Shown piece by piece: positions 1-64,000 of a stretch of DNA of 64,000 nucleotides (position 1 is the first letter of the stretch; each line of letters starts with the position of its first letter). The DNA comes from Microscillaceae bacterium (GTDB taxonomy: Bacteria; Bacteroidota; Bacteroidia; Cytophagales; Microscillaceae), in assembly GCA_011390205.1 (NCBI GenBank), contig JAABSX010000001.1, positions 124,001-188,000 of the forward strand, read 5' to 3'. Below the pieces are notes generated by a model. That model saw only the letters and a list, made by a program, of their open reading frames with translations. It had not been told where the DNA came from and did no database searches. The position numbers were made by a program, and so were the translations under genes.

Positions 1-1533
1 ACCAAAGAACTCAATGAATCTCTCACACGCTTTAATCTCATCAACCGTGCATCAAGTGAAGGACTCTGGGATATGACCATGCCTCATGATGGCATCGTAA
101 GTCAAAGCACATATTTTTACTGGTCTCCGCAGTTAAAAAATATACTTGGATACACCGAGCAGGAGTTCCCCAATAAACTATCAAGTTGGTTTGGTATATT
201 GCACTCTGATGATACTGAGCGAGTGTCACGGGCTTTTATTGAATTTATCAAAGATACAAGTGACAGCATTGAGTTTAGAGAAGAACATAGGTTGAGGCTG
301 AAAAGCGGAGACTATGCCTGGTTTATAGCCTCAGCACAAGCCATCAGAAATCGGAAAGGCAAAGCCATCAGAGTCGCAGGATATATTAATAACATTACTG
401 ATTCTAAAGATTTGGAAATAGTACTCGAAGAACTCAAAGAACAAAAAGAAGTATTAGAAAAAAAACAAATCGAGCTAGAAACCACCAATAAAAAAATGAA
501 GGGCAATGAACTTATCCTCAAAAAAGCCCTAGAAAAAAACAGAGAAAAAGAAAAAGAAATAGCCCAAAATAATCAGTTACTCTCTGATACCAAAAAACGC
601 TTTGAAAGACTCATGGAAAATACACCAGGGGTATTGTATCAATATGAAATGAACCTTGAGAGCAAAAAAGGAAAATATATCTTCATTACACAATACATAG
701 AAGATGTTTTGGGATACTCACCAAAAGAATTTTTAGAGATTCAAGAAGATGAGCTGGATGAAATCATTCACGGAGCAGAAAAAAAAGAATTTTACCGAAA
801 ATTTAATGAAGCCACAAAGTTTAACAAACGCTTCGAGTGGGAGGGGAGAATGCTCTCCAAAGACAAAATCTGGAAATGGGTCAAAGTAAATGCCACTCCA
901 CACCAAGAAGGCAGCACCGTTTTATTTAATGGATTGCTGACAGATGTAACCCTCAGAAGACAACAAGAGGAAAGACTCAAGAAACTCAATGATAACCTCA
1001 AAAAAAGTGAAGAAGAACTCCGAAGCAACCTTATAGAACTGCACAAAACACAGCAGGAGATGGAGCATAAAAACACTCAACTGGCAGAAATGAACCAAAG
1101 GGTGCAAAGCAATGAAAAAATTCTCATCAAAGCATTCCAAAAAGTCAAAGAAAAAGAAGAGCAAATTAAGTATAAGAATCAAGAAATGCAGGCAGTACTG
1201 GATGCTTCCCTAGATTCTATCTTTACCATTGATAGACAAGGACTTATACAAAATGTCAATCAAATGGCAGAGAAAATATTTGGCTATACCAAAGAGGAAA
1301 TGCTAGGCAAAAATATCTCTATGATGATGCCTGAGCCTGACCACTCGCAGCACGACCAATATCTCAAAAACTACCAAGAGACAGGAATCAAAAAAATACT
1401 CAATAGCACACGAGTAACCAAAGCAAAGCACAAAGATGGTTCAGTATTCGATGTTACCTTGTCTATCTTAGAAGTGAAAGTTTTAGACAAACTTCTCTAT
1501 ACTGGCTTTATCCGAAAGCATGAGGGTAACTAA
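1..1533 (+). CDS. multi-PAS sensor protein, 5' end cut by window
   Basis: The reading frame is open from base 1, so the start lies upstream and the visible part is 511 residues. Three PAS domains can be seen, at about residues 1-140, 190-320 and 390-505 of the visible part. They are joined by long Lys/Glu-rich coiled coils. The last PAS has the FixL pattern: PEPDHSQHDQY with the His at visible residue 451 and an Arg exactly 20 residues later (471), the spacing of haem ligand His200 and oxygen-sensing Arg220 in Bradyrhizobium FixL, then the usual ending GFIR. The protein stops directly after this PAS, with no histidine kinase, GGDEF or HTH behind it. Any output domain must be in the unseen N-terminal part or in a partner protein. 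It converges on the next gene with an 18-bp gap. Confidence 0.85.
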   Translation, partial: TKELNESLTRFNLINRASSEGLWDMTMPHDGIVSQSTYFYWSPQLKNILGYTEQEFPNKLSSWFGILHSDDTERVSRAFIEFIKDTSDSIEFREEHRLRLKSGDYAWFIASAQAIRNRKGKAIRVAGYINNITDSKDLEIVLEELKEQKEVLEKKQIELETTNKKMKGNELILKKALEKNREKEKEIAQNNQLLSDTKKRFERLMENTPGVLYQYEMNLESKKGKYIFITQYIEDVLGYSPKEFLEIQEDELDEIIHGAEKKEFYRKFNEATKFNKRFEWEGRMLSKDKIWKWVKVNATPHQEGSTVLFNGLLTDVTLRRQQEERLKKLNDNLKKSEEELRSNLIELHKTQQEMEHKNTQLAEMNQRVQSNEKILIKAFQKVKEKEEQIKYKNQEMQAVLDASLDSIFTIDRQGLIQNVNQMAEKIFGYTKEEMLGKNISMMMPEPDHSQHDQYLKNYQETGIKKILNSTRVTKAKHKDGSVFDVTLSILEVKVLDKLLYTGFIRKHEGN

Positions 1534-1550
1534 AAAGAAAAGATTGCAAG

Positions 1551-1922
1551 CTATCTTCTCAGCGAGCGAAGTCGGCGCTTTTCTGATTTTCGCTGTGCTT
1601 TGGCCACTTTGGTGAGTTTTTGCGCTCCTTTGCGGTTTTTTGCTCTTGTGCGGCTTACTTTCAGCCCTTCACCAGATAGCCCTTGGGCTGCTTTGGTGAT
1701 TTGTGCCTTGTCTTTGCTTTTTAATTTTTTCTTTTTGCCTTTTCCACTTGATTTATCACCCTTTCGCTCTTCTTTCTGTGTCTTTTTTTTGAGCTTGTAG
1801 CGGCGTTTTTCTTCTTTGAGCCTTAGTTTCTCAGTTTCATTCATAGATTGCTGTGCATAGCTAGGCAGGGCAATCACAAGCAAAAATCCCATTAATGCAT
1901 AAATACGAAATAATTTTGACAT
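1551..1922 (-). CDS. small, extremely basic exported protein
   Basis: A 123-residue protein with a clear signal peptide (hydrophobic residues 8-20, then a PSYAQQ cleavage region). The mature part of about 99 residues holds roughly 27 Lys and 13 Arg, about 40 percent basic, in KKKK and KRR clusters, and has no recognisable domain. Function is unknown. The charge suggests binding to nucleic acid, lipopolysaccharide or anionic polymer in the periplasm or outside the cell, but that is inference. It lies alone, convergent with the PAS gene, and 135 bp downstream (in its transcription direction, upstream) of the DUF4350 gene end. The ATG gives a good signal peptide, so the start is convincing. Confidence 0.65.
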   Translation of the reverse strand: MSKLFRIYALMGFLLVIALPSYAQQSMNETEKLRLKEEKRRYKLKKKTQKEERKGDKSSGKGKKKKLKSKDKAQITKAAQGLSGEGLKVSRTRAKNRKGAQKLTKVAKAQRKSEKRRLRSLRR

Positions 1923-2057
1923 AATTTGGAAGGTTATTTTTGTATGCCTAACGGTCTAATGCTGAGATTATTTTGATACATGGTGCGGCAAAAGATGTTT
2001 GGTTTGTTTTTGTGTGCCCTGCAGGGGCGTGGCTTCACAGCCGTTTCAAGTCTATTG

Positions 2058-3251
2058 TCAGACTTTCTGTCCAGATTTAAACTGATGCATGAGCTTGCTG
2101 AGTGCCTTTAGTTGTTCTTCTTTGATGTATTTTGATTTTTCTGTGTCAGACATCATCTCAAAAAGACGGCTGATGTCTTCTGGAGTATGGTTGCTCTTAG
2201 AAGCCAGTCTATTCAGGATTTCTTTAGAAGGGCTGGCATCATGCACAAAATACTGCTGTCTGAGATACTCACGAAAGAGGCGGACTTTCTTTTGTGCTAT
2301 TTTAAGGTGGTTTTTGGATTGATAGTGCATCTGCCCCACCACACCCACAAAATCCACTGTGTCATTTCGGAGAGGCTCTACCACAGGGATAATTCTTTGC
2401 TTGCGTTTGCTCTCAAAAATCAGGAGAAGCAGCATCGTGAACAAACCCAAATACAAGGCTGCACGCAAAGAACGGCGACTGAGCAAAAAGCGAAATATAT
2501 TTTTAGACTCTTCACGCCCCACCTTGTAATATTCATCCCAATAGATGTCTTGCTGTGGAAGATAGGCAAAAGTACCCTCAATGAAATCTTGGTTGTCAGC
2601 CTGCCATAGCAAGTGATAGTTGGTATAGGCTAGAGGCGTACTGCTCAGATAAAAACAACCTTTTCCTAGCGGCAGGCGCAGCAGCACCGCCTTGTTGTGT
2701 TGGTTTCGGGCAAGCACTGCCCCGGACTTAAACTTAGAAAAATAATGCTGTGCTGTGCCAGGCATAAATGAAAATGACTCAGACTGCGTCAGTCTAGGGC
2801 TAGTAAAATGAATCTGCATAGAATCTAATACATTCTCTTCATTTGATTGAGATGCTGTAGAAAGCTGCAAACTGTCTGCAAAAGCACCCTCAAAACGCTG
2901 AGCTGCCACAAATACGTGCCCGCCCTCTCTGACATATGTTAGCAGAGATGCAGCATCAAACTGCAAAGGGTTGAATTTTTCATTGATAAACAAATAATTA
3001 AAACCTGTCTGCCCTGATTCTGTAAGTATTTCATACAGACTTTTGCGCACAGTGCTGATTTTTTGCTCAGGAAACAAATCTCCAAAACGTTCATAAAGTG
3101 CTTTATTTCCGAAGGGGCGAGTGTCTAAGCTAGAATAAGAGGGCCTCCATTTCCACTGTTCTTCTTCATTTTCCTCATCAAGTGCAATAGAAAATATCAA
3201 TAAGACAATGCCCAAACCAATAAAAATAAAATTTGAATACTTCATAGTCAT
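2058..3251 (-). CDS. DUF4350 domain membrane protein
   Basis: A 397-residue protein with an N-terminal membrane segment (about residues 5-24), a DUF4350 domain with the SLDTRPFGNKAL type of opening, and a second membrane segment near residues 262-280, followed by a cytoplasmic tail. DUF4350 proteins in Bacteroidota are usually encoded with a DUF4129 protein, a MoxR ATPase and a DUF58 protein, a set thought to act in envelope maturation; the exact role is not known. Here the ATG begins directly after the TAA of the upstream DUF4129 gene, so the two are surely co-transcribed. No MoxR or DUF58 gene follows within the window. A second in-frame ATG two codons later is an equally possible start. 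Confidence 0.8.
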   Translation of the reverse strand: MTMKYSNFIFIGLGIVLLIFSIALDEENEEEQWKWRPSYSSLDTRPFGNKALYERFGDLFPEQKISTVRKSLYEILTESGQTGFNYLFINEKFNPLQFDAASLLTYVREGGHVFVAAQRFEGAFADSLQLSTASQSNEENVLDSMQIHFTSPRLTQSESFSFMPGTAQHYFSKFKSGAVLARNQHNKAVLLRLPLGKGCFYLSSTPLAYTNYHLLWQADNQDFIEGTFAYLPQQDIYWDEYYKVGREESKNIFRFLLSRRSLRAALYLGLFTMLLLLIFESKRKQRIIPVVEPLRNDTVDFVGVVGQMHYQSKNHLKIAQKKVRLFREYLRQQYFVHDASPSKEILNRLASKSNHTPEDISRLFEMMSDTEKSKYIKEEQLKALSKLMHQFKSGQKV

Positions 3252-3977
3252 TTACTTGGCGTGAACGGCACTGATTTTATCAAAGAAAACATCAAACTCT
3301 TTCTGAATGATTTTAAAATCAGCCTCAAAGAGCTTAAAATCACCATAGTGGACATATTCAAACCAATGAGTCATCTCCTGAAAATCTTGCCCAAAGTCTG
3401 TTTTAGAGAGTTCTTTCACATAGGTTTGGTTCGTTTTGTCTTTTTGCCATTTGATGAGTTTTTTTTCATCTAGAGCTTTGAGTGTCTTCAGATAAAGCCA
3501 CCTGATGGCAAGGTCAAAATCACCTTGTATAAGTGCTTGATTGATTTTTTGCTCAAAATCTGCTACTTGCCAGTTTTCTAGCTCATCCGTGAGCAGCACA
3601 CTGGGCCTAGCGGCTGTTTTGCCTGAGCGGAAGAGTTTCTGAATGTCTGAACCTGACAGCCTGATAATGACATAAAGCAGCACCATGCCCGCAAAGATGG
3701 CAAATATCCAAGACCAAGCATTTTGCTTCTGCTCTGAATCCATACTCCCGAGAATGAGCTCACGCAGCCAAGCCCTGAATTGCTGCCATAGACTAGGCTC
3801 GGCACTGACGTTTTCATACTGATAATCGGGGTCTTGGCGGAGGTTTTCCAGTTGTTTTTGGTCAAATTGATACACCCTTTCTGGTCTGGGTGCAGTCCTC
3901 TCTTGTGCTGGCAAAGCCACAAAGGCACTCATCAGCCAAACACAAATATACAAGCATGGATGATGACTATTGGGCAT
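3252..3977 (-). CDS. DUF4129-like membrane protein
   Basis: The frame is open further upstream (to 4073), but the ATG at 3977 gives a good signal peptide (MPNSHHPCLYICVWLMSAF, cleavage near ALPAQ), so I choose it; the product is then about 241 residues. A membrane helix follows at roughly residues 110-130. The C-terminal part matches the DUF4129 pattern (DFDLAIRWLYLKTLKALDE, then a helix with WFEYVHYGDF). It directly abuts the DUF4350 gene. The pairing of the two families is common in Bacteroidota and supports both calls. The biochemical role is unknown. Confidence 0.72.
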   Translation of the reverse strand: MPNSHHPCLYICVWLMSAFVALPAQERTAPRPERVYQFDQKQLENLRQDPDYQYENVSAEPSLWQQFRAWLRELILGSMDSEQKQNAWSWIFAIFAGMVLLYVIIRLSGSDIQKLFRSGKTAARPSVLLTDELENWQVADFEQKINQALIQGDFDLAIRWLYLKTLKALDEKKLIKWQKDKTNQTYVKELSKTDFGQDFQEMTHWFEYVHYGDFKLFEADFKIIQKEFDVFFDKISAVHAK

Positions 3978-4128
3978 ATATTTTTTTATCAATATCAGCG
4001 TTTTACTCCTTTCACTTCTTTTCTGAGTCATTCTGTAAGAACCCGCTGTGCTACACAGGTTATTTTGTGCCATTCAACTTACGGATTCTTTCAGGATGAT
4101 GAGGTGATGGTCTGCCCATCATTCAAAA

Positions 4129-4773
4129 CTATTTCTTTTTACCCACAAACATCATATAATCCCAGACACCCACCAAGCCAGGTTTGATTTTACAGTACTT
4201 GGTATCAAAATTATCTATCAGATAAGGCACTAGCTGCCCGTCAAGCCTTACATGGTTGCTTCGCATAAATTTTCTGTAGGTTTCTACATTTGCTTTATGA
4301 AAATCTACCACTACCACCACACCCTGCTCGGTGAGGTCATGGGGTGCTTGGTCTAGGAGTTCTTGCCATTGAGGGTTAATCATGGTAAGGGCATATGAGA
4401 ACAAAATTACATCAAACTCCCCATTGTATTTATTTCCTTTCTCATAAGGCTCTTCTAATAGGGTAAGTCGGTCTTCATAGTCTGAGAGATTTTTCTCTGC
4501 CTGTGTGAGCATATCACCCGATACATCTAAGCCATAAAGCTCGGCATTCGGAAACATCTGCCCTAGTTTGCGGAGATTTACACCTGTGCCACAGCCCACT
4601 TCCAATATTTTGATAGAAGCATCAGCAGGAAAGGGGATGTGCTTCAGCACAGTATTGCGTCCATAGAGAAAAGTCCAGCGTGTGGCATCGTAGATTTTTG
4701 CTTGAAAAGCATAGTAACTTCTCATAGACTCAACTTGCCCTTCACGGTTGGTAGAAATCTTATCCTTCATCAT
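4129..4773 (-). CDS. class I SAM-dependent methyltransferase (BtaB-like)
   Basis: A 214-residue Rossmann methyltransferase. Motif I is ILEVGCGTGVNLRKL (about residues 56-70), the acidic end of strand 2 is in LYGLDVSGDML, and motif IV is in FDVILFSYALTMI. The N-terminal block YYAFQAKIYDATRWTFLYGR resembles the start of BtaB-type N-methyltransferases that trimethylate the headgroup of betaine lipids. No btaA partner is visible in the window, so the substrate remains a guess. Two ATGs stand in tandem at the start. The gene is preceded by the terminator of the gene upstream, so it probably has its own promoter. Confidence 0.72.
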   Translation of the reverse strand: MMKDKISTNREGQVESMRSYYAFQAKIYDATRWTFLYGRNTVLKHIPFPADASIKILEVGCGTGVNLRKLGQMFPNAELYGLDVSGDMLTQAEKNLSDYEDRLTLLEEPYEKGNKYNGEFDVILFSYALTMINPQWQELLDQAPHDLTEQGVVVVVDFHKANVETYRKFMRSNHVRLDGQLVPYLIDNFDTKYCKIKPGLVGVWDYMMFVGKKK

Positions 4774-4797
4774 AATTTATTCAACAAAAAGAGATTT

Positions 4798-4841
4798 AAA
4801 AAAAGCAAGACTTTTGAAGTGTGTATTTTCCAAAAGTCTTG
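4798..4841 (-). terminator. rho-independent terminator of the DUF7873-like gene
   Basis: A perfect 11-bp stem (4831-4841 with 4806-4816, CAAGACTTTTG and its complement) with a 14-nt loop. On the minus strand it is followed by C and seven T (4804-4798). It lies 25 bp after the stop of the gene ending at 4866. Confidence 0.85.
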
Positions 4842-4865
4842 AGTTTTGACAAAATATTGGCAATA

Positions 4866-5615
4866 TTATAAAATATCTTTGTGAATAAAGTCAAAAATTC
4901 GTTTTCCTATCTCAATATTGTTCACATCTACCTGATTTGCTTTGGCTCGGGCTATTTTTACTGCCTCAAAAAGTGTGTCTAATCGGCGGAGCAATTCATT
5001 TTTTTGTGAAATCGTGATTTTGCCTGAGGTATAAGTAGTTTCATATTTTCCTACCTGAAAATCAAGGTAAAGAAGCTCAGTCTGTGCGGGGTGTTTTTCG
5101 GTGGCTTCATACTTGACAATTACCTTGGGGCGTTTGACACTCCTAAACTTCACCTCTGGCTCAGTTTTATAGATATTGTCTTTTTTGTCAAATTCCCATT
5201 TTCTGGTAGGGTCTAAGGTAGGCACAGCTTGGTAAAGCTCTTTGAGTTTGGTGAGGTGTGCTTCTAGGGCAAGGAGGGAAGTGGCAGAGAAAGTGCCAAA
5301 TTTTACGCCATCTACTTCTAAATCAGCCCTGGCTACATTAGAGGCATTGGTTTCTTCTTTGGAGATGTGTGCATCTATGCCTGCCACGACTATGCCTGCG
5401 GCTTCATCTATTTTTTGTTTGATGGTGTGCACCATTTCTTTGGTTTCGTCCGGGATTTGCTCAGAGTCTTCTTCTAGAGCAATGTACCGCTTCACCATTC
5501 CATCAAAATAGGGGTCTTTTTTTGTGAAAGTATTGCGAGCTTCGCCTACGGCTTGGTTGGCTTTGTGCTTGCGGTCTTGCTCTACGGCAAGTAATTCGTG
5601 TAGTTTGTTTGCCAT
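4866..5615 (-). CDS. DUF7873-like conserved protein of unknown function
   Basis: A 249-residue soluble protein with no signal peptide or membrane helix. It resembles a conserved family I know best from actinobacteria, where proteins start with a KLxxIIAVEKG motif. Here the start is KLHELLAVEQDRK, and the C-terminal half has the same landmarks: EATEKHPAQTELLY, VGKYETT, then NELLRRLDTLFEAVKIARAKAN and VDVNNIEIGKRIFDFI. I recall this family as DUF7873; the name is from memory. Its function is unknown. The gene is monocistronic with its own terminator and is divergent from the YHYH gene. The family is patchy among bacteria, so lateral transfer is possible. Confidence 0.65.
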   Translation of the reverse strand: MANKLHELLAVEQDRKHKANQAVGEARNTFTKKDPYFDGMVKRYIALEEDSEQIPDETKEMVHTIKQKIDEAAGIVVAGIDAHISKEETNASNVARADLEVDGVKFGTFSATSLLALEAHLTKLKELYQAVPTLDPTRKWEFDKKDNIYKTEPEVKFRSVKRPKVIVKYEATEKHPAQTELLYLDFQVGKYETTYTSGKITISQKNELLRRLDTLFEAVKIARAKANQVDVNNIEIGKRIFDFIHKDIL

Positions 5616-5876
5616 GGTATTTGATTTAAGAAAAGTTTTTTTTACAGCCCTCTAATTAAAGGTTATTTTTCTTAAAAAACAAATATTTGAGACAAAGATA
5701 AAGCCAATTACAAAGAGGGCAAGCTTTGTAAAAATGCACAGCAATGTGGTTTTGTATTTTTATGAGAAGCTACTACGTACCTGCTGTAGCCAATTTAAAA
5801 AAATGAACGCCCGCAATTAAACCTTTTCAATAAATGACTATCTAAAATGATATTAACAAAATAATAAGATAAAACT

Positions 5877-6812
5877 ATGATTGAAATTAAAAAAACACTC
5901 AGGACAAGTTTTCTTTTTCTTCTCTCTATGCTTATGGTGTCTAGTTGTACTAAATCGGATGAAGGAAATAATGTAAATCCTACGGCAGAAACACTAGACC
6001 TAACCAGATTACCTTTTGGAGGCATTGCACCACATAAAATTTTAATTAGAAATCAAGGTAATCCAAATCCTGATTTTCTTTCATTGTGGCTCTGTGGACT
6101 TCCCTCAAATGGTGCTGGCGCAAATAATGCCAGTGACTGGACAAACCCTGACGGCACATGGGATTATACTAGAAAACCACAAGTTGAAGGCAATGTAATA
6201 TGGGTTTCTGAATTTAATATCACATTAGATGGCAATGGTAATCGTGTACTAACAGGCAATGGTTTGCCAAATCACCCAACTGGAGTTTTTCCTATACAAC
6301 CAGGTACTATTCCATACCAATACGATGGTAATCCGAATATTATTTCTCCGCAACCTTTAAGTTTTACAATTCCTGCATTGCCTCAAGTAGCTGCCACAAA
6401 ATCTTGTGTAGGATTTGGACCCGCTGGGTATTCCTTAACTGGAAGTGCAATTTATCACGGAGCATCAACACTTGGCACAGATGCTGCCGCTCACGAAATG
6501 CTAGATAGATTTGGAGGACATACAGATGGTACAGAAAGATATCACTATCACTTCCCTTCAGAAGACCTACAAGACCACATACACCTCCACACTTCTGGAC
6601 ATTCAGCACTTATGGGTTATATGCTAGACGGGTTTGGCATTTATGGCCCTTACGGAGAAAATGGAGCATTGTTAAAATCGGCAGATTTAGACGAATGCCA
6701 CGGGCATACGCACCCTGTTCTTTGGGATGGGCAAATGCTTAATTTATATCACTACCATTGGACGTATGACTTCCCATATAATATCGGATGCTACAAAGGA
6801 ACACCACAATAA
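5877..6812 (+). CDS. YHYH domain lipoprotein
   Basis: A 311-residue lipoprotein. The signal peptide ends in the lipobox VSSC with lipidated Cys24. The C-terminal half is a YHYH domain, named for its YHYH motifs: GTERYHYHFPSED, LDGFGIYGPYGENG and LYHYHWTYDFPYNIGC. The biochemical role of the domain is not established; the many His residues suggest metal binding. The sulfatase gene starts 21 bp after its stop, so the two form a likely operon and may act on the same surface substrate. The pair is visibly more AT-rich than maeB and other neighbours, which fits transfer. Confidence 0.82.
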   Translation: MIEIKKTLRTSFLFLLSMLMVSSCTKSDEGNNVNPTAETLDLTRLPFGGIAPHKILIRNQGNPNPDFLSLWLCGLPSNGAGANNASDWTNPDGTWDYTRKPQVEGNVIWVSEFNITLDGNGNRVLTGNGLPNHPTGVFPIQPGTIPYQYDGNPNIISPQPLSFTIPALPQVAATKSCVGFGPAGYSLTGSAIYHGASTLGTDAAAHEMLDRFGGHTDGTERYHYHFPSEDLQDHIHLHTSGHSALMGYMLDGFGIYGPYGENGALLKSADLDECHGHTHPVLWDGQMLNLYHYHWTYDFPYNIGCYKGTPQ

Positions 6813-6833
6813 TAATCTCATAAAAACAAATAT

Positions 6834-8129
6834 ATGCCGAAAATAAAATATTTATTCGCATCCTTAGTTTTTGTCTTCTCTATTCTTTCTTGTTCAAAAG
6901 ACAACAATAATTTAGTCATAATTACTACAAATACCCCAAATATTCTATTGATTATAGCCGATGATTTGGGGAAAGATGCCATCAGTGGTTATCAAGAAGG
7001 CAGTATCAAACCAAACACTCCGAATATTGATGCCATTAGAAATAATGGACTATTATTCAATAATTTTTGGGTTAATCCAACATGTACTCCTACGAGAGCT
7101 TCCATAATTACAGGTAAATATGGCTATCATACAGGTGTAAAAGGTGTTGGGGATGTTTTGAACGCTTCTGAAACTGTGATTCAAAAATACATAAACGAGC
7201 ATACAAATAATAAATATGCAACTGCCGTAGTAGGTAAATGGCATTTGTCTGGAAATAACGCCAGTTTCAATCCCGAATCTTTTGGCATTGATTATTACGC
7301 AGGCTTAATACGTGGTGTGGTGGATAATTATTATCAATGGCAACTCACAGAAGATGGTGCAACTAGTTTGCAAACAAATTATGCCACCGAGAAATTTACA
7401 GATTTATCTATAAACTGGGTAAATGACCAAAGTAAACCTTGGTTTCTTTGGTTGGCTTATAATGCACCTCACACACCATTTCATGTTCCGCCAAGTAATA
7501 TGCACAGTCAAGGTGCTTTGCCCCAATATAGCACTGGCCTAGATGCTACACCTTATTATATGGCTGCCATAGAAGCTATGGATTTTCAAATTGGGCGTTT
7601 GTTAGAAAATATACCTGCCGATGAAAGAGAAAATACCATCATCTTCTTTATTGGAGACAATGGTACGCCAAGTCAAGTGGCTCAAAGTCCTTATACTAGC
7701 TCCACAGTAAAAAACACTTTATACCAAGGGGGCATTAATACTCCTTTGTTTATTTCAGGAAAAGGTGTCTCTAGAATGGGAACGGAAAATCATTTATTAA
7801 CAGGAACAGACCTCTTTGCAACCATCGCCCAAATTGCTGGAATAAGCGTAAATGAGTATAATGACAGTAAAAGTTTTAAAACTTTGTTTTCGCAATCTAG
7901 CAGTATTAGAAACTATCAATACGCCGAATTAAAAGACGGCTCAACTGAGTCGTGGACTATAAGCAATGGTACGTACAAACTTTTAATAAAGAGCACAGGA
8001 GAGCAAGAAATGTATTATTTAGCCAGTGATACTTACGAACAAAATAATTTGTTAAATGGTGTTTTATCTACTACAGAACAGAGTGCAAAATTGGAATTAG
8101 AAGCAGCACTGAATAACATAAGGCAATAA
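6834..8129 (+). CDS. sulfatase family lipoprotein
   Basis: A 431-residue lipoprotein (lipobox LSCS near residue 20) of the alkaline phosphatase-like sulfatase family. Near the N-terminus, ILLIIADDLGKD supplies metal-binding Asp residues. The formylglycine motif CTPTR is at residues 84-88, followed by ASIITGKYGYHTGV. Further on are VVGKWHLSG and a second metal site FFIGDNGTPS. All catalytic landmarks are present, so the enzyme should be active if a formylglycine-generating or anaerobic maturase exists elsewhere; none is seen here. Likely substrates are sulfated polysaccharides or other sulfate esters at the cell surface. It is the second gene of a pair with the YHYH lipoprotein. Confidence 0.88.
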   Translation: MPKIKYLFASLVFVFSILSCSKDNNNLVIITTNTPNILLIIADDLGKDAISGYQEGSIKPNTPNIDAIRNNGLLFNNFWVNPTCTPTRASIITGKYGYHTGVKGVGDVLNASETVIQKYINEHTNNKYATAVVGKWHLSGNNASFNPESFGIDYYAGLIRGVVDNYYQWQLTEDGATSLQTNYATEKFTDLSINWVNDQSKPWFLWLAYNAPHTPFHVPPSNMHSQGALPQYSTGLDATPYYMAAIEAMDFQIGRLLENIPADERENTIIFFIGDNGTPSQVAQSPYTSSTVKNTLYQGGINTPLFISGKGVSRMGTENHLLTGTDLFATIAQIAGISVNEYNDSKSFKTLFSQSSSIRNYQYAELKDGSTESWTISNGTYKLLIKSTGEQEMYYLASDTYEQNNLLNGVLSTTEQSAKLELEAALNNIRQ

Positions 8130-8545
8130 AGAAACTAGCTATAATACAGCACCTGTAAGAGATTGGCGGTTCAGTAGATAAATTAAGTTCATTTTTTCAA
8201 TCAAAATTTCGTGTGGGTTGAGACAGTTTATGCCTCGAGATTGCTAATTTCTTACAGCCACGGATTTGTTGGACAAGGGGATAGAATGCCTTCCGACAGT
8301 GTGTGGAACACGCACCCCCCATTGGCTTTGCAGCAGAAGAGTTCTAAAAAATTACACGATGTCTTTTGGCTTGCTATCTTTGATTTGACATATGTCAAAG
8401 AATAGCCACCAAAAAAATCGGAAAGTAGGATGAATGCTGAATTTTTGTGAAGATACTTTTAGAAAAATTGCTCAAATGGTCTTATTTATTTCTAAATTGG
8501 GGCATGTTTTATCATTTAATCATCCGAACTTAAATCAATTTACCT
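8130..8545. other. 416-bp intergenic region before maeB
   Basis: No convincing gene. A 64-codon open frame at 8211-8405 has no recognisable content. The only notable items are a TATCTTTG box (8375-8382) and the adjoining 16-bp palindrome (8384-8399), listed separately. Confidence 0.6.
8375..8399 (+). promoter_or_regulatory. candidate promoter -7 box with palindromic operator
   Basis: TATCTTTG (8375-8382) matches the Bacteroidota -7 consensus TAnnTTTG. Two bases later is the perfect 16-bp palindrome TTTGACATATGTCAAA (8384-8399), which contains TTGA-N6-TCAA, the half-site layout of CRP/FNR-family regulators. The palindrome would cover the transcription start of a maeB transcript with a leader of about 155 nt. 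No good -33 TTG is seen at the expected spacing, so this remains a candidate. Confidence 0.4.
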
Positions 8546-10807
8546 ATGTCTATCAAAGTCAGGCGTGAAGACGCACTCAACTACCACAGCCAAGGCAAGC
8601 CTGGCAAAATAGAGGTAGTCCCTACCAAAGCACTTGGTTCGCAGCTAGATTTAGCCCTTGCTTACTCCCCTGGAGTGGCAGAGCCTTGCAAAGACATTGC
8701 CGAAAACAAAGAAAATGTCTATAAATATACCGCTAAAGGAAATCTCGTGGCAGTTATCTCTAACGGAACTGCCGTGCTAGGTTTGGGCAATATCGGGCCA
8801 GAAGCCTCCAAACCTGTCATGGAGGGCAAAGGCGTATTGTTTAAAAAATTTGCAGGAATAGACGTTTTTGACCTTGAGATAGACTGCAATGACCCAGAGG
8901 AATTTATCAAAATCGTCAAATCATTAGAGCCTACTTTCGGAGGGATTAACCTCGAAGACATCAAAGCCCCAGAGTGTTTTCTTATAGAAGAAGCACTCCG
9001 AAAAGAGATGAATATCCCCGTGATGCATGATGACCAGCACGGCACAGCCATCATCACCAGTGCGGGCTTGCTCAATGCACTGGAGCTGGTAGGCAAAAAA
9101 ATAGAAGACATTAAAGTAGTAGTCAATGGTGCAGGGGCTTCTGCCAACTCTTGTATTAAGTTATACATTTCATTGGGTGTAAGCCGAAAAAACATCATTA
9201 TGCTGGATAGCAAGGGAGTCATCCGCAGAGACCGTGAAAACCTGGACCCCAGCAAGGCTGAATTTGCCACAGACAAAGATTTACATACACTCGCAGATGC
9301 CATGAAGGGGGCAGATATGTTTTTGGGCTTGTCCATTGCAGATGTGCTAGAGGCTGAGATGGTCAAAAGCATGGCCCCCAACCCGATTATCTTTGCACTT
9401 GCCAACCCCAACCCAGAGATAAGCTACGAACTGGCCATGTCGCTCAGAGATGACATCATCATGGCCACAGGGCGTTCTGACCATCCTAATCAGGTCAATA
9501 ATGTACTCGGATTTCCCTATATTTTTAGAGGGGCACTGGATGTAAGAGCACACTCTATCAACGAAGAAATGAAACTCGCCGCAGTGCATGCCATCGCTGA
9601 TTTGGCAAAGCAGACCGTGCCCGAAACCGTCAATCAGGCATACAGTGACCAAAACCTGACTTTCGGGAAATCTTATTTTATTCCTAAACCTTTAGACCCC
9701 CGCCTGATTACGGCCATCTCTCCTGCAGTAGCCAAGGCGGCTATGGACTCTGGTGTGGCAAAACACCCCATCGAAGATTGGCTTCAATACCAGATAGAAC
9801 TGCAAGAAAGACTAGGCATAGACATCAAGCTCATGTCAAGCATGATTCGCTCTGCACAGAGCAATCCGAAGCGGGTCATCTTTGGAGAAGCTGACAACCT
9901 AAAAGTGCTCAAAGCAGTGCAGGTGATTAGAGATGAAAACATTGCCAAACCTATCTTGCTAGGCAATGCAGAGGCAATCCGTCAAAAAATAAAAGAAAAT
10001 CAACTTGATTTGCTTGATTGTGAAATCATAGACCCCAAAGAATCACCTGAAAAGGTAGAAGAATACGCCCAAGCATTGTATGAAAAAAGGCAACGCAAAG
10101 GGCTGACCCTCTACGATGCCCAAAAGCGTATGCTAGACCGTAATTATTTTGGAGCAATGATGCTCGAGAAAGGGGAGGCGGATGCATTTATCTCGGGTCT
10201 TACCAAAAATTACCCACAGGTGATTCGCCCTGCACTCGAGATTGTAGGCACACAGCCTGGAGTCAATCTAGTGGCAGGGATGTATGTCATCATCAGTGAA
10301 GGGCGTACACTTTTTATAGCAGATGCCACAGTCAATACAGACCCCTCTGCCGAAGATTTGGTCGATATCATCGGCATTGCTAGAGAGGGCGTGCAAGCCT
10401 TTGGTTTTGAGCCACGTATGGCAGTGCTTTCTTATTCTAACTTTGGCTCGAGCAGGGGGGCAAGCCCCACAAAAACCAAGAAAGCCGTAGAGCTTGCTAA
10501 GAAAAGATTCCCTGATTTGGTCATAGACGGAGAAATCCAAGCCAATGTAGCCCTTAGCCAAGAGCTTTTGCGTGAAAACTATAGCTTCAGTACTTTGGCA
10601 GACAAAGCACCCAATACATTGATATTCCCAAACTTAGACGCAGGCAATATTGCCTATAAACTTTTGCAAGAAATAGGCGGGGCAGAAACCATCGGCCCCG
10701 TACTTCTTGGCATGAACAAACCCGTGCATATCTTGCAACTAGGCAGTTCGGTCAGGGAGATTGTCAATATGGTAGCCATTGCGGTAGTAGATGCACAGAG
10801 AAAATAA
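8546..10807 (+). CDS. maeB: NADP-dependent malic enzyme with phosphotransacetylase-like C-terminus
   Basis: A 753-residue protein of the MaeB type. The malic enzyme part covers residues 1-400: AYSPGVAEPCKDI, the catalytic block FGGINLEDIKAPECF, the MHDDQHGTA segment and the NAD(P)-binding VVNGAGASA. The C-terminal part (about 430-750) is a phosphotransacetylase-like domain (MSSMIRSAQSNPKRVIFGE, then ISGLTKNYP). In other bacteria this domain does not catalyse acetyl transfer but binds acetyl-CoA and regulates the enzyme. The reaction is oxidative decarboxylation of malate to pyruvate with formation of NADPH in the cytoplasm. Length is that of the family. It is followed by a terminator. Confidence 0.96.
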   Translation: MSIKVRREDALNYHSQGKPGKIEVVPTKALGSQLDLALAYSPGVAEPCKDIAENKENVYKYTAKGNLVAVISNGTAVLGLGNIGPEASKPVMEGKGVLFKKFAGIDVFDLEIDCNDPEEFIKIVKSLEPTFGGINLEDIKAPECFLIEEALRKEMNIPVMHDDQHGTAIITSAGLLNALELVGKKIEDIKVVVNGAGASANSCIKLYISLGVSRKNIIMLDSKGVIRRDRENLDPSKAEFATDKDLHTLADAMKGADMFLGLSIADVLEAEMVKSMAPNPIIFALANPNPEISYELAMSLRDDIIMATGRSDHPNQVNNVLGFPYIFRGALDVRAHSINEEMKLAAVHAIADLAKQTVPETVNQAYSDQNLTFGKSYFIPKPLDPRLITAISPAVAKAAMDSGVAKHPIEDWLQYQIELQERLGIDIKLMSSMIRSAQSNPKRVIFGEADNLKVLKAVQVIRDENIAKPILLGNAEAIRQKIKENQLDLLDCEIIDPKESPEKVEEYAQALYEKRQRKGLTLYDAQKRMLDRNYFGAMMLEKGEADAFISGLTKNYPQVIRPALEIVGTQPGVNLVAGMYVIISEGRTLFIADATVNTDPSAEDLVDIIGIAREGVQAFGFEPRMAVLSYSNFGSSRGASPTKTKKAVELAKKRFPDLVIDGEIQANVALSQELLRENYSFSTLADKAPNTLIFPNLDAGNIAYKLLQEIGGAETIGPVLLGMNKPVHILQLGSSVREIVNMVAIAVVDAQRK

Positions 10808-10859
10808 ATATAAACCCACAGTGTAAGTCGCTTGCTTTGCACTTTGGGTAAAATAAATT

Positions 10860-10920
10860 AGGCAAGGCTATGCCTAGCCAGTAACTTTTTGGATTGCCAA
10901 AATCGCTTTGCCTTTTTTTT
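10860..10920 (+). terminator. terminator of maeB
   Basis: A 9-bp stem AGGCAAGGC (10860-10868) with GCTTTGCCT (10905-10913), one wobble pair, enclosing a 36-nt loop that can form a smaller inner hairpin. It is followed by seven T, and overlaps the stop codon of the converging AsmA-like gene. Confidence 0.6.
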
Positions 10921-13423
10921 AATTAAAATAAGAAATTCGGACGGTATCTATCTGAAATTTATCTTCTGAAAGAGAGTTTTTTTTGAATAGATTGAGGTAA
11001 GATTTTTTCTCATTAATCCATTGTGCTTCTAGCTGTGATTTATCGGAGGTATCCATAAAGGATACCCTAAAATTTTGTGCTTTTCCTTTTACAGAGAGAT
11101 AATACACTGCCTCGTTGCCATTTTGGAGGGTAGCACTTGCCTGAGGGTTGATGAATGTCTGCTTGAGTGGTACTTTGATTTTATAGTCAAGCCCCTTGTC
11201 TAGAGTAGCCCTGCCTATGATAGAGAGGATGTTCTTATCAGTTTTGATTTCTGTTTCAGGGATAAAGATGGTCTGATTACGGACTTGGATGATGTTTTTC
11301 ATTTCCTTGAATTTTACTTGGGCTATCTCATCGGCTTGTATTTTTCGGGCGATGTCTTTCATCAGCACCAAGTCTTTGAGCTCGCCCGTGCTGAGGCGGC
11401 TGTCTATGTCTGCCACGAGGTGCTCAAACAGAATCAGCATATTTCTATCAAACACAAGCCCCCCTTTGATGTCTGCATTCAGTGTTCCTTGTAGATTTTG
11501 TTCCTTGATAAAGTCTTGTGAAAAATCTTCGAAGGCATAAAAAACCTGCTCGGCTTGGGTATCTGTCAGAATTACACGCCCATCAAGTCTGATAAAGTTT
11601 TCTTTTTGGGCATTGCAGATGCCCAGCAGATGCACTGCGCCCCCTGCGAGGTCGAGGTGTAGGTTGCCTGTCCTAAACACTTTTTCTTTGAGTTCGATGT
11701 CGCCTTTGAGTTTTGTTCCTTTGAATTTTCTAAACAACAGGCTGTCTATGCTGCACTGCAAGTAAAGTTCTATATGTTCAGGTGCATTAAAAATATAGCC
11801 TGTGGGGTTAGGCTGAGTAGGGTTGGGTGCTGAGATGCCAGTGAGGGCATTTTTGAGAAGGTCTTCGGCATCTATTCTTTGGGCATAGAGTCTGCCATCT
11901 AGCAGCAGTATTTGTGCAGGCTCTAAGAGATAGGGCATGAGGTTGAATATTTTCCCATTGATTTCAAAATCACTTTTTCCTATTTTCCCTTCTGCTTGTT
12001 GTATGTTGGCTTGGTTATTTACCAAATCTAAGCGAAGCTGAAGGTCTTCATAAGCCATCGGATTGTGCCGTATTTTGAAGCTCGTATTGGCAAGCTCTAA
12101 TTGTCCTGTGAGTGTAATTTTCTTTTCGCTGGGTTCTTTGTCTGCTTTTAGTTCTGCCCATTCTCCATCAAAATTGAGTTTAAAGCCCAGCAAACCCTTG
12201 ATATTTTGGAGGTGCTGCATGGGGTAAAATTCATTCCAGTAGGCGAGGTCTATCCCTGCTTCGGCATTGAAGGCAAGGTAGGGTTTGCGTAAATTAGAGA
12301 GGTAAAAATCAGCCTGAAAACGGCGACTGCCTATGCTGCCTTGTATGTTTTCTAGCCTGAGAGAGGAGGTTTCAAGGCCATTGGCATCTCCGCTGCTAAA
12401 TTTCCCTTCAAAATTGAGTTTTTCTATGCTGCGGCGCACATTGTGCTTGGAGTGAATGGCGATGTTTTTTCCGCTAAAATGAATGCCCAAGTGTGGGTAT
12501 TTTTCTTGAGTCCATTCTCCTTTCCATTCCCCCCTAAAATCTACCTGCCCATAAGAGGTGAAGCCCTGCCACTCTCTGTAATATTGCTCAGGGAGCAGTG
12601 CGAAGATTTGCCCCAAATCTTTTTGAAAGCCACTAAATCTAAAATCAACCTCGGGTGTTTGTTGGGGACTGATGCCGTAATTTCCTTCTAGTACAAAATC
12701 AGTTTCTTTGAGTCTAAAACTGCCTTGGCTAAGTTGGATACTTTTTTTGCTGGCTTCATAGCTTGTTTTTCCAGCAAAACTTACTTCTCTCTCTTCCCAA
12801 AACACTTGGTTTTGGCTACTAAGTTTGAGCGATTGAAGCCTGCCTTTCCATCCAAAAACAGGGCGAGATAGAAGGCTGAGTGCCTTGCCGTTTAGGTTTT
12901 TGATATGAAAAGTATGGTATTCTTTGGGGGAGGTATAGCTAATTTCTACATCATCAAGCTGGTACTCATCCATGGGCCACTGTAGCTTATCGGCTTTGCT
13001 CTGAGGTGTTTTTTTCCATATCTGGGCATAGTTGCTTTGTTTTTTTGAATTTCTTTCTAGGTGTATTTTTGCACCTTCTACATAGACTTTCTTTACTTGG
13101 TATTCTCCCTGAAATAAAGCCATTAGTCCCAAAGAAAAATGCAAACTCGTGAGTTCTGCCAAGGCTTTTTCGGAAACTTTCGCACTGTCTTCTGCCAAAA
13201 AAAGCACTTTCTCAAAACTCAAAGTAAGTTCGCCAGGCTTGGTGATATAATTCAGGCGGGCATGTGCATATTGAAACTTTCCCTTGAAATTTTCTTTGAT
13301 TTTTTGGGTGATTCGCACAGCGATATCTTGGCGATATACATAAGTGAGCAGCACACTTGCCAAGAGCATAGCCAAACACACAATGCCAAAGATGAATGCT
13401 ATTCTGCGAAAAGTTTTCCCCAT
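10919..13423 (-). CDS. AsmA-like inner membrane protein
   Basis: An 834-residue protein with one N-terminal membrane helix (about residues 8-29) and a long, beta-rich periplasmic part. The N-terminal layout (helix, then a domain with IHLERN near residue 130) and the C-terminal block with GELKDLVLMKDIARKI and later repeated strands match the AsmA family. These proteins are thought to form hydrophobic grooves that move phospholipid between inner and outer membranes, or to affect outer membrane assembly. The specific role here is inferred from family only. The gene is monocistronic, convergent with maeB and divergent from the TPR gene. Confidence 0.75.
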   Translation of the reverse strand: MGKTFRRIAFIFGIVCLAMLLASVLLTYVYRQDIAVRITQKIKENFKGKFQYAHARLNYITKPGELTLSFEKVLFLAEDSAKVSEKALAELTSLHFSLGLMALFQGEYQVKKVYVEGAKIHLERNSKKQSNYAQIWKKTPQSKADKLQWPMDEYQLDDVEISYTSPKEYHTFHIKNLNGKALSLLSRPVFGWKGRLQSLKLSSQNQVFWEEREVSFAGKTSYEASKKSIQLSQGSFRLKETDFVLEGNYGISPQQTPEVDFRFSGFQKDLGQIFALLPEQYYREWQGFTSYGQVDFRGEWKGEWTQEKYPHLGIHFSGKNIAIHSKHNVRRSIEKLNFEGKFSSGDANGLETSSLRLENIQGSIGSRRFQADFYLSNLRKPYLAFNAEAGIDLAYWNEFYPMQHLQNIKGLLGFKLNFDGEWAELKADKEPSEKKITLTGQLELANTSFKIRHNPMAYEDLQLRLDLVNNQANIQQAEGKIGKSDFEINGKIFNLMPYLLEPAQILLLDGRLYAQRIDAEDLLKNALTGISAPNPTQPNPTGYIFNAPEHIELYLQCSIDSLLFRKFKGTKLKGDIELKEKVFRTGNLHLDLAGGAVHLLGICNAQKENFIRLDGRVILTDTQAEQVFYAFEDFSQDFIKEQNLQGTLNADIKGGLVFDRNMLILFEHLVADIDSRLSTGELKDLVLMKDIARKIQADEIAQVKFKEMKNIIQVRNQTIFIPETEIKTDKNILSIIGRATLDKGLDYKIKVPLKQTFINPQASATLQNGNEAVYYLSVKGKAQNFRVSFMDTSDKSQLEAQWINEKKSYLNLFKKNSLSEDKFQIDTVRISYFN

Positions 13424-13633
13424 GTTCAGACCAGTTTTTTTGAATCTTAATTAGTAACGAACCTCAATCAGTCGCCAAATTACTGATATTTATTGAATTA
13501 ACACACAATCTACAGAGACATAAGCAGACAGCAGCTTCACAAAATCAAAGGAAAATTACAAAAGAAGCAGCTATTTGAGAAATCTAATTAAATTCTGCAT
13601 ATTTGCCCATATATCCAAAAAAATAAATTGTCT

Positions 13634-15037
13634 ATGAACCCCACTTTGCAAACCGAAATAAAAGACCTAGAAAACGCCTTAGAATCAATGGATACAGCAG
13701 GCACAGAGGCTGAAAATGCTGCTGCCCAAAAGAAAATACTTTATCAAATCGCCAAAAAATACGATGAAGCTCAAGAATGGGACACCGCCAAAGAATACCT
13801 CCAAAAGGCTTTTGGACTTCTTAAAAGTTACAATCCTGAAGAAGGAGAGGAGGCTGAGTTACTTTTTAATTTGGCAGGCATTGCATTAGACCAGCAAAAA
13901 AACCAAGAGGCAGCACATTATTACCAGCAAATCTTGGATTTGCCAGAAAGTGATTATTGGGGAAAGGCATACTACGGAGTCGGTTTTTATCAGATGAGTA
14001 GCCAGCAATGGAAAGAAGCCCTCACAAATTTTGAAAAATCTCTTGACTGGAATCAAGGGCGAGGTTTGAGTGAAGACCTAGGGAAGATTCATCACCTACT
14101 TGCGGTTACATATCTCCAAGAAGGGCAAAATGCCCTCGCCTTAGAGCACTTTGAAGAATCTGTGGCACAGCACACAGCACAGCAAAACTACCAAGGTCTG
14201 GAGCGTACATTTTTCAATCTAAGGCAATTTATCAAAGAAGCCATGCGTCCGCAAAACCAGCTCACATTCTACCAAAATCATATCCAACAAAGCGAAGAAG
14301 AGGGGCAAGAAGCACTGGCAGGCTTCTGGTATTATTACCGTGCCTTGTGGTATGAAGAAGAGCAGCAAACCCAAGCCGCTCTCCAAGATTTTGAGAAAGC
14401 ACTCGAGCTGCATCAAAAACAGCAAGTAGATAATCTCAAGGGCTTGCTCTACTATCACATCGGGGCACTGTATGAAGAAGTAGGCAGACACGGGCCAGCC
14501 ATCTTGTATCATGCAGAAGCCCTAGAAGATATGATGGCAAAAAAACAATATGCCAAAGTGGGGCTGATTGCGTACTTTTTGCAAAGCTCACTGCAAGATG
14601 TCAAAGATGAAAACCTCCTCCAAAAAATACAAGACCTCCAAAAACAAGTAGAAGCACTCGGGCTAGGACTGGACCAAGACGATGCCGACACAGAAGAAAA
14701 TGCACAGACACCTGACTGGAGCAGCAATGACTCCATAGCCGAGCACTTGGCAGCAGTAGTAGAGATGAATCAAAAAGCCCTCGAAGAAAGGCAAAAAGAA
14801 CTTAAAAATAACCTGCCCGAAACTTGGAGTGATTTCTTAGAGGCTTCACAAGAAATGGACGAGAGATATGCCCAAGCACATAAAAATGCTTGGTTTGGGC
14901 GAAAGAAAAAAGAGCAAAAACACCAAGAGTTTCGGGCAAGTCTCCTCTCTGATTTAGCTCAACTTTTGCAAGATACCAGCCTGAGTGCCGAGCAATTAGA
15001 AGAGATTAAAAAGTTCAAAGAAGGTCTTACAGTGTGA
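13634..15037 (+). CDS. cytoplasmic TPR-repeat protein
   Basis: The ATG at 13634 is preferred to a TTG two codons earlier; the product has 467 residues. There is no signal peptide. Residues about 15-330 are helical repeats of the TPR type (for example GKAYYGVGFYQMSSQQWKEA and AALQDFEKALELH). The C-terminal 130 residues are a Gln/Glu-rich helical tail with no known domain. It probably serves as a scaffold for protein contacts; the partner is unknown. It stands alone between asmA-like and the next gene, with about 140 bp to the following start. Confidence 0.7.
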   Translation: MNPTLQTEIKDLENALESMDTAGTEAENAAAQKKILYQIAKKYDEAQEWDTAKEYLQKAFGLLKSYNPEEGEEAELLFNLAGIALDQQKNQEAAHYYQQILDLPESDYWGKAYYGVGFYQMSSQQWKEALTNFEKSLDWNQGRGLSEDLGKIHHLLAVTYLQEGQNALALEHFEESVAQHTAQQNYQGLERTFFNLRQFIKEAMRPQNQLTFYQNHIQQSEEEGQEALAGFWYYYRALWYEEEQQTQAALQDFEKALELHQKQQVDNLKGLLYYHIGALYEEVGRHGPAILYHAEALEDMMAKKQYAKVGLIAYFLQSSLQDVKDENLLQKIQDLQKQVEALGLGLDQDDADTEENAQTPDWSSNDSIAEHLAAVVEMNQKALEERQKELKNNLPETWSDFLEASQEMDERYAQAHKNAWFGRKKKEQKHQEFRASLLSDLAQLLQDTSLSAEQLEEIKKFKEGLTV

Positions 15038-15177
15038 AGCCTAAGGGAGGGCTTTTGCCGTGCTGTAGGCATCCGAAGGAGGGGGAGAGGAGGCCAGGCA
15101 GCAAGCAGATTCTTACAGCATACAAAGACGAGACATTGGAAGAGCTTTTAAATGAAAAACCTTAAAATCAGATAGTT

Positions 15178-16404
15178 ATGCCATATTTCTGCAAAAAAAC
15201 AATATTGCTAAGTATTTGTGTGATATGCTTTCAGCACACTCTTTTAGTAGCTCAGATAATCTCAGGCAAGGTGATGAGCCAAGCAGATAAAAGCCCTCTG
15301 CCTTTTGCCAATGTCTTCTTAAACAATACCCAAATAGGCACTACCACCAGCGAAAAAGGTGAATTTGTATTGACCAATATTTCCGAAGGTGCGTATGATT
15401 TGGTAGTGTCCTACATTGGTTATGAGGTGGCAAGTCAGATGATTACCGTTTCTAAAAACAATGTACCTATCGAGATTGCACTCATTCCTAAAAGTACTGA
15501 GCTTGCCGAAATCGTAGTAGAAGAAGATAAAAACTGGCAATCTAATTATGCTTTTTTTGTGGAAAACTTCATCGGCAAAACTCCCCTTGCCAGCCAGTGC
15601 AAAATCATCAACCCTGATATTTTGTATCTTAAATATGATTATGATAGCCTCATACTCAAAGCGAGGACTGATGAGTTTTTGATTATCGAAAACAAAACAC
15701 TAGGGTATAAGATAAAATACTTATTGGTGTCTTTTAGAGATGAAGGACGCACTCGGTATCAAACTACTTTGGGTTATGCCCTATTTGAAGAACTCGAAGG
15801 CTCAGACAAACGCAAACAAAAGTGGCAAAAAGAAAGAGACAAAGCCTACAAGGGTTCTTTCAGTCATTTTTGCAGAGCATTGCTTGACAATGCTTGTGAA
15901 AAAGAAGGCTTTTTAGTACGCAAACTACAGCGAGTGCCTAACCCAGATAGATTGCCTGATGATAGCATCAAAATCGCTTTTCAAAGTCTTCGCAATCAAG
16001 GAGTAAGTTTAAATTCTGATACACTGGCTTATTGGTCAGCAGAGTCAAAGAAACCTCGCTTGGTAGAGATTTTGAACCCCAACCTCATCGCCATGGATAC
16101 CTTGCTCTCACAGCAACAAGATTACACACTGTTTCGGTTTAAAGATTATCTCTACATTGTCTATAACCAAGAAAAAGAAGATGATTTGTATCTCCAGCAA
16201 CAAGCCAGATTCGGGCGAGAGCCGAGGAAAAAGTCTTTTCAGAGTTCTGTCATTAGCTTGATAGATACCGCTGTGTATTTTGATTCAAAAGGCTATATAC
16301 TCAATCCACTGGCTCTCCTGACAGAGGGCTACTGGGCTTGGCAAGAAAAAATAGCCGAGATGCTGCCCATAGATTATGTGCCTGAGGAAACAAAAATAAA
16401 ATAA
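15178..16404 (+). CDS. exported protein with carboxypeptidase regulatory-like domain
   Basis: A 408-residue secreted or outer membrane-linked protein. After a signal peptide (to about residue 25, VAQ) comes a carboxypeptidase regulatory-like beta-sandwich at residues 26-105, with the usual markers ISGKV, PLPFANVFL, GTTTSEKGEFVLTNI and YIGYE. The rest (about 110-408) has no domain I can name. The sandwich is common at the N-terminus of TonB-dependent receptors and of DUF5686-type proteins, but no beta-barrel follows here, so it is not a receptor. It may take part in cell envelope binding. mutS starts 76 bp downstream with its own promoter. Confidence 0.7.
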   Translation: MPYFCKKTILLSICVICFQHTLLVAQIISGKVMSQADKSPLPFANVFLNNTQIGTTTSEKGEFVLTNISEGAYDLVVSYIGYEVASQMITVSKNNVPIEIALIPKSTELAEIVVEEDKNWQSNYAFFVENFIGKTPLASQCKIINPDILYLKYDYDSLILKARTDEFLIIENKTLGYKIKYLLVSFRDEGRTRYQTTLGYALFEELEGSDKRKQKWQKERDKAYKGSFSHFCRALLDNACEKEGFLVRKLQRVPNPDRLPDDSIKIAFQSLRNQGVSLNSDTLAYWSAESKKPRLVEILNPNLIAMDTLLSQQQDYTLFRFKDYLYIVYNQEKEDDLYLQQQARFGREPRKKSFQSSVISLIDTAVYFDSKGYILNPLALLTEGYWAWQEKIAEMLPIDYVPEETKIK

Positions 16405-16435
16405 ATAGCCCTACCTCAGCTCCCCAAAAAATCTT

Positions 16436-16443
16436 TAACTTTG
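16436..16443 (+). promoter_or_regulatory. candidate -7 box of mutS
   Basis: TAACTTTG matches TAnnTTTG exactly and lies 37 bp before the mutS ATG, which would give a leader of about 30 nt. No clear -33 TTG at the expected distance. Confidence 0.45.
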
Positions 16444-16480
16444 AATACTTAAAACAATACATTCTATAACTTAAAACTAC

Positions 16481-19105
16481 ATGGCAAAAAAAGACCCGAA
16501 AGAAACTCCTATGATGAAGCAATACAACCGCTTCAAAAAACAGTACCCAGGTGCATTGTTGCTTTTTAGGGTGGGAGATTTTTATGAGACTTTTGGAGAA
16601 GATGCCATCACCACCAGCAAAATACTAGGAATTACGCTCACCAAACGGCACAACGGGGCAGCCTCAGAGATAGAGTTGGCGGGCTTTCCGCATCACTCCC
16701 TTGAGTCTTACCTTCCTCGCCTTGTGCGGGCAGGACAGCGAGTAGCTATCTGTGACCAAGTAGAAGACCCTAGATTCACCAAGACACTGGTCAAGAGAGA
16801 TGTAACCGAACTGGTTACACCCGGGATTTCGTATCACGACAATGTGCTGGAATTTAACCGCAATAATTATCTCGCTGCCATTTGCCATCAAAAAAACCAA
16901 TACGGCATTGCTTTTTTGGACATTTCTACGGGAGAGTTTTTGACTGCCGAAGGGAATAAAGAATACATTGACAAGCTGATGCAGAGCCTTGAGCCTGCCG
17001 AAGTGCTGTATAGCAAGGCATTGCGTGCAGAGTTTTTTGAAGATTTTGGAGATAAATTACAGGTTTTTTTCTTAGAAGATTGGTTTTTTAAATATGATTT
17101 TGCCTTTGATTTGCTCACCAAGCATTTTGGCGTGCCTTCCCTCAAGGGCTTTGGAGTAGATGCCTTTCCGCAGGGCATTGCCGCAGCAGGGGCTATTTTA
17201 CATTATTTGAATGAATCTCGGCAGACCAATATCAGGCACATTGCCAGCCTTGCACGCATAGAAGAAGACCGCTATGTCTGGCTAGACCAATTCACGATTC
17301 GTAACCTTGAGCTGCTCTTTCCGCAGCAAGCAGGGGGCGTATCTTTGGTAGAAGTACTTGACAAAACCCTGACACCTATGGGGGCAAGGCTGCTCCGAAA
17401 ATGGGTGGCACTTCCACTCAAAGACAAGCACAAAATAGAAGAAAGACTCGCCATCGTGGAGGCTTTTAAAGAAGATGACGACCTTAGCGAAGGCACACAA
17501 ACCGAGCTCAAGCAATGTGGTGATTTAGAGCGGCTTATCTCCAAAGTATCTTCTCGACGTGTGAAGCCCAGAGAACTTTTACAGATTAGAAAAGGACTGG
17601 AGAAAGTGCAAAATCTCAAATTAATCTTAGAAATTCAGATACATCCGCAGCTCCAAAAATTTGCCAATCAGCTCAACCCATGCACTTTTTTGCTAGACAA
17701 AATCAATAGAGAACTCCTCGAAGAGCCCAAATCTATCATCACTGAAGGGGGGCTGATGAAAAATGGCATAGACTCCGAACTAGATGAACTCAGAGACATC
17801 GTCAAGAATAGCAAAGAATACTTAGAAAAAATAAGAGTGCATGCCCTTGAAGAAACAGGCATTTCTTCCCTTAAAATCGGTTATAACAAGGTTTTTGGAT
17901 TTTATTTAGAAGTAACCAATTCTCATAAACACAAAGTCCCAAAATCTTGGATTCGCAAGCAAACCCTCACAGGGGCAGAGCGATACATCACCGAAGAACT
18001 TAAAATCTACGAAGATAAAATCGTCAATGCCGAAGAGCAGATTTGGGTCATAGAGCAAAGACTTTTTCAGGAATTGGTAGAGAATGCCGCAGATTTCACA
18101 CAGCCTATCCAGCAAAATGCACGCATCATCGCCATGCTTGATTGCTTGTCTAGCTTTGCAGCACTTGCCCGAAAGTATCGCTATCATAAACCCATCATCA
18201 GCGATGAAAAAACACTCATCATCAAAAATGGGCGACACCCCGTGATAGAGCAGCAGCTCCCCCCTGAGCAACCTTTTGTGCCGAATGACATTTATTTAGA
18301 TGACCAAGAGCAGCAAATTGTGGTCATCACAGGCCCCAACATGGCAGGAAAATCTGCCCTGCTGCGGCAAGTTGCCCTGATTACAATCATGGCTCAGATG
18401 GGCAGCTTTGTGCCTGCTGAAAGTGCTCAAATCGGTGTGGTAGATAAAATATTTACCCGTGTAGGAGCTTCAGATAATATCGCCAAAGGAGAATCTACTT
18501 TTATGGTAGAGATGATGGAGACTGCCAGTATTATGAATAATCTTAGCGATAGAAGTCTTGTATTGATGGATGAAATAGGGCGAGGCACTAGCACCTATGA
18601 CGGTATCTCGATTGCTTGGGCTATCCTCGAGTTTTTGCACAATCACCGCAAAGCACGCCCCAAAACACTCTTTGCTACACACTACCACGAGCTGAATGAA
18701 CTCGCCAAAGACCTTCCTCGCATTCAAAACTTTCACGTAACCGTCAAAGAGCTAGAAGGTAAAATCGTATTTCTCCGAAAACTGGCTGCAGGTGGCTCAG
18801 CGCATAGCTTCGGAATCCATGTGGCACAGATGGCAGGCATGCCCCCTGAGATAGTCAGCCGCTCCCAAGAGATTATGCATTACTTAGAAGAAAACCGCAG
18901 TTCGGAGAATGTAAAATCGGAAAAAAAGCCCGTACAAGAAGCTGTGAAAAATATCCCTAAAAATAACTATCAGTTGAGCTTCTTTGACCCTACAGACCCC
19001 AAAGCAGAGCAGCTCAAAAATGCCCTCAATAAGCTAGACATCAACACACTCACGCCCATAGAGGCACTCATGAAACTCAATGAATTAAAGAAAATGTTGT
19101 CTTAG
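16481..19105 (+). CDS. mutS: DNA mismatch repair protein MutS
   Basis: An 874-residue MutS, the full family length. The mismatch-reading Phe-X-Glu motif is in RVGDFYETFGEDA (about residues 31-43). The connector, core and clamp domains follow, and the C-terminal ATPase has Walker A GPNMAGKS at 618-625, Walker B LVLMDEIGRGTSTYDG, and the conserved ATHYHEL. MutS finds base mismatches and small loops after replication and, with MutL, starts strand-specific repair. No mutL is nearby, which is usual. No missing key residue was seen. Confidence 0.98.
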   Translation: MAKKDPKETPMMKQYNRFKKQYPGALLLFRVGDFYETFGEDAITTSKILGITLTKRHNGAASEIELAGFPHHSLESYLPRLVRAGQRVAICDQVEDPRFTKTLVKRDVTELVTPGISYHDNVLEFNRNNYLAAICHQKNQYGIAFLDISTGEFLTAEGNKEYIDKLMQSLEPAEVLYSKALRAEFFEDFGDKLQVFFLEDWFFKYDFAFDLLTKHFGVPSLKGFGVDAFPQGIAAAGAILHYLNESRQTNIRHIASLARIEEDRYVWLDQFTIRNLELLFPQQAGGVSLVEVLDKTLTPMGARLLRKWVALPLKDKHKIEERLAIVEAFKEDDDLSEGTQTELKQCGDLERLISKVSSRRVKPRELLQIRKGLEKVQNLKLILEIQIHPQLQKFANQLNPCTFLLDKINRELLEEPKSIITEGGLMKNGIDSELDELRDIVKNSKEYLEKIRVHALEETGISSLKIGYNKVFGFYLEVTNSHKHKVPKSWIRKQTLTGAERYITEELKIYEDKIVNAEEQIWVIEQRLFQELVENAADFTQPIQQNARIIAMLDCLSSFAALARKYRYHKPIISDEKTLIIKNGRHPVIEQQLPPEQPFVPNDIYLDDQEQQIVVITGPNMAGKSALLRQVALITIMAQMGSFVPAESAQIGVVDKIFTRVGASDNIAKGESTFMVEMMETASIMNNLSDRSLVLMDEIGRGTSTYDGISIAWAILEFLHNHRKARPKTLFATHYHELNELAKDLPRIQNFHVTVKELEGKIVFLRKLAAGGSAHSFGIHVAQMAGMPPEIVSRSQEIMHYLEENRSSENVKSEKKPVQEAVKNIPKNNYQLSFFDPTDPKAEQLKNALNKLDINTLTPIEALMKLNELKKMLS

Positions 19106-19261
19106 TATTGCCTTTTTAAACTGAATGATGATAGAATAGATGGGCAAAATGATATTTTGAGCACAGCATTTGCAGACTAAGTAAAGTGCACGAGCAAAAA
19201 CAATACTTACCTAGCTATGTAAGTTTATTTTTGGAAATGAAAAAGACACAAAATACATAGA

Positions 19262-20728
19262 ATGAATACTTATAAAAAGCCACTCTTTATACATTGGTTT
19301 TATTATGTTTCTGCCATTGTAAGCTATGGAGTAGCTTTTATTTTGCTTTCATTGCATTATTATCAGCAGCATTTAGAGATGTCTGTGGGGGTCTATGTGC
19401 TCCTCATTTATTGTGTTGTGTATCCACATATCGCTTTTGGCATACAGTATTTCAAGATAGGATTCAATGAGTGGCATGAGCGGATTTGTATGGTTTTGGA
19501 TGTGGGGCTTTCGGGCATATTTGGTAATTTTATTGCGTTATTTTCTGCTCCTGCACTTCTTTTTTTTATGCTGACCATGACCAATATCATGCTTGGGCAT
19601 GGCCTGCGTATTTTTTTGCTGGGTTTGGGCTTTGCCATCTTTAATCTGTGCATCTCTGTTTTTCTGATGGGCTTGCACACCTTTGACACAGTTTCTTTTG
19701 AACTTAACGCTGTTAGTGGCTTCCTTACTTTGGGTTATCCAGTGTATTTGGCATACATTATTAATTTCAGAACGAATGCACTCAAGCAGTCTAAAGCCAA
19801 TCTTAGAACCCAAAAAAATGAAATAGAAGCACAAAAAGACGAGATAGAAATTCAAAGAAATAGTATGCAAGAGCTCAACGAAGAGCTAAACCAACTCAAT
19901 GAAGAACTTGCGACCACAGTAGAAACAGTTTCTCTTCAAAAAGATAAAATTGAAAAACAAAACGATGACATCACACAAAGCATCAATTACGCAAAACGAA
20001 TCCAAGAGGCTGTCATGCCGCCTGCCGAGATAATTGATGGGCTTATTCCTCATAATTTTATATTGTATAAGCCTAGAAATATAGTCTCAGGAGATTTTTA
20101 TTTCGTGGCAGAGCGTGGGCAAAATTTATTCGTGGCTGTCATAGATTGCACTGGGCACGGCATCCCTGGAGCGTTTATGAGCCTGCTCGCCAATGACCTT
20201 CTGAGTGATGTCATCATTAGTAGAAATATCACGGAGGTAGATGAAATATTGAATGCACTTAACCAAGGAATCAGAGAAATACTCAGACAACAAGAAACCA
20301 AAAACCGTGATGGGATGGACATTGCCTTGCTGAGGATAGACCAAAACACCCACGAGGTTACTTTTGCAGGAGCCAAAAATGCTGTGGTCTATATCACACC
20401 TGAAGGTTTATTTCAAGTAAAAGGATGTAACAGGCACATAGGCGGTGAACAGAGAGTGGAGAAAAATTTTGTAAAACATACGCTCCCCATCCAAGAACTC
20501 TCTCAGACTGCTTTTTACCTCTTTTCGGATGGCTACCAAGACCAGTTTGGAGGCGAGAAGCGAAAGAAATTTATGATAAAAAACTTACGCAAAAAACTAT
20601 TAGAAATTCAGGAGTTTTCTTTTGAGGTGCAAGGAGAAATTTTAGACAAAACTCTAGAAGATTGGAAAGTGCGTGGCAAAGAAGCTCAAACCGATGACAT
20701 TTTAATGATGGGTTTTAGGCTTTCTTAG
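19262..20728 (+). CDS. membrane-bound SpoIIE/PP2C-type serine phosphatase
   Basis: A 488-residue protein. Residues 1-165 hold about six hydrophobic membrane segments, 175-240 form a coiled coil rich in EIEAQK-type heptads, and 245-488 are a SpoIIE-like PP2C phosphatase. Its metal-binding markers are present: IVSGDFYFV, VIDCTGHGIPGAFMS, GMDIALLRID and LFSDGYQDQFGG. Such proteins in Bacteroidota dephosphorylate partner proteins, often anti-sigma factor antagonists, in response to a signal at the membrane. No anti-sigma or antagonist gene is adjacent, so the target is unknown. It converges on the haemoglobin gene with a 12-bp gap. Confidence 0.87.
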   Translation: MNTYKKPLFIHWFYYVSAIVSYGVAFILLSLHYYQQHLEMSVGVYVLLIYCVVYPHIAFGIQYFKIGFNEWHERICMVLDVGLSGIFGNFIALFSAPALLFFMLTMTNIMLGHGLRIFLLGLGFAIFNLCISVFLMGLHTFDTVSFELNAVSGFLTLGYPVYLAYIINFRTNALKQSKANLRTQKNEIEAQKDEIEIQRNSMQELNEELNQLNEELATTVETVSLQKDKIEKQNDDITQSINYAKRIQEAVMPPAEIIDGLIPHNFILYKPRNIVSGDFYFVAERGQNLFVAVIDCTGHGIPGAFMSLLANDLLSDVIISRNITEVDEILNALNQGIREILRQQETKNRDGMDIALLRIDQNTHEVTFAGAKNAVVYITPEGLFQVKGCNRHIGGEQRVEKNFVKHTLPIQELSQTAFYLFSDGYQDQFGGEKRKKFMIKNLRKKLLEIQEFSFEVQGEILDKTLEDWKVRGKEAQTDDILMMGFRLS

Positions 20729-20740
20729 CAAGTTTTGGGT

Positions 20741-21145
20741 TCATTTGTATTTTTTTACCTCAGGTCTATGGTGCCAAATACTCAAATACTGACCCGTTGC
20801 CATTTTTCTTGCTGAATTTTTTGCTTTTTCTGCATATTCACCTTCAAATAGCTCATCAATGGTCTCAAACCAAAGATGCAACCACTGTCCAAAATGTTTT
20901 TGCTCAATGGTATAGTGCAAGTTCGCATCCATATTGATGTGTTTTTGTGTAGGGTTGCCTTTAAATTTTACAATTCCGAACAGATTTGTTTCCCAAAAAT
21001 CAGTCAATTTACAGAGATGCACTGCCCATTGGTCTTCGGGGATATGACCGTTAAAAATTTCACCTAATAAATCGTCTTTTCTTATTTTTGCATAAAAGGT
21101 CTGCACCAAGTTACTTACATCATTTCTATTTTTGATTACATCCAT
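20741..21145 (-). CDS. group III truncated haemoglobin
   Basis: A 134-residue globin of the short 2-on-2 type. Landmarks are the start VSNLVQTFYAKIRKDDLLG, FWETNLFG, and the helix with the likely proximal His in HFGQWLHLWFETIDELF, then YLSIWHHRP at the end. Group III truncated haemoglobins bind oxygen and are suspected to detoxify nitric oxide or help at low oxygen. A cupin gene follows upstream in the same direction 11 bp away; the two are probably co-transcribed, which fits a stress-response unit. Confidence 0.9.
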   Translation of the reverse strand: MDVIKNRNDVSNLVQTFYAKIRKDDLLGEIFNGHIPEDQWAVHLCKLTDFWETNLFGIVKFKGNPTQKHINMDANLHYTIEQKHFGQWLHLWFETIDELFEGEYAEKAKNSARKMATGQYLSIWHHRPEVKKYK

Positions 21146-21156
21146 CTAAATTGTGT

Positions 21157-21498
21157 TTAGGTATTTACTACATCGTTAAGCCGTTCGGTTTTGTCTTCTT
21201 TTGAGAGAGTAAGTCTGATGATTGTATCTTCTTTTGCATTTAAGTCGTGCGGGACATTGGCTTCTAACGAGATAATTTCACCAGTTTTCATAAGATGTAC
21301 TACACCTTGAACACCTAATTCTATTTTTCCTTCCAGAATATGGATTAAAATAGGGAAAGGCGCTTGGTGTTCTTTCATCACTTGTCCGCTTTTCATAAGA
21401 ATTTGTATTTCTTTTGAGAATGAAGTTTCAATGAGTACTTTGGTTTTTACACGGCTTTCATCAAATGCCAGTTCGTTGTTAAATGACTCTATTTTCAT
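21157..21498 (-). CDS. small cupin-fold protein
   Basis: The frame is open to 21624, but the ATG at 21498 avoids overlap with the MscS gene and gives a compact 113-residue single-domain cupin. The core has FPILIHILEGKIELGVQG, GEIISLEANVPHDLNAKED and TIIRLTLSK. One His is present in the second motif (VPHD), but the classical HxH of metal-binding cupins is weak, so metal use is uncertain. It lies just before the truncated haemoglobin gene in transcription order, a pairing seen in other Bacteroidota and consistent with a role in NO or oxygen stress. Confidence 0.72.
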   Translation of the reverse strand: MKIESFNNELAFDESRVKTKVLIETSFSKEIQILMKSGQVMKEHQAPFPILIHILEGKIELGVQGVVHLMKTGEIISLEANVPHDLNAKEDTIIRLTLSKEDKTERLNDVVNT

Positions 21499-21574
21499 AA
21501 GACTATTTTTATAAAAATTTACAAGGTTTTGGATTAATTTAGAAGAAGAAGAAAGGGCTTGGCAAGTACGCAGC

Positions 21575-22690
21575 TTAGGTTTCTTCGGAGTGATTTGCAT
21601 GGTTCTTGAACACTTGTGGGGCAAATTTATCAGGAAGCTCTATGCGTGTACGGGGGAGAGATTCGGGGTAGTTTTTTTGCAAGAATACAATCAGCCCTTC
21701 ACGCACTTCACAGCGTAAATCAAAAGCCTGTGGGGCATTTCTGGCACTCATCAAAGCCCTTACCTGAATACTTTTCTCAGTGGTTTCGGTTACTTGCAGC
21801 ACTTTCACATTGCCATCCCAGAGAGGGTTATTCTGCAAAAGCTGGTCAAGTTCTTTTCGCATGGCATCAAGAGGTACGGTATAATCTGTATAAATAAAGA
21901 CAACACCTATCAAATCTGAGGATTGTCTTGTCCAGTTTTGAAAAGGTTTTTCTATAAAATAATTGAGCGGCACGATGAGCCTGCGCTCGTCCCAGATTCT
22001 GATAGTAACATATGTGAGGGTGATTTCTTCTATTTTGCCCCATTCATTCTCTACAATCACCACATCATCTAGGCGGATAGGCTGCGCAAAGGCCACTTGA
22101 ATCCCTGCCACCACATTGGCAATGCTTTTTTGAGCTGCAAAACCAATGACGATGCCCACCACACCCGCAGAGGTGAGCAAGCCCAGACCCACCTGGCGGA
22201 TAGAATCAAAAGTGAGTAAAATAAATGAAACCCCGAAAAGCACCACCACAAAAGATACAATGCGGTCGATGAGCTTAAACTGGGTCAGTATCTGTCTTGA
22301 GCGGAGGTTATTTTCTTTGCTGGTGTCAAAATGGCTAATCAATACCTCACGGATGACGGCACTTGTGCGGCGGATGAGTGTAGAGATGACGATGATAAAT
22401 AAAATCTGGTAAGCATGATTGCTATAATTGAGTAAGGTGCTGGAGGCATGTTTCTTGATATAATACAAAACAGGCGTAGAGCTCATCAAGACAATGAGCC
22501 ATAGCCCAGGATAATAAAGATAACGCCTCAAGAGGGGAGGGGCTTTGGAATAAGTAGCAATAAACTTCAACCTCAGAATCCCGAAAACCAAATGATAGAT
22601 CAGTGAAGATAAAAGCACCAAGCCTAGCATAGAAGCAATAGCACCCAAGCTGCCTGTTTGGGAGTAGATGTAATCTAGAAGTTGGAACAT
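21575..22690 (-). CDS. MscS-family mechanosensitive channel
   Basis: A 371-residue membrane protein with about four predicted helices in residues 1-170. The pore-lining helix and beta domain of MscS are clear: LGLLTSAGVVGIVIGFAAQK, followed by SIANVVAGIQVAFAQPIRLDD and the VENEWGKIEEITLTYVTIR block with RRLIVPLNYFIEKPFQNWT. MscS channels open under membrane tension to release solutes after osmotic downshift. It is longer than E. coli MscS at the N-terminus, as usual for this branch. The EEP phosphatase gene ends 10 bp before its start, suggesting co-transcription. Confidence 0.92.
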   Translation of the reverse strand: MFQLLDYIYSQTGSLGAIASMLGLVLLSSLIYHLVFGILRLKFIATYSKAPPLLRRYLYYPGLWLIVLMSSTPVLYYIKKHASSTLLNYSNHAYQILFIIVISTLIRRTSAVIREVLISHFDTSKENNLRSRQILTQFKLIDRIVSFVVVLFGVSFILLTFDSIRQVGLGLLTSAGVVGIVIGFAAQKSIANVVAGIQVAFAQPIRLDDVVIVENEWGKIEEITLTYVTIRIWDERRLIVPLNYFIEKPFQNWTRQSSDLIGVVFIYTDYTVPLDAMRKELDQLLQNNPLWDGNVKVLQVTETTEKSIQVRALMSARNAPQAFDLRCEVREGLIVFLQKNYPESLPRTRIELPDKFAPQVFKNHANHSEET

Positions 22691-22700
22691 ATTCTGAGAT

Positions 22701-23819
22701 TTATTTTTTTAACTGAAACTCCATTATCAAAGGCAAGTGATCTGAAATTTGGAGTGTGTTTTCTTGCTTTACAAAAGCCTGCAGGGGCTGAATGTTAGGT
22801 GCATAAAAAATATAATCTATAATCCTGTCAGGGCTTTTGGCTCTGGGGTCATTGGGGAAATGCGTAAAATACTTGCTTGCTTCACTGCTATCTGCTTGTG
22901 CTTGGCTAGGGAAGGCATTGTATTTTTTAAAAAGAACCTCAATTTCTGTTTTTTCTTGGTAAGCGGCTTGCTGCAGCGGAGAAAGTTTTTTAAAAGAATT
23001 TCCAGGAGGGAGGAGGTTTAAATCACCTGCAAAAATCCAAGGATAGCCTTTGGTGCTGGCATTGTCTAGCAGTTGTTTGGCTTTCATGACCTGCTTTTGC
23101 ATCGTGTTTGAGCCTTGCGCAAAGGCTGAAAAATGGGTATTAAACAAAACCAAATCTTGCCCACCTTCCACAGGCAATATTACTTCTTGGACGGCTCTTT
23201 TGATGTAAAACTGCTGTTTTATCCATTCATAGGCCTTTCTGTTGAAGGGGAGGTTCTCATATTCAATCAAAGGCAGTGCGTGGCGAGTAGCAGATTTGAT
23301 GTTATATTTAGAGATAATACTGAGTTTCATGCCTGCACTACCTGCCACATTGGGGTCTGGTACAAAAAGAGATTTCCAATAAAAGGCAGAAGTACTGACC
23401 TTGTATTCATCGGGGAGGAGTAAAAGCAAGGCTTCTAGCTGGTCTTGGTAATCAGTGCGGGCAGCCCCTTCATCTACCTCTTGCAAAAGCACGATGTCAG
23501 GGTTTTCTGCAATAATCACCTTTGCCACTTCTTTGAGTGTCTTCTGAATGGCTGCTTTGCTGGGTCTTGTGGCTACGTTTTTGGCTACTTCTGCACCATC
23601 ATCATAAAAGAAAATAAAATCTTTGCCTGCCATATACTGCACATTCCAGCTCAATATTTTTACTTTTTGCTGGGCTTGCAGGCGGGGTGCTTTGCCACTT
23701 TTTTGTATTGCTTCGGTCTGTGTATCAGCAGGATACCAGTTGGTAAAGTAAATAAAGCCACCGAGCAGGGCGGTGAGTAAGATAAGAATCCCAAAAAACC
23801 ACTTAAAAAACTTCCACAT
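22701..23819 (-). CDS. membrane-anchored endonuclease/exonuclease/phosphatase (EEP) family protein
   Basis: The ATG at 23819 is chosen because the product then begins with a membrane anchor (MWKFFKWFFGILILLTALLG). The product is 372 residues. The rest is an EEP fold with its metal and catalytic motifs: ILSWNVQYMAG, IVLLQEVDEGA, LFNTHFSAFA, IFAGDLNLLPPG, and ISDHLPLIMEF. The family cuts phosphodiesters in lipids or nucleic acids; the periplasmic side exposure suggests a lipid or nucleotide substrate, but it cannot be told from sequence. It lies directly upstream of the MscS gene in the same direction. Confidence 0.85.
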   Translation of the reverse strand: MWKFFKWFFGILILLTALLGGFIYFTNWYPADTQTEAIQKSGKAPRLQAQQKVKILSWNVQYMAGKDFIFFYDDGAEVAKNVATRPSKAAIQKTLKEVAKVIIAENPDIVLLQEVDEGAARTDYQDQLEALLLLLPDEYKVSTSAFYWKSLFVPDPNVAGSAGMKLSIISKYNIKSATRHALPLIEYENLPFNRKAYEWIKQQFYIKRAVQEVILPVEGGQDLVLFNTHFSAFAQGSNTMQKQVMKAKQLLDNASTKGYPWIFAGDLNLLPPGNSFKKLSPLQQAAYQEKTEIEVLFKKYNAFPSQAQADSSEASKYFTHFPNDPRAKSPDRIIDYIFYAPNIQPLQAFVKQENTLQISDHLPLIMEFQLKK

Positions 23820-23955
23820 AATGCAATGTATATTACAGATTTTTCTTTTTGACAAAGCTAAGACATAAATTTGAATCTCTGCCAATACCGCTTGATTTTA
23901 GTTGGCAGAAGTACAGCACGAAATTGTAGTTCGCCTCACCATGTTTTACAAGAAA

Positions 23956-24249
23956 CCTCCTACTTATACAAAAACTTATTGGTCAGGATTTCAGGATTCA
24001 CAAGATTTTGACACAAAGGACAGAGTCGCTTGGAGTGAGCCCTGTCCTTAAAAAAACGAGGTATAGTTCCCTCTTTTTTCAATTATTGATGTGGAGAACT
24101 ATACAAGAAAAATCAAGTACTTGCCTCACTAGTAGGAGGGGGATGCCACGACTAGTCGGTGATGGCTTTATTGAAGTATAAACAAAGATTTGGGTGAATC
24201 GCCATTTCTAAAACACCAACCAACCAGAATAATGTTGGTGTCTTTTTTT
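23956..24249 (+). ncRNA. possible structured noncoding RNA ending in a terminator
   Basis: The 428-bp gap between two minus-strand genes has no open frame of note. It has nested inverted repeats: an outer 9-bp stem (23956-23964 with 24131-24139), enclosing an 8-bp hairpin (24016-24023 with 24042-24049) and a 9-bp hairpin (24061-24069 with 24096-24104). A terminator with seven T in plus direction follows at 24213-24249. No plus-strand coding gene precedes that terminator. This layout suggests a plus-strand RNA of about 200-300 nt. It matches no RNA family that I recognise. Chance pairing cannot be excluded. Confidence 0.35.
24213..24249 (+). terminator. terminator hairpin, possibly bidirectional
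   Basis: Perfect 8-bp stem ACACCAAC (24213-24220) and GTTGGTGT (24234-24241), 13-nt loop, then C and seven T on the plus strand. On the minus strand it stands just after the stop of the lipoprotein gene ending at 24248 and is followed by four T, so it may serve both directions. Confidence 0.7.
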
Positions 24250-24754
24250 ATTCAATAATGATATTATTTATGACACCTTCGCAGGATGATATAGCAAATG
24301 ACTTAATATTTTTTGTGTCAGAATCACAACTAAACAAAAATTCTCCTGAACTACTATTCGAAACCGATTGTATGAATAAATCATTTTGCCCATAGGTAAA
24401 GGCTTTGGTACAATCTTTACCGCAATAATCAACTCCAGATATTGTAATTTTATTGATTCCACTTAATTTAGATAAATCAAAAACTATTCTTGCAGGATAT
24501 AACCAAATCCCCCTATCATCATGGTCGAAATGACATTTTCCAGTAGTACAATCTTCATCAGTAGTTTTTACATATTTAATTGAAATATTCTCATACAAAA
24601 AAGAAGTATCTCTCCGAGTAGTTTTCATTTTGGTAAGATCTATTTTGATAGGTAACAGGTTTGACTCAACATCTGTTTTTTGAAGAGATTTGTATTGTGT
24701 ACAACCCACGCAAGAAAGCATTGTAATGAAAAATAAGAACTTTAATTTTTTCAT
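24248..24754 (-). CDS. lipoprotein of unknown function
   Basis: A 168-residue lipoprotein with signal peptide and lipobox SCVGC (Cys18). The mature part contains at least six Cys in pairs (DEDCTTGKC, DYCGKDC, FSC and SSC), which suggests disulfides in the periplasm or outside the cell. I do not recognise the family. It is AT-rich relative to its surroundings and stands alone between two intergenic regions, each over 300 bp, so it may be an acquired accessory gene. Confidence 0.6.
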   Translation of the reverse strand: MKKLKFLFFITMLSCVGCTQYKSLQKTDVESNLLPIKIDLTKMKTTRRDTSFLYENISIKYVKTTDEDCTTGKCHFDHDDRGIWLYPARIVFDLSKLSGINKITISGVDYCGKDCTKAFTYGQNDLFIQSVSNSSSGEFLFSCDSDTKNIKSFAISSCEGVINNIIIE

Positions 24755-25091
24755 ATTAACATATTTTAGTTTGTGTTTTATTTAATCATAATGGAACAGA
24801 CTTGGCAAAGGTAGGGAATAGAAAATACCCAATTTCATCAAAGAACAAATATACTTAAAAAGCACCAAACACCAAAGGTTTTTGCATCATTAAGTCGTGA
24901 TTTAGTTGTATATTGGTGTGTATTTCAGAATTTTATCTTATATTTGAGTTTAAATGATTCGTAAAGTTTGTATTGATTGAGACAATCAAAACAGTTTGCT
25001 GTTGTGGATAAAGCGCTAAGACTAGAGGGGGCATCTATTTTATTTATGGTCAAACCTCTTAAAATTTAGATTTTTCTCCAATCTTTGCACT
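24755..25091. other. 337-bp intergenic region with one repeat copy
   Basis: AT-rich non-coding sequence. Its only clear feature is the direct-repeat copy at 24979-25031, which is also found at 29720-29773. A near-match promoter box at 25080-25087 is too close to the ATG at 25092 to be convincing. Confidence 0.55.
24979..25031 (+). repeat. direct repeat copy A, flanking the rSAM-Pif1 pair
   Basis: About 53 bp alignable with 29720-29773: GAGAC, then TCAAAACAGTTTGCT, TGTGG, TAAAG and AGAGGGGG in the same order and spacing with a few differences. In both copies the GAGAC lies in the loop of a small hairpin (here TTGATT/AATCAA, 24973-24978 and 24984-24989). Confidence 0.6.
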
Positions 25092-27272
25092 ATGAAAATC
25101 GCACTCTTCATACCGCCCCTTACCCAAATCAATACGCCTTATCCAGCTACTGCGTATCTTAAAGGTTTTCTCCAACAAACTAAATACAAAGATGTCTTTC
25201 AGGCTGATTTGGGCTTGGAGCTAATCCTTAAAATATTTACTAAATCTACTCTAAGCCAGCTTTTTGATGAAGCAGCAAGGCAAGCAAATTGCTCCCCCAA
25301 TACACAAGTCATTCTAAATCAGCGGAGAAAATATGAATTGTGTGTAGATGCCGTGATTGCTTTTTTACAAAATAAAAATCCAACTCTAGCCCACAAAATT
25401 TGCTCAGGTGATTACTTGCCTGAGGCTTCTCGTTTTGAGGCTTTACAAGAAGAGGTAGAAATGCTTTTTGGCAGTGTAGGCATCAGCGATAAAGCCAAAA
25501 TGCTGTGTACCTTGTTTCTCGAAGACATCGGAGATTTGATTATTGAGTGTATTTGCCCTTACTTTGGATTTAGTCGCTATGCCGAAGATATAGCACGCTC
25601 CGCTACTTCTTTTGATCCGATTCATCAGCAATTAACTGCACCCAATAATAGCCTTGATGCTTTGCTTTGGGAAGTTTTTGAAAAACATATCATAAGAGAA
25701 AAGCCTGATGTAGTGTGTTTTACAGTTCCTTTTCCAGGGAATCTTTATGGGGCTCTTAAGTGTGGGCAATACCTCAAGCTAAACTATCCTCATATCAAAA
25801 TTATGATGGGTGGCGGATTTCCCAATACCGAATTGAGAAGTTTGACTGAGCCGAGAGTATTTGATTTTACAGATTTTATCACCTTAGACGATGGTGAAAA
25901 ACCTTTGCTGAATATCCTTGAATATTTAGAAAACAAAAGAGAAATCCAACAGCTCAAAAGAACATTCATCCGTCAAAATAATCAAGTAGTATATGTCAAT
26001 GCTTGCAAAGAAGCGGACATTGCTCATCGCCATTCTGCTACACCTGATTACAGTGGCTTGTTATTGAATCAATACATTTCCATTTTAGAAATGGCAAATC
26101 CTATGCACCGCCTTTGGAGTGACGGACGCTGGAACAAACTCACTGTTGCACACGGATGTTATTGGAAAAAATGCTCTTTTTGTGATATTTCTCTAGATTA
26201 TATTGGGCGTTATGAGCCGACTTCTGCCAAAAAATTAGCCGATAAGATGGAAGAAATCATTGCTCAAACTGGCACAAATGGCTTTCATTTTGTAGATGAA
26301 GCTGCTCCGCCACTTTCTTTGCGAGATTTGGCTATTGAGCTGATTGACAGACAATTAGATGTTTCTTGGTGGACAAATATTCGCTTTGAAAAAACTTTTT
26401 CTGCTGACCTTTGCAAGCTATTGGCGGCTTCGGGCTGCATTGCCGTGACGGGTGGCTTAGAAGTAGCCTCTGACCGCTTGCTCACAATGATGGAAAAAGG
26501 GGTGACAGTCCAGCAAGTGAGCCAAGTCGCCAATCATTTTACCCAAGCAGGCATTATGGTACACGCCTATTTGATGTATGGCTTCCCGACTCAGAGTGCA
26601 CAAGAAACCATTGATTCTCTGGAAGTGGTGCGGCAATTATTTGAAAATGGGGTGCTGCAATCTGGCTTTTGGCATCGATTCTCGATGACTGCCCACAGCC
26701 CTGTTGGTTTAAACCCCGCACTTTATCAGGTCGTCAAAGTCGGGCCAGAAGACGGTACATTTGCCAATAATGACCTCATTCACGAAGACCCCAAAGGCTG
26801 TAATCACGATTTGTTTGCCGAAGGGCTGCGTAAATCTTTGTATAATTTTATGCTAGACAACTGCCTAGATTGGTCAGTAAACCAGTGGTTTGATTTTGAA
26901 GTACCCAAGACTACACTTTCGCCTCAGTTGATTCAAAGTTATCTGGAAGACTACGAAGAGGATGATAGTTTAAAACTAAAATATCGCTTGATTTGGTTGG
27001 GAAATATGCCTCATTTCTTACCACAAAACAAAAATGTCAAAGTAAATTTTGATACACCGATAGGACTTATCCATACCAAAACGGATGCTAAAACTGCAGA
27101 GTATTTACACAACTACTTGAAAAACAACCATTTACTTTCTAAAACGCTGATTACTTTCGCTGATTTCTTACAAGAGTATACTGCACATACAGAGCATCCT
27201 CAAGAATTATTGCTCGGCTCTGATACTTGGGCAGCCCTGCGACAAAATGGATTATTGTTGATACGGTTTTAA
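25092..27272 (+). CDS. B12-binding-domain-type radical SAM protein with CX4CX2C motif
   Basis: A 726-residue radical SAM enzyme. The part before residue 330 looks like a Rossmann cobalamin-binding-like region (VVCFTVPFPGNLYGAL, IKIMMGGGFPNTE, DFITLDDGEKPL). The radical SAM core follows at about 345-590. Its iron-sulfur motif reads HGCYWKKCSFCD with Cys at 356, 361 and 364, that is CX4CX2C where most radical SAM enzymes have CX3CX2C. Other core markers are there (GFHFVDEAAPP, and the GGLEVASDRLL block). No DxHxxG B12-binding motif is evident, so B12 use is doubtful. The substrate is unknown. It lies 102 bp before a Pif1-like helicase gene. Confidence 0.82.
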   Translation: MKIALFIPPLTQINTPYPATAYLKGFLQQTKYKDVFQADLGLELILKIFTKSTLSQLFDEAARQANCSPNTQVILNQRRKYELCVDAVIAFLQNKNPTLAHKICSGDYLPEASRFEALQEEVEMLFGSVGISDKAKMLCTLFLEDIGDLIIECICPYFGFSRYAEDIARSATSFDPIHQQLTAPNNSLDALLWEVFEKHIIREKPDVVCFTVPFPGNLYGALKCGQYLKLNYPHIKIMMGGGFPNTELRSLTEPRVFDFTDFITLDDGEKPLLNILEYLENKREIQQLKRTFIRQNNQVVYVNACKEADIAHRHSATPDYSGLLLNQYISILEMANPMHRLWSDGRWNKLTVAHGCYWKKCSFCDISLDYIGRYEPTSAKKLADKMEEIIAQTGTNGFHFVDEAAPPLSLRDLAIELIDRQLDVSWWTNIRFEKTFSADLCKLLAASGCIAVTGGLEVASDRLLTMMEKGVTVQQVSQVANHFTQAGIMVHAYLMYGFPTQSAQETIDSLEVVRQLFENGVLQSGFWHRFSMTAHSPVGLNPALYQVVKVGPEDGTFANNDLIHEDPKGCNHDLFAEGLRKSLYNFMLDNCLDWSVNQWFDFEVPKTTLSPQLIQSYLEDYEEDDSLKLKYRLIWLGNMPHFLPQNKNVKVNFDTPIGLIHTKTDAKTAEYLHNYLKNNHLLSKTLITFADFLQEYTAHTEHPQELLLGSDTWAALRQNGLLLIRF

Positions 27273-27325
27273 AGTATCACCCTTAGTTGCAAGCACAACG
27301 AACCCAAAAAATTCAGAACAAGCTC

Positions 27326-27354
27326 TTGCACTTTCCCATTTTTTGATTACTTTG
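27326..27354 (+). promoter_or_regulatory. candidate promoter of the Pif1-like gene
   Basis: A TTG (27326-27328), an 18-bp spacer, and TTACTTTG (27347-27354), one mismatch from TAnnTTTG. The spacing equals that of the dnaB promoter. The ATG is 21 bp downstream of the box. It suggests the helicase can be transcribed apart from the radical SAM gene. Confidence 0.4.
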
Positions 27355-27374
27355 GATTACAAAGCAATCAATTT

Positions 27375-29600
27375 ATGAAAAATCTAGAACTCTCTTCACT
27401 GGCTAAACTAGCAGTACATTATGTCAATAATACCCGTGAAAATATTTTTTTGACAGGTAAAGCAGGTTCTGGCAAAACCACCTTGCTCAAATACATTGTA
27501 GAACATACCTATAAAACCACTGCCGTAACTGCCCCGACAGGCATTGCGGCTATCAATGCTGGAGGCGTGAGTTTGCATTCTCTGCTACAGTTGCCCATTG
27601 GTAGTTTTATCCCTCAAGATGGACAAGCCCCCTTGATAGAAGGAAGGCGATTTTATACACCCAAAGCCGTATTGTCAGAGCAAAGAATGAGCAAAGACAA
27701 AAAAAGATTATTGCAAAGTCTTGAGTTGTTGATTATTGATGAGGTGAGTATGCTTCGTGCCGATTTATTGGATTGTGCCGATTTGATATTGCGTCATGCC
27801 CGTTTTAAAAAAAATAAACCCTTCGGTGGAGTACAACTATTGTTTATTGGCGACCTCAGCCAATTGCCTCCAATTGTACGCAATGAAGAGTGGGGTGTAT
27901 TGGCAAAATATTATGAAACTATGTTCTTTTTTGGAGCAAAGGTTCTCCAAAATAAGCCTCCTGTACATGTAAGGCTAGATAAAATCTATCGGCAGTCTGA
28001 CCCTGTTTTTCTGGATTTACTGAATCGATTGCGTGACAATCAACTGATTGAAGCAGACATCCATTTATTGAATGGACATTATTCCAAAGATTTTTCGGCA
28101 GATATTAAAGAAGGGTATATTTATATTACCACCCACAATTACAAAGCAATAGAGATGAATAGCAGAGAGTTGCAAAAACTTTCTACCCCACTTCAAAGCT
28201 ACGATGCCGAAATCCAAGATGAGTTTCCTGAAAATCTCTATCCTTGTGATTTACAACTTGAGCTGAAAGTGGGGGCACAAGTAATGTTTATTAAAAATGA
28301 CATAGGCGAATACCCACGTTTTTTTAATGGAAAAATCGGTAAAGTGGTTGACTTAGATGACGATAACATCGGCATACTACTAGAAGATAATGGTGAGGTA
28401 ATTTATCCCGAAAAAAATGTCTGGGAAAACAAAAGATACACCATCAACAAAGACACAGGAGAAACCGAAGAGGAAGTCATCGGGACATTTACGCAATACC
28501 CGCTCAAACTAGCTTGGGCGATTACGGTGCATAAAAGCCAAGGATTGACCTTTGAGAAAGCCATTTTGGATTTGGCAGGTTCTTTTGCACCTGGGCAAAT
28601 GTATGTAGCACTTTCTCGCCTGACAGCTCTGGAGGGATTAATTTTGGCTTCACTCATTCCTACACAGGGCATGGCACAAGACCCTATATTACTCACTTTT
28701 AATAAAAACAGACCCAGTGAAGCAACCTTGCAAGAAAATCTGGAGCAAGCCCGAAACCACTTTTTGGTAGAATATACCCAGCAAGCCTATAATTTAAAAA
28801 ACTGGGAAACCTTGCTTCAAACTCATTTAGAGTCTTTTGATAAAGACGAAAATCGCTCTACCAAACAAAACTACAAAGATTGGACACAAGATTTATTGAA
28901 TGATTTTAAACCTGTAAAAGAAGTAGCCGAAAAATTTCAACAACAAATTACCAGAATCTTTCAAACAGAAAATCCCCAAAATCTTCCTAAAACTTTGCAC
29001 GAAAGGGGCAGCAAGGCAAAAGACTATTTTTTACCCTTGTTAGAGGAGAGAATAGTCGCAATCCGCAAGCACAGGCAAAAAGTAAATGAACAAAAGAAAA
29101 TTAAAGGCTATGCGCAAGAACTCACAGAGCTTGAACAAACACTTATTCAAATCAAAAAAGACATGATTAAAGTAGGGCTTCTGCTGCAAAATACAGCCGA
29201 AGGTCGCTTGATGAGCAAAGAAACCCTACAACAGGCCAATGAATACCAAGCTCAAAATCGGAAGTTTGCAGAAGTCAAAAATACAATCAAATTGAAGACC
29301 CACGAGGTTTCATTCAGACTTTTTCAAGAAGGCAAAAACATACAAGAAATTGCCGAAGAGCGAGGCTTAAGCATAGGTACGATAGAAACCCATCTCACAG
29401 GCTATATTGAAACAGGACAAATTCAAATTCATCAATTTGTGTCTGAGCGTGATGTAAACTTAATCTTAGAAGCTTCCCAAAAACTTGAAACAGACCAACT
29501 ATCTCCCTTGAGAGAATACCTAAAAGAGGCTTATTCATACAGTGTTCTACGAATGGTGATGGGGTATAAGAAGTATCAACAGCGTATTGTCACGCCGTAG
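27375..29600 (+). CDS. Pif1-like helicase with C-terminal helix-turn-helix
   Basis: A 741-residue superfamily 1B helicase. Walker A GKAGSGKT is at residues 28-35, followed by TAPTGIAAINAGG, the Walker B region LLIIDEVSML, FIGDLSQLPPI, the AWAITVHKSQGLTFEKA motif and YVALSRL. After residue 440 comes a long helical region and a helix-turn-helix of the helicase-associated kind (NIQEIAEERGLSIGTIETHL). Pif1 helicases unwind DNA 5' to 3', resolve G-quadruplexes and help replication forks. This architecture is common in Bacteroidota. The last codons (RIVTP and stop) lie inside a dispersed palindromic repeat, so the natural C-terminus may have been altered by it. Confidence 0.9.
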   Translation: MKNLELSSLAKLAVHYVNNTRENIFLTGKAGSGKTTLLKYIVEHTYKTTAVTAPTGIAAINAGGVSLHSLLQLPIGSFIPQDGQAPLIEGRRFYTPKAVLSEQRMSKDKKRLLQSLELLIIDEVSMLRADLLDCADLILRHARFKKNKPFGGVQLLFIGDLSQLPPIVRNEEWGVLAKYYETMFFFGAKVLQNKPPVHVRLDKIYRQSDPVFLDLLNRLRDNQLIEADIHLLNGHYSKDFSADIKEGYIYITTHNYKAIEMNSRELQKLSTPLQSYDAEIQDEFPENLYPCDLQLELKVGAQVMFIKNDIGEYPRFFNGKIGKVVDLDDDNIGILLEDNGEVIYPEKNVWENKRYTINKDTGETEEEVIGTFTQYPLKLAWAITVHKSQGLTFEKAILDLAGSFAPGQMYVALSRLTALEGLILASLIPTQGMAQDPILLTFNKNRPSEATLQENLEQARNHFLVEYTQQAYNLKNWETLLQTHLESFDKDENRSTKQNYKDWTQDLLNDFKPVKEVAEKFQQQITRIFQTENPQNLPKTLHERGSKAKDYFLPLLEERIVAIRKHRQKVNEQKKIKGYAQELTELEQTLIQIKKDMIKVGLLLQNTAEGRLMSKETLQQANEYQAQNRKFAEVKNTIKLKTHEVSFRLFQEGKNIQEIAEERGLSIGTIETHLTGYIETGQIQIHQFVSERDVNLILEASQKLETDQLSPLREYLKEAYSYSVLRMVMGYKKYQQRIVTP

Positions 29601-29656
29601 GCATCTGCTATAGTACGTATCCTTTTTCTCTGCTTTCAGATTCCTACGGAATGACA
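29588..29656 (+). repeat. dispersed ~69-bp imperfect palindrome, copy 1
   Basis: The ends TGTCACGCCGTAGGCATCTG (29588-29607) and CAGATTCCTACGGAATGACA (29637-29656) are inverted repeats of each other with three mismatches. A second, diverged copy lies on the other strand at 63736-63803, alignable along its full length. The unit overlaps the 3' end of the Pif1-like gene, whose TAG stop (29598-29600) is within the left arm. It resembles REP-type or MITE-like non-coding repeats. Confidence 0.65.
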
Positions 29657-29693
29657 CCTCCAACTGGTCTTAGTTTGCGGTAAGCATAACCTA

Positions 29694-29745
29694 CAGCAGC
29701 AAACTGCTCTTAGCGATACGAGACGCTCAAAACAGTTTGCTACTG
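29694..29745. repeat. hairpin with 13-bp arms
   Basis: Arms 29694-29706 (CAGCAGCAAACTG) and 29733-29745 (CAGTTTGCTACTG), one mismatch, with a smaller AGCG/CGCT hairpin inside. The right half overlaps direct repeat copy B. It could fold in the 5' region of pyrB, but may simply be part of the repeat cluster. Confidence 0.5.
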
Positions 29746-29773
29746 TGGGTAAAGACACCAATACCAGAGGGGG
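29720..29773 (+). repeat. direct repeat copy B
   Basis: About 54 bp matching copy A (24979-25031). The two copies are in the same orientation and bracket the radical SAM and Pif1-like genes, 4.7 kb apart. This copy also lies 84 bp before the pyrB start. Confidence 0.6.
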
Positions 29774-29856
29774 AGATTAGGTACTTGTCTCTATAGCCTA
29801 AAATCTAGCATGGGTTTACAAATAATTTCCCGAACTTTGTGCCAAATTCTATCATC

Positions 29857-30768
29857 ATGAAACACCTTTTAGGCATCAAAGAATTAAGCCCTGCTAAGAT
29901 TGGAGAGATTCTGGACACAGCAGCAAACTTCAAGGAAGTCATCAATCGCCCCATCAAAAAAGTCCCTTCGCTGAGGGATGTAACCATTGCCAATGTTTTT
30001 TTTGAAAACTCCACCCGCACACGGCTGTCTTTTGAGCTTGCCGAAAAACGCCTTTCGGCAGATGTGATTAATTTCTCGGCATCTGGCAGCTCTGTCAAAA
30101 AAGGGGAAACCCTCCTAGACACCGTCAATAATATCTTGGCGATGAAAGTGGATATGATTGTGATGCGGCACTCGAGTGTAGGCGCACCTCATTTTCTGGC
30201 AAAACACATCTCTGCCAACATCATCAATGCAGGCGATGGCACACACGAGCACCCTACACAAGCCCTCTTAGATGCTTTCTCAGTAAGAGAGAAATTAGGT
30301 GAAATTGAAGGTAAAAAAATAGTAATTGTAGGGGATATCTTGCATTCAAGAGTAGCACTTTCCAATATTTTTGCCTTCCAAAAGCTAGGGGCAGAGGTCA
30401 TGGTCTGTGGCCCTATCACACTTTTACCCAAGCACATCCGTGAGCTAGGTGTAAAAGTAGAGCTAGACATCCACAAAGCCCTTCAATGGTGTGATGTAGC
30501 CAATGTACTCCGCATACAGCTCGAAAGACAGCAGATTAAATATTTTCCTTCTCTGCGTGAATATACATTGTATTATGGCATCAATAAAGCAATGCTTGAT
30601 TCATTAGACAAAGAAATCGTGGTGATGCACCCTGGCCCCATCAATCGTGGGATAGAACTCAGCAGCGATGTGGCTGATTCTGAGCATGCCATCATCTTAG
30701 ACCAAGTAGAGAACGGGGTGGCGGTGCGTATGGCAGTGCTGTACTTATTGGCAGGGCAGGTAAGTTAA
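29857..30768 (+). CDS. pyrB: aspartate carbamoyltransferase, catalytic subunit
   Basis: The ATG at 29857 is preferred to the GTG at 29839, because it gives the standard start MKHLLGIKEL. The product has 303 residues. Carbamoyl phosphate contacts are STRTR (residues 52-56), the MRHSSVGAP loop and HPTQ; the aspartate site includes MHPGPINRG. It joins carbamoyl phosphate and aspartate in the second step of pyrimidine synthesis. No pyrI regulatory gene or pyrR leader is visible. The gene is monocistronic; about 290 bp separate it from dnaB. Confidence 0.97.
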   Translation: MKHLLGIKELSPAKIGEILDTAANFKEVINRPIKKVPSLRDVTIANVFFENSTRTRLSFELAEKRLSADVINFSASGSSVKKGETLLDTVNNILAMKVDMIVMRHSSVGAPHFLAKHISANIINAGDGTHEHPTQALLDAFSVREKLGEIEGKKIVIVGDILHSRVALSNIFAFQKLGAEVMVCGPITLLPKHIRELGVKVELDIHKALQWCDVANVLRIQLERQQIKYFPSLREYTLYYGINKAMLDSLDKEIVVMHPGPINRGIELSSDVADSEHAIILDQVENGVAVRMAVLYLLAGQVS

Positions 30769-30992
30769 GGTTAAATCCTAAAATATAATTATTCCTAGAA
30801 TAGCCTGTAAAAATTTATTTCACTACAAACAAGTAAAGACAAGATACATGATAATTTTATTGATAAAATCAATTTTTATCTGATAAAAAACACTGTTTTT
30901 TTTGATTAAAAATATATTTAAACTTTCTTTATTTAACTTGCTCATTTGCAGATATTTATAATTTTAGTAAGATTTTTTTTGATGGATATGTC

Positions 30993-31021
30993 TTGAATCA
31001 ATGGAGTTTTTCATATCTTTG
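30993..31021 (+). promoter_or_regulatory. promoter of dnaB
   Basis: A TTG (30993-30995), an 18-bp spacer and TATCTTTG (31014-31021), an exact match to the Bacteroidota -7 box. The start of transcription would be near 31028, leaving a short leader to the TTG start codon at 31054. This is the best promoter match in the window. The preceding 285-bp gap after pyrB is AT-rich and holds nothing else of note. Confidence 0.6.
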
Positions 31022-31053
31022 CTATCACCCCAAACCTTAAAAACGTACAGAAA

Positions 31054-34000
31054 TTGGCAGACTCAAAAAACAATACATCACGAAACCGCAGCAACAACCC
31101 CAACTACCAGATGTCTAATCAGCTAGGCAAACTCCCACCTCAGGTGCTAGAGCTAGAAGAGGCAGTTTTGGGTGCGCTGATGATTGAGAGTGATGCACTT
31201 AATAAGGTCATTGATGTCTTGCGTCCCGAGACTTTTTACAAAGTAGCGCATCAGGAGATTTACCAAGCTATTTTTGAATTATTCTCCGAGTCTGAGCCTA
31301 TTGACATGCTCACCGTCTCACAGCAGCTCCGCAAGAAGGGTAAATTAGAGCTCGCTGGAGGGCCTACTTACATCATGCGGATGACCACCAGTGTAAACTC
31401 CGCCGCCAATATAGAGTACCACGCACGCATCATCACTGAGCAAGCCATCAAGCGTGAGCTAATTTCTATTGCCTCTGAAATTCACAAAGATGCCTTTGAA
31501 GACAGTACGGATGTATTTGAGATGCTGGACTCGGCAGAGCAAAAGTTGTTTCAAATATCGGAAAGTAATATTCGTAAAAATTTTACGATGATGTCGCCTT
31601 TAGTGCAGCAAGCCATCAAAGAAATAGAATCTCGAAAAGACCTCAAAGATGGGCTTACGGGAATCCCTACGGGGCTGACAGCCCTAGACCGCATGACAGC
31701 AGGCTGGCAAAAATCTGACCTTGTCATCTTGGCAGCAAGGCCAGGCATGGGCAAATGCCTAGGCAAAGGCACAAAAGTATTGATGTATGATGGGAGGCTC
31801 AAAAAAGTAGAAGACATACAAATAGGTGAGCAATTAATGGGTGATGACAGTACGCCTCGCAGGGTGCTTTCATTGGCAAGAGGCATTGAGAAAATGTACT
31901 GGATACGTCAGAACAAAGGCATTGATTACCGTGTCAATGAAAGCCATATCCTCAGCCTAAGAAGAAGTAGAAATGAAGGAAAACACCAGCACAGCGAGGT
32001 GATGGATATTTCGTTGAAAGAATACCTTGAAAAGTCAGATAAATTTAAGTCTAACTACAAAGGCTTTAAAGTGGCCGTTGCTTTTCCTGAGCAATACACC
32101 AGCATAGACCCTTACTTTTTAGGATTGTGGCTAGGAGATGGGAGTGCAAGTGATGTACGCATTGCTACCACAAACACCGAAATCGTCGATTACCTCGAAG
32201 AATACGCTCAGGAGCAGTCATTGACTCTAAAAGTATATCAGGCAACAGACAAAGAAAATTCTTCGGGAAAGGCACTTCAAAGTGAGTTGAGAAAATTAAA
32301 TCTTCTAAGTAATAAACACATTCCACAAAACTACCTTACCAACAGTGAAGCCAAAAGATTGGCATTGTTGGCAGGTTTGCTAGACTCAGACAGGTACTAT
32401 GCCCCCGATTCAAATGGCTACGAAATCACACTCAAAAGCCAAGCACTTGCCCAGCAGGTGAAGTTTCTAGCCGACACATTGGGTTTTCGCACTTCTCTCC
32501 ACTCAAAAATGGCTACCATCAAAACCATTGGCTATGAATGTGAGGCATTTAGTGTATGTATTTATGGGGATATTGACAAAATCCCTACCCGTTTGGAACG
32601 AAAAAAAGCACGTGGCTGGGAAATCCCTCAAAGCTGGCAACACACTGGAATCCAAGTAATCTATGACAAAATAGACCAATACTACGGCTTTGTGATTGAT
32701 GGCAATCATAGATTTTTACTGGAAGACATGACCGTAACCCATAATACTGCTTTCTCCCTCTCTGTAGTCCGCAATGCTGCCGTTGATTTTGGGCATCCCG
32801 TGGCGTTTTTTTCCTTGGAGATGTCAGAGATGCAGCTCGTCAATCGTCTTATCTCTGCCGAAACTGAGCTAGAAAGTGATAAAATTAAAAGAGGAAACCT
32901 TGCCGAACACGAGTGGGCACAACTCTACCATAGAACAAGTAAAATCAGCGAAGCCCCTATTTTTATTGATGATACTCCAGGGCTTTCGGTGCTGGAGCTG
33001 CGGGCAAAATGCCGAAGACTCAAAGCACAGCATGATATTCAGCTCATCATCGTGGATTATCTCCAGCTCATGACCGCCAATGTAGGCAAAGGAGGGCAAG
33101 GAAACCGTGAGCAAGAAATTGCCTTGATTTCACGCAGTTTGAAAAACATCGCCAAAGAACTCAACGTACCTGTCATCGCACTCTCACAGCTTAGCCGTGC
33201 CGTAGAAACCCGAGGCGGAGACAAACGCCCGCAGTTGAGTGATTTGAGGGAATCGGGATGTATTACAGGGGATAGCCTTATTTTGAATAGTGAAACTGGC
33301 GAGCTAATTCCTATCAAAGAATTGGCGGAAAGACAAGCACAAATACCTTTTGCATGTGCCGCAGTAGATGGGCAGCTAAAAGTAAAGTCTCATTCATTGG
33401 TCAAGGCTTTTTACTCAGGCAAAAAGCAGGTATTTGAACTCATAACCCGCACTGGCAGAAAAATAAAAGCAAGTGCCAATCATCCTTTTTTAAAACTCAA
33501 TGGCTGGACTCGCCTAGATGCACTCCATATAGGAGATAATATCGCCATCCCTCGCAAAATTAACATTACCCACCCAAGCAATCCACTTACAGATGATGAG
33601 CTGATTTTGTTGGCACATTTGCTGGGAGATGGCTGTACAGAACTGCCAAGAGATATTTTTAAAAGTGATACGAATAAAATAGCTCTTTTTATCAGACACC
33701 TCTGGGCGACTGGTGGGAATATTTCTTGGAAAAAGATGGCAGATAGAAAAGATTCTGGAGCCATTTATTACGCATCTTCTAGTCGTCAGCTTTGCGAGCA
33801 GCTACAGCACTTGTTGCTCAGGCTAGATATTTTGGCCACGATTCTGGCCAAACCCTCTCACAAAGGCCATCGAGATATGTACTATTTAAAAATAGACGGG
33901 GTAGAAAATCAAATTAAATTCCTCGAGAAAGTAGGTTGCCATGGCGAAAGAGGAAAGATAATTCCTGAATTGCTTGCGGCTCTCTATCAAATTAAGGGCA

Positions 34001-34656
34001 ATCCTAATGATGATGTAATCCCCAAAGAAGCTTGGGAGCGCATCATCAAGCCATTTAAAGAAATACAGAAAATCACTTGGAGAAATTTTGCCTCAGAGTT
34101 AGGAGTGGCATACAACAGTGCTGGATTGTTCAAGCACGAAATCTCGAGGATACGTATGCAGCAAATTTCTCATGTATTGCCTTTAGCCCTGCTGAATCAT
34201 CTGGCAGAATCTGACGTGCTTTGGGATGAAATCATCGCAATCAATCCTCTTGGAGAAGAAGATGTCTATGATGCTACCGTAGATGAAGTACATAACTTTG
34301 TGGCAAATGATATTATACTTCACAACAGCATAGAGCAAGATGCCGACATCGTATTGTTTCTTTATCGCCCTGAGTATTACGGCATTACGCAAGATTTAGA
34401 AGGAAACCCCACCAAAGACGTAGGAGAAGTCATCATAGCCAAGCACCGAAACGGCTCGCTGGGAGATGTCAAGCTGAAATTTATAGGCAAATATACCAAG
34501 TTTACCAATCTGGAAAATGAAGGATTTAATTTCGGGGGAGATGCTCCCAAAGGGATGATTACACTTTCTAGCAAAGTAAACGAACGCCCTTCTAACCCAG
34601 ACACTGGAAGCAACGGCGGAGGAGGCTTGCCCCCCACCGACGAGCCGCCCTTCTAA
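31054..34656 (+). CDS. dnaB: replicative DNA helicase DnaB with two inteins
   Basis: The 1200-codon frame codes for a DnaB host protein of about 514 residues interrupted by two inteins. Host parts: an N-terminal domain (PPQVLELEEAVLGALMIES), the RecA-like core with Walker A ARPGMGK-T split by intein 1, FFSLEMS, the Walker B strand LIIVDYLQLM, IALSQLSRAVE, and SDLRESG-S split by intein 2, then SIEQDADIVLFLYRPEYY. After both splice events the ATPase is complete. The frame starts with TTG (31054), with stop TGA just upstream at 30994; the first ATG in frame is 31111 (residue 20). The short leader from the promoter favours TTG, but ATG cannot be excluded. The C-terminus ends in a Gly/Pro-rich tail. 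Confidence 0.95.
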   Translation: MADSKNNTSRNRSNNPNYQMSNQLGKLPPQVLELEEAVLGALMIESDALNKVIDVLRPETFYKVAHQEIYQAIFELFSESEPIDMLTVSQQLRKKGKLELAGGPTYIMRMTTSVNSAANIEYHARIITEQAIKRELISIASEIHKDAFEDSTDVFEMLDSAEQKLFQISESNIRKNFTMMSPLVQQAIKEIESRKDLKDGLTGIPTGLTALDRMTAGWQKSDLVILAARPGMGKCLGKGTKVLMYDGRLKKVEDIQIGEQLMGDDSTPRRVLSLARGIEKMYWIRQNKGIDYRVNESHILSLRRSRNEGKHQHSEVMDISLKEYLEKSDKFKSNYKGFKVAVAFPEQYTSIDPYFLGLWLGDGSASDVRIATTNTEIVDYLEEYAQEQSLTLKVYQATDKENSSGKALQSELRKLNLLSNKHIPQNYLTNSEAKRLALLAGLLDSDRYYAPDSNGYEITLKSQALAQQVKFLADTLGFRTSLHSKMATIKTIGYECEAFSVCIYGDIDKIPTRLERKKARGWEIPQSWQHTGIQVIYDKIDQYYGFVIDGNHRFLLEDMTVTHNTAFSLSVVRNAAVDFGHPVAFFSLEMSEMQLVNRLISAETELESDKIKRGNLAEHEWAQLYHRTSKISEAPIFIDDTPGLSVLELRAKCRRLKAQHDIQLIIVDYLQLMTANVGKGGQGNREQEIALISRSLKNIAKELNVPVIALSQLSRAVETRGGDKRPQLSDLRESGCITGDSLILNSETGELIPIKELAERQAQIPFACAAVDGQLKVKSHSLVKAFYSGKKQVFELITRTGRKIKASANHPFLKLNGWTRLDALHIGDNIAIPRKINITHPSNPLTDDELILLAHLLGDGCTELPRDIFKSDTNKIALFIRHLWATGGNISWKKMADRKDSGAIYYASSSRQLCEQLQHLLLRLDILATILAKPSHKGHRDMYYLKIDGVENQIKFLEKVGCHGERGKIIPELLAALYQIKGNPNDDVIPKEAWERIIKPFKEIQKITWRNFASELGVAYNSAGLFKHEISRIRMQQISHVLPLALLNHLAESDVLWDEIIAINPLGEEDVYDATVDEVHNFVANDIILHNSIEQDADIVLFLYRPEYYGITQDLEGNPTKDVGEVIIAKHRNGSLGDVKLKFIGKYTKFTNLENEGFNFGGDAPKGMITLSSKVNERPSNPDTGSNGGGGLPPTDEPPF
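31756..32745 (+). other. DnaB intein 1 (330 aa) in the Walker A loop
   Basis: Residues 235-564 of the precursor. It begins with Cys (CLGKGTKVLMYDG), ends with the splice motif VTHN, and is followed by Thr as first C-extein residue. It sits exactly between Lys and Thr of the P-loop GMGK-T, so the host ATPase is dead until splicing. Splicing block B is NESHILSL. It carries a dodecapeptide (LAGLIDADG-type) homing endonuclease: FLGLWLGDGSA and LLAGLLDSD, both with their catalytic Asp. The end block GNHRFLLEDMTVTHN is typical of inteins placed in P-loops. Confidence 0.92.
33259..34326 (+). other. DnaB intein 2 (356 aa) at the RESG/SIEQ site
   Basis: Residues 736-1091 of the precursor. The start CITGDSLILNSETG and end HNFVANDIILHN closely resemble the Synechocystis DnaB intein, which uses the same insertion point. 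The next extein residue is Ser. Block B reads TRTGRKIKASANHPFLKL. The endonuclease region has LLAHLLGDG with its Asp, but the second motif reads LWATGG where relatives have LWATDG. The second catalytic acid is therefore missing, changeable by one base (GAT to GGT, codon 33712-33714), so cleavage is probably lost while splicing should be intact. Confidence 0.92.
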
Positions 34657-34745
34657 ACACTGAGCAAGGATTGAGTCATAAAATCTAATCTTTTAGTATG
34701 GCTTGAACTCACTCCATCTAAAACACTCATTGTCAAATACTTAGA

Positions 34746-34775
34746 TTATTCCTTCTCGTGAGAGAGCAGGAATAA
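34746..34775. terminator. hairpin between converging dnaB and porP genes
   Basis: Stem TTATTCCT (34746-34753) with AGGAATAA (34768-34775) and an inner TCTC/GAGA stem. No T run follows, so the terminator role is only likely from its position between converging genes. Confidence 0.35.
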
Positions 34776-34780
34776 GAATG

Positions 34781-35833
34781 CTAAAACCTAGGACAAGGAA
34801 GCCCTGGGCTTAATTTTCTTTTGACCCCATTACGAGGTTTTGCTTTTTTGAGTAGATAACGCAGCGAAAGCTCATGAGCACCACCTGCATCAGGGGCAAG
34901 GCTCGAAATCGTAAAATCATAACTGTATCCTATCGCAATATCACCAACCTTAAAGCCTGCCAAGGCAATGATAGACTCGTGGTTGGTAATGCCAGGGCGA
35001 TAAGGTGTAACAGGGATTCCTCTGTACCAAAGCCCTAGCACTATAGGCTCATAGGTTATATAGACTCCCAAATCTAGCTGCTCAAAACTGCCTTGCCTTT
35101 TGTATAAGAAAGTAGGCGTAATGCTTTTTTCACGGTAGCCAGGGCGGTATTGGTCTCGCCAATCTTGGTAGCGGTCCAGAGGGATTTTTACGCCTAATTG
35201 TAAGTCATAGCGTATGGGGAGGTTCACGTTTGCCTCATTCTGGGTCTGAGGTTCTAAGACATCTTGCCGAGGGCGGTTCATGTTATGTGCCGAAAGCCCC
35301 ACAAAATATTTATCTGAATAGAGCAAAAACCCTGTAGAAACATTGAAATAATTAAGGCGGTCAGCATTGAGGTTTTCTTGGGTGCTGCCACTAAAGCCTT
35401 GCCCATCAAATTGATCACCGAAGGTAAGGTTAAAGAAATTAAAATCTCTCATTACATAAGAGACATCCATCCCTGCCCTAAGCCTGTAATTTTCGCTCAA
35501 TTCTAGTTCATAGGCATACTGCAGCCCTACACTCTGTGAGCGGTAGCCTGCCCCTGTAGCCTCATCTCTGTTGATAATCAGCCCAAAGCCACTGTTGATA
35601 TTGTCAAAATATTTATCAATAGAAAAAGAAACAGACTGAAAACTGGCTTCTAAATTAGGCCATTGATTGCGGTAATTTAAAATAAAGCGTGTATTCTCTT
35701 CTGAGCCTGCCAATGCTGGATTGATGTAGAGAGGCGCTGCATAATACTGTGAAAACTGAGGGTCTTGTGCCTGTACTTCAGACAAAAAAGCCAAGGAAGA
35801 CATCCACAATGCGAGTGTAATGATTTTTTTCAT
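34781..35833 (-). CDS. type IX secretion system PorP/SprF-family membrane protein
   Basis: A 350-residue outer membrane beta-barrel protein. The signal peptide ends in VQA, and the mature start QDPQFSQYYAAPLYINPALAG is the family hallmark. Repeated amphipathic strands follow, with GLGLIINRDEATGAG-like hairpins. PorP/SprF proteins act in type IX secretion or gliding, binding secreted surface adhesins or PorE in complexes. Here there is no PKD-domain or gliding adhesin gene next to it, so this is a lone paralogue. The end of the protein has a short basic tail. The gene follows birA 31 bp downstream in transcription order. Confidence 0.9.
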   Translation of the reverse strand: MKKIITLALWMSSLAFLSEVQAQDPQFSQYYAAPLYINPALAGSEENTRFILNYRNQWPNLEASFQSVSFSIDKYFDNINSGFGLIINRDEATGAGYRSQSVGLQYAYELELSENYRLRAGMDVSYVMRDFNFFNLTFGDQFDGQGFSGSTQENLNADRLNYFNVSTGFLLYSDKYFVGLSAHNMNRPRQDVLEPQTQNEANVNLPIRYDLQLGVKIPLDRYQDWRDQYRPGYREKSITPTFLYKRQGSFEQLDLGVYITYEPIVLGLWYRGIPVTPYRPGITNHESIIALAGFKVGDIAIGYSYDFTISSLAPDAGGAHELSLRYLLKKAKPRNGVKRKLSPGLPCPRF

Positions 35834-35864
35834 GGGGGTTAATTTGTTAATAAAAACACTTTAT

Positions 35865-36632
35865 TTATTCAAACACGTACTTAATCTCTTTCAGTGCATA
35901 GGTTTTAACAGTTTCATTTTGATGAGCTACTTGTAATTTTCCGTAACTGTCTATGCCTACAATCTTGCAGAGATGCCGTTCTTGGTCAATTTCATATGTA
36001 TGCCAGTCATCAAAACGAAATAATAATGCAAGATAATCATTTTTTATTACATCTAAAAAGCCTTGCCTGAGTCGGTGATATTCTTGGTCTAAAATTACTA
36101 AAAATGCTTTTAAAACCTTTTCTAATTCGTAACTTTGCCCCGTCAAGTTTTTTAGAGAAGTGGCAAGAGGAGATTCAAAATCGGTCTGATTAATATTAAT
36201 GCCAATACCTACAATGCTATGCTGCAAGCATCTCTTGTGTAATGTGTTTTCTATCAAAATACCAGACACTTTTTTTTCTTGCACCAGCACATCATTTGGC
36301 CACTTAATAGCAACGTTATTTTTGGGGCAGTATTGGCTGATAAAGCGTTGAATTGCAATGGCTACGGACATACTAAGGTAAAATTGCTGTTCTATCCTGA
36401 GAAAGTGAGGCTTCAATATCACAGAAAAAGTGAGATTCTGACCATAGGCAGCTTCCCAGGTATTTCCCATTTGTCCCCGACCTGCCACTTGTCTTTCGGT
36501 ATAGATGACAGCCCCTTCTACGGCGTCTCCTTTTTCTATAATGGAGCGAGCCTCGAGATTGGTGGAAAGACATTTTGGCAGATTAATAAACTTTTGCCCG
36601 ATTATTAATGTATTGAGTACGAAGTTATCCAA
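35865..36632 (-). CDS. birA: biotin--[acetyl-CoA-carboxylase] ligase
   Basis: A 255-residue biotin protein ligase without the N-terminal DNA-binding domain of E. coli BirA, so it is a ligase only. The biotin/AMP loop is VAGRGQMGNTWEA (about residues 48-60), with KWPNDVLV and KVSGILIE as further contacts. It attaches biotin to the carrier lysine of acetyl-CoA carboxylase and similar enzymes. It is transcribed divergently from rsfS with only 34 bp between the start codons, the usual order in Bacteroidota. Confidence 0.94.
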   Translation of the reverse strand: MDNFVLNTLIIGQKFINLPKCLSTNLEARSIIEKGDAVEGAVIYTERQVAGRGQMGNTWEAAYGQNLTFSVILKPHFLRIEQQFYLSMSVAIAIQRFISQYCPKNNVAIKWPNDVLVQEKKVSGILIENTLHKRCLQHSIVGIGININQTDFESPLATSLKNLTGQSYELEKVLKAFLVILDQEYHRLRQGFLDVIKNDYLALLFRFDDWHTYEIDQERHLCKIVGIDSYGKLQVAHQNETVKTYALKEIKYVFE

Positions 36633-36666
36633 ATTTTTTTTATTTTTACGGTTTAAACAAGATTAC

Positions 36667-37068
36667 ATGAGCAAAAACAAATCCATTCATAATTCTAAAA
36701 CCCTCAGTGAGCTCGTAGCTCAAGGTATGCTAGAAAAAAAAGCCCAAGACGTTATCATCATGGATTTGCGCAAAATTAATCAAGCCATTGCAGATTTTTT
36801 CGTAATTGCCTCTGGTAATTCTGTCACACAAGTAGATGCCATCACAGACTCCATAGAGGAGATGGTCTATAAACAAATCCAAGAATCAGCCTGGCGAAAG
36901 GAAGGCAAAGAAAATAAAGAGTGGATTCTGCTAGATTATGTGAGTGTAGTAGCGCATATTTTCCGAAAAGACAGGCGTGAGTTTTATGCCCTCGAAGACC
37001 TCTGGGGCGATGCCATCATCACACATCTTAACCCAGAGACTGCCGAAGAAATAACCAAAACAAAGTAG
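36667..37068 (+). CDS. rsfS: ribosome silencing factor RsfS
   Basis: The frame is open upstream but the ATG at 36667 gives the standard protein of 133 residues. The fold markers are LSELVAQGMLEKKAQDVIIM, ADFFVIASGNSVTQVDAI and WILLDYVSVVAHIF. RsfS binds ribosomal protein uL14 and keeps the subunits apart when nutrients are scarce. It is the first gene of a plus-strand operon with ftsH, a LUD gene, lpxH and a further gene. Confidence 0.94.
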   Translation: MSKNKSIHNSKTLSELVAQGMLEKKAQDVIIMDLRKINQAIADFFVIASGNSVTQVDAITDSIEEMVYKQIQESAWRKEGKENKEWILLDYVSVVAHIFRKDRREFYALEDLWGDAIITHLNPETAEEITKTK

Positions 37069-37142
37069 AGTGCTTAAGCGTTATTAGGCATTAAAATTTT
37101 TCCAGAATAGAAATATACAATCCCGAATAAAGTCCACAGAAA

Positions 37143-39248
37143 ATGAGTGAAAACGAAAATAATAGTAGTCCAAACAAAAAGAAGAATCTGTTGCCCAATA
37201 AACCTCCTCAACGCTCTAGTTATCAGTTCTGGCTCATTGTAGGGCTTGTAGTATTGATTATAGGCGTGGTCTATATTAGTAAGATGAACTCTGCGATTAG
37301 CACAAGCCGCAAAGATTTTGAGGAAATGCTCTCCACCAAAAGTGTAGAAGATGTCAAACTCATCAACGATAGACTGGTGGAAATTACACTCACCCCTGAA
37401 GCCTTAGAAAAAAAGCAATACCGTGAAAAACTCTTAGAGCACCGCTCACCACTTTCTATACGTCAAGGGCCTCACTTTCAGTTTTATACCAATGCAGAGG
37501 TTTTTGATAAAAGATTTGAAGAGTCACAAAAAAGCATTCCTGAAGACGAAAGAATCGGGTATAAATCTGAGCCACGCTCCGACATGACCAATTACATCCT
37601 AAACTGGGGCATTTTGTTCTTGATGCTCTTCGGATTATGGTTTTTGATGCGCCGCATGGCAGGCGGAGGCGGCCCTGGTGGTCAGATATTCAATATCGGT
37701 AAATCTCGTGCGGCTCTTTTCGATGCTGAGAGTAAGGTCAAAATCACTTTTAATGATGTGGCAGGGCTAGATGAAGCCAAAGAAGAAATCAAAGAAATTG
37801 TCGATTTTCTTAAGAATCCTTCTAAATACACCAATTTAGGGGGCAAAATACCTAAAGGAGCACTTTTGATAGGCCCTCCAGGCACAGGCAAGACACTTCT
37901 CGCCAAAGCTGTTGCGGGTGAAGCTGCCGTACCATTTTTCTCTCTTTCAGGTTCTGATTTTGTGGAGATGTTTGTAGGTGTGGGTGCTGCCCGTGTACGT
38001 GATCTATTCAAGCAAGCCAAAGAAAAAGCACCTTGTATTGTGTTTATAGATGAGATAGATGCCATCGGGCGATCAAGAGGGCGTGGGCAAATGCCTGGCT
38101 CTAATGATGAGCGTGAAAATACACTTAATTCACTGCTTGTAGAAATGGATGGCTTTTCTACAGATTCAGGCGTGATTATTTTGGCTGCCACCAACCGCCC
38201 CGATGTGCTTGACTCGGCGCTCATGCGTCCAGGTCGTTTTGATAGACAAATTAGCATTGACAAGCCTGACATCATAGGGCGTGAGGCCATTTTTAAAGTA
38301 CACCTTGAGCCTCTCAAACTAAGCGAAGATGTGGATCCTAAGAAATTGGCTGCCCAGACACCAGGTTTTGCAGGTGCAGAGATTGCTAATGTCTGCAATG
38401 AAGCAGCACTCATCGCAGCAAGACATAATAAAAAAGCAGTGGAAATGCAGGATTTTCAGGATGCTATGGACAGAGTTATCGGGGGGTTAGAGAAGAAAAA
38501 TAAACTCATCTCTCCTGAAGAAAAGAAAACAGTAGCTTACCACGAAGCAGGACACGCTATAGCAGGGTGGTTCTTAGAGCATGCTGACCCCTTGGTGAAG
38601 GTGAGCATCGTACCAAGAGGAATTGCCGCATTGGGCTATGCACAGTATTTGCCCAAAGAGCGGTTCTTGAATACTCAAGACCAAATGATGGACGAAATGT
38701 GCATGACCTTTGGCGGACGTGCCGCAGAAGATATTATTTTTGGTAAAATCTCCACAGGCGCTTTGAGTGATTTGGAGAGAATTACAAAGATGGCTTACAG
38801 CATCGTAACTGTATTCGGAATGAATGAACGTGTAGGAAATCTCTCGTTTTATGACTCTAAGCAGTCAGAGTATGCCTTCACAAAACCTTACTCAGACCAC
38901 ACGGCAATGGTGATAGATGAAGAAGTCAAAAAGATTGTGCAAGAGTGCTATGAACGCACCAAAAAATTACTTCAAGAAAAACGTAAGGAACTAGAAACCA
39001 TCGCCCAAGAGCTGCTCGACAAAGAAATCTTGTTTCAATATGATTTGGAGAGGCTCATCGGTAAAAGACCTTTTGAAGAAGAAACCTCTTATGAAGCATA
39101 TATGAACTCTTCTCCAAAAGATAAAAACGGCAGTGCAGAGCTGAATGTAGCCAAACTTGAAGAAAAAATTGAGAATGGAGCAAGCCCTGAAAAGATAAAT
39201 CTTGAAAAAACTGCACCTTCTTCTGAGAGTAAGCCTTCAGAAAATTAG
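37143..39248 (+). CDS. ftsH: ATP-dependent zinc metalloprotease FtsH
   Basis: A 701-residue membrane protease. Two membrane helices (about residues 28-46 and 150-168) flank a periplasmic domain. The AAA module has Walker A GPPGTGKT at 244-251 and Walker [13 protein letters not shown], with the second region of homology [20 protein letters not shown]. The zinc site is HEAGH at 467-471. It degrades unfolded and short-lived membrane and cytoplasmic proteins, often including the LpxC enzyme in other bacteria, which fits its closeness to lpxH. The C-terminal 60 residues are low-complexity and acidic/Lys-rich. Confidence 0.98.
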
Positions 39249-39266
39249 TCATAAGAAGAAAACTTC

Positions 39267-39944
39267 ATGACAAGCAGAGAAAATATTTTAGGACGCATCA
39301 GAGAAGCTCAAGAAGCCTCAGTGCCAAAAGCGAAAATGCATAAGCCTGACTTTATGGCAGACATTTACGTAAACTCCCCCGAGAATCATATAGAAGTTAT
39401 CTTCGCAGAAAACTTCAAAAAAAATCGGGGGATTTTTTTTTATGCCGAAGACGTAGAAATAGGTTTATATACCCTGAAATCTTTTTTGGAAAAGCAGCAG
39501 ATAGAAAAAATATTTGTCGAGGATGGGTATCTAAGGGTATTGTGTAAGGTCGCAGGTATTGAATATCAAAGCCCAGAAACCGAAGAAGTCCTTACCACAA
39601 GCGATGCCGTATTGTCTATGTGTGATGTGCTGATAGCACGCACAGGCGGAATATTGCTTGCTCCCACATATACAGCCACTCTTCAGAAAACATCTTCAGC
39701 CCAAAAGCACATTGTTTGGGCCTTTACTTCACAGCTTGTGTATGATACACAAAGTGCACTTCTTGTGAGCAAAGAAAAATACGAACATCGTTTGCCGCCT
39801 TTGCTCACCTTGTTGCATGAGGGGCATTCTTCCTTGTATTTACTGAACCCTGTGCTGTCTGATACTACTGTTTACCCACGCCAAGAGATTATTTTATTCT
39901 TAATTGATGATATTAGAGAAGAATTTTCAAATCCCTCCCAATAA
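39267..39944 (+). CDS. LUD-domain (LutC/YkgG-like) protein
   Basis: A 225-residue protein with the LUD fold. Markers are the start MTSRENILGRIREA, the block TTSDAVLSMCDVLIARTGGILL and GHSSLYLLNPVLSDTTVYP. In lactate utilisation, LutC is one of three subunits, but lutA and lutB are absent here. A gene at this position is common in Bacteroidota between ftsH and lpxH, so the role may be unrelated to lactate. The stop overlaps the lpxH start region by 38 bp, so translation is probably coupled. Confidence 0.85.
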   Translation: MTSRENILGRIREAQEASVPKAKMHKPDFMADIYVNSPENHIEVIFAENFKKNRGIFFYAEDVEIGLYTLKSFLEKQQIEKIFVEDGYLRVLCKVAGIEYQSPETEEVLTTSDAVLSMCDVLIARTGGILLAPTYTATLQKTSSAQKHIVWAFTSQLVYDTQSALLVSKEKYEHRLPPLLTLLHEGHSSLYLLNPVLSDTTVYPRQEIILFLIDDIREEFSNPSQ

Positions 39945-40704
39945 AAAGATTTTTTTTGCTTCTGATTTTCATCTAGGAGCACCCAGCTATGCACAAAGCC
40001 GTGCTAGAGAGCAAAAAATCGTTCATTGGCTGGATGAGATACAGCCCGAAGCCGCTGCTATTTTTTTGGTGGGAGATATTTTCGATTTTTGGTTCGAGTA
40101 CAAGCATGCCATCCCGAAGGGTTTTATCAGGTTACAAGGGAAATTGGCCCAGATAACAGATGCAGGCATTCCTGTTGTTTTTTTTGTGGGAAACCACGAT
40201 ATGTGGATGTTTGACTACTTCACCCAAGAGCTAGGCATTCCTATCTACCAAAAGCCACAAAGCTGGACATTCAATGGTAAAAAAATTTTGATAGGGCACG
40301 GAGATGGGCTAGGGCCAGGAGATTACACTTACAAATTCCTCAAAAAAATATTCCGAAATCGCCTTTGTCAATGGCTATTTGCAAGATTACACCCCAACTT
40401 TGGTGTTGGCTTGGCTTCTTTTTTATCTCGCAGAAGCCGTGCGAAAAACATGAAAAAGCAGGTGGATGAAAAGTTTTTGGGAGAAAAAGAATGGCTCGTA
40501 CAGTTTTGTAAGCAGCAAGAGCTGACAGAACACCATGATTATTATATTTTTGGACACAGACATCTGCCACTTGATATAGAAATTAACCCAGAAAGCCGTT
40601 ATATCAATCTAGGGGAGTGGCTTAGTTTTGATACATATGCTTCTTTTGATGGTCAAAAAGTAGAATTACGCAAATTTGAGGCTTCATCTCCCAAAAAGAT
40701 ATGA
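39907..40704 (+). CDS. lpxH: UDP-2,3-diacylglucosamine pyrophosphatase (LpxH-type)
   Basis: The ATG at 39907 is used, one codon after a TTG. The product has 265 residues. The calcineurin-like metal ligands are all visible: ASDFHLG, VGDIFDFWFEY, FFVGNHDMW, LIGHGDGLG and FGHRHLP. It cuts UDP-2,3-diacylglucosamine to lipid X and UMP in lipid A synthesis at the inner membrane. It overlaps the LUD gene before it and the next gene after it by four bases (ATGA). Confidence 0.93.
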   Translation: MILEKNFQIPPNKKIFFASDFHLGAPSYAQSRAREQKIVHWLDEIQPEAAAIFLVGDIFDFWFEYKHAIPKGFIRLQGKLAQITDAGIPVVFFVGNHDMWMFDYFTQELGIPIYQKPQSWTFNGKKILIGHGDGLGPGDYTYKFLKKIFRNRLCQWLFARLHPNFGVGLASFLSRRSRAKNMKKQVDEKFLGEKEWLVQFCKQQELTEHHDYYIFGHRHLPLDIEINPESRYINLGEWLSFDTYASFDGQKVELRKFEASSPKKI

Positions 40705-41513
40705 AATATTTTTACTTCGTTTTTTTATACCTTCTTATAAGCCATCAGATGATGGCTCAAAGTGTAGAGATTTTGAAAGCTACGGAGATTCCTCCGCACA
40801 CACAAATCTCTCAAGACCGCAAAGGGCAGCTATACCTAAGCAATCAAAGTGCTACAGTGTATCGCTTGGATAGTGCTGGCACACCTGACCTTATCTACGC
40901 CCCCGAGCGGGTGGCAGAGGTTAGTAATTTAGAGGCACAATCAGGTTTGCGTATATTTTTGTTTTATCGAGAGCAGCAATCCTATACTTTTTTAGATAGA
41001 TTTTTGACATTTAAAAGCCAGCATTACCTTCCGCAAGATGAAATAGGCTTTGCCCAAGCCCTCACATTGAGTGCAGATAACAACCTCTGGATATTTGACA
41101 ACTCTCGGTTTAGCCTTAAAAAATACAATCCTCAAGCCAATTTTGTATTGATAGATACTCCCTTAGACTTGATATTAGATTTTAAGAACTATGCCATTAC
41201 ACAGATGAGAGAGTATCAGAACAGGCTGTATATGCTCAATGACAAGAAAGAAATCCTTGTGTTTGATAATTTAGGAAACTTTCAAGAATCTTTGGTTACG
41301 AAGGGCTGGCGATTTTTTGGCTTTCACAAAGAAAATATTTTTGGGATTACAGAAGGAAAACTAAACCTGATAGACCTCTACAAAGACCAAGAATCACGTA
41401 GCTTTGCACTTCCCGAAGGGATTGACTGGGAATATATCTTGCCATCAAAAGACGAAAAGCAATGGATTGGTTTTGATGCCCATAAAATGTATGTGCTTAC
41501 ATTCGCTGATTAA
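40701..41513 (+). CDS. exported beta-propeller-like protein of unknown function
   Basis: A 270-residue protein with a signal peptide (ending MMAQ). The mature part has repeating strands with aromatic-acidic motifs such as ISQDRKGQLYLSNQ and LSADNNLWIFDNSRF, suggesting a beta-propeller. The start overlaps the lpxH stop (ATGA), so it is the last gene of the operon. I know of similar unnamed proteins next to lpxH in other Bacteroidota, but no function. It converges on the L,D-transpeptidase gene with only six bases between the stop codons. Confidence 0.7.
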   Translation: MKYFYFVFLYLLISHQMMAQSVEILKATEIPPHTQISQDRKGQLYLSNQSATVYRLDSAGTPDLIYAPERVAEVSNLEAQSGLRIFLFYREQQSYTFLDRFLTFKSQHYLPQDEIGFAQALTLSADNNLWIFDNSRFSLKKYNPQANFVLIDTPLDLILDFKNYAITQMREYQNRLYMLNDKKEILVFDNLGNFQESLVTKGWRFFGFHKENIFGITEGKLNLIDLYKDQESRSFALPEGIDWEYILPSKDEKQWIGFDAHKMYVLTFAD

Positions 41514-41519
41514 AAGCAG

Positions 41520-42425
41520 TTAACATCCTGATTTACAGATATATTCACCCTTAGAAGTAATGGTAATGTTGGGCAGTTTTTTACACTGATTAAAGAGTAA
41601 ATACCCATCTTTTAGCCCTTTCCAGAGGGAGATAAGCTGCGGTTTGTCGCTGTGTTTTTCTTTAAGTTTGTTAAAATTTTCTTCGGTGAGTTTTAGTGGA
41701 AAAATGGTGATGGGGATTTTCTTTTGACCAGCTGCCTTTGCATCTACAGCCATGAGGTAGAGTTCTTTGATTTTATCATCCGTAATCGGGATACAGCCCA
41801 CAGTTACGCAATCTCCGTGCACATAGATTTCACCTCCTATATTGCTTGTATCTCCTAAGATTTCATCTGAGCGGTTAGGATAATTGATTTTGAGGGATAA
41901 AAAATACTGGCTTTCAGGGTTAAAGCTGGTAAATCTGTAAAAGCCTTCGGGGATTTGCTTATCGCCTTCTTTTCTTTTAGGCCCTAGTTCGCCTGAGGTA
42001 TTGCAGATGTCAAATGTTTTGAGCAGCAGAAAAGCGGGTTTGTTTTTATCTCTTGCCCATACTTCTATGATTTTTTCTTCTTTGAATGCTCTAAAGTAAA
42101 GCTCTAGAGAGAATTCATCTAAGTTTTTTTCTTTGTAGAGTTTGTTGAGTACTTCTCTTTTCTCTTTATCAGCAGACTTCACCCTTTGTATTTTGAGCTG
42201 ATTGTCTTTGAAAGCAGAGGGGGCATACAGCTTGGCGATGGAGTCTGCCGCAGAAACTTTAGGCGTTTTATTTGTGTCTTGTACTGTATTTTCTTCTTCT
42301 TTTTCTGTGCTTTCTTCTACTTTTTCGCTTTTCGGCTTTGTCATCACTTTGCTACGGACAAACTCCAGGGCGAGGAGAGCAGAGACTACCAACAGTATAA
42401 TGAGTGTGATTCGTTGAGTTTTCAT
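41520..42425 (-). CDS. YafK-like L,D-transpeptidase family protein
   Basis: A 301-residue protein with an N-terminal signal anchor (about residues 7-22) and a Lys/Glu-rich linker. The catalytic domain (about 120-260) has the YafK-type motif VHGDCVTVGCIPITD, with the second Cys as nucleophile and His as base. Enzymes of this fold form or cut 3-3 links in peptidoglycan or detach bound lipoproteins. The exact reaction is not known for this branch. The C-terminus ends in a pair of Cys residues (ICKSGC), which might form a disulfide. Confidence 0.85.
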   Translation of the reverse strand: MKTQRITLIILLVVSALLALEFVRSKVMTKPKSEKVEESTEKEEENTVQDTNKTPKVSAADSIAKLYAPSAFKDNQLKIQRVKSADKEKREVLNKLYKEKNLDEFSLELYFRAFKEEKIIEVWARDKNKPAFLLLKTFDICNTSGELGPKRKEGDKQIPEGFYRFTSFNPESQYFLSLKINYPNRSDEILGDTSNIGGEIYVHGDCVTVGCIPITDDKIKELYLMAVDAKAAGQKKIPITIFPLKLTEENFNKLKEKHSDKPQLISLWKGLKDGYLLFNQCKKLPNITITSKGEYICKSGC

Positions 42426-42515
42426 AAATAGGCATCCAAAAATAGTAATTGATGAGGAAAGATACTAGGAATATCTGACTTTAGCAACTATCGGCCAATG
42501 AGTTTTGGAGATAAA

Positions 42516-42560
42516 TAGAGATGGTTTTTGAACCATTTTAGAATCCAAAAACCATCTCTA
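42516..42560. terminator. perfect 15-bp hairpin downstream of the SMP-30 gene
   Basis: TAGAGATGGTTTTTG (42516-42530) and its complement (42546-42560), 15-nt loop, seven bases past the stop of the SMP-30 gene on the minus strand. The following T run is weak (TTTATC), so the terminator call rests mainly on position and stem length. Confidence 0.55.
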
Positions 42561-42566
42561 CAGATT

Positions 42567-43526
42567 TTACCAGTGTTTCATAGGCAGACCTGCCACAGGT
42601 GAGCGAAAAGTAATCAGTTTATCCATTCCTAGTGAGCCCATATAGACCGTTTTGAGGTCTTCCCCCCCAAAATTGATGCTTGTAACAAGGGCAAGCTTCG
42701 AGCCTACACAAGACATCATGTGCATGGGAGTCATTTCACCTTTTTCTAGGGCTGCGAAGGCTGCTTCTAAGGCGGAATCATTAGGGTCTTCAAATACAGT
42801 GTGTGCTTCTTGTGTTTGTGCATCTATGATGATGAGTCCATTTCTGAGCACCGTAGTAACCCATACATTTCCCTCTACATCAAAAGCAAAGCCATCTATA
42901 GAAGCAGTATCTCCGAGAGATTCGGGTCCAAAAGTTTCTTTTTCACCCAAGCTTCCATCGGTATTTACAGGGAAGCGGGATATTTTGGCCGCCATGGTTT
43001 CGGCCACGTAGAGGTATTTTTCTTGGGCATCCAATCGGATTTCGTTTGTAAACATAATTCCGTCTCCTACGATTCTTGCTCCATTTTTATCTATCAAGAG
43101 GATGTGCCCGTCTGGCTGAGGGTCAGCGGCTGCCGCAAACCAAGGGTGTCTTCTTGCCGAAATCGCCACCCAAAGTCTGTCTTGGCTGTCCATAAACACA
43201 TAATTGGTAGGGCCTAAGGGTTCACCATTGAGGTTATCTAAGATGACTTCTGTGTTTCCTTCTCTGGTCATTTTCAGGATTTTGTTTTCTTGCCAATCTG
43301 CAAGGTATAGATTTCCCTCGCTATCCATTGCCATTCCGTTGGTTTCTCCAGATTTGCCAATATTTTCTTGGCTTCCATCAGGGTTAATTTTCGTAACGGC
43401 ATGCCTGTTGTCAGATACCCACAGTGTGCCATCTTTTTCGGCAAGCACACACTCAGGCCTGCTTAGATTTTCGCCACAAAAGGCAAGCTCGTCTAGGGTT
43501 AGTTTAAAGTCTTTTATCCAGCTCAT
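42567..43526 (-). CDS. SMP-30/gluconolactonase-family protein
   Basis: A 319-residue cytoplasmic six-bladed beta-propeller. Markers are PECVLAEKDGTLWVSDN, GMAMDSEGNLYLADWQEN, MFTNEIRLDAQEKYLYVAET, and DGFAFDVEGNVWVTTV. The acidic and Asn residues that bind the divalent metal in SMP-30 and gluconolactonase are at equivalent spots. It probably hydrolyses a sugar lactone, but the substrate is open. There is no signal peptide. The gene lies alone between a hairpin downstream and a decayed gene region upstream. Confidence 0.85.
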   Translation of the reverse strand: MSWIKDFKLTLDELAFCGENLSRPECVLAEKDGTLWVSDNRHAVTKINPDGSQENIGKSGETNGMAMDSEGNLYLADWQENKILKMTREGNTEVILDNLNGEPLGPTNYVFMDSQDRLWVAISARRHPWFAAAADPQPDGHILLIDKNGARIVGDGIMFTNEIRLDAQEKYLYVAETMAAKISRFPVNTDGSLGEKETFGPESLGDTASIDGFAFDVEGNVWVTTVLRNGLIIIDAQTQEAHTVFEDPNDSALEAAFAALEKGEMTPMHMMSCVGSKLALVTSINFGGEDLKTVYMGSLGMDKLITFRSPVAGLPMKHW

Positions 43527-43730
43527 TTCTTTGTTTGTTTATATAATTTATTTAATTCATAATATTTCCATAAAGCTACAAAAGATATTAGAAAGCTACA
43601 AAAATTTGAGAAAATGTGTGAGGCGTTCTTTTATGTAGGTTGAAAAATGATTCTCTGTTTTTTTATTTGGAATCTGTTTATTTTTTTATTATTTCTCAGA
43701 ATATTGATTCTGATAGTTTAACTTACAATT

Positions 43731-44442
43731 ATGAATTATTTACACTACATTCTCGCATTGTTTTTAGTAAGTATCTTAGCCAAGGCACAAGCCCAGACAG
43801 GCATAGGTCAGACAGCAGGGCAGATAGAGGTCAATGATGCCCTGGTGGTCAGGTCAAGGTGATACAAGATGAGCAAGTGTTAAAATATAAGGGCTCACCT
43901 TACATTACAAAGGATTGGCAGTCTATGGTGATTCACTTTAAGTCAGGTCTTGCTTATGAAGTAGCTTAGGGCAACTTTAATGTGCAATCTAATATGATAG
44001 AAGTGAAAAGAGGAGACGAAATCCATCAGTATGGTTCATATCTTGTGAAGGGCTTTGAGTTTTTAGTTACAGGTGCGTATTACTTAAGTGTATCAGCTTT
44101 TGCTCCTTCGGTACGATTGGGCTGGTCAGGTTTTGTAAAATTATTGGTGGATGGAGATGTGCAGCTTATGACAAAGTATGAAATAGAATTTAAAAAAGCC
44201 TATTACATACCTGCATTGGATGCTGGAGATAAGAGGGATGAACTTTTATTGAAAAGTGAAAACTATATGTATCGGGACAGTGAACTTATTATCATTCCTA
44301 AGAGTGAAAAAAATTCCTCGAACTTTTTGACAAAAACACAGCAAATGAACTGAGAGATTTAATAAACAAGGAGCGCTTCAATATTAAAAAAGAAGAAGAC
44401 CTTACTGAAATATTTCGGTACTTAGGCTCTGATACAAAGTAA
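43731..44442 (+). pseudogene. decayed exported-protein gene (two frameshifts, one stop)
   Basis: A signal peptide is coded from ATG 43731 (MNYLHYILALFLVSILAKA, cut near QAQ). The frame shifts near 43838-43842 within a C run; the new frame reads GGQVKVIQDEQVLKYKGS and meets a TAG at 43967-43969, but then continues in the same frame with GNFNVQSNMIEVKRGDE through 44305. A second one-base loss in an A run (44306-44313) moves to another frame (FLELFDKNTANELRDLIN) ending at TAA 44440-44442. The three parts read as one former secreted protein of about 235 residues. The family is unknown. Homopolymer sequencing errors could account for both shifts but not for the stop. Confidence 0.72.
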
Positions 44443-44444
44443 AT

Positions 44445-44482
44445 AAAAACCCCTCCAAACCTAAAAACTCAGAGGGGCTTTT
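44445..44482. terminator. bidirectional terminator hairpin
   Basis: CCCCTC (44450-44455) and GAGGGG (44472-44477), followed by four T after one C on the plus strand and five T on the minus strand. It serves the S41 protease gene and the converging decayed gene. Confidence 0.65.
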
Positions 44483-44501
44483 CATAATTATCCAAACATG
44501 T

Positions 44502-47500
44502 TTACTTTACTGCTTTCAATAGCTCTTCAATGGCTCTTTCTAGCTGTTGGTCTTTGCCTTTGCTGATGAGGTTAGGGTCATTTTTAAGGACTACATCAGG
44601 CACGGTTTGGTTATTTTCTAGCCATTCGCCCTTGGCATTTTTGGCACTGACAGGCACAGAACCCCAGCGGGTAGCTCCGTCTTGCAGTCCTTCCCATCCT
44701 GCAAAACTACAAGTGCCAGGCACGGGCATTCCTATCATCTTGCCAATGCCTAAGTCTTGGTAGCCACAAGCAAAGCAATGCCCATCACTGTAGTTAGATT
44801 CATTGACCATTGCCACAGAAGGTTTTGTCCAGCGGAAAGTAGGTTCGTAGCCCACAGAGCGACTCTCAATGGCATAGTCTAAGAATTTTTTGCCTGTCAA
44901 GAACATCGCCAAATCAGCCACCAAATCTCCACCACCATTGAAGCGGGTATCTATAATCATTCCTTTGCGGTCGTGGTATTTGCCCATTACTTCCTCATAG
45001 ACACTTCTATAAGGCCCATCTCCCATGCCTGGGATATGTACATAGCCCAGTTGTCCTTTGCTGAGGCTATCTACCAGATGCTGGCTTTGTTGTACCCAAC
45101 GCCTGTAAAGCAAGCCGCTTTCTTCTCCGAGTGAAATGGGTTTTACCGTAACTTGTTGGCGGGTCTTAGAAGCAGGGTCAAACAGTTCTAAAAGCGTAAA
45201 TTTATCTTGTTTGCGATTTAAGAATTTGGCAATGTCTTGGGCATTGCTGAGGGCTTCTCCGTCTATTTTCTCGATAATCATTCCTGCTTTTGCACGGATA
45301 TTTTCTTTATCTAGCGGGCCTCCTTGTATGATTTCAGCGATTTTGATGCCCTCTCCTGTGTAGGCATAGTCCATAAAAATACCTAGTGAGGATGTGCGGT
45401 CGCCATTGGGTGCTGAGGCACGGTAGCTTGCTCCACAGTGAGAGACATTGAGCTCGCCGAGCATTTCGGAGAGTAATTCCGCAAATTCATAGCCTGTGCC
45501 TACAGAAGGAACTTTGACCGAATAGACTTCTTTCAATTCATCCCAGTTGGCACCGTGAAAAGTAGAGATATAAAACATGGCTTTGGTTCTGCTCCAGACG
45601 TGTTCAAACATACGCTGACGCTCTGCGTCTGTGTCTAGGTTAAGTTCGCTGCTGATGCTGATGCTTTCTTTTTTGAAAGAACTAGGGTCTATTTTAGAAA
45701 TTCGCCCATCGGCAAGCAAAAACAAGTTTTTCATTTCTTTGTCCCAAGCAAGTTGTCCGCCCCTTGTGCCGAGTGATAGCACCATTTTGGTTTCTTGGGT
45801 GCGGAGTTCCGTACTCCAGAGGTTGTATCCTTTTTCAAAACTAGCCAAGTAAAACAGTTTTTCGCCATCTTTTGAGAGGACGGCATCGCCCAGCGAAGAG
45901 GAGTGAATGGTCAGGCGTGTTTTTCGGTTTTCTAAGCCTTCAAAATTAATCTTGACCGTTGTATCTTTCTTGACTTCTGTTTTTTTCTTGTCTTTAGAAT
46001 CTTCCTCTTTTTTGTCTTTCTTTTCCTTTTCTTCTATTTCTTTGAGCAAGGCAAAATCATCTTTGCTAAGGTTAAATCTATCCCAAGCTTCTTGAGTAAA
46101 AAACATCGTATAAACGTCAAGCTGCGTTTCGCCACTTTTGGCGTAGCTTCTGAGTCCATCTCTATCACTGTACCAGAGCATTTGTTTGCCACCATTGACC
46201 CATTTGGGATTGTAGTCTCCGTAGCCACTTTGGGTAAGATTAATCATTTTTGATTTGCCATCGGCGGCAATCAAGACGGCTTCACTGTTAGACATCACAG
46301 GAGAATATTCTGCCAAAATCCACTTACCGTCAGGGCTCCAAGCAAAATACTGGTCGCCATCTCCCATATAAAAAAGCTCGTCAGGTGTGAGCAAAGTACG
46401 GCTTTGCTTGGAGGCTAAGTTGTAGATTTTGAGTGAACGGCGGTTTTCGATGAAGGCGATTTCTTTGCCATCAGGAGAGTATTTAGGCTCATAGCTGTCA
46501 GGAGAATTGGGCATCAGTGCCTCTTCTTTGAGTGTAGTAGAGGCATAAAAATAAGGTTCTTCACTTCTGGCTTTGCTGGTCTGGTAGATTTGCCATTTCT
46601 CAGCACCTTCTCTAGCGAATAAAATATGCTTTCCATCGGGTGAAAAACTCACAAAACGCTCTTGCTCAGGGGTATTGGTGATTCGCTTGGTCATATCACC
46701 TTCTACTGATGACACAAATACCTCTCCACGCACGATATATACCACTTCTTTTCCATCTGGTGAGATGTCCATTTCACGGACATTGCCACTGATAGGGATA
46801 ATTTGCTGTGAATTGCTTTTGTCTCCCATTCGGATATTGATATTGACTTTGGTGGCTTGCCCGCCTTTGTCGGAGGTGTAGAGGTCGCCATCGTAGCTAA
46901 AGCAAAGTTTGCCTTCTTTGGAGCTACTCAAAAAACGGACAGGGTGCTTGGTAAAAGTAGTAATTTGCTGAGATTGGCTCGGATTGCTTAGGCTTAATTT
47001 ATGCACATTAAAGCTCCCACTTGCCTCACTGAGGTAATACAGACTTTGCTCATCGTCGGCAAAGACAGGGTTGCGGTCTTCCCCTTCAAATTTGGTGAGC
47101 ATGGTGTGGGTATTGCTGCTTTTATCAAAAAGCCAGATATCTCTAGTAATGGCTGATTTGTGGTGCTTACGCCAAGCATTTTCATAGCCTTTTTGGTCGT
47201 GATAGACCATTTTAGAGCCGTCTTTGCTCACTTGAATGTCTTCGGCAGGGATGGTCCAGAGTTGGGCTACTCTTCCGCCATTGGTAGGCACAGTATAGAC
47301 TTCGGGCTGTGCCCCTGTAGGGTATTGGCGGTGCGTTACGGCATCTTGCCTTTGCCCTCCAAAGATGACTTGCTTGCCATCAGCCGTAAAGCTGTAGGGG
47401 TATTCTGAATTAGAATGATAAGTAAGGCGAGTAGCCATGCCCCCTCTTGCATCTATCACAAATACATCAAAATTACCGTATCTATCAGAGGCGAAGGCAA

Positions 47501-47735
47501 TCTGAGAGCCGTCGGGCGACCACACAGGCATAAAATCGTGGGCTTCGTGGATGGTCAGTGGCAGGGCATCCCCTCCATTAGAAGATACAGTAAATAAATC
47601 TCCTTTGTAGGTGAAGGCGATTTGAGAGCCATCAGGCGAGATGGCCGCATAGCGAAACCAATTACTGCTAGGCTGTGCCATGGCTGCACTCAGACAGAAA
47701 AGGCTTATTAAAAAGGTAAGTAGTTGTTTTTTCAT
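44502..47735 (-). CDS. tricorn-like S41 protease (propeller-PDZ-S41)
   Basis: A 1077-residue secreted protease. After the signal peptide (to about residue 21, AMA) come repeated PD40-type blades (ISPDGSQIAF, WSPDGSQIAFASDRYGNFDV, FSPDGKHILFARE) forming a propeller at about 25-570, then a charged Lys/Glu stretch near 590. A second propeller-like part is followed by the tricorn core, a PDZ domain around 800-860 (GIKIAEIIQGGPLD) and an S41 catalytic domain from about 880, with GMIIDTRFNGGGDLVADLAMF and the SDGHCFACGYQDLG region that should carry the nucleophile Ser. Tricorn proteases trim peptides. This exported form probably cleaves peptides in the periplasm or outside. Confidence 0.9.
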   Translation of the reverse strand: MKKQLLTFLISLFCLSAAMAQPSSNWFRYAAISPDGSQIAFTYKGDLFTVSSNGGDALPLTIHEAHDFMPVWSPDGSQIAFASDRYGNFDVFVIDARGGMATRLTYHSNSEYPYSFTADGKQVIFGGQRQDAVTHRQYPTGAQPEVYTVPTNGGRVAQLWTIPAEDIQVSKDGSKMVYHDQKGYENAWRKHHKSAITRDIWLFDKSSNTHTMLTKFEGEDRNPVFADDEQSLYYLSEASGSFNVHKLSLSNPSQSQQITTFTKHPVRFLSSSKEGKLCFSYDGDLYTSDKGGQATKVNINIRMGDKSNSQQIIPISGNVREMDISPDGKEVVYIVRGEVFVSSVEGDMTKRITNTPEQERFVSFSPDGKHILFAREGAEKWQIYQTSKARSEEPYFYASTTLKEEALMPNSPDSYEPKYSPDGKEIAFIENRRSLKIYNLASKQSRTLLTPDELFYMGDGDQYFAWSPDGKWILAEYSPVMSNSEAVLIAADGKSKMINLTQSGYGDYNPKWVNGGKQMLWYSDRDGLRSYAKSGETQLDVYTMFFTQEAWDRFNLSKDDFALLKEIEEKEKKDKKEEDSKDKKKTEVKKDTTVKINFEGLENRKTRLTIHSSSLGDAVLSKDGEKLFYLASFEKGYNLWSTELRTQETKMVLSLGTRGGQLAWDKEMKNLFLLADGRISKIDPSSFKKESISISSELNLDTDAERQRMFEHVWSRTKAMFYISTFHGANWDELKEVYSVKVPSVGTGYEFAELLSEMLGELNVSHCGASYRASAPNGDRTSSLGIFMDYAYTGEGIKIAEIIQGGPLDKENIRAKAGMIIEKIDGEALSNAQDIAKFLNRKQDKFTLLELFDPASKTRQQVTVKPISLGEESGLLYRRWVQQSQHLVDSLSKGQLGYVHIPGMGDGPYRSVYEEVMGKYHDRKGMIIDTRFNGGGDLVADLAMFLTGKKFLDYAIESRSVGYEPTFRWTKPSVAMVNESNYSDGHCFACGYQDLGIGKMIGMPVPGTCSFAGWEGLQDGATRWGSVPVSAKNAKGEWLENNQTVPDVVLKNDPNLISKGKDQQLERAIEELLKAVK

Positions 47736-48033
47736 GTGAAGTTTAATGAAGGTTATCTTATAAAAAGTAAGGTCAGCTACAAAGAAAGAGTAGCTTCATT
47801 TATCTTATTACAATGCTAATTATAATTTTTTAAATTATTGTTATCGCTTCGTGATTTAACGTATTATTTAGGTTTCTAATTTTTGGATAACTTTAGAAGG
47901 TGGAACGATGAATGTAGTCTTCATCTCCTTGGTTTGTGTCTTCACAAACCGAAACGCTTCTTGGATCGTGAAGATACGAATCACAGGCTTGGGTTTAAAA
48001 AATGCAACAGTTAGAATAAAATAATCGTCAATA
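47736..48033. other. 298-bp intergenic region with a tight hairpin
   Basis: AT-rich, no gene seen. At 47931-47950, GGTTTGTG and CACAAACC form a perfect 8-bp stem with a TCTT loop, preceded by a smaller GATGA/TCATC pair. It has no T run and may be a repeat remnant. Confidence 0.45.
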
Positions 48034-48256
48034 ATGCAAAAAAACAATATTATAATGATAAAATATCTATTTACTTCTTTTCTGATTTTATTTTTTTCTT
48101 ACAATGTTACAGCTCAAGATTACTCAGTAGTCCGTAATGATAATGGCAAATATGGTCTGCTAGACAATGCCTCACAGGAAATGATTATTCCTTGTAAATT
48201 ATGATGGAATTTATCCGAGTGTTAAGGCAAGGAGTATTAATAAAATAGCTGGATGA
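48034..48256 (+). pseudogene. frameshifted, truncated WG-repeat exported protein
   Basis: From ATG 48034 the frame codes a signal peptide (hydrophobic residues 9-26, cut near VTAQ) and the start of a WG beta repeat: NDNGKYGLLDNASQEMIIPCK. A one-base insertion near 48199 brings a stop at 48202-48204. In the next frame the repeat continues normally (YDGIYPSVKARS) and stops after about 20 codons at 48254-48256. WG-repeat proteins normally have many repeats, so most of the gene is missing. It is a remnant, unlikely to be functional. Confidence 0.65.
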
Positions 48257-48304
48257 ATATTATCAGAGTTCACATAAAAAAAAGAGGAGAATCCATCATA
48301 AAAC

Positions 48305-49531
48305 TCAGCCAGGTATAAGCAAAGAAGAATCTCCATAACTCAAAAAACGGTATTCATTGGCGAGTGCTTGTTCATAGACTTTTCGCCAATCTTCTCCTAT
48401 AAAAGCAGCTACCAAGAGAATCAGTGTAGTATTGGGCATGTGATAATTGGTAATCAATGATTTACAGACTTTAAAATCATAGCCAGGAAAAATAAAAATT
48501 TCCGTCTCACCAGGCAGCTCTAGGAGGTAGTGCTGCTGCATATAAGCATTGATAAGTGCCAGACTTTCTTTGAGGCTGATGCAGTCTTTTTTTGTGATTT
48601 GGTAGGGGAACAGCTTCTCGATAAAAAATGGGATAGGTGCAAGATTGCCTGTTTCTTGAGCTTTTTTGAGTTTAATACCAAACCAGTACAGGCTTTCTAA
48701 GGCACGCATAGAAGTAGTGCCTACAGCCACAATGTTTTCTGTGTTTTCTTGGAGTCTTTGTATATTGTCTCTCGTGAAGATAATCTGCTCTAGGTGCATG
48801 TTATGTGCTTCTACAGTATCAGATTTAATGGGTTGGAAGGTGCCGCCGCCTACATGTAGTGTGAGGAATAATTTTTCAATTCCTTTTTTGTCAAGGTCAT
48901 TCAAGACCCTGTCTGTGAAGTGAAGCCCTGCTGTAGGGGCAGCTACGGCTCCTTCACTTGCCGAATAGACTGTCTGGTATTGGGCTTGGTCTTCATCACT
49001 CACCTCTCTTTTTAGGTAAGGGGGCAGCGGAAGGTTGCCAAATTTCTGGAGTATCTCCAAAAAGGGAAGCCCATCTTCATTCCAGCGAAGTGCCACAATT
49101 TGCTTATCAGCATCTATCAGTTCAGCTTCTAGTACCAGCATAAGCTCTCCAAAAATCAATTCTTGTTTCAGAATTTCGCCATTTTTCCAGCGTTTTTTAT
49201 TGCCCACCATACAGTGCCAGCGGACAGCAGAGGTCGCTTGTGTCATTAAACTCATCAGGGCAGGCTGCTCAGGCTCTACCAAAAAAATCTCAATCAAAGC
49301 CCCTGTTTCTTTCCTAAAATAAAGCCTTGCAGGGATAACCTTGGTATCATTAAAGACCAATAAAGTCTGATTATTTAAAAAATAAGGCAACTTAAAAAAC
49401 TGTGAATGTGTGATTTCGCCCTTGTCATAAATAAGTAGTTTTGCCTCATCACGTTTGGCGAGCGGATGCTGCGCAATGCGTTCTTCGGGCAGTTCGTACT
49501 GAAATTCTCCAAGGTTTATTTCTGAATGCAT
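48305..49531 (-). CDS. queA: tRNA ribosyltransferase-isomerase QueA-type protein
   Basis: A 408-residue protein matching S-adenosylmethionine:tRNA ribosyltransferase-isomerase. Markers are ELPEERIAQHPLAKRDEAKL, TLLVFNDTKVIPARL, and the active site segment AAPTAGLHFTDRVL, then LHVGGGTFQPIKSDTV and the late NYHMPNTTLILLVAAFIG. It moves the ribose of SAM onto 7-aminomethyl-7-deazaguanine in tRNA, next to last step of queuosine synthesis. It is longer than the usual 340-residue QueA, as in a second QueA-like branch common in Bacteroidota, so an alternative substrate is possible. Confidence 0.9.
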   Translation of the reverse strand: MHSEINLGEFQYELPEERIAQHPLAKRDEAKLLIYDKGEITHSQFFKLPYFLNNQTLLVFNDTKVIPARLYFRKETGALIEIFLVEPEQPALMSLMTQATSAVRWHCMVGNKKRWKNGEILKQELIFGELMLVLEAELIDADKQIVALRWNEDGLPFLEILQKFGNLPLPPYLKREVSDEDQAQYQTVYSASEGAVAAPTAGLHFTDRVLNDLDKKGIEKLFLTLHVGGGTFQPIKSDTVEAHNMHLEQIIFTRDNIQRLQENTENIVAVGTTSMRALESLYWFGIKLKKAQETGNLAPIPFFIEKLFPYQITKKDCISLKESLALINAYMQQHYLLELPGETEIFIFPGYDFKVCKSLITNYHMPNTTLILLVAAFIGEDWRKVYEQALANEYRFLSYGDSSLLIPG

Positions 49532-49855
49532 GGGAGTATGGGTTATGGGTGAAAAATATCTTTGAATGTGTTAATTTTTTTGATGAAGCCTGATTTAGTT
49601 TATTTGGAATATTCATCGGTATGATAAAAATTCAATCCACAAAAATAGGGATGTTTGCATACAAGTAAATAGATAATTTAAAATTGATGTTTGAAAATTA
49701 TTTAATCCATTGATTATCAATTATTTATATGCAGATAGATAAGTGCCCACAAATAAGCCATAAGTACTTATTGGGGATTTAAAATGAATTGTGTTTATTT
49801 GTGGGCGCAAGGCAATCAGGTATCAAGAATAAAACAAAAATAAAAACAATATACA
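49532..49855. other. 324-bp intergenic region upstream of the penicillin acylase gene
   Basis: AT-rich and non-coding. It holds a TATCTTTG box at 49557-49564 in plus direction, with no matching -33, and the long hairpin at 49745-49806. Confidence 0.5.
49745..49806 (+). promoter_or_regulatory. long hairpin before the penicillin acylase gene
   Basis: GCCCACAAATAA (49745-49756) and its complement (49795-49806) form a perfect 12-bp stem. The 38-nt loop contains the 12-bp palindrome ATAAGTACTTAT (49760-49771). No T run follows. It ends 50 bp before the ATG, so it could act in the leader; a role is inference. Confidence 0.4.
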
Positions 49856-52042
49856 ATGACACAAAGAATACTTTTCATCTTTGCACTTTTTTTGGTGGGC
49901 TGCGAGGCGGCTCAGAAAGACAATAAAATACTCAGCGAGAAAGAACGCTGGGAACTGCATGCCGCCAATACAGAAATCATCAGAGATGATTTTGGAGTGC
50001 CTCATATCTATGGCAAAACTGACGCAGATGCCGTTTTTGGCCTACTTTATGCCCAATGTGAAGATGATTTTAACCGTGTAGAGCGAAATTATATTTGGGC
50101 TATCGGCAGGCTGGCAGAGGTAGAAGGTGAAGAAGCGATTTACAGTGATTTGCGGGCAAAACTGTATATGTCAGAAGAAAAAGCAAAGGAAAATCTCAAA
50201 AATAGCCCCCAATGGCTGCAAACACTTTGTCAGGCTTTTGCAGATGGCATTAATTTTTACTTGGATACCCATCCCGAGGTAAAGCCCAAACTCTTGACCC
50301 GTTTTGAGCCTTGGATGCCTATGTATTTTAGCGAAGGGTCTATCGGAGGAGACATCGAGAGTATCTCTACGGAGCAGATAAAGGATTTTTATGAAAAATC
50401 TTCCCAGAATCTCAGCCTAAATATTCACCAAGGATTTATACAAGCCTCCGATGATGAGCCAAGGGGCTCTAATGGCTTTGCCATTGCAGGCGAACGCACC
50501 GCCTCTGGAGCTGCCATGCTGCTCATCAATCCGCATACTTCTTTTTTCTTTCGTGGAGAGGTGCATGTAGTCAGTGAAGAAGGACTCAATGCTTACGGGG
50601 CAGTTACTTGGGGGCAATTCTTTGTCTATCAAGGATTTAACGAAAAAACAGGCTGGATGCACACCTCCACAGGGGTAGATATGATTGACCAATTTGAAGA
50701 AACCATTCAGAAAACCGAAAAGGGATTGACTTACAAATACGGAGATGAATTTAGGGCTATAGACTCTGCCCAAGTAACTCTGAAGTACAAAACCGAAAAA
50801 GGGTTTAAAGAAAAATCTTTTATGACCTATCATACCCACCATGGCCCCATCACACACGGCAACGGCGATAAATGGGTAGCTACTGCCCTGATGTGGAGCC
50901 CTGTCAAAGCACTGGAGCAATCATACACCCGCACCAAGCAATCTAACCACAAGGAATTTTACAAGATAATGGACATCCGCACCAACTCATCTAACAATAC
51001 CGTCTATGCCGATGCAGATGGAAATATCGCTTACTACCATGGTAATTTTATCCCCAAAAGAGATACCAGTTTCGACTACAGCAAGCCTGTAGATGGCAGC
51101 AATCCGAAAACAGACTGGCAAGGAATCCACGAACTTAAAGACAATATCTTGGTCTTAAATCCTAAAAATGGATGGATTCAGAATTGTAATTCTACCCCTT
51201 TTACCAGTGCAGGAAAATACAGCCCCAAAAGAGAAAATTACCCCAACTACATGGCTACTTTTCCCGAAAATTTTAGGGGCATACACGCCATTCCTTTGCT
51301 AGAGGCTGCCAAAAATCTGACACTAGACAAACTCATTGAGCTTGCCTATGACCCCTATCTCCCTGGTGCTGATACACTTATGAAGGGAGTTATCCGAGCC
51401 TATGAGCAAAATCCCACAGGTTACGAAGACCTCAAAGAGTCCGTAGAAACGCTTAAAAAATGGGATTTTAAAGTATCTAAAGAAACTATAGCCATGACGA
51501 TGAGCGATTATTACCTCAAAATATTTAATCAATCAAGGGAGATTCCAGAAGGAAATTACATGGAAAAACTTTACTACATCGCCTCAGGGGCAGCCCCCAA
51601 GCTACGCCTCGATATATTCAGAAAGGCACTCACAACCCTCAAAGAAGACTTCGGCACTACACAAGTGCCTTGGGGAGAATACAACCGATACCAACGCCTA
51701 GACGGAGAAGTTCAGCAAATATTTAATGACAGTCTTAAAAGTATGCCCGTAGGGATGGCCTCTAGCCGCTGGGGGGCTTTGGCTTCTTTTGGAGCAAGGA
51801 GAGGCGAAAATACCAGAAGACAATATGGCGTGGCTGGCAATAGTTTTGTGGCAGTGGTAGAGTTTGGTAAAAGGCTCAAAGCCAAATCTATCTTGGCAGG
51901 TGGGCAAAGCGGAGACCCAGCTTCCCCACACTTTGATGACCAATTGATGCCTTACATTGATTGTAAATTCAAAGAAGTGGCTTTTTACAAAGAAGATGTA
52001 CTCAAAAGGGCCAAAAAACGCTACCATCCCGGAGAAAAGTAG
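49856..52042 (+). CDS. penicillin acylase-family lipoprotein
   Basis: A 728-residue Ntn-hydrolase. The signal peptide ends in a lipobox (LFLVGC, Cys16). The alpha-chain region has VPHIYGKTDADAVFGLLYAQ. The nucleophile Ser is at residue 205 in PRGSNGFAIAG and would become the new N-terminus of the beta chain after self-cleavage. Later family markers are MLLINPHTSF, the WMHTSTGVDMIDQFEE segment and GGQSGDPASPHF near the end. Members hydrolyse amide side chains, for example of beta-lactams or acyl-homoserine lactones. The true substrate cannot be told here. Being surface-exposed or periplasmic fits quorum-signal or antibiotic degradation. Confidence 0.9.
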   Translation: MTQRILFIFALFLVGCEAAQKDNKILSEKERWELHAANTEIIRDDFGVPHIYGKTDADAVFGLLYAQCEDDFNRVERNYIWAIGRLAEVEGEEAIYSDLRAKLYMSEEKAKENLKNSPQWLQTLCQAFADGINFYLDTHPEVKPKLLTRFEPWMPMYFSEGSIGGDIESISTEQIKDFYEKSSQNLSLNIHQGFIQASDDEPRGSNGFAIAGERTASGAAMLLINPHTSFFFRGEVHVVSEEGLNAYGAVTWGQFFVYQGFNEKTGWMHTSTGVDMIDQFEETIQKTEKGLTYKYGDEFRAIDSAQVTLKYKTEKGFKEKSFMTYHTHHGPITHGNGDKWVATALMWSPVKALEQSYTRTKQSNHKEFYKIMDIRTNSSNNTVYADADGNIAYYHGNFIPKRDTSFDYSKPVDGSNPKTDWQGIHELKDNILVLNPKNGWIQNCNSTPFTSAGKYSPKRENYPNYMATFPENFRGIHAIPLLEAAKNLTLDKLIELAYDPYLPGADTLMKGVIRAYEQNPTGYEDLKESVETLKKWDFKVSKETIAMTMSDYYLKIFNQSREIPEGNYMEKLYYIASGAAPKLRLDIFRKALTTLKEDFGTTQVPWGEYNRYQRLDGEVQQIFNDSLKSMPVGMASSRWGALASFGARRGENTRRQYGVAGNSFVAVVEFGKRLKAKSILAGGQSGDPASPHFDDQLMPYIDCKFKEVAFYKEDVLKRAKKRYHPGEK

Positions 52043-52086
52043 CCGCTAACTATAAAAGTATAGTGAAATAATAAATCTTATGTTAA

Positions 52087-52632
52087 ATGAATACACAAAC
52101 CTATTACCAAAAAGCCATCATCTTTGCAGGGGAGAAGCACGGGGCAGAAAATCAGACCATTCCTGGCACTGAGCTGCCTTATGTCATACATCTGAGCAAT
52201 GTAGCCATGGAAATCTTGTTGGCAGCTCCTCAGTCTAAAGATTTTGACTTAAATTTTGCGGTGCAATTGGCTTTGCTGCATGATTGCTTAGAAGACACGC
52301 CCACAAGCCTAGAAGAACTGACCAACACCTTTGGGGCAGAAATAGCACAAGGAGTGCAAGCACTTACCAAAAACGGGGATTTGCCCAAGTCCGAACGTAT
52401 GCCTGATAGCCTCTCTAGAATCAAATCCCAAAGGAAAGAAGTCTGGGCAGTCAAAATAGCAGACCGAATCACCAACCTGCAAGCGCCTCCAAAACATTGG
52501 ACAAAAGAAAAATGCAAACAATACCAAGAAGAGGCCAAATTAATAGCTTCAGAACTCTCAGGGGCGAATGAGTACCTCGAGCAAAGGATTCAACAAAAAA
52601 TACAAGCATACACTCAATACCTTGCTGCATAA
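52087..52632 (+). CDS. stand-alone HD hydrolase of the RelA/SpoT (MESH1) type
   Basis: A 181-residue single-domain protein. The metal and substrate motifs of the ppGpp hydrolase domain are YVIHLSNVAMEIL, ALLHDCLEDT and VKIADRITNLQ. There is no synthetase, TGS or ACT domain, so it is not a full SpoT. Such small proteins can degrade (p)ppGpp or act as NADPH phosphatase, as in MESH1; the substrate here is open. It follows the penicillin acylase gene by 44 bp and ends in a strong bidirectional terminator. Confidence 0.8.
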   Translation: MNTQTYYQKAIIFAGEKHGAENQTIPGTELPYVIHLSNVAMEILLAAPQSKDFDLNFAVQLALLHDCLEDTPTSLEELTNTFGAEIAQGVQALTKNGDLPKSERMPDSLSRIKSQRKEVWAVKIADRITNLQAPPKHWTKEKCKQYQEEAKLIASELSGANEYLEQRIQQKIQAYTQYLAA

Positions 52633-52674
52633 AAAAAGCCTCCAAATAGAGATTTCTACTATTTGGAGGCTTTT
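52631..52674. terminator. bidirectional rho-independent terminator
   Basis: A perfect 12-bp stem GCCTCCAAATAG (52638-52649) with CTATTTGGAGGC (52659-52670), flanked by seven A before and four T after. It lies between two converging genes. Confidence 0.88.
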
Positions 52675-52685
52675 AGCTAAAAAAA

Positions 52686-53489
52686 TTATTCAAACAAATC
52701 GGGCTGTGCCTTGCTAATCATTTGCCAAAGAGGCTGAAACTGAAACCAGCCCGCAAGGTTTGTACCTACTTCTTGGCGGGTTTTTTGGGCTACTTCATGG
52801 CTAATATGAGCAGGTTTGCCCGCTGCCTCTGCAATAAGCTGCACTTGACAGCTACGCTCCATCGTAATAAACCACCAAGCCGTTTCTTCTACTGTTCTGC
52901 CTACGGTCAGTAATCCGTGATTTTTGAGAATGACCGCCTTGTGATTTCCGAGGGCTTCGCCTATTCTAGCCCCTTCATCCACTTCATTGACCACGCCTGT
53001 ATAATCATCAAACAAGCCGTGGTCTTCATAAAAAGCACAAGCATCTTGAGTAATTGGGTCTAATTTTTTGCCTAGTGTAGAGAATGCCCTGCCATAAGTA
53101 GAGTGAGAATGAGCGGCCGCAATCACATCAGGGCGGGCTTCGTGTACTTTGGAGTGAATCGCAAAGGCAGCACGATTGACGAGGGGATATTTTCCTTCTA
53201 TAATTTCTCCTAAGTGATTGACCAGCACGAGGTCGGAAGCCTTGATATGCCCAAAGTGCAAGCCAAAGGGATTGACCCAAAAGCAATCTTCCTTTTCAGG
53301 GTCTCTGACAGTGATATGCCCTGCTACCCCTTCATCAAAGCCATATTTGGCGAAAAGTCTGAAAGCTGCTGCAAGCTGCACTTTGCGGTATTGTCGGGTC
53401 TCTTTGTGGCTCTCAAACTGAGGCGGGCCTCCTACTTTGCCTAGCAAGGCTTTTTGTTCTTTGCTGAGTTCTTGGGTTTGTGTATTCAT
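52686..53489 (-). CDS. class II aldolase/adducin-family protein
   Basis: A 267-residue protein. The zinc-binding class II aldolase motifs are IAAAHSHSTYGRAF and LKNHGLLTVG, with GHITVRDPEKEDCFWVNPFG before them. Relatives include fuculose-phosphate aldolase and many unassigned dehydratase or aldolase-like proteins. No sugar-operon neighbour is present, so the substrate is open. The C-terminal WFQFQPLWQMI region is typical for the non-phosphorylated branch. The next gene upstream is 166 bp away, so it has its own promoter. Confidence 0.85.
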   Translation of the reverse strand: MNTQTQELSKEQKALLGKVGGPPQFESHKETRQYRKVQLAAAFRLFAKYGFDEGVAGHITVRDPEKEDCFWVNPFGLHFGHIKASDLVLVNHLGEIIEGKYPLVNRAAFAIHSKVHEARPDVIAAAHSHSTYGRAFSTLGKKLDPITQDACAFYEDHGLFDDYTGVVNEVDEGARIGEALGNHKAVILKNHGLLTVGRTVEETAWWFITMERSCQVQLIAEAAGKPAHISHEVAQKTRQEVGTNLAGWFQFQPLWQMISKAQPDLFE

Positions 53490-53655
53490 TTCTTTCTATG
53501 ATTTTTTTAATATAAATTAATACTTTTTCTTAAAAATACACAAGTTAAACGTCATTTACAAGATTCTTTGTGCAAAAAGCGGAAGAGATTCCCTATAAGT
53601 GTGAAGTACCTGAACTTACTTATTCCGCCTTATTTTTCAAAAAAGAAAAATTTAC

Positions 53656-54030
53656 TTATGCAATTTTTTCTTTTTTGAACCCATAGGCACAGTGTCGGCA
53701 GCCATTGCCACAGCAATGCCCTCTGAGAAGGTGATAATATTCTGTAAAAACCCAATAGCCATTCTCTATATAATAATGTGTACCTGCTTCTAAAAGATGG
53801 CTTTGCTTGGGGAAATCTTGTGATTCGGCACGGCTGACTAGGTTTTGAAGCTCCACAAGGCATTTTTTGCACAGGCAATCATACTGGGTTTTGGAGAGGA
53901 ATGTTTTGGTATAGGCATTTAGTGCCACTTCTGAGCATTGGCAGTTGGCTACATCGCCCACTTTGCACTCAAAAATAGCCTCACAACGAGGGCAAGATTT
54001 GGGTTCGTGCTTGGAGATATTCATATTCAT
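53656..54030 (-). CDS. Cys-rich CWC protein fused to a DUF5522-like tail
   Basis: A 124-residue protein in two parts. Residues 1-65 match the small Cys-rich CWC type (SCPRCEAIFECK, NCQC, CLCKKC). Residues 75-124 match a DUF5522 tail (GTHYYIENGYWVFTEYYHLLRG, then CCGNGCRHCAYGF). In many Bacteroidota these are two neighbouring genes; here they are one. The 10-11 Cys in CxxC and CC groups suggest one or two zinc or iron sites. Function is unknown. It probably shares a transcript with no neighbour, since a hairpin separates it from the btuG-like gene. Confidence 0.75.
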   Translation of the reverse strand: MNMNISKHEPKSCPRCEAIFECKVGDVANCQCSEVALNAYTKTFLSKTQYDCLCKKCLVELQNLVSRAESQDFPKQSHLLEAGTHYYIENGYWVFTEYYHLLRGHCCGNGCRHCAYGFKKEKIA

Positions 54031-54049
54031 ATTTTTAAGTCATTAGAGA

Positions 54050-54087
54050 ATAGACTTTCCAAACCCTCTAAAGCTTGGAAAGTCTAT
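54050..54087. terminator. hairpin after the btuG-like gene
   Basis: A perfect 11-bp stem ATAGACTTTCC (54050-54060) with GGAAAGTCTAT (54077-54087), seven bases past the stop codon in the minus direction. The T run is short and broken. Confidence 0.5.
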
Positions 54088-54093
54088 CACAAT

Positions 54094-55197
54094 TTATTTC
54101 CTAAACAAAAAGCCATTGGGCCCTCTGCCAGCCGCAAGCGTGTCTAGAGCCGTACCGTCAAAATCAAAACGCATGACCACACCATTTCCTTGAAAAGCTT
54201 TGCTATCTCCTACATAAAGAATATCCGAGACAGGGTCTATGCCCAAGCCATAAAGGTTGTTTCCTGAGATAATCGCCTCAGTAGGTGCTGCTGTGGCGGT
54301 GATGTCTAAAGAATATACTGCCCCTGTAGAAGGATTAAAACCTGCAGAAGACAAGTAATACAAGGTGCTTCCGTCACCATTTAAAACCATTTTTTCATTA
54401 AATCCGCTGCTCTGAATGCCCGAAATCGTGGCTTCTACAGTATTGGTATTGGGGTTAATTCTGATTAAGTAACCACTTGTGCAGATGACCCAAAGCTTGC
54501 CATTGCGGTCTATGAGCATGCGGTCAGGGCCTTGTTCTACAGTGATGGGTGTTTCAAATTCATCATTGCTTGTGTTTAGCACAGCGATTTGGTTACTCCC
54601 CACCAGTGAAATATAGATTTTATTGCCAATTGCCAAAAGATGCTGAGGTTGTGCAGCAAGGCTTATTTTGGTGTCAATGCTAAAATTACTTAAATTAATT
54701 TTCACCAAAGAAGGGTCATCATAGACAAATGTAGTAAAATTAAAAGTTCCCCAGTTGCTGACATAGCCTTGACTGCCCACTGCCGCAAAGCTAAAAGGCG
54801 TAGCAAACTGCACTGCAGCCCCGAAGGTAGGTTTGATGGTGGCCACAGAGCTAAAATCCTCTTTTTTGAAGACTTCAACCTTGTCGGTACTGTTGCAGAC
54901 AGCAAAGTAATTTCCGTTGTATTCTATTATATTTTGGATACTTGCCGCAAATGGAAAACCATTGGCAGCCGCAAACACACTCAAATTGATGCCATTGTTG
55001 CTCGAGTTAAAAGTACTGATGGTGCCGTCTGCACTGTTAAAGTTTCCTTCATTGATGATGATGACATCGGCTTCTCTATTGATAGGGGTAACATCACTCT
55101 CGCCGCAGGCAGCCATCAAAGCAAGCAAAGAAACAAAGAATAGCGTCTTTAACTTATTGATAAAGAGATTGTTGTGTAAAAGAGTAGTTTTTTTCAT
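54094..55197 (-). CDS. BtuG-like beta-propeller lipoprotein
   Basis: A 367-residue lipoprotein (lipobox MAAC, Cys31) with a seven-bladed propeller-like repeat, for example IINEGNFNSADGTISTFNS, YVSNWGTF, LAIGNKIYISLVGSN, and DPVSDILYVGDSKAFQGNG. This DUF5074-type propeller next to a BtuB-type receptor under a cobalamin riboswitch is the layout of BtuG, a surface protein that binds B12 very tightly in Bacteroides. So a B12-capture role is likely, though not proven by sequence. It follows btuB by 51 bp in the same direction and shares its riboswitch. Confidence 0.75.
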   Translation of the reverse strand: MKKTTLLHNNLFINKLKTLFFVSLLALMAACGESDVTPINREADVIIINEGNFNSADGTISTFNSSNNGINLSVFAAANGFPFAASIQNIIEYNGNYFAVCNSTDKVEVFKKEDFSSVATIKPTFGAAVQFATPFSFAAVGSQGYVSNWGTFNFTTFVYDDPSLVKINLSNFSIDTKISLAAQPQHLLAIGNKIYISLVGSNQIAVLNTSNDEFETPITVEQGPDRMLIDRNGKLWVICTSGYLIRINPNTNTVEATISGIQSSGFNEKMVLNGDGSTLYYLSSAGFNPSTGAVYSLDITATAAPTEAIISGNNLYGLGIDPVSDILYVGDSKAFQGNGVVMRFDFDGTALDTLAAGRGPNGFLFRK

Positions 55198-55248
55198 AGT
55201 TATATGATTTGAGATTTAAAAAATTAAGAATGAATGATTTATAAAAAA

Positions 55249-57141
55249 TTAAAGCTGATAAGAAAGTCTTATTTGATAATTTCTACCAGGCATTGCCCTA
55301 AAGATATAATTCTGATAATCAGTATTGAAGAGATTATTGAGCGAAAGGTCTAAACCAAAAAAATGTGTTTTGACTTGGATAGATTTGCCTAGGGTAAGAT
55401 TGGCGAGCATAAAACCAGGAATAGACGTAACCAATCCCTCTATATTGTCTAGTGTCTCATAGCGAAGGGCAGTATATTGCAGATTAATCCTGCCCGAAAA
55501 CCCCGCATAAGTTGAGTGAGTATAAAGATTGAAGCGATGCAAAGGCGTATAAGGAAGTTGATTGTTTTGATAAATTCCCTCTGTTTTGAGCAATGACTGC
55601 GTAAAAGCATAATTTCCTCCTGCTTGCCATCGCCATTTTGGGGTATTAAATCCCATTTTAAATCCTAGCTCTACACCTTGTCCGTTTACTTTCCGCACAT
55701 TGTCGGGCGACCAAATGCCACTGCCATCAGGTTGCCAGAGTATCCAATCATCTACCCAAAGGCGGTAATAGGTAAGCTCAGACTCGAGGAAAAAGCCATT
55801 GTTTTCAAACTGATAAGTCATTCCACCTTCTGCATTCCAGCCCGATTCGGGGAGGAGATTAGGATTACCGCCAGGCTGCCAGAATCTATCATTGAAGGTA
55901 GGCACACGGTAGCTTTTGGCTGCAAGGGCTTTGAAGGTCAGTGTGTGATTTGGAGCTTTCCAAAGCAAATATTCTGCACCAAGTGAAGGCACAAAAGGCA
56001 CTTGAAAACCATCTACCCAAGTTTGCTGCACATTCAGACTGAGTGCGAACAAGGGGTTGATTTGGTGCCGCAGAGAAGCAAATGCAGAAGGGCGATTTTC
56101 TTGAGGATTTTCTTGAAGGTTAGAAGATTGGGCACGGGTATGGTACCAGTTCGCACCTGCTCGGAGATGTACTTTGTCGCCAAGCTGATGTTCGTATGCC
56201 AGTATGGCTGCATATTTTTGGGCATTGACTTGGCTCTCTCCATTGCTTTGGTAGATTTGCTCATCTTGAATATAAGCCCCTTTGATGCTGAGATTTCCCC
56301 AAGATTTTTGGAGAGAATAATCTCCCACGATGCGTATATTCTCATCCAAAAGCCGCTCTCGTGCCTGTGTATTTCCTTCTACGGGCTGTATCTGACGGTC
56401 ATTGTGACTATACCAAGCATTGAGAGAAAGGGTACTTTGGGCAGAAAACTGGTAATTTAGCTGCTGCAAAAAGCCATAATTTTGCACTTTTGCATTGTTT
56501 TGGATTTGTCTTTGGTTGCGGCTGTCTGTGTAAGGAAAATCGTTTTCTATCTCAAAATAATACAGTTTAGTTTTGCCAGAAAATTTCCCTGTTTGGTAGC
56601 CTATTTGTGTGCCTCCCGCAGAGCGTCCGAAGCTGCCGATTTCAGTATAAGCCTCTATGGAGAAGGGAGATTTAGGTGTGTTTTCTTCTAATAAAATACT
56701 GCCTCCTACGGCATCAGAGCCATACAAAGCACTTGCTGCCCCGAATTGTAATCTGACTTGGTCAGTGGCGAATACGGGCAAAGTACCCAAATCACTCTGC
56801 CCCAAAGTAGGGGAATTGATGTTGATGCCTTGCCACAAAAGCGCTGTATGACTTGCCCCTGTGCCTCTGAAAGCCACTGAGCCTAGCTGCCCATTGCCAT
56901 AGGTTTTGATATAGATAGCACTTTCTGCCTGAAGCAAATCTGCTAGATTACTGCTTGCGTACTGTTTAAGTGCTTGGCTATTAAGCGTTTGGACTTTGCT
57001 GCCTGCTAAGAAACGCTCAGATAAACGGCCTATAATTTCTACTTCTTCGAGCTGAATATGCTGCAAAGTATCTTCTTGAGCAAGTGCATGAGAACTTATG
57101 AAAAGCCCCAATACAATGGCTCTCAACCACGGAAAAAACAT
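55249..57141 (-). CDS. btuB: BtuB-type TonB-dependent cobalamin receptor
   Basis: A 630-residue outer membrane receptor. Signal peptide to about residue 21 (SHALA), then a plug domain with LQHIQLEEVEIIGRLSERF, LADLLQAESAIYIKTYGNGQ and SVAFRGTGASHTALLWQGIN, followed by a 22-strand barrel ending with an aromatic-rich strand (IRLSYQL). The TonB box lies near EEVEIIG. The riboswitch in its leader assigns the substrate as cobalamin or another corrinoid. Length is that of BtuB, shorter than SusC-type receptors. The inner membrane importer btuCDF is not in the window. Confidence 0.92.
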   Translation of the reverse strand: MFFPWLRAIVLGLFISSHALAQEDTLQHIQLEEVEIIGRLSERFLAGSKVQTLNSQALKQYASSNLADLLQAESAIYIKTYGNGQLGSVAFRGTGASHTALLWQGININSPTLGQSDLGTLPVFATDQVRLQFGAASALYGSDAVGGSILLEENTPKSPFSIEAYTEIGSFGRSAGGTQIGYQTGKFSGKTKLYYFEIENDFPYTDSRNQRQIQNNAKVQNYGFLQQLNYQFSAQSTLSLNAWYSHNDRQIQPVEGNTQARERLLDENIRIVGDYSLQKSWGNLSIKGAYIQDEQIYQSNGESQVNAQKYAAILAYEHQLGDKVHLRAGANWYHTRAQSSNLQENPQENRPSAFASLRHQINPLFALSLNVQQTWVDGFQVPFVPSLGAEYLLWKAPNHTLTFKALAAKSYRVPTFNDRFWQPGGNPNLLPESGWNAEGGMTYQFENNGFFLESELTYYRLWVDDWILWQPDGSGIWSPDNVRKVNGQGVELGFKMGFNTPKWRWQAGGNYAFTQSLLKTEGIYQNNQLPYTPLHRFNLYTHSTYAGFSGRINLQYTALRYETLDNIEGLVTSIPGFMLANLTLGKSIQVKTHFFGLDLSLNNLFNTDYQNYIFRAMPGRNYQIRLSYQL

Positions 57142-57171
57142 GTGTATGTCTATTTTAGTATGGTTTGATGC

Positions 57172-57185
57172 CTTTCACCCGAAAG
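57172..57185 (-). promoter_or_regulatory. small hairpin between riboswitch and btuB
   Basis: CTTTC (57172-57176 on plus) pairs with GAAAG (57181-57185), loop ACCC. It lies just after the aptamer and 31 bp before the start codon and may be the expression platform that the riboswitch controls. Confidence 0.4.
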
Positions 57186-57199
57186 CTCAAACAAATGTG

Positions 57200-57370
57200 G
57201 ACTGGCAGGTCTCCTGACTTACTGGGTTTATTATCGCCTTCCCACCCTTTTTATGGGGCAGTGGCTGGGATGATAATAAATGATTTTTGGTGAAATACCA
57301 AAAATCAAAAAACAGTTTACAGTTGCGGGGACAGTTTTGGTTTTGCACCAAATTCCCTTTTAAAATCTTA
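57200..57370 (-). promoter_or_regulatory. cobalamin riboswitch
   Basis: On the minus strand the conserved elements appear in order: AAAAGGGAA, GGTGCAAAACC, CTGTCCCCGCAACTGT, GCCACTG, GGGAAGGC and the B12 box AGTAAGTCAGGAGACCTGCC. It precedes btuB by about 60 nt. When B12 is bound it should shut off btuB and the btuG-like gene. A box TACCTTCG (57403-57410 on plus), one mismatch from the -7 consensus, lies just before it. Confidence 0.95.
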
Positions 57371-57506
57371 GTCTGATTAGACTTAGATTACCAATTCAGA
57401 GGCGAAGGTAGTATTTTTTTTGAATCTAAAAAAATAAGTAAGTGGTTTTTTAGATTGTATGTAATAAAACTTAGCTTTGCAGCCTATCACGAATACAAGA
57501 CAAAAA

Positions 57507-58691
57507 ATGACCGATTCTACTGTTCAATTCTTAGAGATATTCACCCAAAGCTGGCAAAATAATACCTTTGTAAAAATGACTTTTAGTAATTACAAAGGAG
57601 AAGAAACCACCCTCAAAAACCTCTATGCCAAGAAAATTCTGCTCAAAGACCAGCCCAAGCTCAGCTTTACATACCGATACCAGACCAATGACATTGTCAA
57701 GAATTATGGATTTGAGGAAGGGCTTGAAATCATCAAAAAATACTCAGGATTTCAGCACTTCAGAATCCATTATTTATTTACTACGGAGCTCGATATGCAC
57801 TTGGAGTATTTTTCTGCCCATAAAGTACTGCTTAAGCAAAAGCCTCCAAGCCTTCAAAAAACACCCACACTAAGCCATGATAAGAAGAAAAAGAGGGCCA
57901 TCAGCCCAGAAGGGAAAGCCTATCTGCACGCACTCAAAATTACGGATGAAGCAGGCAAAGTCTATAAAAATGCCCAAGACAAATACCGCCAAATCAATCA
58001 TTATTTAGAGCTTCTTCGCCCCTTAATGGCAGAGCTGCCTGGGCGAGAAACTACCAAAATATATGATATGGGGGCAGGGAAGGGATACTTGACTTTTGCC
58101 TTGTATGATTACCTGAGCGAGGTCTTGAAGATGTCTGTGGAGGTAACAGGCATAGAATACAGAGAAGATTTGGTGGGTCTTTGTAATCAAATCGCTCAAA
58201 AATCAGGTTTTGAGCATTTGAGTTTTGGGCAAGGCACTATAGAGCATTTTCCTATAGAAGAAGCACATATTTTGATAGCACTGCATGCCTGTGATACGGC
58301 GACAGATGAAGCCATTTACAGGGGCATCTCTCTTGGGGCAGATTTAATAGTAGTAGCCCCTTGCTGCCATAAGCAAATCCGAAGAGAGTTAGAAAAGCAC
58401 ACGGTCAGCAACGAGTTGGATTTTTTAGTACAATACGGGATATTTTTAGAGCGGCAAGCCGAAATGCTCACAGACGGGCTTCGGGCTTTGATATTAGAAT
58501 ATTTTGGCTACAAAACCAAGGTCATGGAATTTATCTCTGATGCCCACACGCCCAAAAACGTGATGCTCATCGGAGCTAAAAAACTTTCTATTTCAGAGGA
58601 GGAAAAGGCAGTGATTTTAGAAAAAATCAAGCAAAGTAAGGCTTATTTTGGGGTAGGATACCACCATTTAGAACGCTTGTTGGAGATTTGA
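57507..58691 (+). CDS. SAM-dependent methyltransferase (Methyltransf_32-like)
   Basis: The ATG at 57507 is used rather than a TTG ten codons earlier; the product has 394 residues. The N-terminal 150 residues are a mixed domain that I do not recognise. The methyltransferase core follows at about 160-320: motif I YDMGAGKGYLTFALYDYL, then VTGIEYREDLV, ALHACDTATDEAI and the CC in LIVVAPCCHKQIR. This resembles the GSTCD-type Methyltransf_32 group, thought to act on RNA, in which the CCHK motif is typical. It diverges from btuB and ends in a strong terminator. Confidence 0.82.
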   Translation: MTDSTVQFLEIFTQSWQNNTFVKMTFSNYKGEETTLKNLYAKKILLKDQPKLSFTYRYQTNDIVKNYGFEEGLEIIKKYSGFQHFRIHYLFTTELDMHLEYFSAHKVLLKQKPPSLQKTPTLSHDKKKKRAISPEGKAYLHALKITDEAGKVYKNAQDKYRQINHYLELLRPLMAELPGRETTKIYDMGAGKGYLTFALYDYLSEVLKMSVEVTGIEYREDLVGLCNQIAQKSGFEHLSFGQGTIEHFPIEEAHILIALHACDTATDEAIYRGISLGADLIVVAPCCHKQIRRELEKHTVSNELDFLVQYGIFLERQAEMLTDGLRALILEYFGYKTKVMEFISDAHTPKNVMLIGAKKLSISEEEKAVILEKIKQSKAYFGVGYHHLERLLEI

Positions 58692-58705
58692 AGCAGCTAG
58701 TCTAC

Positions 58706-58745
58706 AAAAAAGGCATTTACCTATTCGAGGTAAATGCCTTTTTTT
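58706..58745. terminator. bidirectional rho-independent terminator
   Basis: AGGCATTTACCT (58711-58722) and its complement (58728-58739), 5-nt loop, flanked by six A and six T. It lies between the converging methyltransferase and TPR genes. Confidence 0.9.
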
Positions 58746-58750
58746 GGGGC

Positions 58751-59575
58751 TTATTTGCAGTTTTTTTCTAGCAAATTGGCAGCTTCAGCGATGCCCAGAC
58801 TTTTGGCAGCGATCCAATCTTGACAGGCTTTTTTGAGGTTGCCCTCTCCCTCTATGCTTTGATAGACCAGCCCTCTGAAATAATAAGCTTCGGCATCTTT
58901 GTCATTTTTAGCCAGCACTTTAGAAAAGTCACTGAGGGCTTTGTCAAGTTCTTTGACCACAAACCAGAATTTACCCCTGTTAAAATAAGCATTGAGATTG
59001 TCAGGGTCTATTTCTAAGACCTTAGAGCAATCATCTATAGCACCCTGATAGTTTTTGAGCTGAAAGCTTACCGAGCTGCGGGCAAAATAATTTTCTACAT
59101 TGTTGGGTTCTAAACTGAGCAAGAGCGTATAATCTTGGTAAGCTGCCCTGAGGTCATTCAGGTAGATATTTACTTCTGCCTTGCCTCTGTATGCATCAGC
59201 ATCTTTGGGGTCAATGGTTAAGATTTTATCATAATCTTCTAGGGCATCTGTATGCCTGCCTGATATTTGGCTAATGGCAGCCCTGAGTCGGTAGTATTCT
59301 TTGCTGTTGGGGTTTATCTGTATTGCCTTTCCGATGTCGTTGAGAGCTCCTGTAAAGAATTTCAGGTTGGCTTTTGCCCTGCCTCTTTCTAGGTAAGCAT
59401 CTCCATAATTGGGGTTCTCTTCGATGGCTTTGTCAAAATGAGCAATGGCGCTAGAAAAATCTCCATTTTCAAAAGAAGTCATTCCATTCTGAAAATGTGT
59501 GCGAGGTGTTTGGGCTTTTGAGATGCCAGACACGCAAAGGCTGATTACAAATAATAAAAGCGTAATTTTTTTCAT
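58751..59575 (-). CDS. exported TPR-repeat protein
   Basis: The ATG at 59575 gives a normal signal peptide (MKKITLLLFVISLCVSG, cut near KAQ); the frame is open eight codons further. The 274-residue product is seven TPR units, all with the usual spacing: FENGDFSSAIAHFDKAIEENP, YGDAYLERGRAKANLKFFT, and so on to the last, YYFRGLVYQSI. It is a periplasmic or outer-membrane scaffold of unknown partner. A cap with two Cys and a conserved ACQDWIAAKSLG ends the protein. It is monocistronic. Confidence 0.8.
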   Translation of the reverse strand: MKKITLLLFVISLCVSGISKAQTPRTHFQNGMTSFENGDFSSAIAHFDKAIEENPNYGDAYLERGRAKANLKFFTGALNDIGKAIQINPNSKEYYRLRAAISQISGRHTDALEDYDKILTIDPKDADAYRGKAEVNIYLNDLRAAYQDYTLLLSLEPNNVENYFARSSVSFQLKNYQGAIDDCSKVLEIDPDNLNAYFNRGKFWFVVKELDKALSDFSKVLAKNDKDAEAYYFRGLVYQSIEGEGNLKKACQDWIAAKSLGIAEAANLLEKNCK

Positions 59576-60050
59576 TAAAAAAAGATTCATATTGTTCAAA
59601 TTATTTTGGAGCGATGAGTGCTATTGGTTTAAGTCTGTCTAAAGGCTTTGAGGATATTTTCTCTTTATAAACCCTCAAATCACTCATTGAATAAACTCTC
59701 TCGCCTATAAGAATATTTTAGCAAAAGTAATACAATTTGTGATATACTGAGTGAAGCCTTCGCTTTCTGAGAGGAGATACAGAGTGAAAGTTCCTTTCAA
59801 ACCTTATTTTATTTTACAATAAAAGAATGTAAATTTGAATAAGCTAAGTATTTTGTCAGAATTGCCTAAGTCTTGGAAATTTTGTAAGAACTAAAAATTT
59901 ATCATTAACAAGTGCTTTAAAAATCCGTTTAAGACACATACCAAAAAGGGAGTAGGGTGGATATGAATGTAAAAGGCTGTTTTGGCTCATACACAGTACT
60001 TATTCTTTGTATAAATTAAATCAATACCTATAATAAATCATCACTTCATA
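59576..60050. other. 475-bp intergenic region
   Basis: The divergent promoters of two genes must lie here. AT-rich; no open frame, RNA or repeat that I can support. No exact TAnnTTTG box found next to either start. Confidence 0.5.
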
Positions 60051-62324
60051 ATGAAAATTTTTAAACTTCTTTTGTGTACACTTCTAAGTTTTGCCTTTGT
60101 CATACAGCCTCAAAAAATAGCCAAAAGTACCTGTGGAGGATATGACGAGGATTACATGGCTTCTTACAGTTTTTTTTCTCCACTAAATTTTGAGAATGTA
60201 TATCAATCTGTCAGGGCTTGGGATGAGCCACAAGATGACAACCTTGCAGACTGGGAGCGCTACCTCGGCAAAGCCGCAAGCCGTGAAGACATCTCGGCAA
60301 TCGTCTATGAAGTCTCTGCCGATGACATGCAAAAAATCCGAAATTATGTAGAAGGCAAAGGCAGCATCGGTGCTGAATTACAAAATAATTCGCTTGTCAA
60401 ATATTGGAAAAAGAAACCTGATTTGGAAGCCATTGATTACCTTTTCTTTGCCAAAACCTGTGAGCCACATGCTTGGCAACAAGATACTTGGAACACCAAA
60501 CCCGAAAAGGATGTGCAAACCATGCGCTGGCTGGCAGAAGCAGGTAAAAAATATTACCAAGAAAAAGCCTCGAATCATTTCTTAAAAATGAGATTTGCTT
60601 ACCAAGCCATCCGAATGGCTCAATACGTAGGACAAAATAAAAAAGCCCTCAAAATGTATGATGAATTGGTAAATCCGATTTTTGAGCAGACAGAAAGCAT
60701 CATCAAATACTGGGCAATGGCACACCGCGCGGGTGCTTTGATGGCAAATGGCGAAACCGCCCAAGCCAATTATATATTCTCAAGAGTCTTTGACCAATGC
60801 CCTAGTAAAAGGGTTAGTTCTTACCTCAGCATGCGCTTCTCCGATGGCAATGTGTGGCAAGCTACCTTAGACAAATGTAAAAATATTGCCGAAAAAAACA
60901 CACTCTATTTCATTCGCTCCCTAGAAAAAGGAAGCAATATCTTAGAAGAAACCAAAAATATCTATGCTCAAGACCCCAATGACAGTAAAATGCCTATCAT
61001 GCTGATGAGGTCTGTGAACGAACTAGAATACAACCTACTCAGTGATACTCCCCAAGAAAACATCCTTTTTTATAGAGGGTATCAATCTTACCCACGCCAA
61101 GAAGCCATCAAAAGCTTGCTAAATCTTAAAAACTTCGTGGAGCAGGTCATCAAAGAAGGCAAAGTAAATGAAATGGGTGTCTGGACACTGGCAGCAGGTT
61201 ACTTAGATTACATCGCTGGCACCCCCCAAAAAGCCCTCAATACTTTTGAAAACTTAAAGAAAAAAGAAAAAAGCGAAGCCATCAAAAATCAAATCGCACT
61301 CTTCGAGACTGCCATCCGAATCACCCAAATGAGCAAAATAGATGACAAAACCGAAGACCAAATCTACCAAGAAGTAAAAAACCACAAGCATGAGGGCTTA
61401 CAAAATCTGATGCTGGATGTCTTTGAAGATTTGTACAAAAAACAAGGACAACCTGCCAAAGCATTTCTTTGTAAAAACTATATAGATAGGCTCAAAATCA
61501 CGCCTGACCTTGCCATTGTGAGGGGAATGATAGAACTGACCGAAAAACGCAACACAAACTTTGAAGAAGAGTTTCTGCTTACAAGAGTATCCGGAAGCTT
61601 TCTAGGAGAGAATGTCGAAGCAAAACCTAAGGACATCCTCAGAGAGATAGAAGCTACTGTATTGTTTAGCCAAGACAGACTCAAAGAAGCCATTTCTATT
61701 TATGAGCAAATCCCCGACAAAGTAATCTATCAGCTTGATAATGACCCATTTATGACAGATATTCAAGACTGTGAGACCTGCCCGCCAAGTGCTGACCAAG
61801 GGAAGTATAACCGCCGAACCCTCGCCACTAAGTTACAAATGCTCAAAGATTATTCAGAAAATAACACCATAGAGCAAGCCAACTACTTCTATCAGTTGGG
61901 GGCTGCATATTATAACATGACCCACTTCGGCAACTCTTGGCTCGCCATTGACTACTACCGAAGTAGTTTTGATTTTCATGAGGCACGTGAGCAAATAAAA
62001 GAGGGCAAAGCCAGTAAAAGCAAAACAGTGGTATTTACAGACTGCAGCAAAGCTAAATTTTATTTTGACAGGGCTATGAAGGCCGCCATTAACAGAGGAA
62101 ACCGTGAGTTGGCTGCCAAGGCTTGCTACATGGCTGCCAAATGTGAGCAAAACCAATACTACCTCAACGGCAACCTTGAGCTAGACTACTGGGCTTATAT
62201 ACCGCCTTCTTACAAGCCTGAGCACCGCCGTTATTTTAAGATACTCACTACCGAATATCAGGATACCGAATACCACGCAAAGGTATTAAATGAGTGTACT
62301 TATTTTTATGAATTTGTAAGATAG
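60051..62324 (+). CDS. large exported helical-repeat protein of unknown function
   Basis: A 757-residue protein with a signal peptide (cut near residue 25). Right after it is the motif CGGYDEDYMASYSFFSP, then long helices with TPR-like periodicity (AIRMAQYVGQNKKALKMYDE, and near the end YFYQLGAAYYNM). One Cys-rich spot (DCETCPPSADQG) lies near 580. I recall similar unnamed proteins in other Bacteroidota but know no function. The next gene starts seven bases after its stop, so it is probably co-transcribed with a small membrane protein and maybe the hydrolase. Confidence 0.7.
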   Translation: MKIFKLLLCTLLSFAFVIQPQKIAKSTCGGYDEDYMASYSFFSPLNFENVYQSVRAWDEPQDDNLADWERYLGKAASREDISAIVYEVSADDMQKIRNYVEGKGSIGAELQNNSLVKYWKKKPDLEAIDYLFFAKTCEPHAWQQDTWNTKPEKDVQTMRWLAEAGKKYYQEKASNHFLKMRFAYQAIRMAQYVGQNKKALKMYDELVNPIFEQTESIIKYWAMAHRAGALMANGETAQANYIFSRVFDQCPSKRVSSYLSMRFSDGNVWQATLDKCKNIAEKNTLYFIRSLEKGSNILEETKNIYAQDPNDSKMPIMLMRSVNELEYNLLSDTPQENILFYRGYQSYPRQEAIKSLLNLKNFVEQVIKEGKVNEMGVWTLAAGYLDYIAGTPQKALNTFENLKKKEKSEAIKNQIALFETAIRITQMSKIDDKTEDQIYQEVKNHKHEGLQNLMLDVFEDLYKKQGQPAKAFLCKNYIDRLKITPDLAIVRGMIELTEKRNTNFEEEFLLTRVSGSFLGENVEAKPKDILREIEATVLFSQDRLKEAISIYEQIPDKVIYQLDNDPFMTDIQDCETCPPSADQGKYNRRTLATKLQMLKDYSENNTIEQANYFYQLGAAYYNMTHFGNSWLAIDYYRSSFDFHEAREQIKEGKASKSKTVVFTDCSKAKFYFDRAMKAAINRGNRELAAKACYMAAKCEQNQYYLNGNLELDYWAYIPPSYKPEHRRYFKILTTEYQDTEYHAKVLNECTYFYEFVR

Positions 62325-62331
62325 AGAAGCG

Positions 62332-62643
62332 ATGGGGATAGTTATTTATTTCATTTTTTCATTTTTTATTTCTGTGCTACTGCCCATGTATCTTGTGCAC
62401 ACCAAGCACAAGTACGCTAAGTTTTGGTTCAATATCTTGCCCATGATGCTTGCCATTGGCGCAGCACAGTTTACTTGCACCACTATCTGGGGAGAGTACT
62501 ACGGAGGGTTTCAGGAGTTGGCGACCTATTCTGCTGTGTTTGTGCTTACGACGTTGCTGACAGTAGGGCTGATTCATTTGCTGTATTATTTGTTATATGG
62601 ACAAGTACTTGACCTAGGTGAGGATGCCGAAGCAAGCCAGTAA
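62332..62643 (+). CDS. small inner membrane protein
   Basis: A 103-residue protein with three hydrophobic segments (about residues 4-22, 32-50, 66-90) and an acidic tail (LGEDAEAS). No family recognised. It starts seven bases after the stop of the large exported protein and ends 70 bp before the hydrolase gene. The tight spacing suggests a shared job. Confidence 0.6.
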   Translation: MGIVIYFIFSFFISVLLPMYLVHTKHKYAKFWFNILPMMLAIGAAQFTCTTIWGEYYGGFQELATYSAVFVLTTLLTVGLIHLLYYLLYGQVLDLGEDAEASQ

Positions 62644-62713
62644 TGAAAAAACATCTTTGATTTTAAGTGGGAATTACTAATTTTGCCCCATTACTGACAA
62701 ATATTTTTTAATT

Positions 62714-63529
62714 ATGAATTCTAAAGAAGAAGAGGGTCAGAGCCCTTATTATTATGAAATGACACAAGGCAAAGCCCCTTCTTGGCTGCTCCTCTCCACA
62801 GAGATAGCACGCACAAGCATTGGTTTTGGAGCTTATTTTGCGTCTTTTCCTCTTTTACAAATGAGCCCAATGGGAGATGGACACCCTGTATTGGTATTGC
62901 CAGGTTTTTTGACCAATGATGCCGTTACTACTCCTTTGCGTCTTTTCTTGAAGGGCCGAGGCTATGAGGCAAAGCCCTGGGACCTGGGCAACAACCTAGC
63001 CCACTATGATGTGCTAGACAGGCAGCTAAACCACATGGTCAAAGACCTTTATGAGGTTTATGGGCGAAAGGTAAGTGTCATAGGCTGGAGTGCAGGTGGG
63101 ATTTTTGCACGTGCATTGGGGCATACTTCCAAGGATTATGTCCGGCAGGTGATTACTTTAGGTTCGCCTTTTCGTGGCATCAAAGACAAAACCAACATTG
63201 AGGGAATCTTGGGCTGGGTTACGGGAAAGCACCCTGCCAACATTGACAGGGTCATCTTAGAGCGTGCTTCTGAGCCGCCTCCTGTGCCGAGTACTGCCAT
63301 TTTCACAAAAATGGATGGTGTAGTATCTTGGCAATCTTGCAAAGACAAACATTTAGATGCACAGACAGAGAATGTGGAAGTGATAGCAAGCCACCTTGAT
63401 TTGGGTTTTAACCCGATGGTGCTGCATTGCATTGCTGACCGTCTGGCACAGCCCGAAGATAATTGGAAGCCTTACAGCCCTCCCGTGTGGTCTCAATGGC
63501 TTACTTTTTTCCCTTGGGAGCTTTTATGA
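62714..63529 (+). CDS. lipase-like alpha/beta hydrolase
   Basis: A 271-residue alpha/beta hydrolase without a signal peptide. The oxyanion region is VLVLPGFLTNDAVT. The nucleophile Ser126 lies in VIGWSAGGIFAR, the acid is probably in IFTKMDGVVSWQ and the His in IASHLDLGFNP. It resembles the PGAP1/LCAT-like esterase branch seen in many Bacteroidota and Proteobacteria. Its substrate, perhaps a lipid or polyhydroxyalkanoate, is not known. It may be the last gene of the unit begun at 60051. Confidence 0.8.
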   Translation: MNSKEEEGQSPYYYEMTQGKAPSWLLLSTEIARTSIGFGAYFASFPLLQMSPMGDGHPVLVLPGFLTNDAVTTPLRLFLKGRGYEAKPWDLGNNLAHYDVLDRQLNHMVKDLYEVYGRKVSVIGWSAGGIFARALGHTSKDYVRQVITLGSPFRGIKDKTNIEGILGWVTGKHPANIDRVILERASEPPPVPSTAIFTKMDGVVSWQSCKDKHLDAQTENVEVIASHLDLGFNPMVLHCIADRLAQPEDNWKPYSPPVWSQWLTFFPWELL

Positions 63530-63714
63530 AACGGACAAAGCGAGGTTAGAGAAGTATCCCTGTGCCATAAATTCATAGAAGTGTCCACTTATTACCGAGG
63601 GTACAGGGGGATGTATGCTAGAGTGTTTGGATAAGATGTGCATTGAGTATATTTTTATTTCATTCAGTCATGCAGCAATTCAAAGCCCTTGATTTACAGC
63701 AGAAAATAGATTTT

Positions 63715-63746
63715 ACGAAATGACAGAGCAATTCCTGTCATTTCGT
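63715..63746. repeat. perfect 12-bp inverted repeat joined to the palindromic unit
   Basis: ACGAAATGACAG (63715-63726) and CTGTCATTTCGT (63735-63746), 8-nt loop, extendable to 16 bp with one wobble. The right arm overlaps the left end of repeat copy 2. The 17-bp segments starting at 63720 and 63798 (ATGACARARCAATTCCT) are also direct repeats, so the unit seems partly duplicated in tandem. Confidence 0.6.
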
Positions 63747-63803
63747 AGAAATTTGAAAGTGTGGTAAAAGCGACACAGTATAGTAGATGCCCACGGCATG
63801 ACA
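63736..63803 (-). repeat. dispersed palindromic repeat, copy 2
   Basis: 68 bp that, read on the minus strand, align end to end with 29588-29656: TGTCATGCCGTGGGCATCTA at the left and TTCTACGAAATGACA at the right, with a CTATA and a CTTTCA in the middle at like places. It has diverged more than copy 1, and lies in the gap between the hydrolase and ogt genes. Confidence 0.6.
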
Positions 63804-63836
63804 AAACAATTCCTACCATACTTTTCAGTATTTCAC

Positions 63837-64000
63837 TCAAAACAAACTAAACTGCTGCTCTGGCAAGGCATTTTCTAGCTTGAGTAGTTTCTTTTTGGCT
63901 TCTAAGCCTCCTGCATAGCCTACCAAACTTCCATCGCTGCCTATGATTCGGTGGCAAGGCACGATGATAGAAAGTGCATTTGCTCCGTTGGCAGTGGCTA
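63837..64000 (-). CDS. ogt: methylated-DNA--protein-cysteine methyltransferase, 5' end outside window
   Basis: The last 53 codons of the gene can be read on the minus strand from the window edge to the TGA at 63839-63837. They contain the active-site motif [12 protein letters not shown], with the methyl-accepting Cys, followed by [18 protein letters not shown]. This is the C-terminal part of O6-alkylguanine DNA alkyltransferase, which moves the methyl group from O6-methylguanine to itself. The catalytic half is present; its start lies past 64000. Confidence 0.93.

Follow-up and report, generated by a model that had tools for sequence, protein, structure and literature searches.

A CX4CX2C cluster motif uniform across an unnamed, widespread family of predicted cobalamin-type radical SAM enzymes

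The window analysed here, a 64,000 bp stretch of a Microscillaceae bacterium contig (JAABSX010000001.1, positions 124,001 to 188,000), includes an intact open reading frame that runs from ATG to stop on the forward strand (25092..27272). Its 726 aa product matches PF04055 (Radical_SAM) across residues 352–511 with a score above the Pfam cut-off (42.9 versus 29.5 bits), which places it in the radical SAM superfamily, as the earlier note had proposed. The three cysteines of the cluster motif, LTVAHGCYWKKCSFCDISL, are Cys 356, Cys 361 and Cys 364, and both the DNA (26157..26183, forward strand) and its translation confirm that the spacing is CX4CX2C and that the extra residue is real. Is this spacing an accident of one gene or a property of a larger group, and what kind of enzyme carries it?

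A profile of the family was run over all ORFs of at least 250 aa in 162 loci, with a score above 500 taken to define a full-length member. All of the full-length homologues (145/145) have CX4CX2C, in the pattern GCYW-x-x-C-x-F-C, and the cluster cysteines are invariant in the sequences that were aligned (71/71). The core stretches of 135 of the 145 are distinct. Eighty of the homologues were the best 80 of 586 matches from a contig search, and as all 80 contain HGCYWKKC, one of the six patterns used in that search, they lend the motif no independent support. CX4CX2C is also present in each of the 65 found by protein similarity alone, 61 in whole-genome searches and 4 on plasmids. The earlier note had asked for such a collection and had reasoned that CX3CX2C in homologues would mark the extra residue as an insertion or an error, but no full-length homologue has CX3CX2C. 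A local insertion, frameshift or assembly error finds no supporting point and is contradicted by the agreement of all 145 homologues, including the 65 whose search pattern left the motif out; this explanation has virtually no chance of being correct and was rejected. As the motif is uniform in the homologues, we conclude from their sequences that CX4CX2C has been passed down through a larger branch and is not an oddity.

Seventeen more distant relatives were read. The nine best-scoring (L153–L158, L160, L161 and L141; 122.6–152.2 bits) all have CX4CX2C, in the variants GCFWRRCSFC, GCYWRRCSFC, GCYWRRCTFC, GCQYAQCLFC and TCYYGQCAFC, and the eight that score lower (31.8–92.2 bits; L159, L025–L030 and L162) have CX3CX2C. 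One of the latter, L162, was the only match in viral contigs. A tree of 57 chosen rows, produced by a quick method with a midpoint root and the motif columns left in, places one change between CX3CX2C and CX4CX2C; long branches meet in this tree and most of the relatives are very distant, and it hints at a single spacing change.

The earlier note regarded the spacing as unusual. It does differ from CX3CX2C, but the description was overstated, as there are published precedents. CX4CX2C has been reported for GenD1, GenK and Sis14 (PMC4340712). The polytheonamide (PoyC-type) and bottromycin methyltransferases have CX7CX2C, which is also non-canonical but differs from the CX4CX2C seen here (PMC5682303), and spacing exceptions among radical SAM enzymes have been termed 'not unusual' (PMC8992657). 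In the study of GenD1, this protein was purified and reconstituted with Fe–S absorbance near 415 nm, required cobalamin and viologen, produced 5′-deoxyadenosine and C-methylated gentamicin A (PMC4340712). CX4CX2C is thus a known motif, found in an assayed cobalamin-dependent C-methyltransferase, and a documented variant of the three-cysteine signature of the superfamily. At about 77 kDa, GenD1 is also close in size to the 726 aa protein (PMC4340712). The likeness to GenD1, GenK and Sis14 is, however, one of published motif and, for GenD1, of size, and those proteins come from antibiotic gene clusters. Judging by the sequence, the three cysteines of the protein studied here almost certainly hold a [4Fe-4S] cluster.

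The structure predicted by AlphaFold2 from 71 family sequences (mean pLDDT 90.8, pTM 0.91) begins with a cobalamin-type Rossmann domain (residues about 1–300; 25092..25991, forward strand), and this part is supported by the secondary structure of the model and by structural matches to OxsB and TsrM that start at residue 1. A B12-like N-terminal fold, suspected in the earlier note, is therefore borne out by the model, but PF02310 (B12-binding) itself gave only a partial match across residues 194–258 that is below the Pfam cut-off (26.1 versus 32.1 bits; 29 bits in a six-frame genome search). In the secondary structure of the model, a mostly helical insertion of ~160 residues (residues about 40–203; 25209–25700, forward strand) splits the Rossmann domain. 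The radical SAM barrel follows (residues about 343–590; 26118..26861, forward strand), located by the PF04055 match and by structural matches spanning 343–590.

Comparison of the model with solved structures using VIA-align placed OxsB first (5ul4; Z 21.8, rmsd 2.9, 398 aligned), and further rows included AprD4 (Z 20.5), MgmA (19.7), TsrM (19.6), CysS (18.0), TokK (17.4) and MiaB (16.7), with matches spanning about residues 1–600. Foldseek concurred (OxsB, E 6.3e-14; TsrM, E 7.0e-14). When solved structures were sought by sequence, no useful E-value was returned (best 0.017 and 0.086). The Rossmann domain and barrel are arranged in the order seen in OxsB, TsrM, TokK and CysS, and AprD4 matches equally well. 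OxsB, TsrM, TokK, CysS and MgmA share the overall fold across about residues 1–600 (Z 17.4–21.8) but are only 10–17% identical to the protein and differ in their substrates, and TsrM differs further in having CX3CX2C (PMC8992657). The family core includes 93 invariant columns. On the strength of the predicted fold, we place the protein among the cobalamin-type (class B) radical SAM enzymes, in a widespread family that has no name. The literature searched, which covers few subscription journals, yielded neither an account of this family nor a substrate assigned to it.

Does the enzyme use cobalamin? The earlier note held that the missing DxHxxG motif left this unclear. The string is indeed absent from the 726 aa protein, and no homologue ORF has it inside the B12-like domain (0/145); it occurs in three of the 145 ORFs, once at position 564 and twice upstream of the start of the aligned protein. 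Its absence is, however, usual in this class: the lower face of the cobalamin is occupied by Arg in TsrM, Asn/water in OxsB and Trp in TokK, with no His ligand in any of them (PMC8992657), and lack of DxHxxG is therefore to be expected.

The window also includes a cobalamin riboswitch (RF00174, 104 bits, gathering threshold 31.5; 57187..57410, reverse strand), which is not adjacent to the radical SAM gene. Downstream of the riboswitch is a BtuB-like TonB-dependent receptor (55249..57141, reverse strand) whose best NCBIfam match, TIGR01779 (TonB-B12), scored 108.9 bits, below the cut-off of 599.7, and a DUF5074 protein comes after the receptor. From these genes, the bacterium appears to take up B12. 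Cobalamin riboswitches are uninformative as a discriminating co-occurrence marker, being found in 288 of the 296 genomes in the phylum sample, and as they are near-universal there, the riboswitch indicates supply and not a specific link to the radical SAM gene. Only two PF02310 matches were found genome-wide, a count that covers only the B12 users carrying PF02310: methylmalonyl-CoA mutase and the radical SAM protein, the latter below the cut-off. The MetH activation domain was not found in the genome, which is 96.9% complete (controls were positive in 7/14).

The predicted fold and the B12 uptake genes together make it likely that the enzyme uses cobalamin. AprD4 has the same fold and is cobalamin-independent, and its high structural score, together with the sub-threshold PF02310 match, could be taken to mean that the B12-like fold has been kept here with no cobalamin used. 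We consider this improbable, as GGG..NTELR and LD.GE are invariant in the Rossmann part and a genome with just one further B12-binding-domain match still maintains the riboswitch and the BtuB-like receptor.

The protein falls below every NCBIfam family cut-off, and the best sub-threshold families, PhpK, rSAM_ocin_1 and ApyD, are methyltransferases or a RiPP maturase. The highest score was for the PhpK P-methyltransferases (TIGR04479; 98.9 bits over residues 202–514), but the cut-off is 600 and there are no phosphonate genes in the 20 upstream neighbours scanned. The rSAM_ocin_1 RiPP C-methyltransferases (TIGR03975), to which PoyC-like enzymes presumably belong, align over both the B12-like and radical SAM parts; their score of 82.1 bits is, however, far below the cut-off of 281.85, and no RiPP cluster was found at the window gene. 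ApyD scored 60.8 bits (cut-off 750) and BchE 50.1 bits. Methyl transfer is, on balance, the reaction that we favour. Ring contraction, cyclisation or thioether formation, as in OxsB, BchE and ThnL, would fit the position of OxsB as the top structural row and the BchE score, and such reactions are known in the class (PMC13331322). A non-methylating reaction is nevertheless rather improbable, as the best family scores are those of methyltransferases and, within the class, no reaction is commoner than methylation (PMC11659888).

The substrate may be indicated by the C-terminal domain (residues 612–726; 26925..27269, forward strand), a predicted winged helix that is RRE-like. It is poorly conserved, with a mean column identity of 33%, but when folded alone using 51 sequences it gave a confident model (pLDDT 91.3, pTM 0.80) with strands at domain positions 21–24, 30–34, 37–44 and 47–54, helices at 55–67, 78–89, 93–97 and 100–108, and a final strand. 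The strict definition of an RRE is strand-strand-strand-helix-helix-helix (PMC12710340), and the model contains three strands followed by three helices in this order. The same 2025 study describes PF08007 JmjC proteins with a fused RRE-like fold, and reports that, when a sample of its Foldseek set was inspected, about 75% proved to be false positives that lacked the order (PMC12710340).

A Foldseek search with the domain returned nothing significant (best E 0.055). VIA-align returned 30 rows with Z of at least 4.0, of which 15 were RiPP enzymes or RRE/PqqD proteins, 11 were the ribosomal oxygenases NO66 and YcfD, three were rickettsial PKMTs and one was CmlS. The RiPP-type rows, which are the first structural matches, include ThcOx (Z 6.6), McbBCD (6.3), TbtB (6.3), the PbtF RRE (6.0), MibB, MadB, TbiB1, TigE, PqqD (4.4), lasso B1 and 5why (4.0); all are below Z 8, some are two entries of one protein, and the rows do not cover every winged-helix family. 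Only the title of 8t19 includes the RRE label; the other RiPP-type rows we take to be RREs. By sequence, 51 members together matched 23 Pfam families at E up to 1, and neither PqqD nor an RRE family was one of these; hhalign comparison with 18 PqqD sequences gave a probability of 0.55%, which was exceeded by 3 of 36 control families made from neighbour genes. The domain therefore resembles the PbtF RRE, PqqD, ThcOx and others in its order of strands then helices and in its structural matches, but it has additional strands and one more short helix, is not similar to them by Pfam or profile, and has no conserved precursor nearby. If the model is right, the domain hints at a peptide or protein as the substrate.

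The domain is present in 50 of the 70 aligned homologues, and the 20 that lack it have tails of 7–20 residues. Among 134 members, it is absent from all 32 betaproteobacterial and all five Bdellovibrionota sequences. It was found in 19 of the 20 named Cytophagales (one is cut), 9 of the 13 named Flavobacteriales (three are short and one is cut) and all 49 other members from the order and class of the window's bacterium, and is absent from the sole Saprospirales. In one genome with the short form, that of a Hydrogenophaga (G382), no match to PF05402 was found at E 0.001, and a PqqD-type partner is thus not needed there. As side evidence for a peptide substrate, the outside relative L161, which has CX4CX2C, is separated by about 1.8 kb from a PqqD gene; the surrounding stretch, which also encodes transglutaminase-like, HPr-kinase-like and sulfotransferase-domain proteins, resembles a RiPP cluster.

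The surroundings of the gene were compared across 145 loci using a codon-usage gene caller, the flanks being ~1.5 kb long at loci from the whole-genome searches, including the two closest homologues, and 6 kb at most at those from the contig search. No neighbour gene holds one position across clades, and some neighbour clusters (e.g. clusters 2, 3, 5 and 16) span clades at varying positions. The helicase named as a neighbour in the earlier note does adjoin the gene but is not recurrent: its ORF, cut by the locus end, forms a cluster of one among the neighbours called in these flanks of ~1.5–6 kb, and a functional link was rejected. The nearest upstream same-strand genes, examined with Pfam for 20 of the 90 called, are mutually unrelated and include bVLRF1, QueA, DUF455, SpoIIE, serine dehydratase, glycine cleavage P-protein, CcmF/CcmH and GGDEF; two of the 20 had no match. 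Among the 15 largest clusters of short ORFs listed within 1.2 kb of the 145 loci, none is conserved across clades, each being confined to close relatives. Rfam searches of 10 homologue loci found only two glycine riboswitches, both at L067.

These surroundings also bear on whether the enzyme, like GenD1, methylates a small molecule, a sugar or a lipid, with the winged helix serving only as a structural or dimer domain. GenD1 and GenK, which have CX4CX2C, methylate aminoglycosides (PMC4340712), the domain is dispensable, and a conserved precursor-like ORF is missing from the 15 largest clusters listed. We nonetheless consider such a substrate unlikely, as no recurrent biosynthetic gene set lies alongside among the neighbours, including the 20 upstream genes scanned, and two of the closest NCBIfam families are RiPP maturases. 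That the substrate is a peptide or protein has, in our estimate, an even chance.

With the window's own genome counted in, full-length members were found in 24 of 96 relatives (36 matched at E 0.001) and in 53 of the 296 genomes sampled from its phylum; at 1e-15, 59 of these matched, six of them being distant relatives. Sampling the phylum of Hydrogenophaga (genome G382) gave 11 of 299 genomes with the centre genome counted, the other 14 of the 25 matches being distant. The gene is missing from all 14 further genomes of the window's own family, and two genomes of another family have members that are 73–75% identical. Among the named organisms that carry a member are Flammeovirga, Reichenbachiella, Hydrogenophaga, Acidovorax and Roseateles, along with bins labelled Bdellovibrionales, Planctomycetaceae and Myxococcales. 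Members are also present in plasmid records from Aureibacter, Parabacteroides, Ideonella and Vitreoscilla; a fifth plasmid match, in Rhizobium, is a distant relative. The distribution is thus patchy in the genomes sampled, and as the tree puts the sequences from Bdellovibrionota and betaproteobacteria within the Bacteroidota, gene transfer is suggested.

The firm part of our interpretation is an intact gene, a cluster motif uniform in its family and a predicted cobalamin radical SAM fold over residues 1–600. Beyond this, we put at roughly one chance in two the complete reading, that the protein is a cobalamin-type radical SAM C-methyltransferase that acts, more tentatively, on a peptide or protein that the RRE-like domain holds. 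The sub-threshold PF02310 match and the fact that AprD4 fits the model as well as the methyltransferases do are cautions to be kept beside it. In such an enzyme, Cys 356, Cys 361 and Cys 364 would hold an ordinary [4Fe-4S] cluster at which SAM is bound and cleaved, and the Rossmann domain would hold cobalamin base-off, with no histidine ligand. The 5′-deoxyadenosyl radical would abstract hydrogen from the substrate, the radical so formed would receive a methyl group from methylcobalamin at an unactivated carbon, and a second SAM would re-methylate cob(I)alamin. The RRE-like domain, where present, may grip the peptide or protein substrate.

More speculatively, and with doubt prevailing, the family could be an orphan, horizontally spread C-methyltransferase with a built-in RRE-like domain, whose target in Bacteroidota is an unactivated carbon, either of a housekeeping protein or of a peptide encoded far from the gene; this would make it the bacterial equivalent of MgmA and Mmp10, which methylate proteins, beyond methanogens and RiPP clusters. 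CX4CX2C is settled as a stable, inherited trait in this cobalamin-type radical SAM branch, and the novelty lies in a widespread, unstudied family with a tail that resembles a peptide-gripping domain. That tail is the part most worth following: if it binds peptide, cobalamin-dependent protein methylation would be far commoner in ordinary bacteria than is known.

On the - strand of the window (53656-57410), a cobalamin riboswitch is followed by three genes, which encode a TonB receptor of BtuB-like type, a protein with DUF5074 and a small protein, rich in Cys, with DUF5522. Together these are likely a B12 uptake operon. When the whole genome that carries it (96.9% complete) was searched for a MetH activation domain, none was found. 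The DnaB helicase gene in the window (31054-34656, + strand) is interrupted by two intein-like insertions, which are of the Hom_end_hint/Hom_end and Intein_splicing/LAGLIDADG_3 types.

In one genome, the gene of the cobalamin-type radical SAM family directly abuts a second B12-binding radical SAM gene, of the DUF4080 type (locus L017, 3525-4991, - strand). At four loci labelled Flavobacteriales or Chryseobacterium (L048, L050, L052 and L059), the family gene is preceded, at a distance of 7-47 nt, by a 350-aa gene belonging to a single cluster. The L048 copy, the only one of the four that was scanned, was identified as the queuosine synthesis gene queA.

A contig filed as Bifidobacterium breve (L031) encodes a protein that is 71% identical to the radical SAM protein in the window. 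The L031 protein groups with those of Bacteroidota in the tree, and the contig has probably been misbinned. In two further genomes (L023 in G071 and L024 in G026), the match to the query is broken in two although the open frame runs on. The break apparently stems from additional sequence around query residues 280-295.

Outside the family, a RiPP-like cluster at L196 (G386:C93, 604-9298) encodes a CX4CX2C radical SAM protein, PqqD and a transglutaminase-like protein, together with two HPr-kinase-like and two sulfotransferase-domain proteins. Large CX4CX2C radical SAM relatives, with ORFs of 863-904 aa, were found at L153 (G498), L154 (G506), L155 (G554) and L157 (G494), and the one at L153 has TPR repeats at its N terminus. 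Preliminary candidates number 46 in G498 and 27 in G506, which could point to many paralogues in these two genomes.
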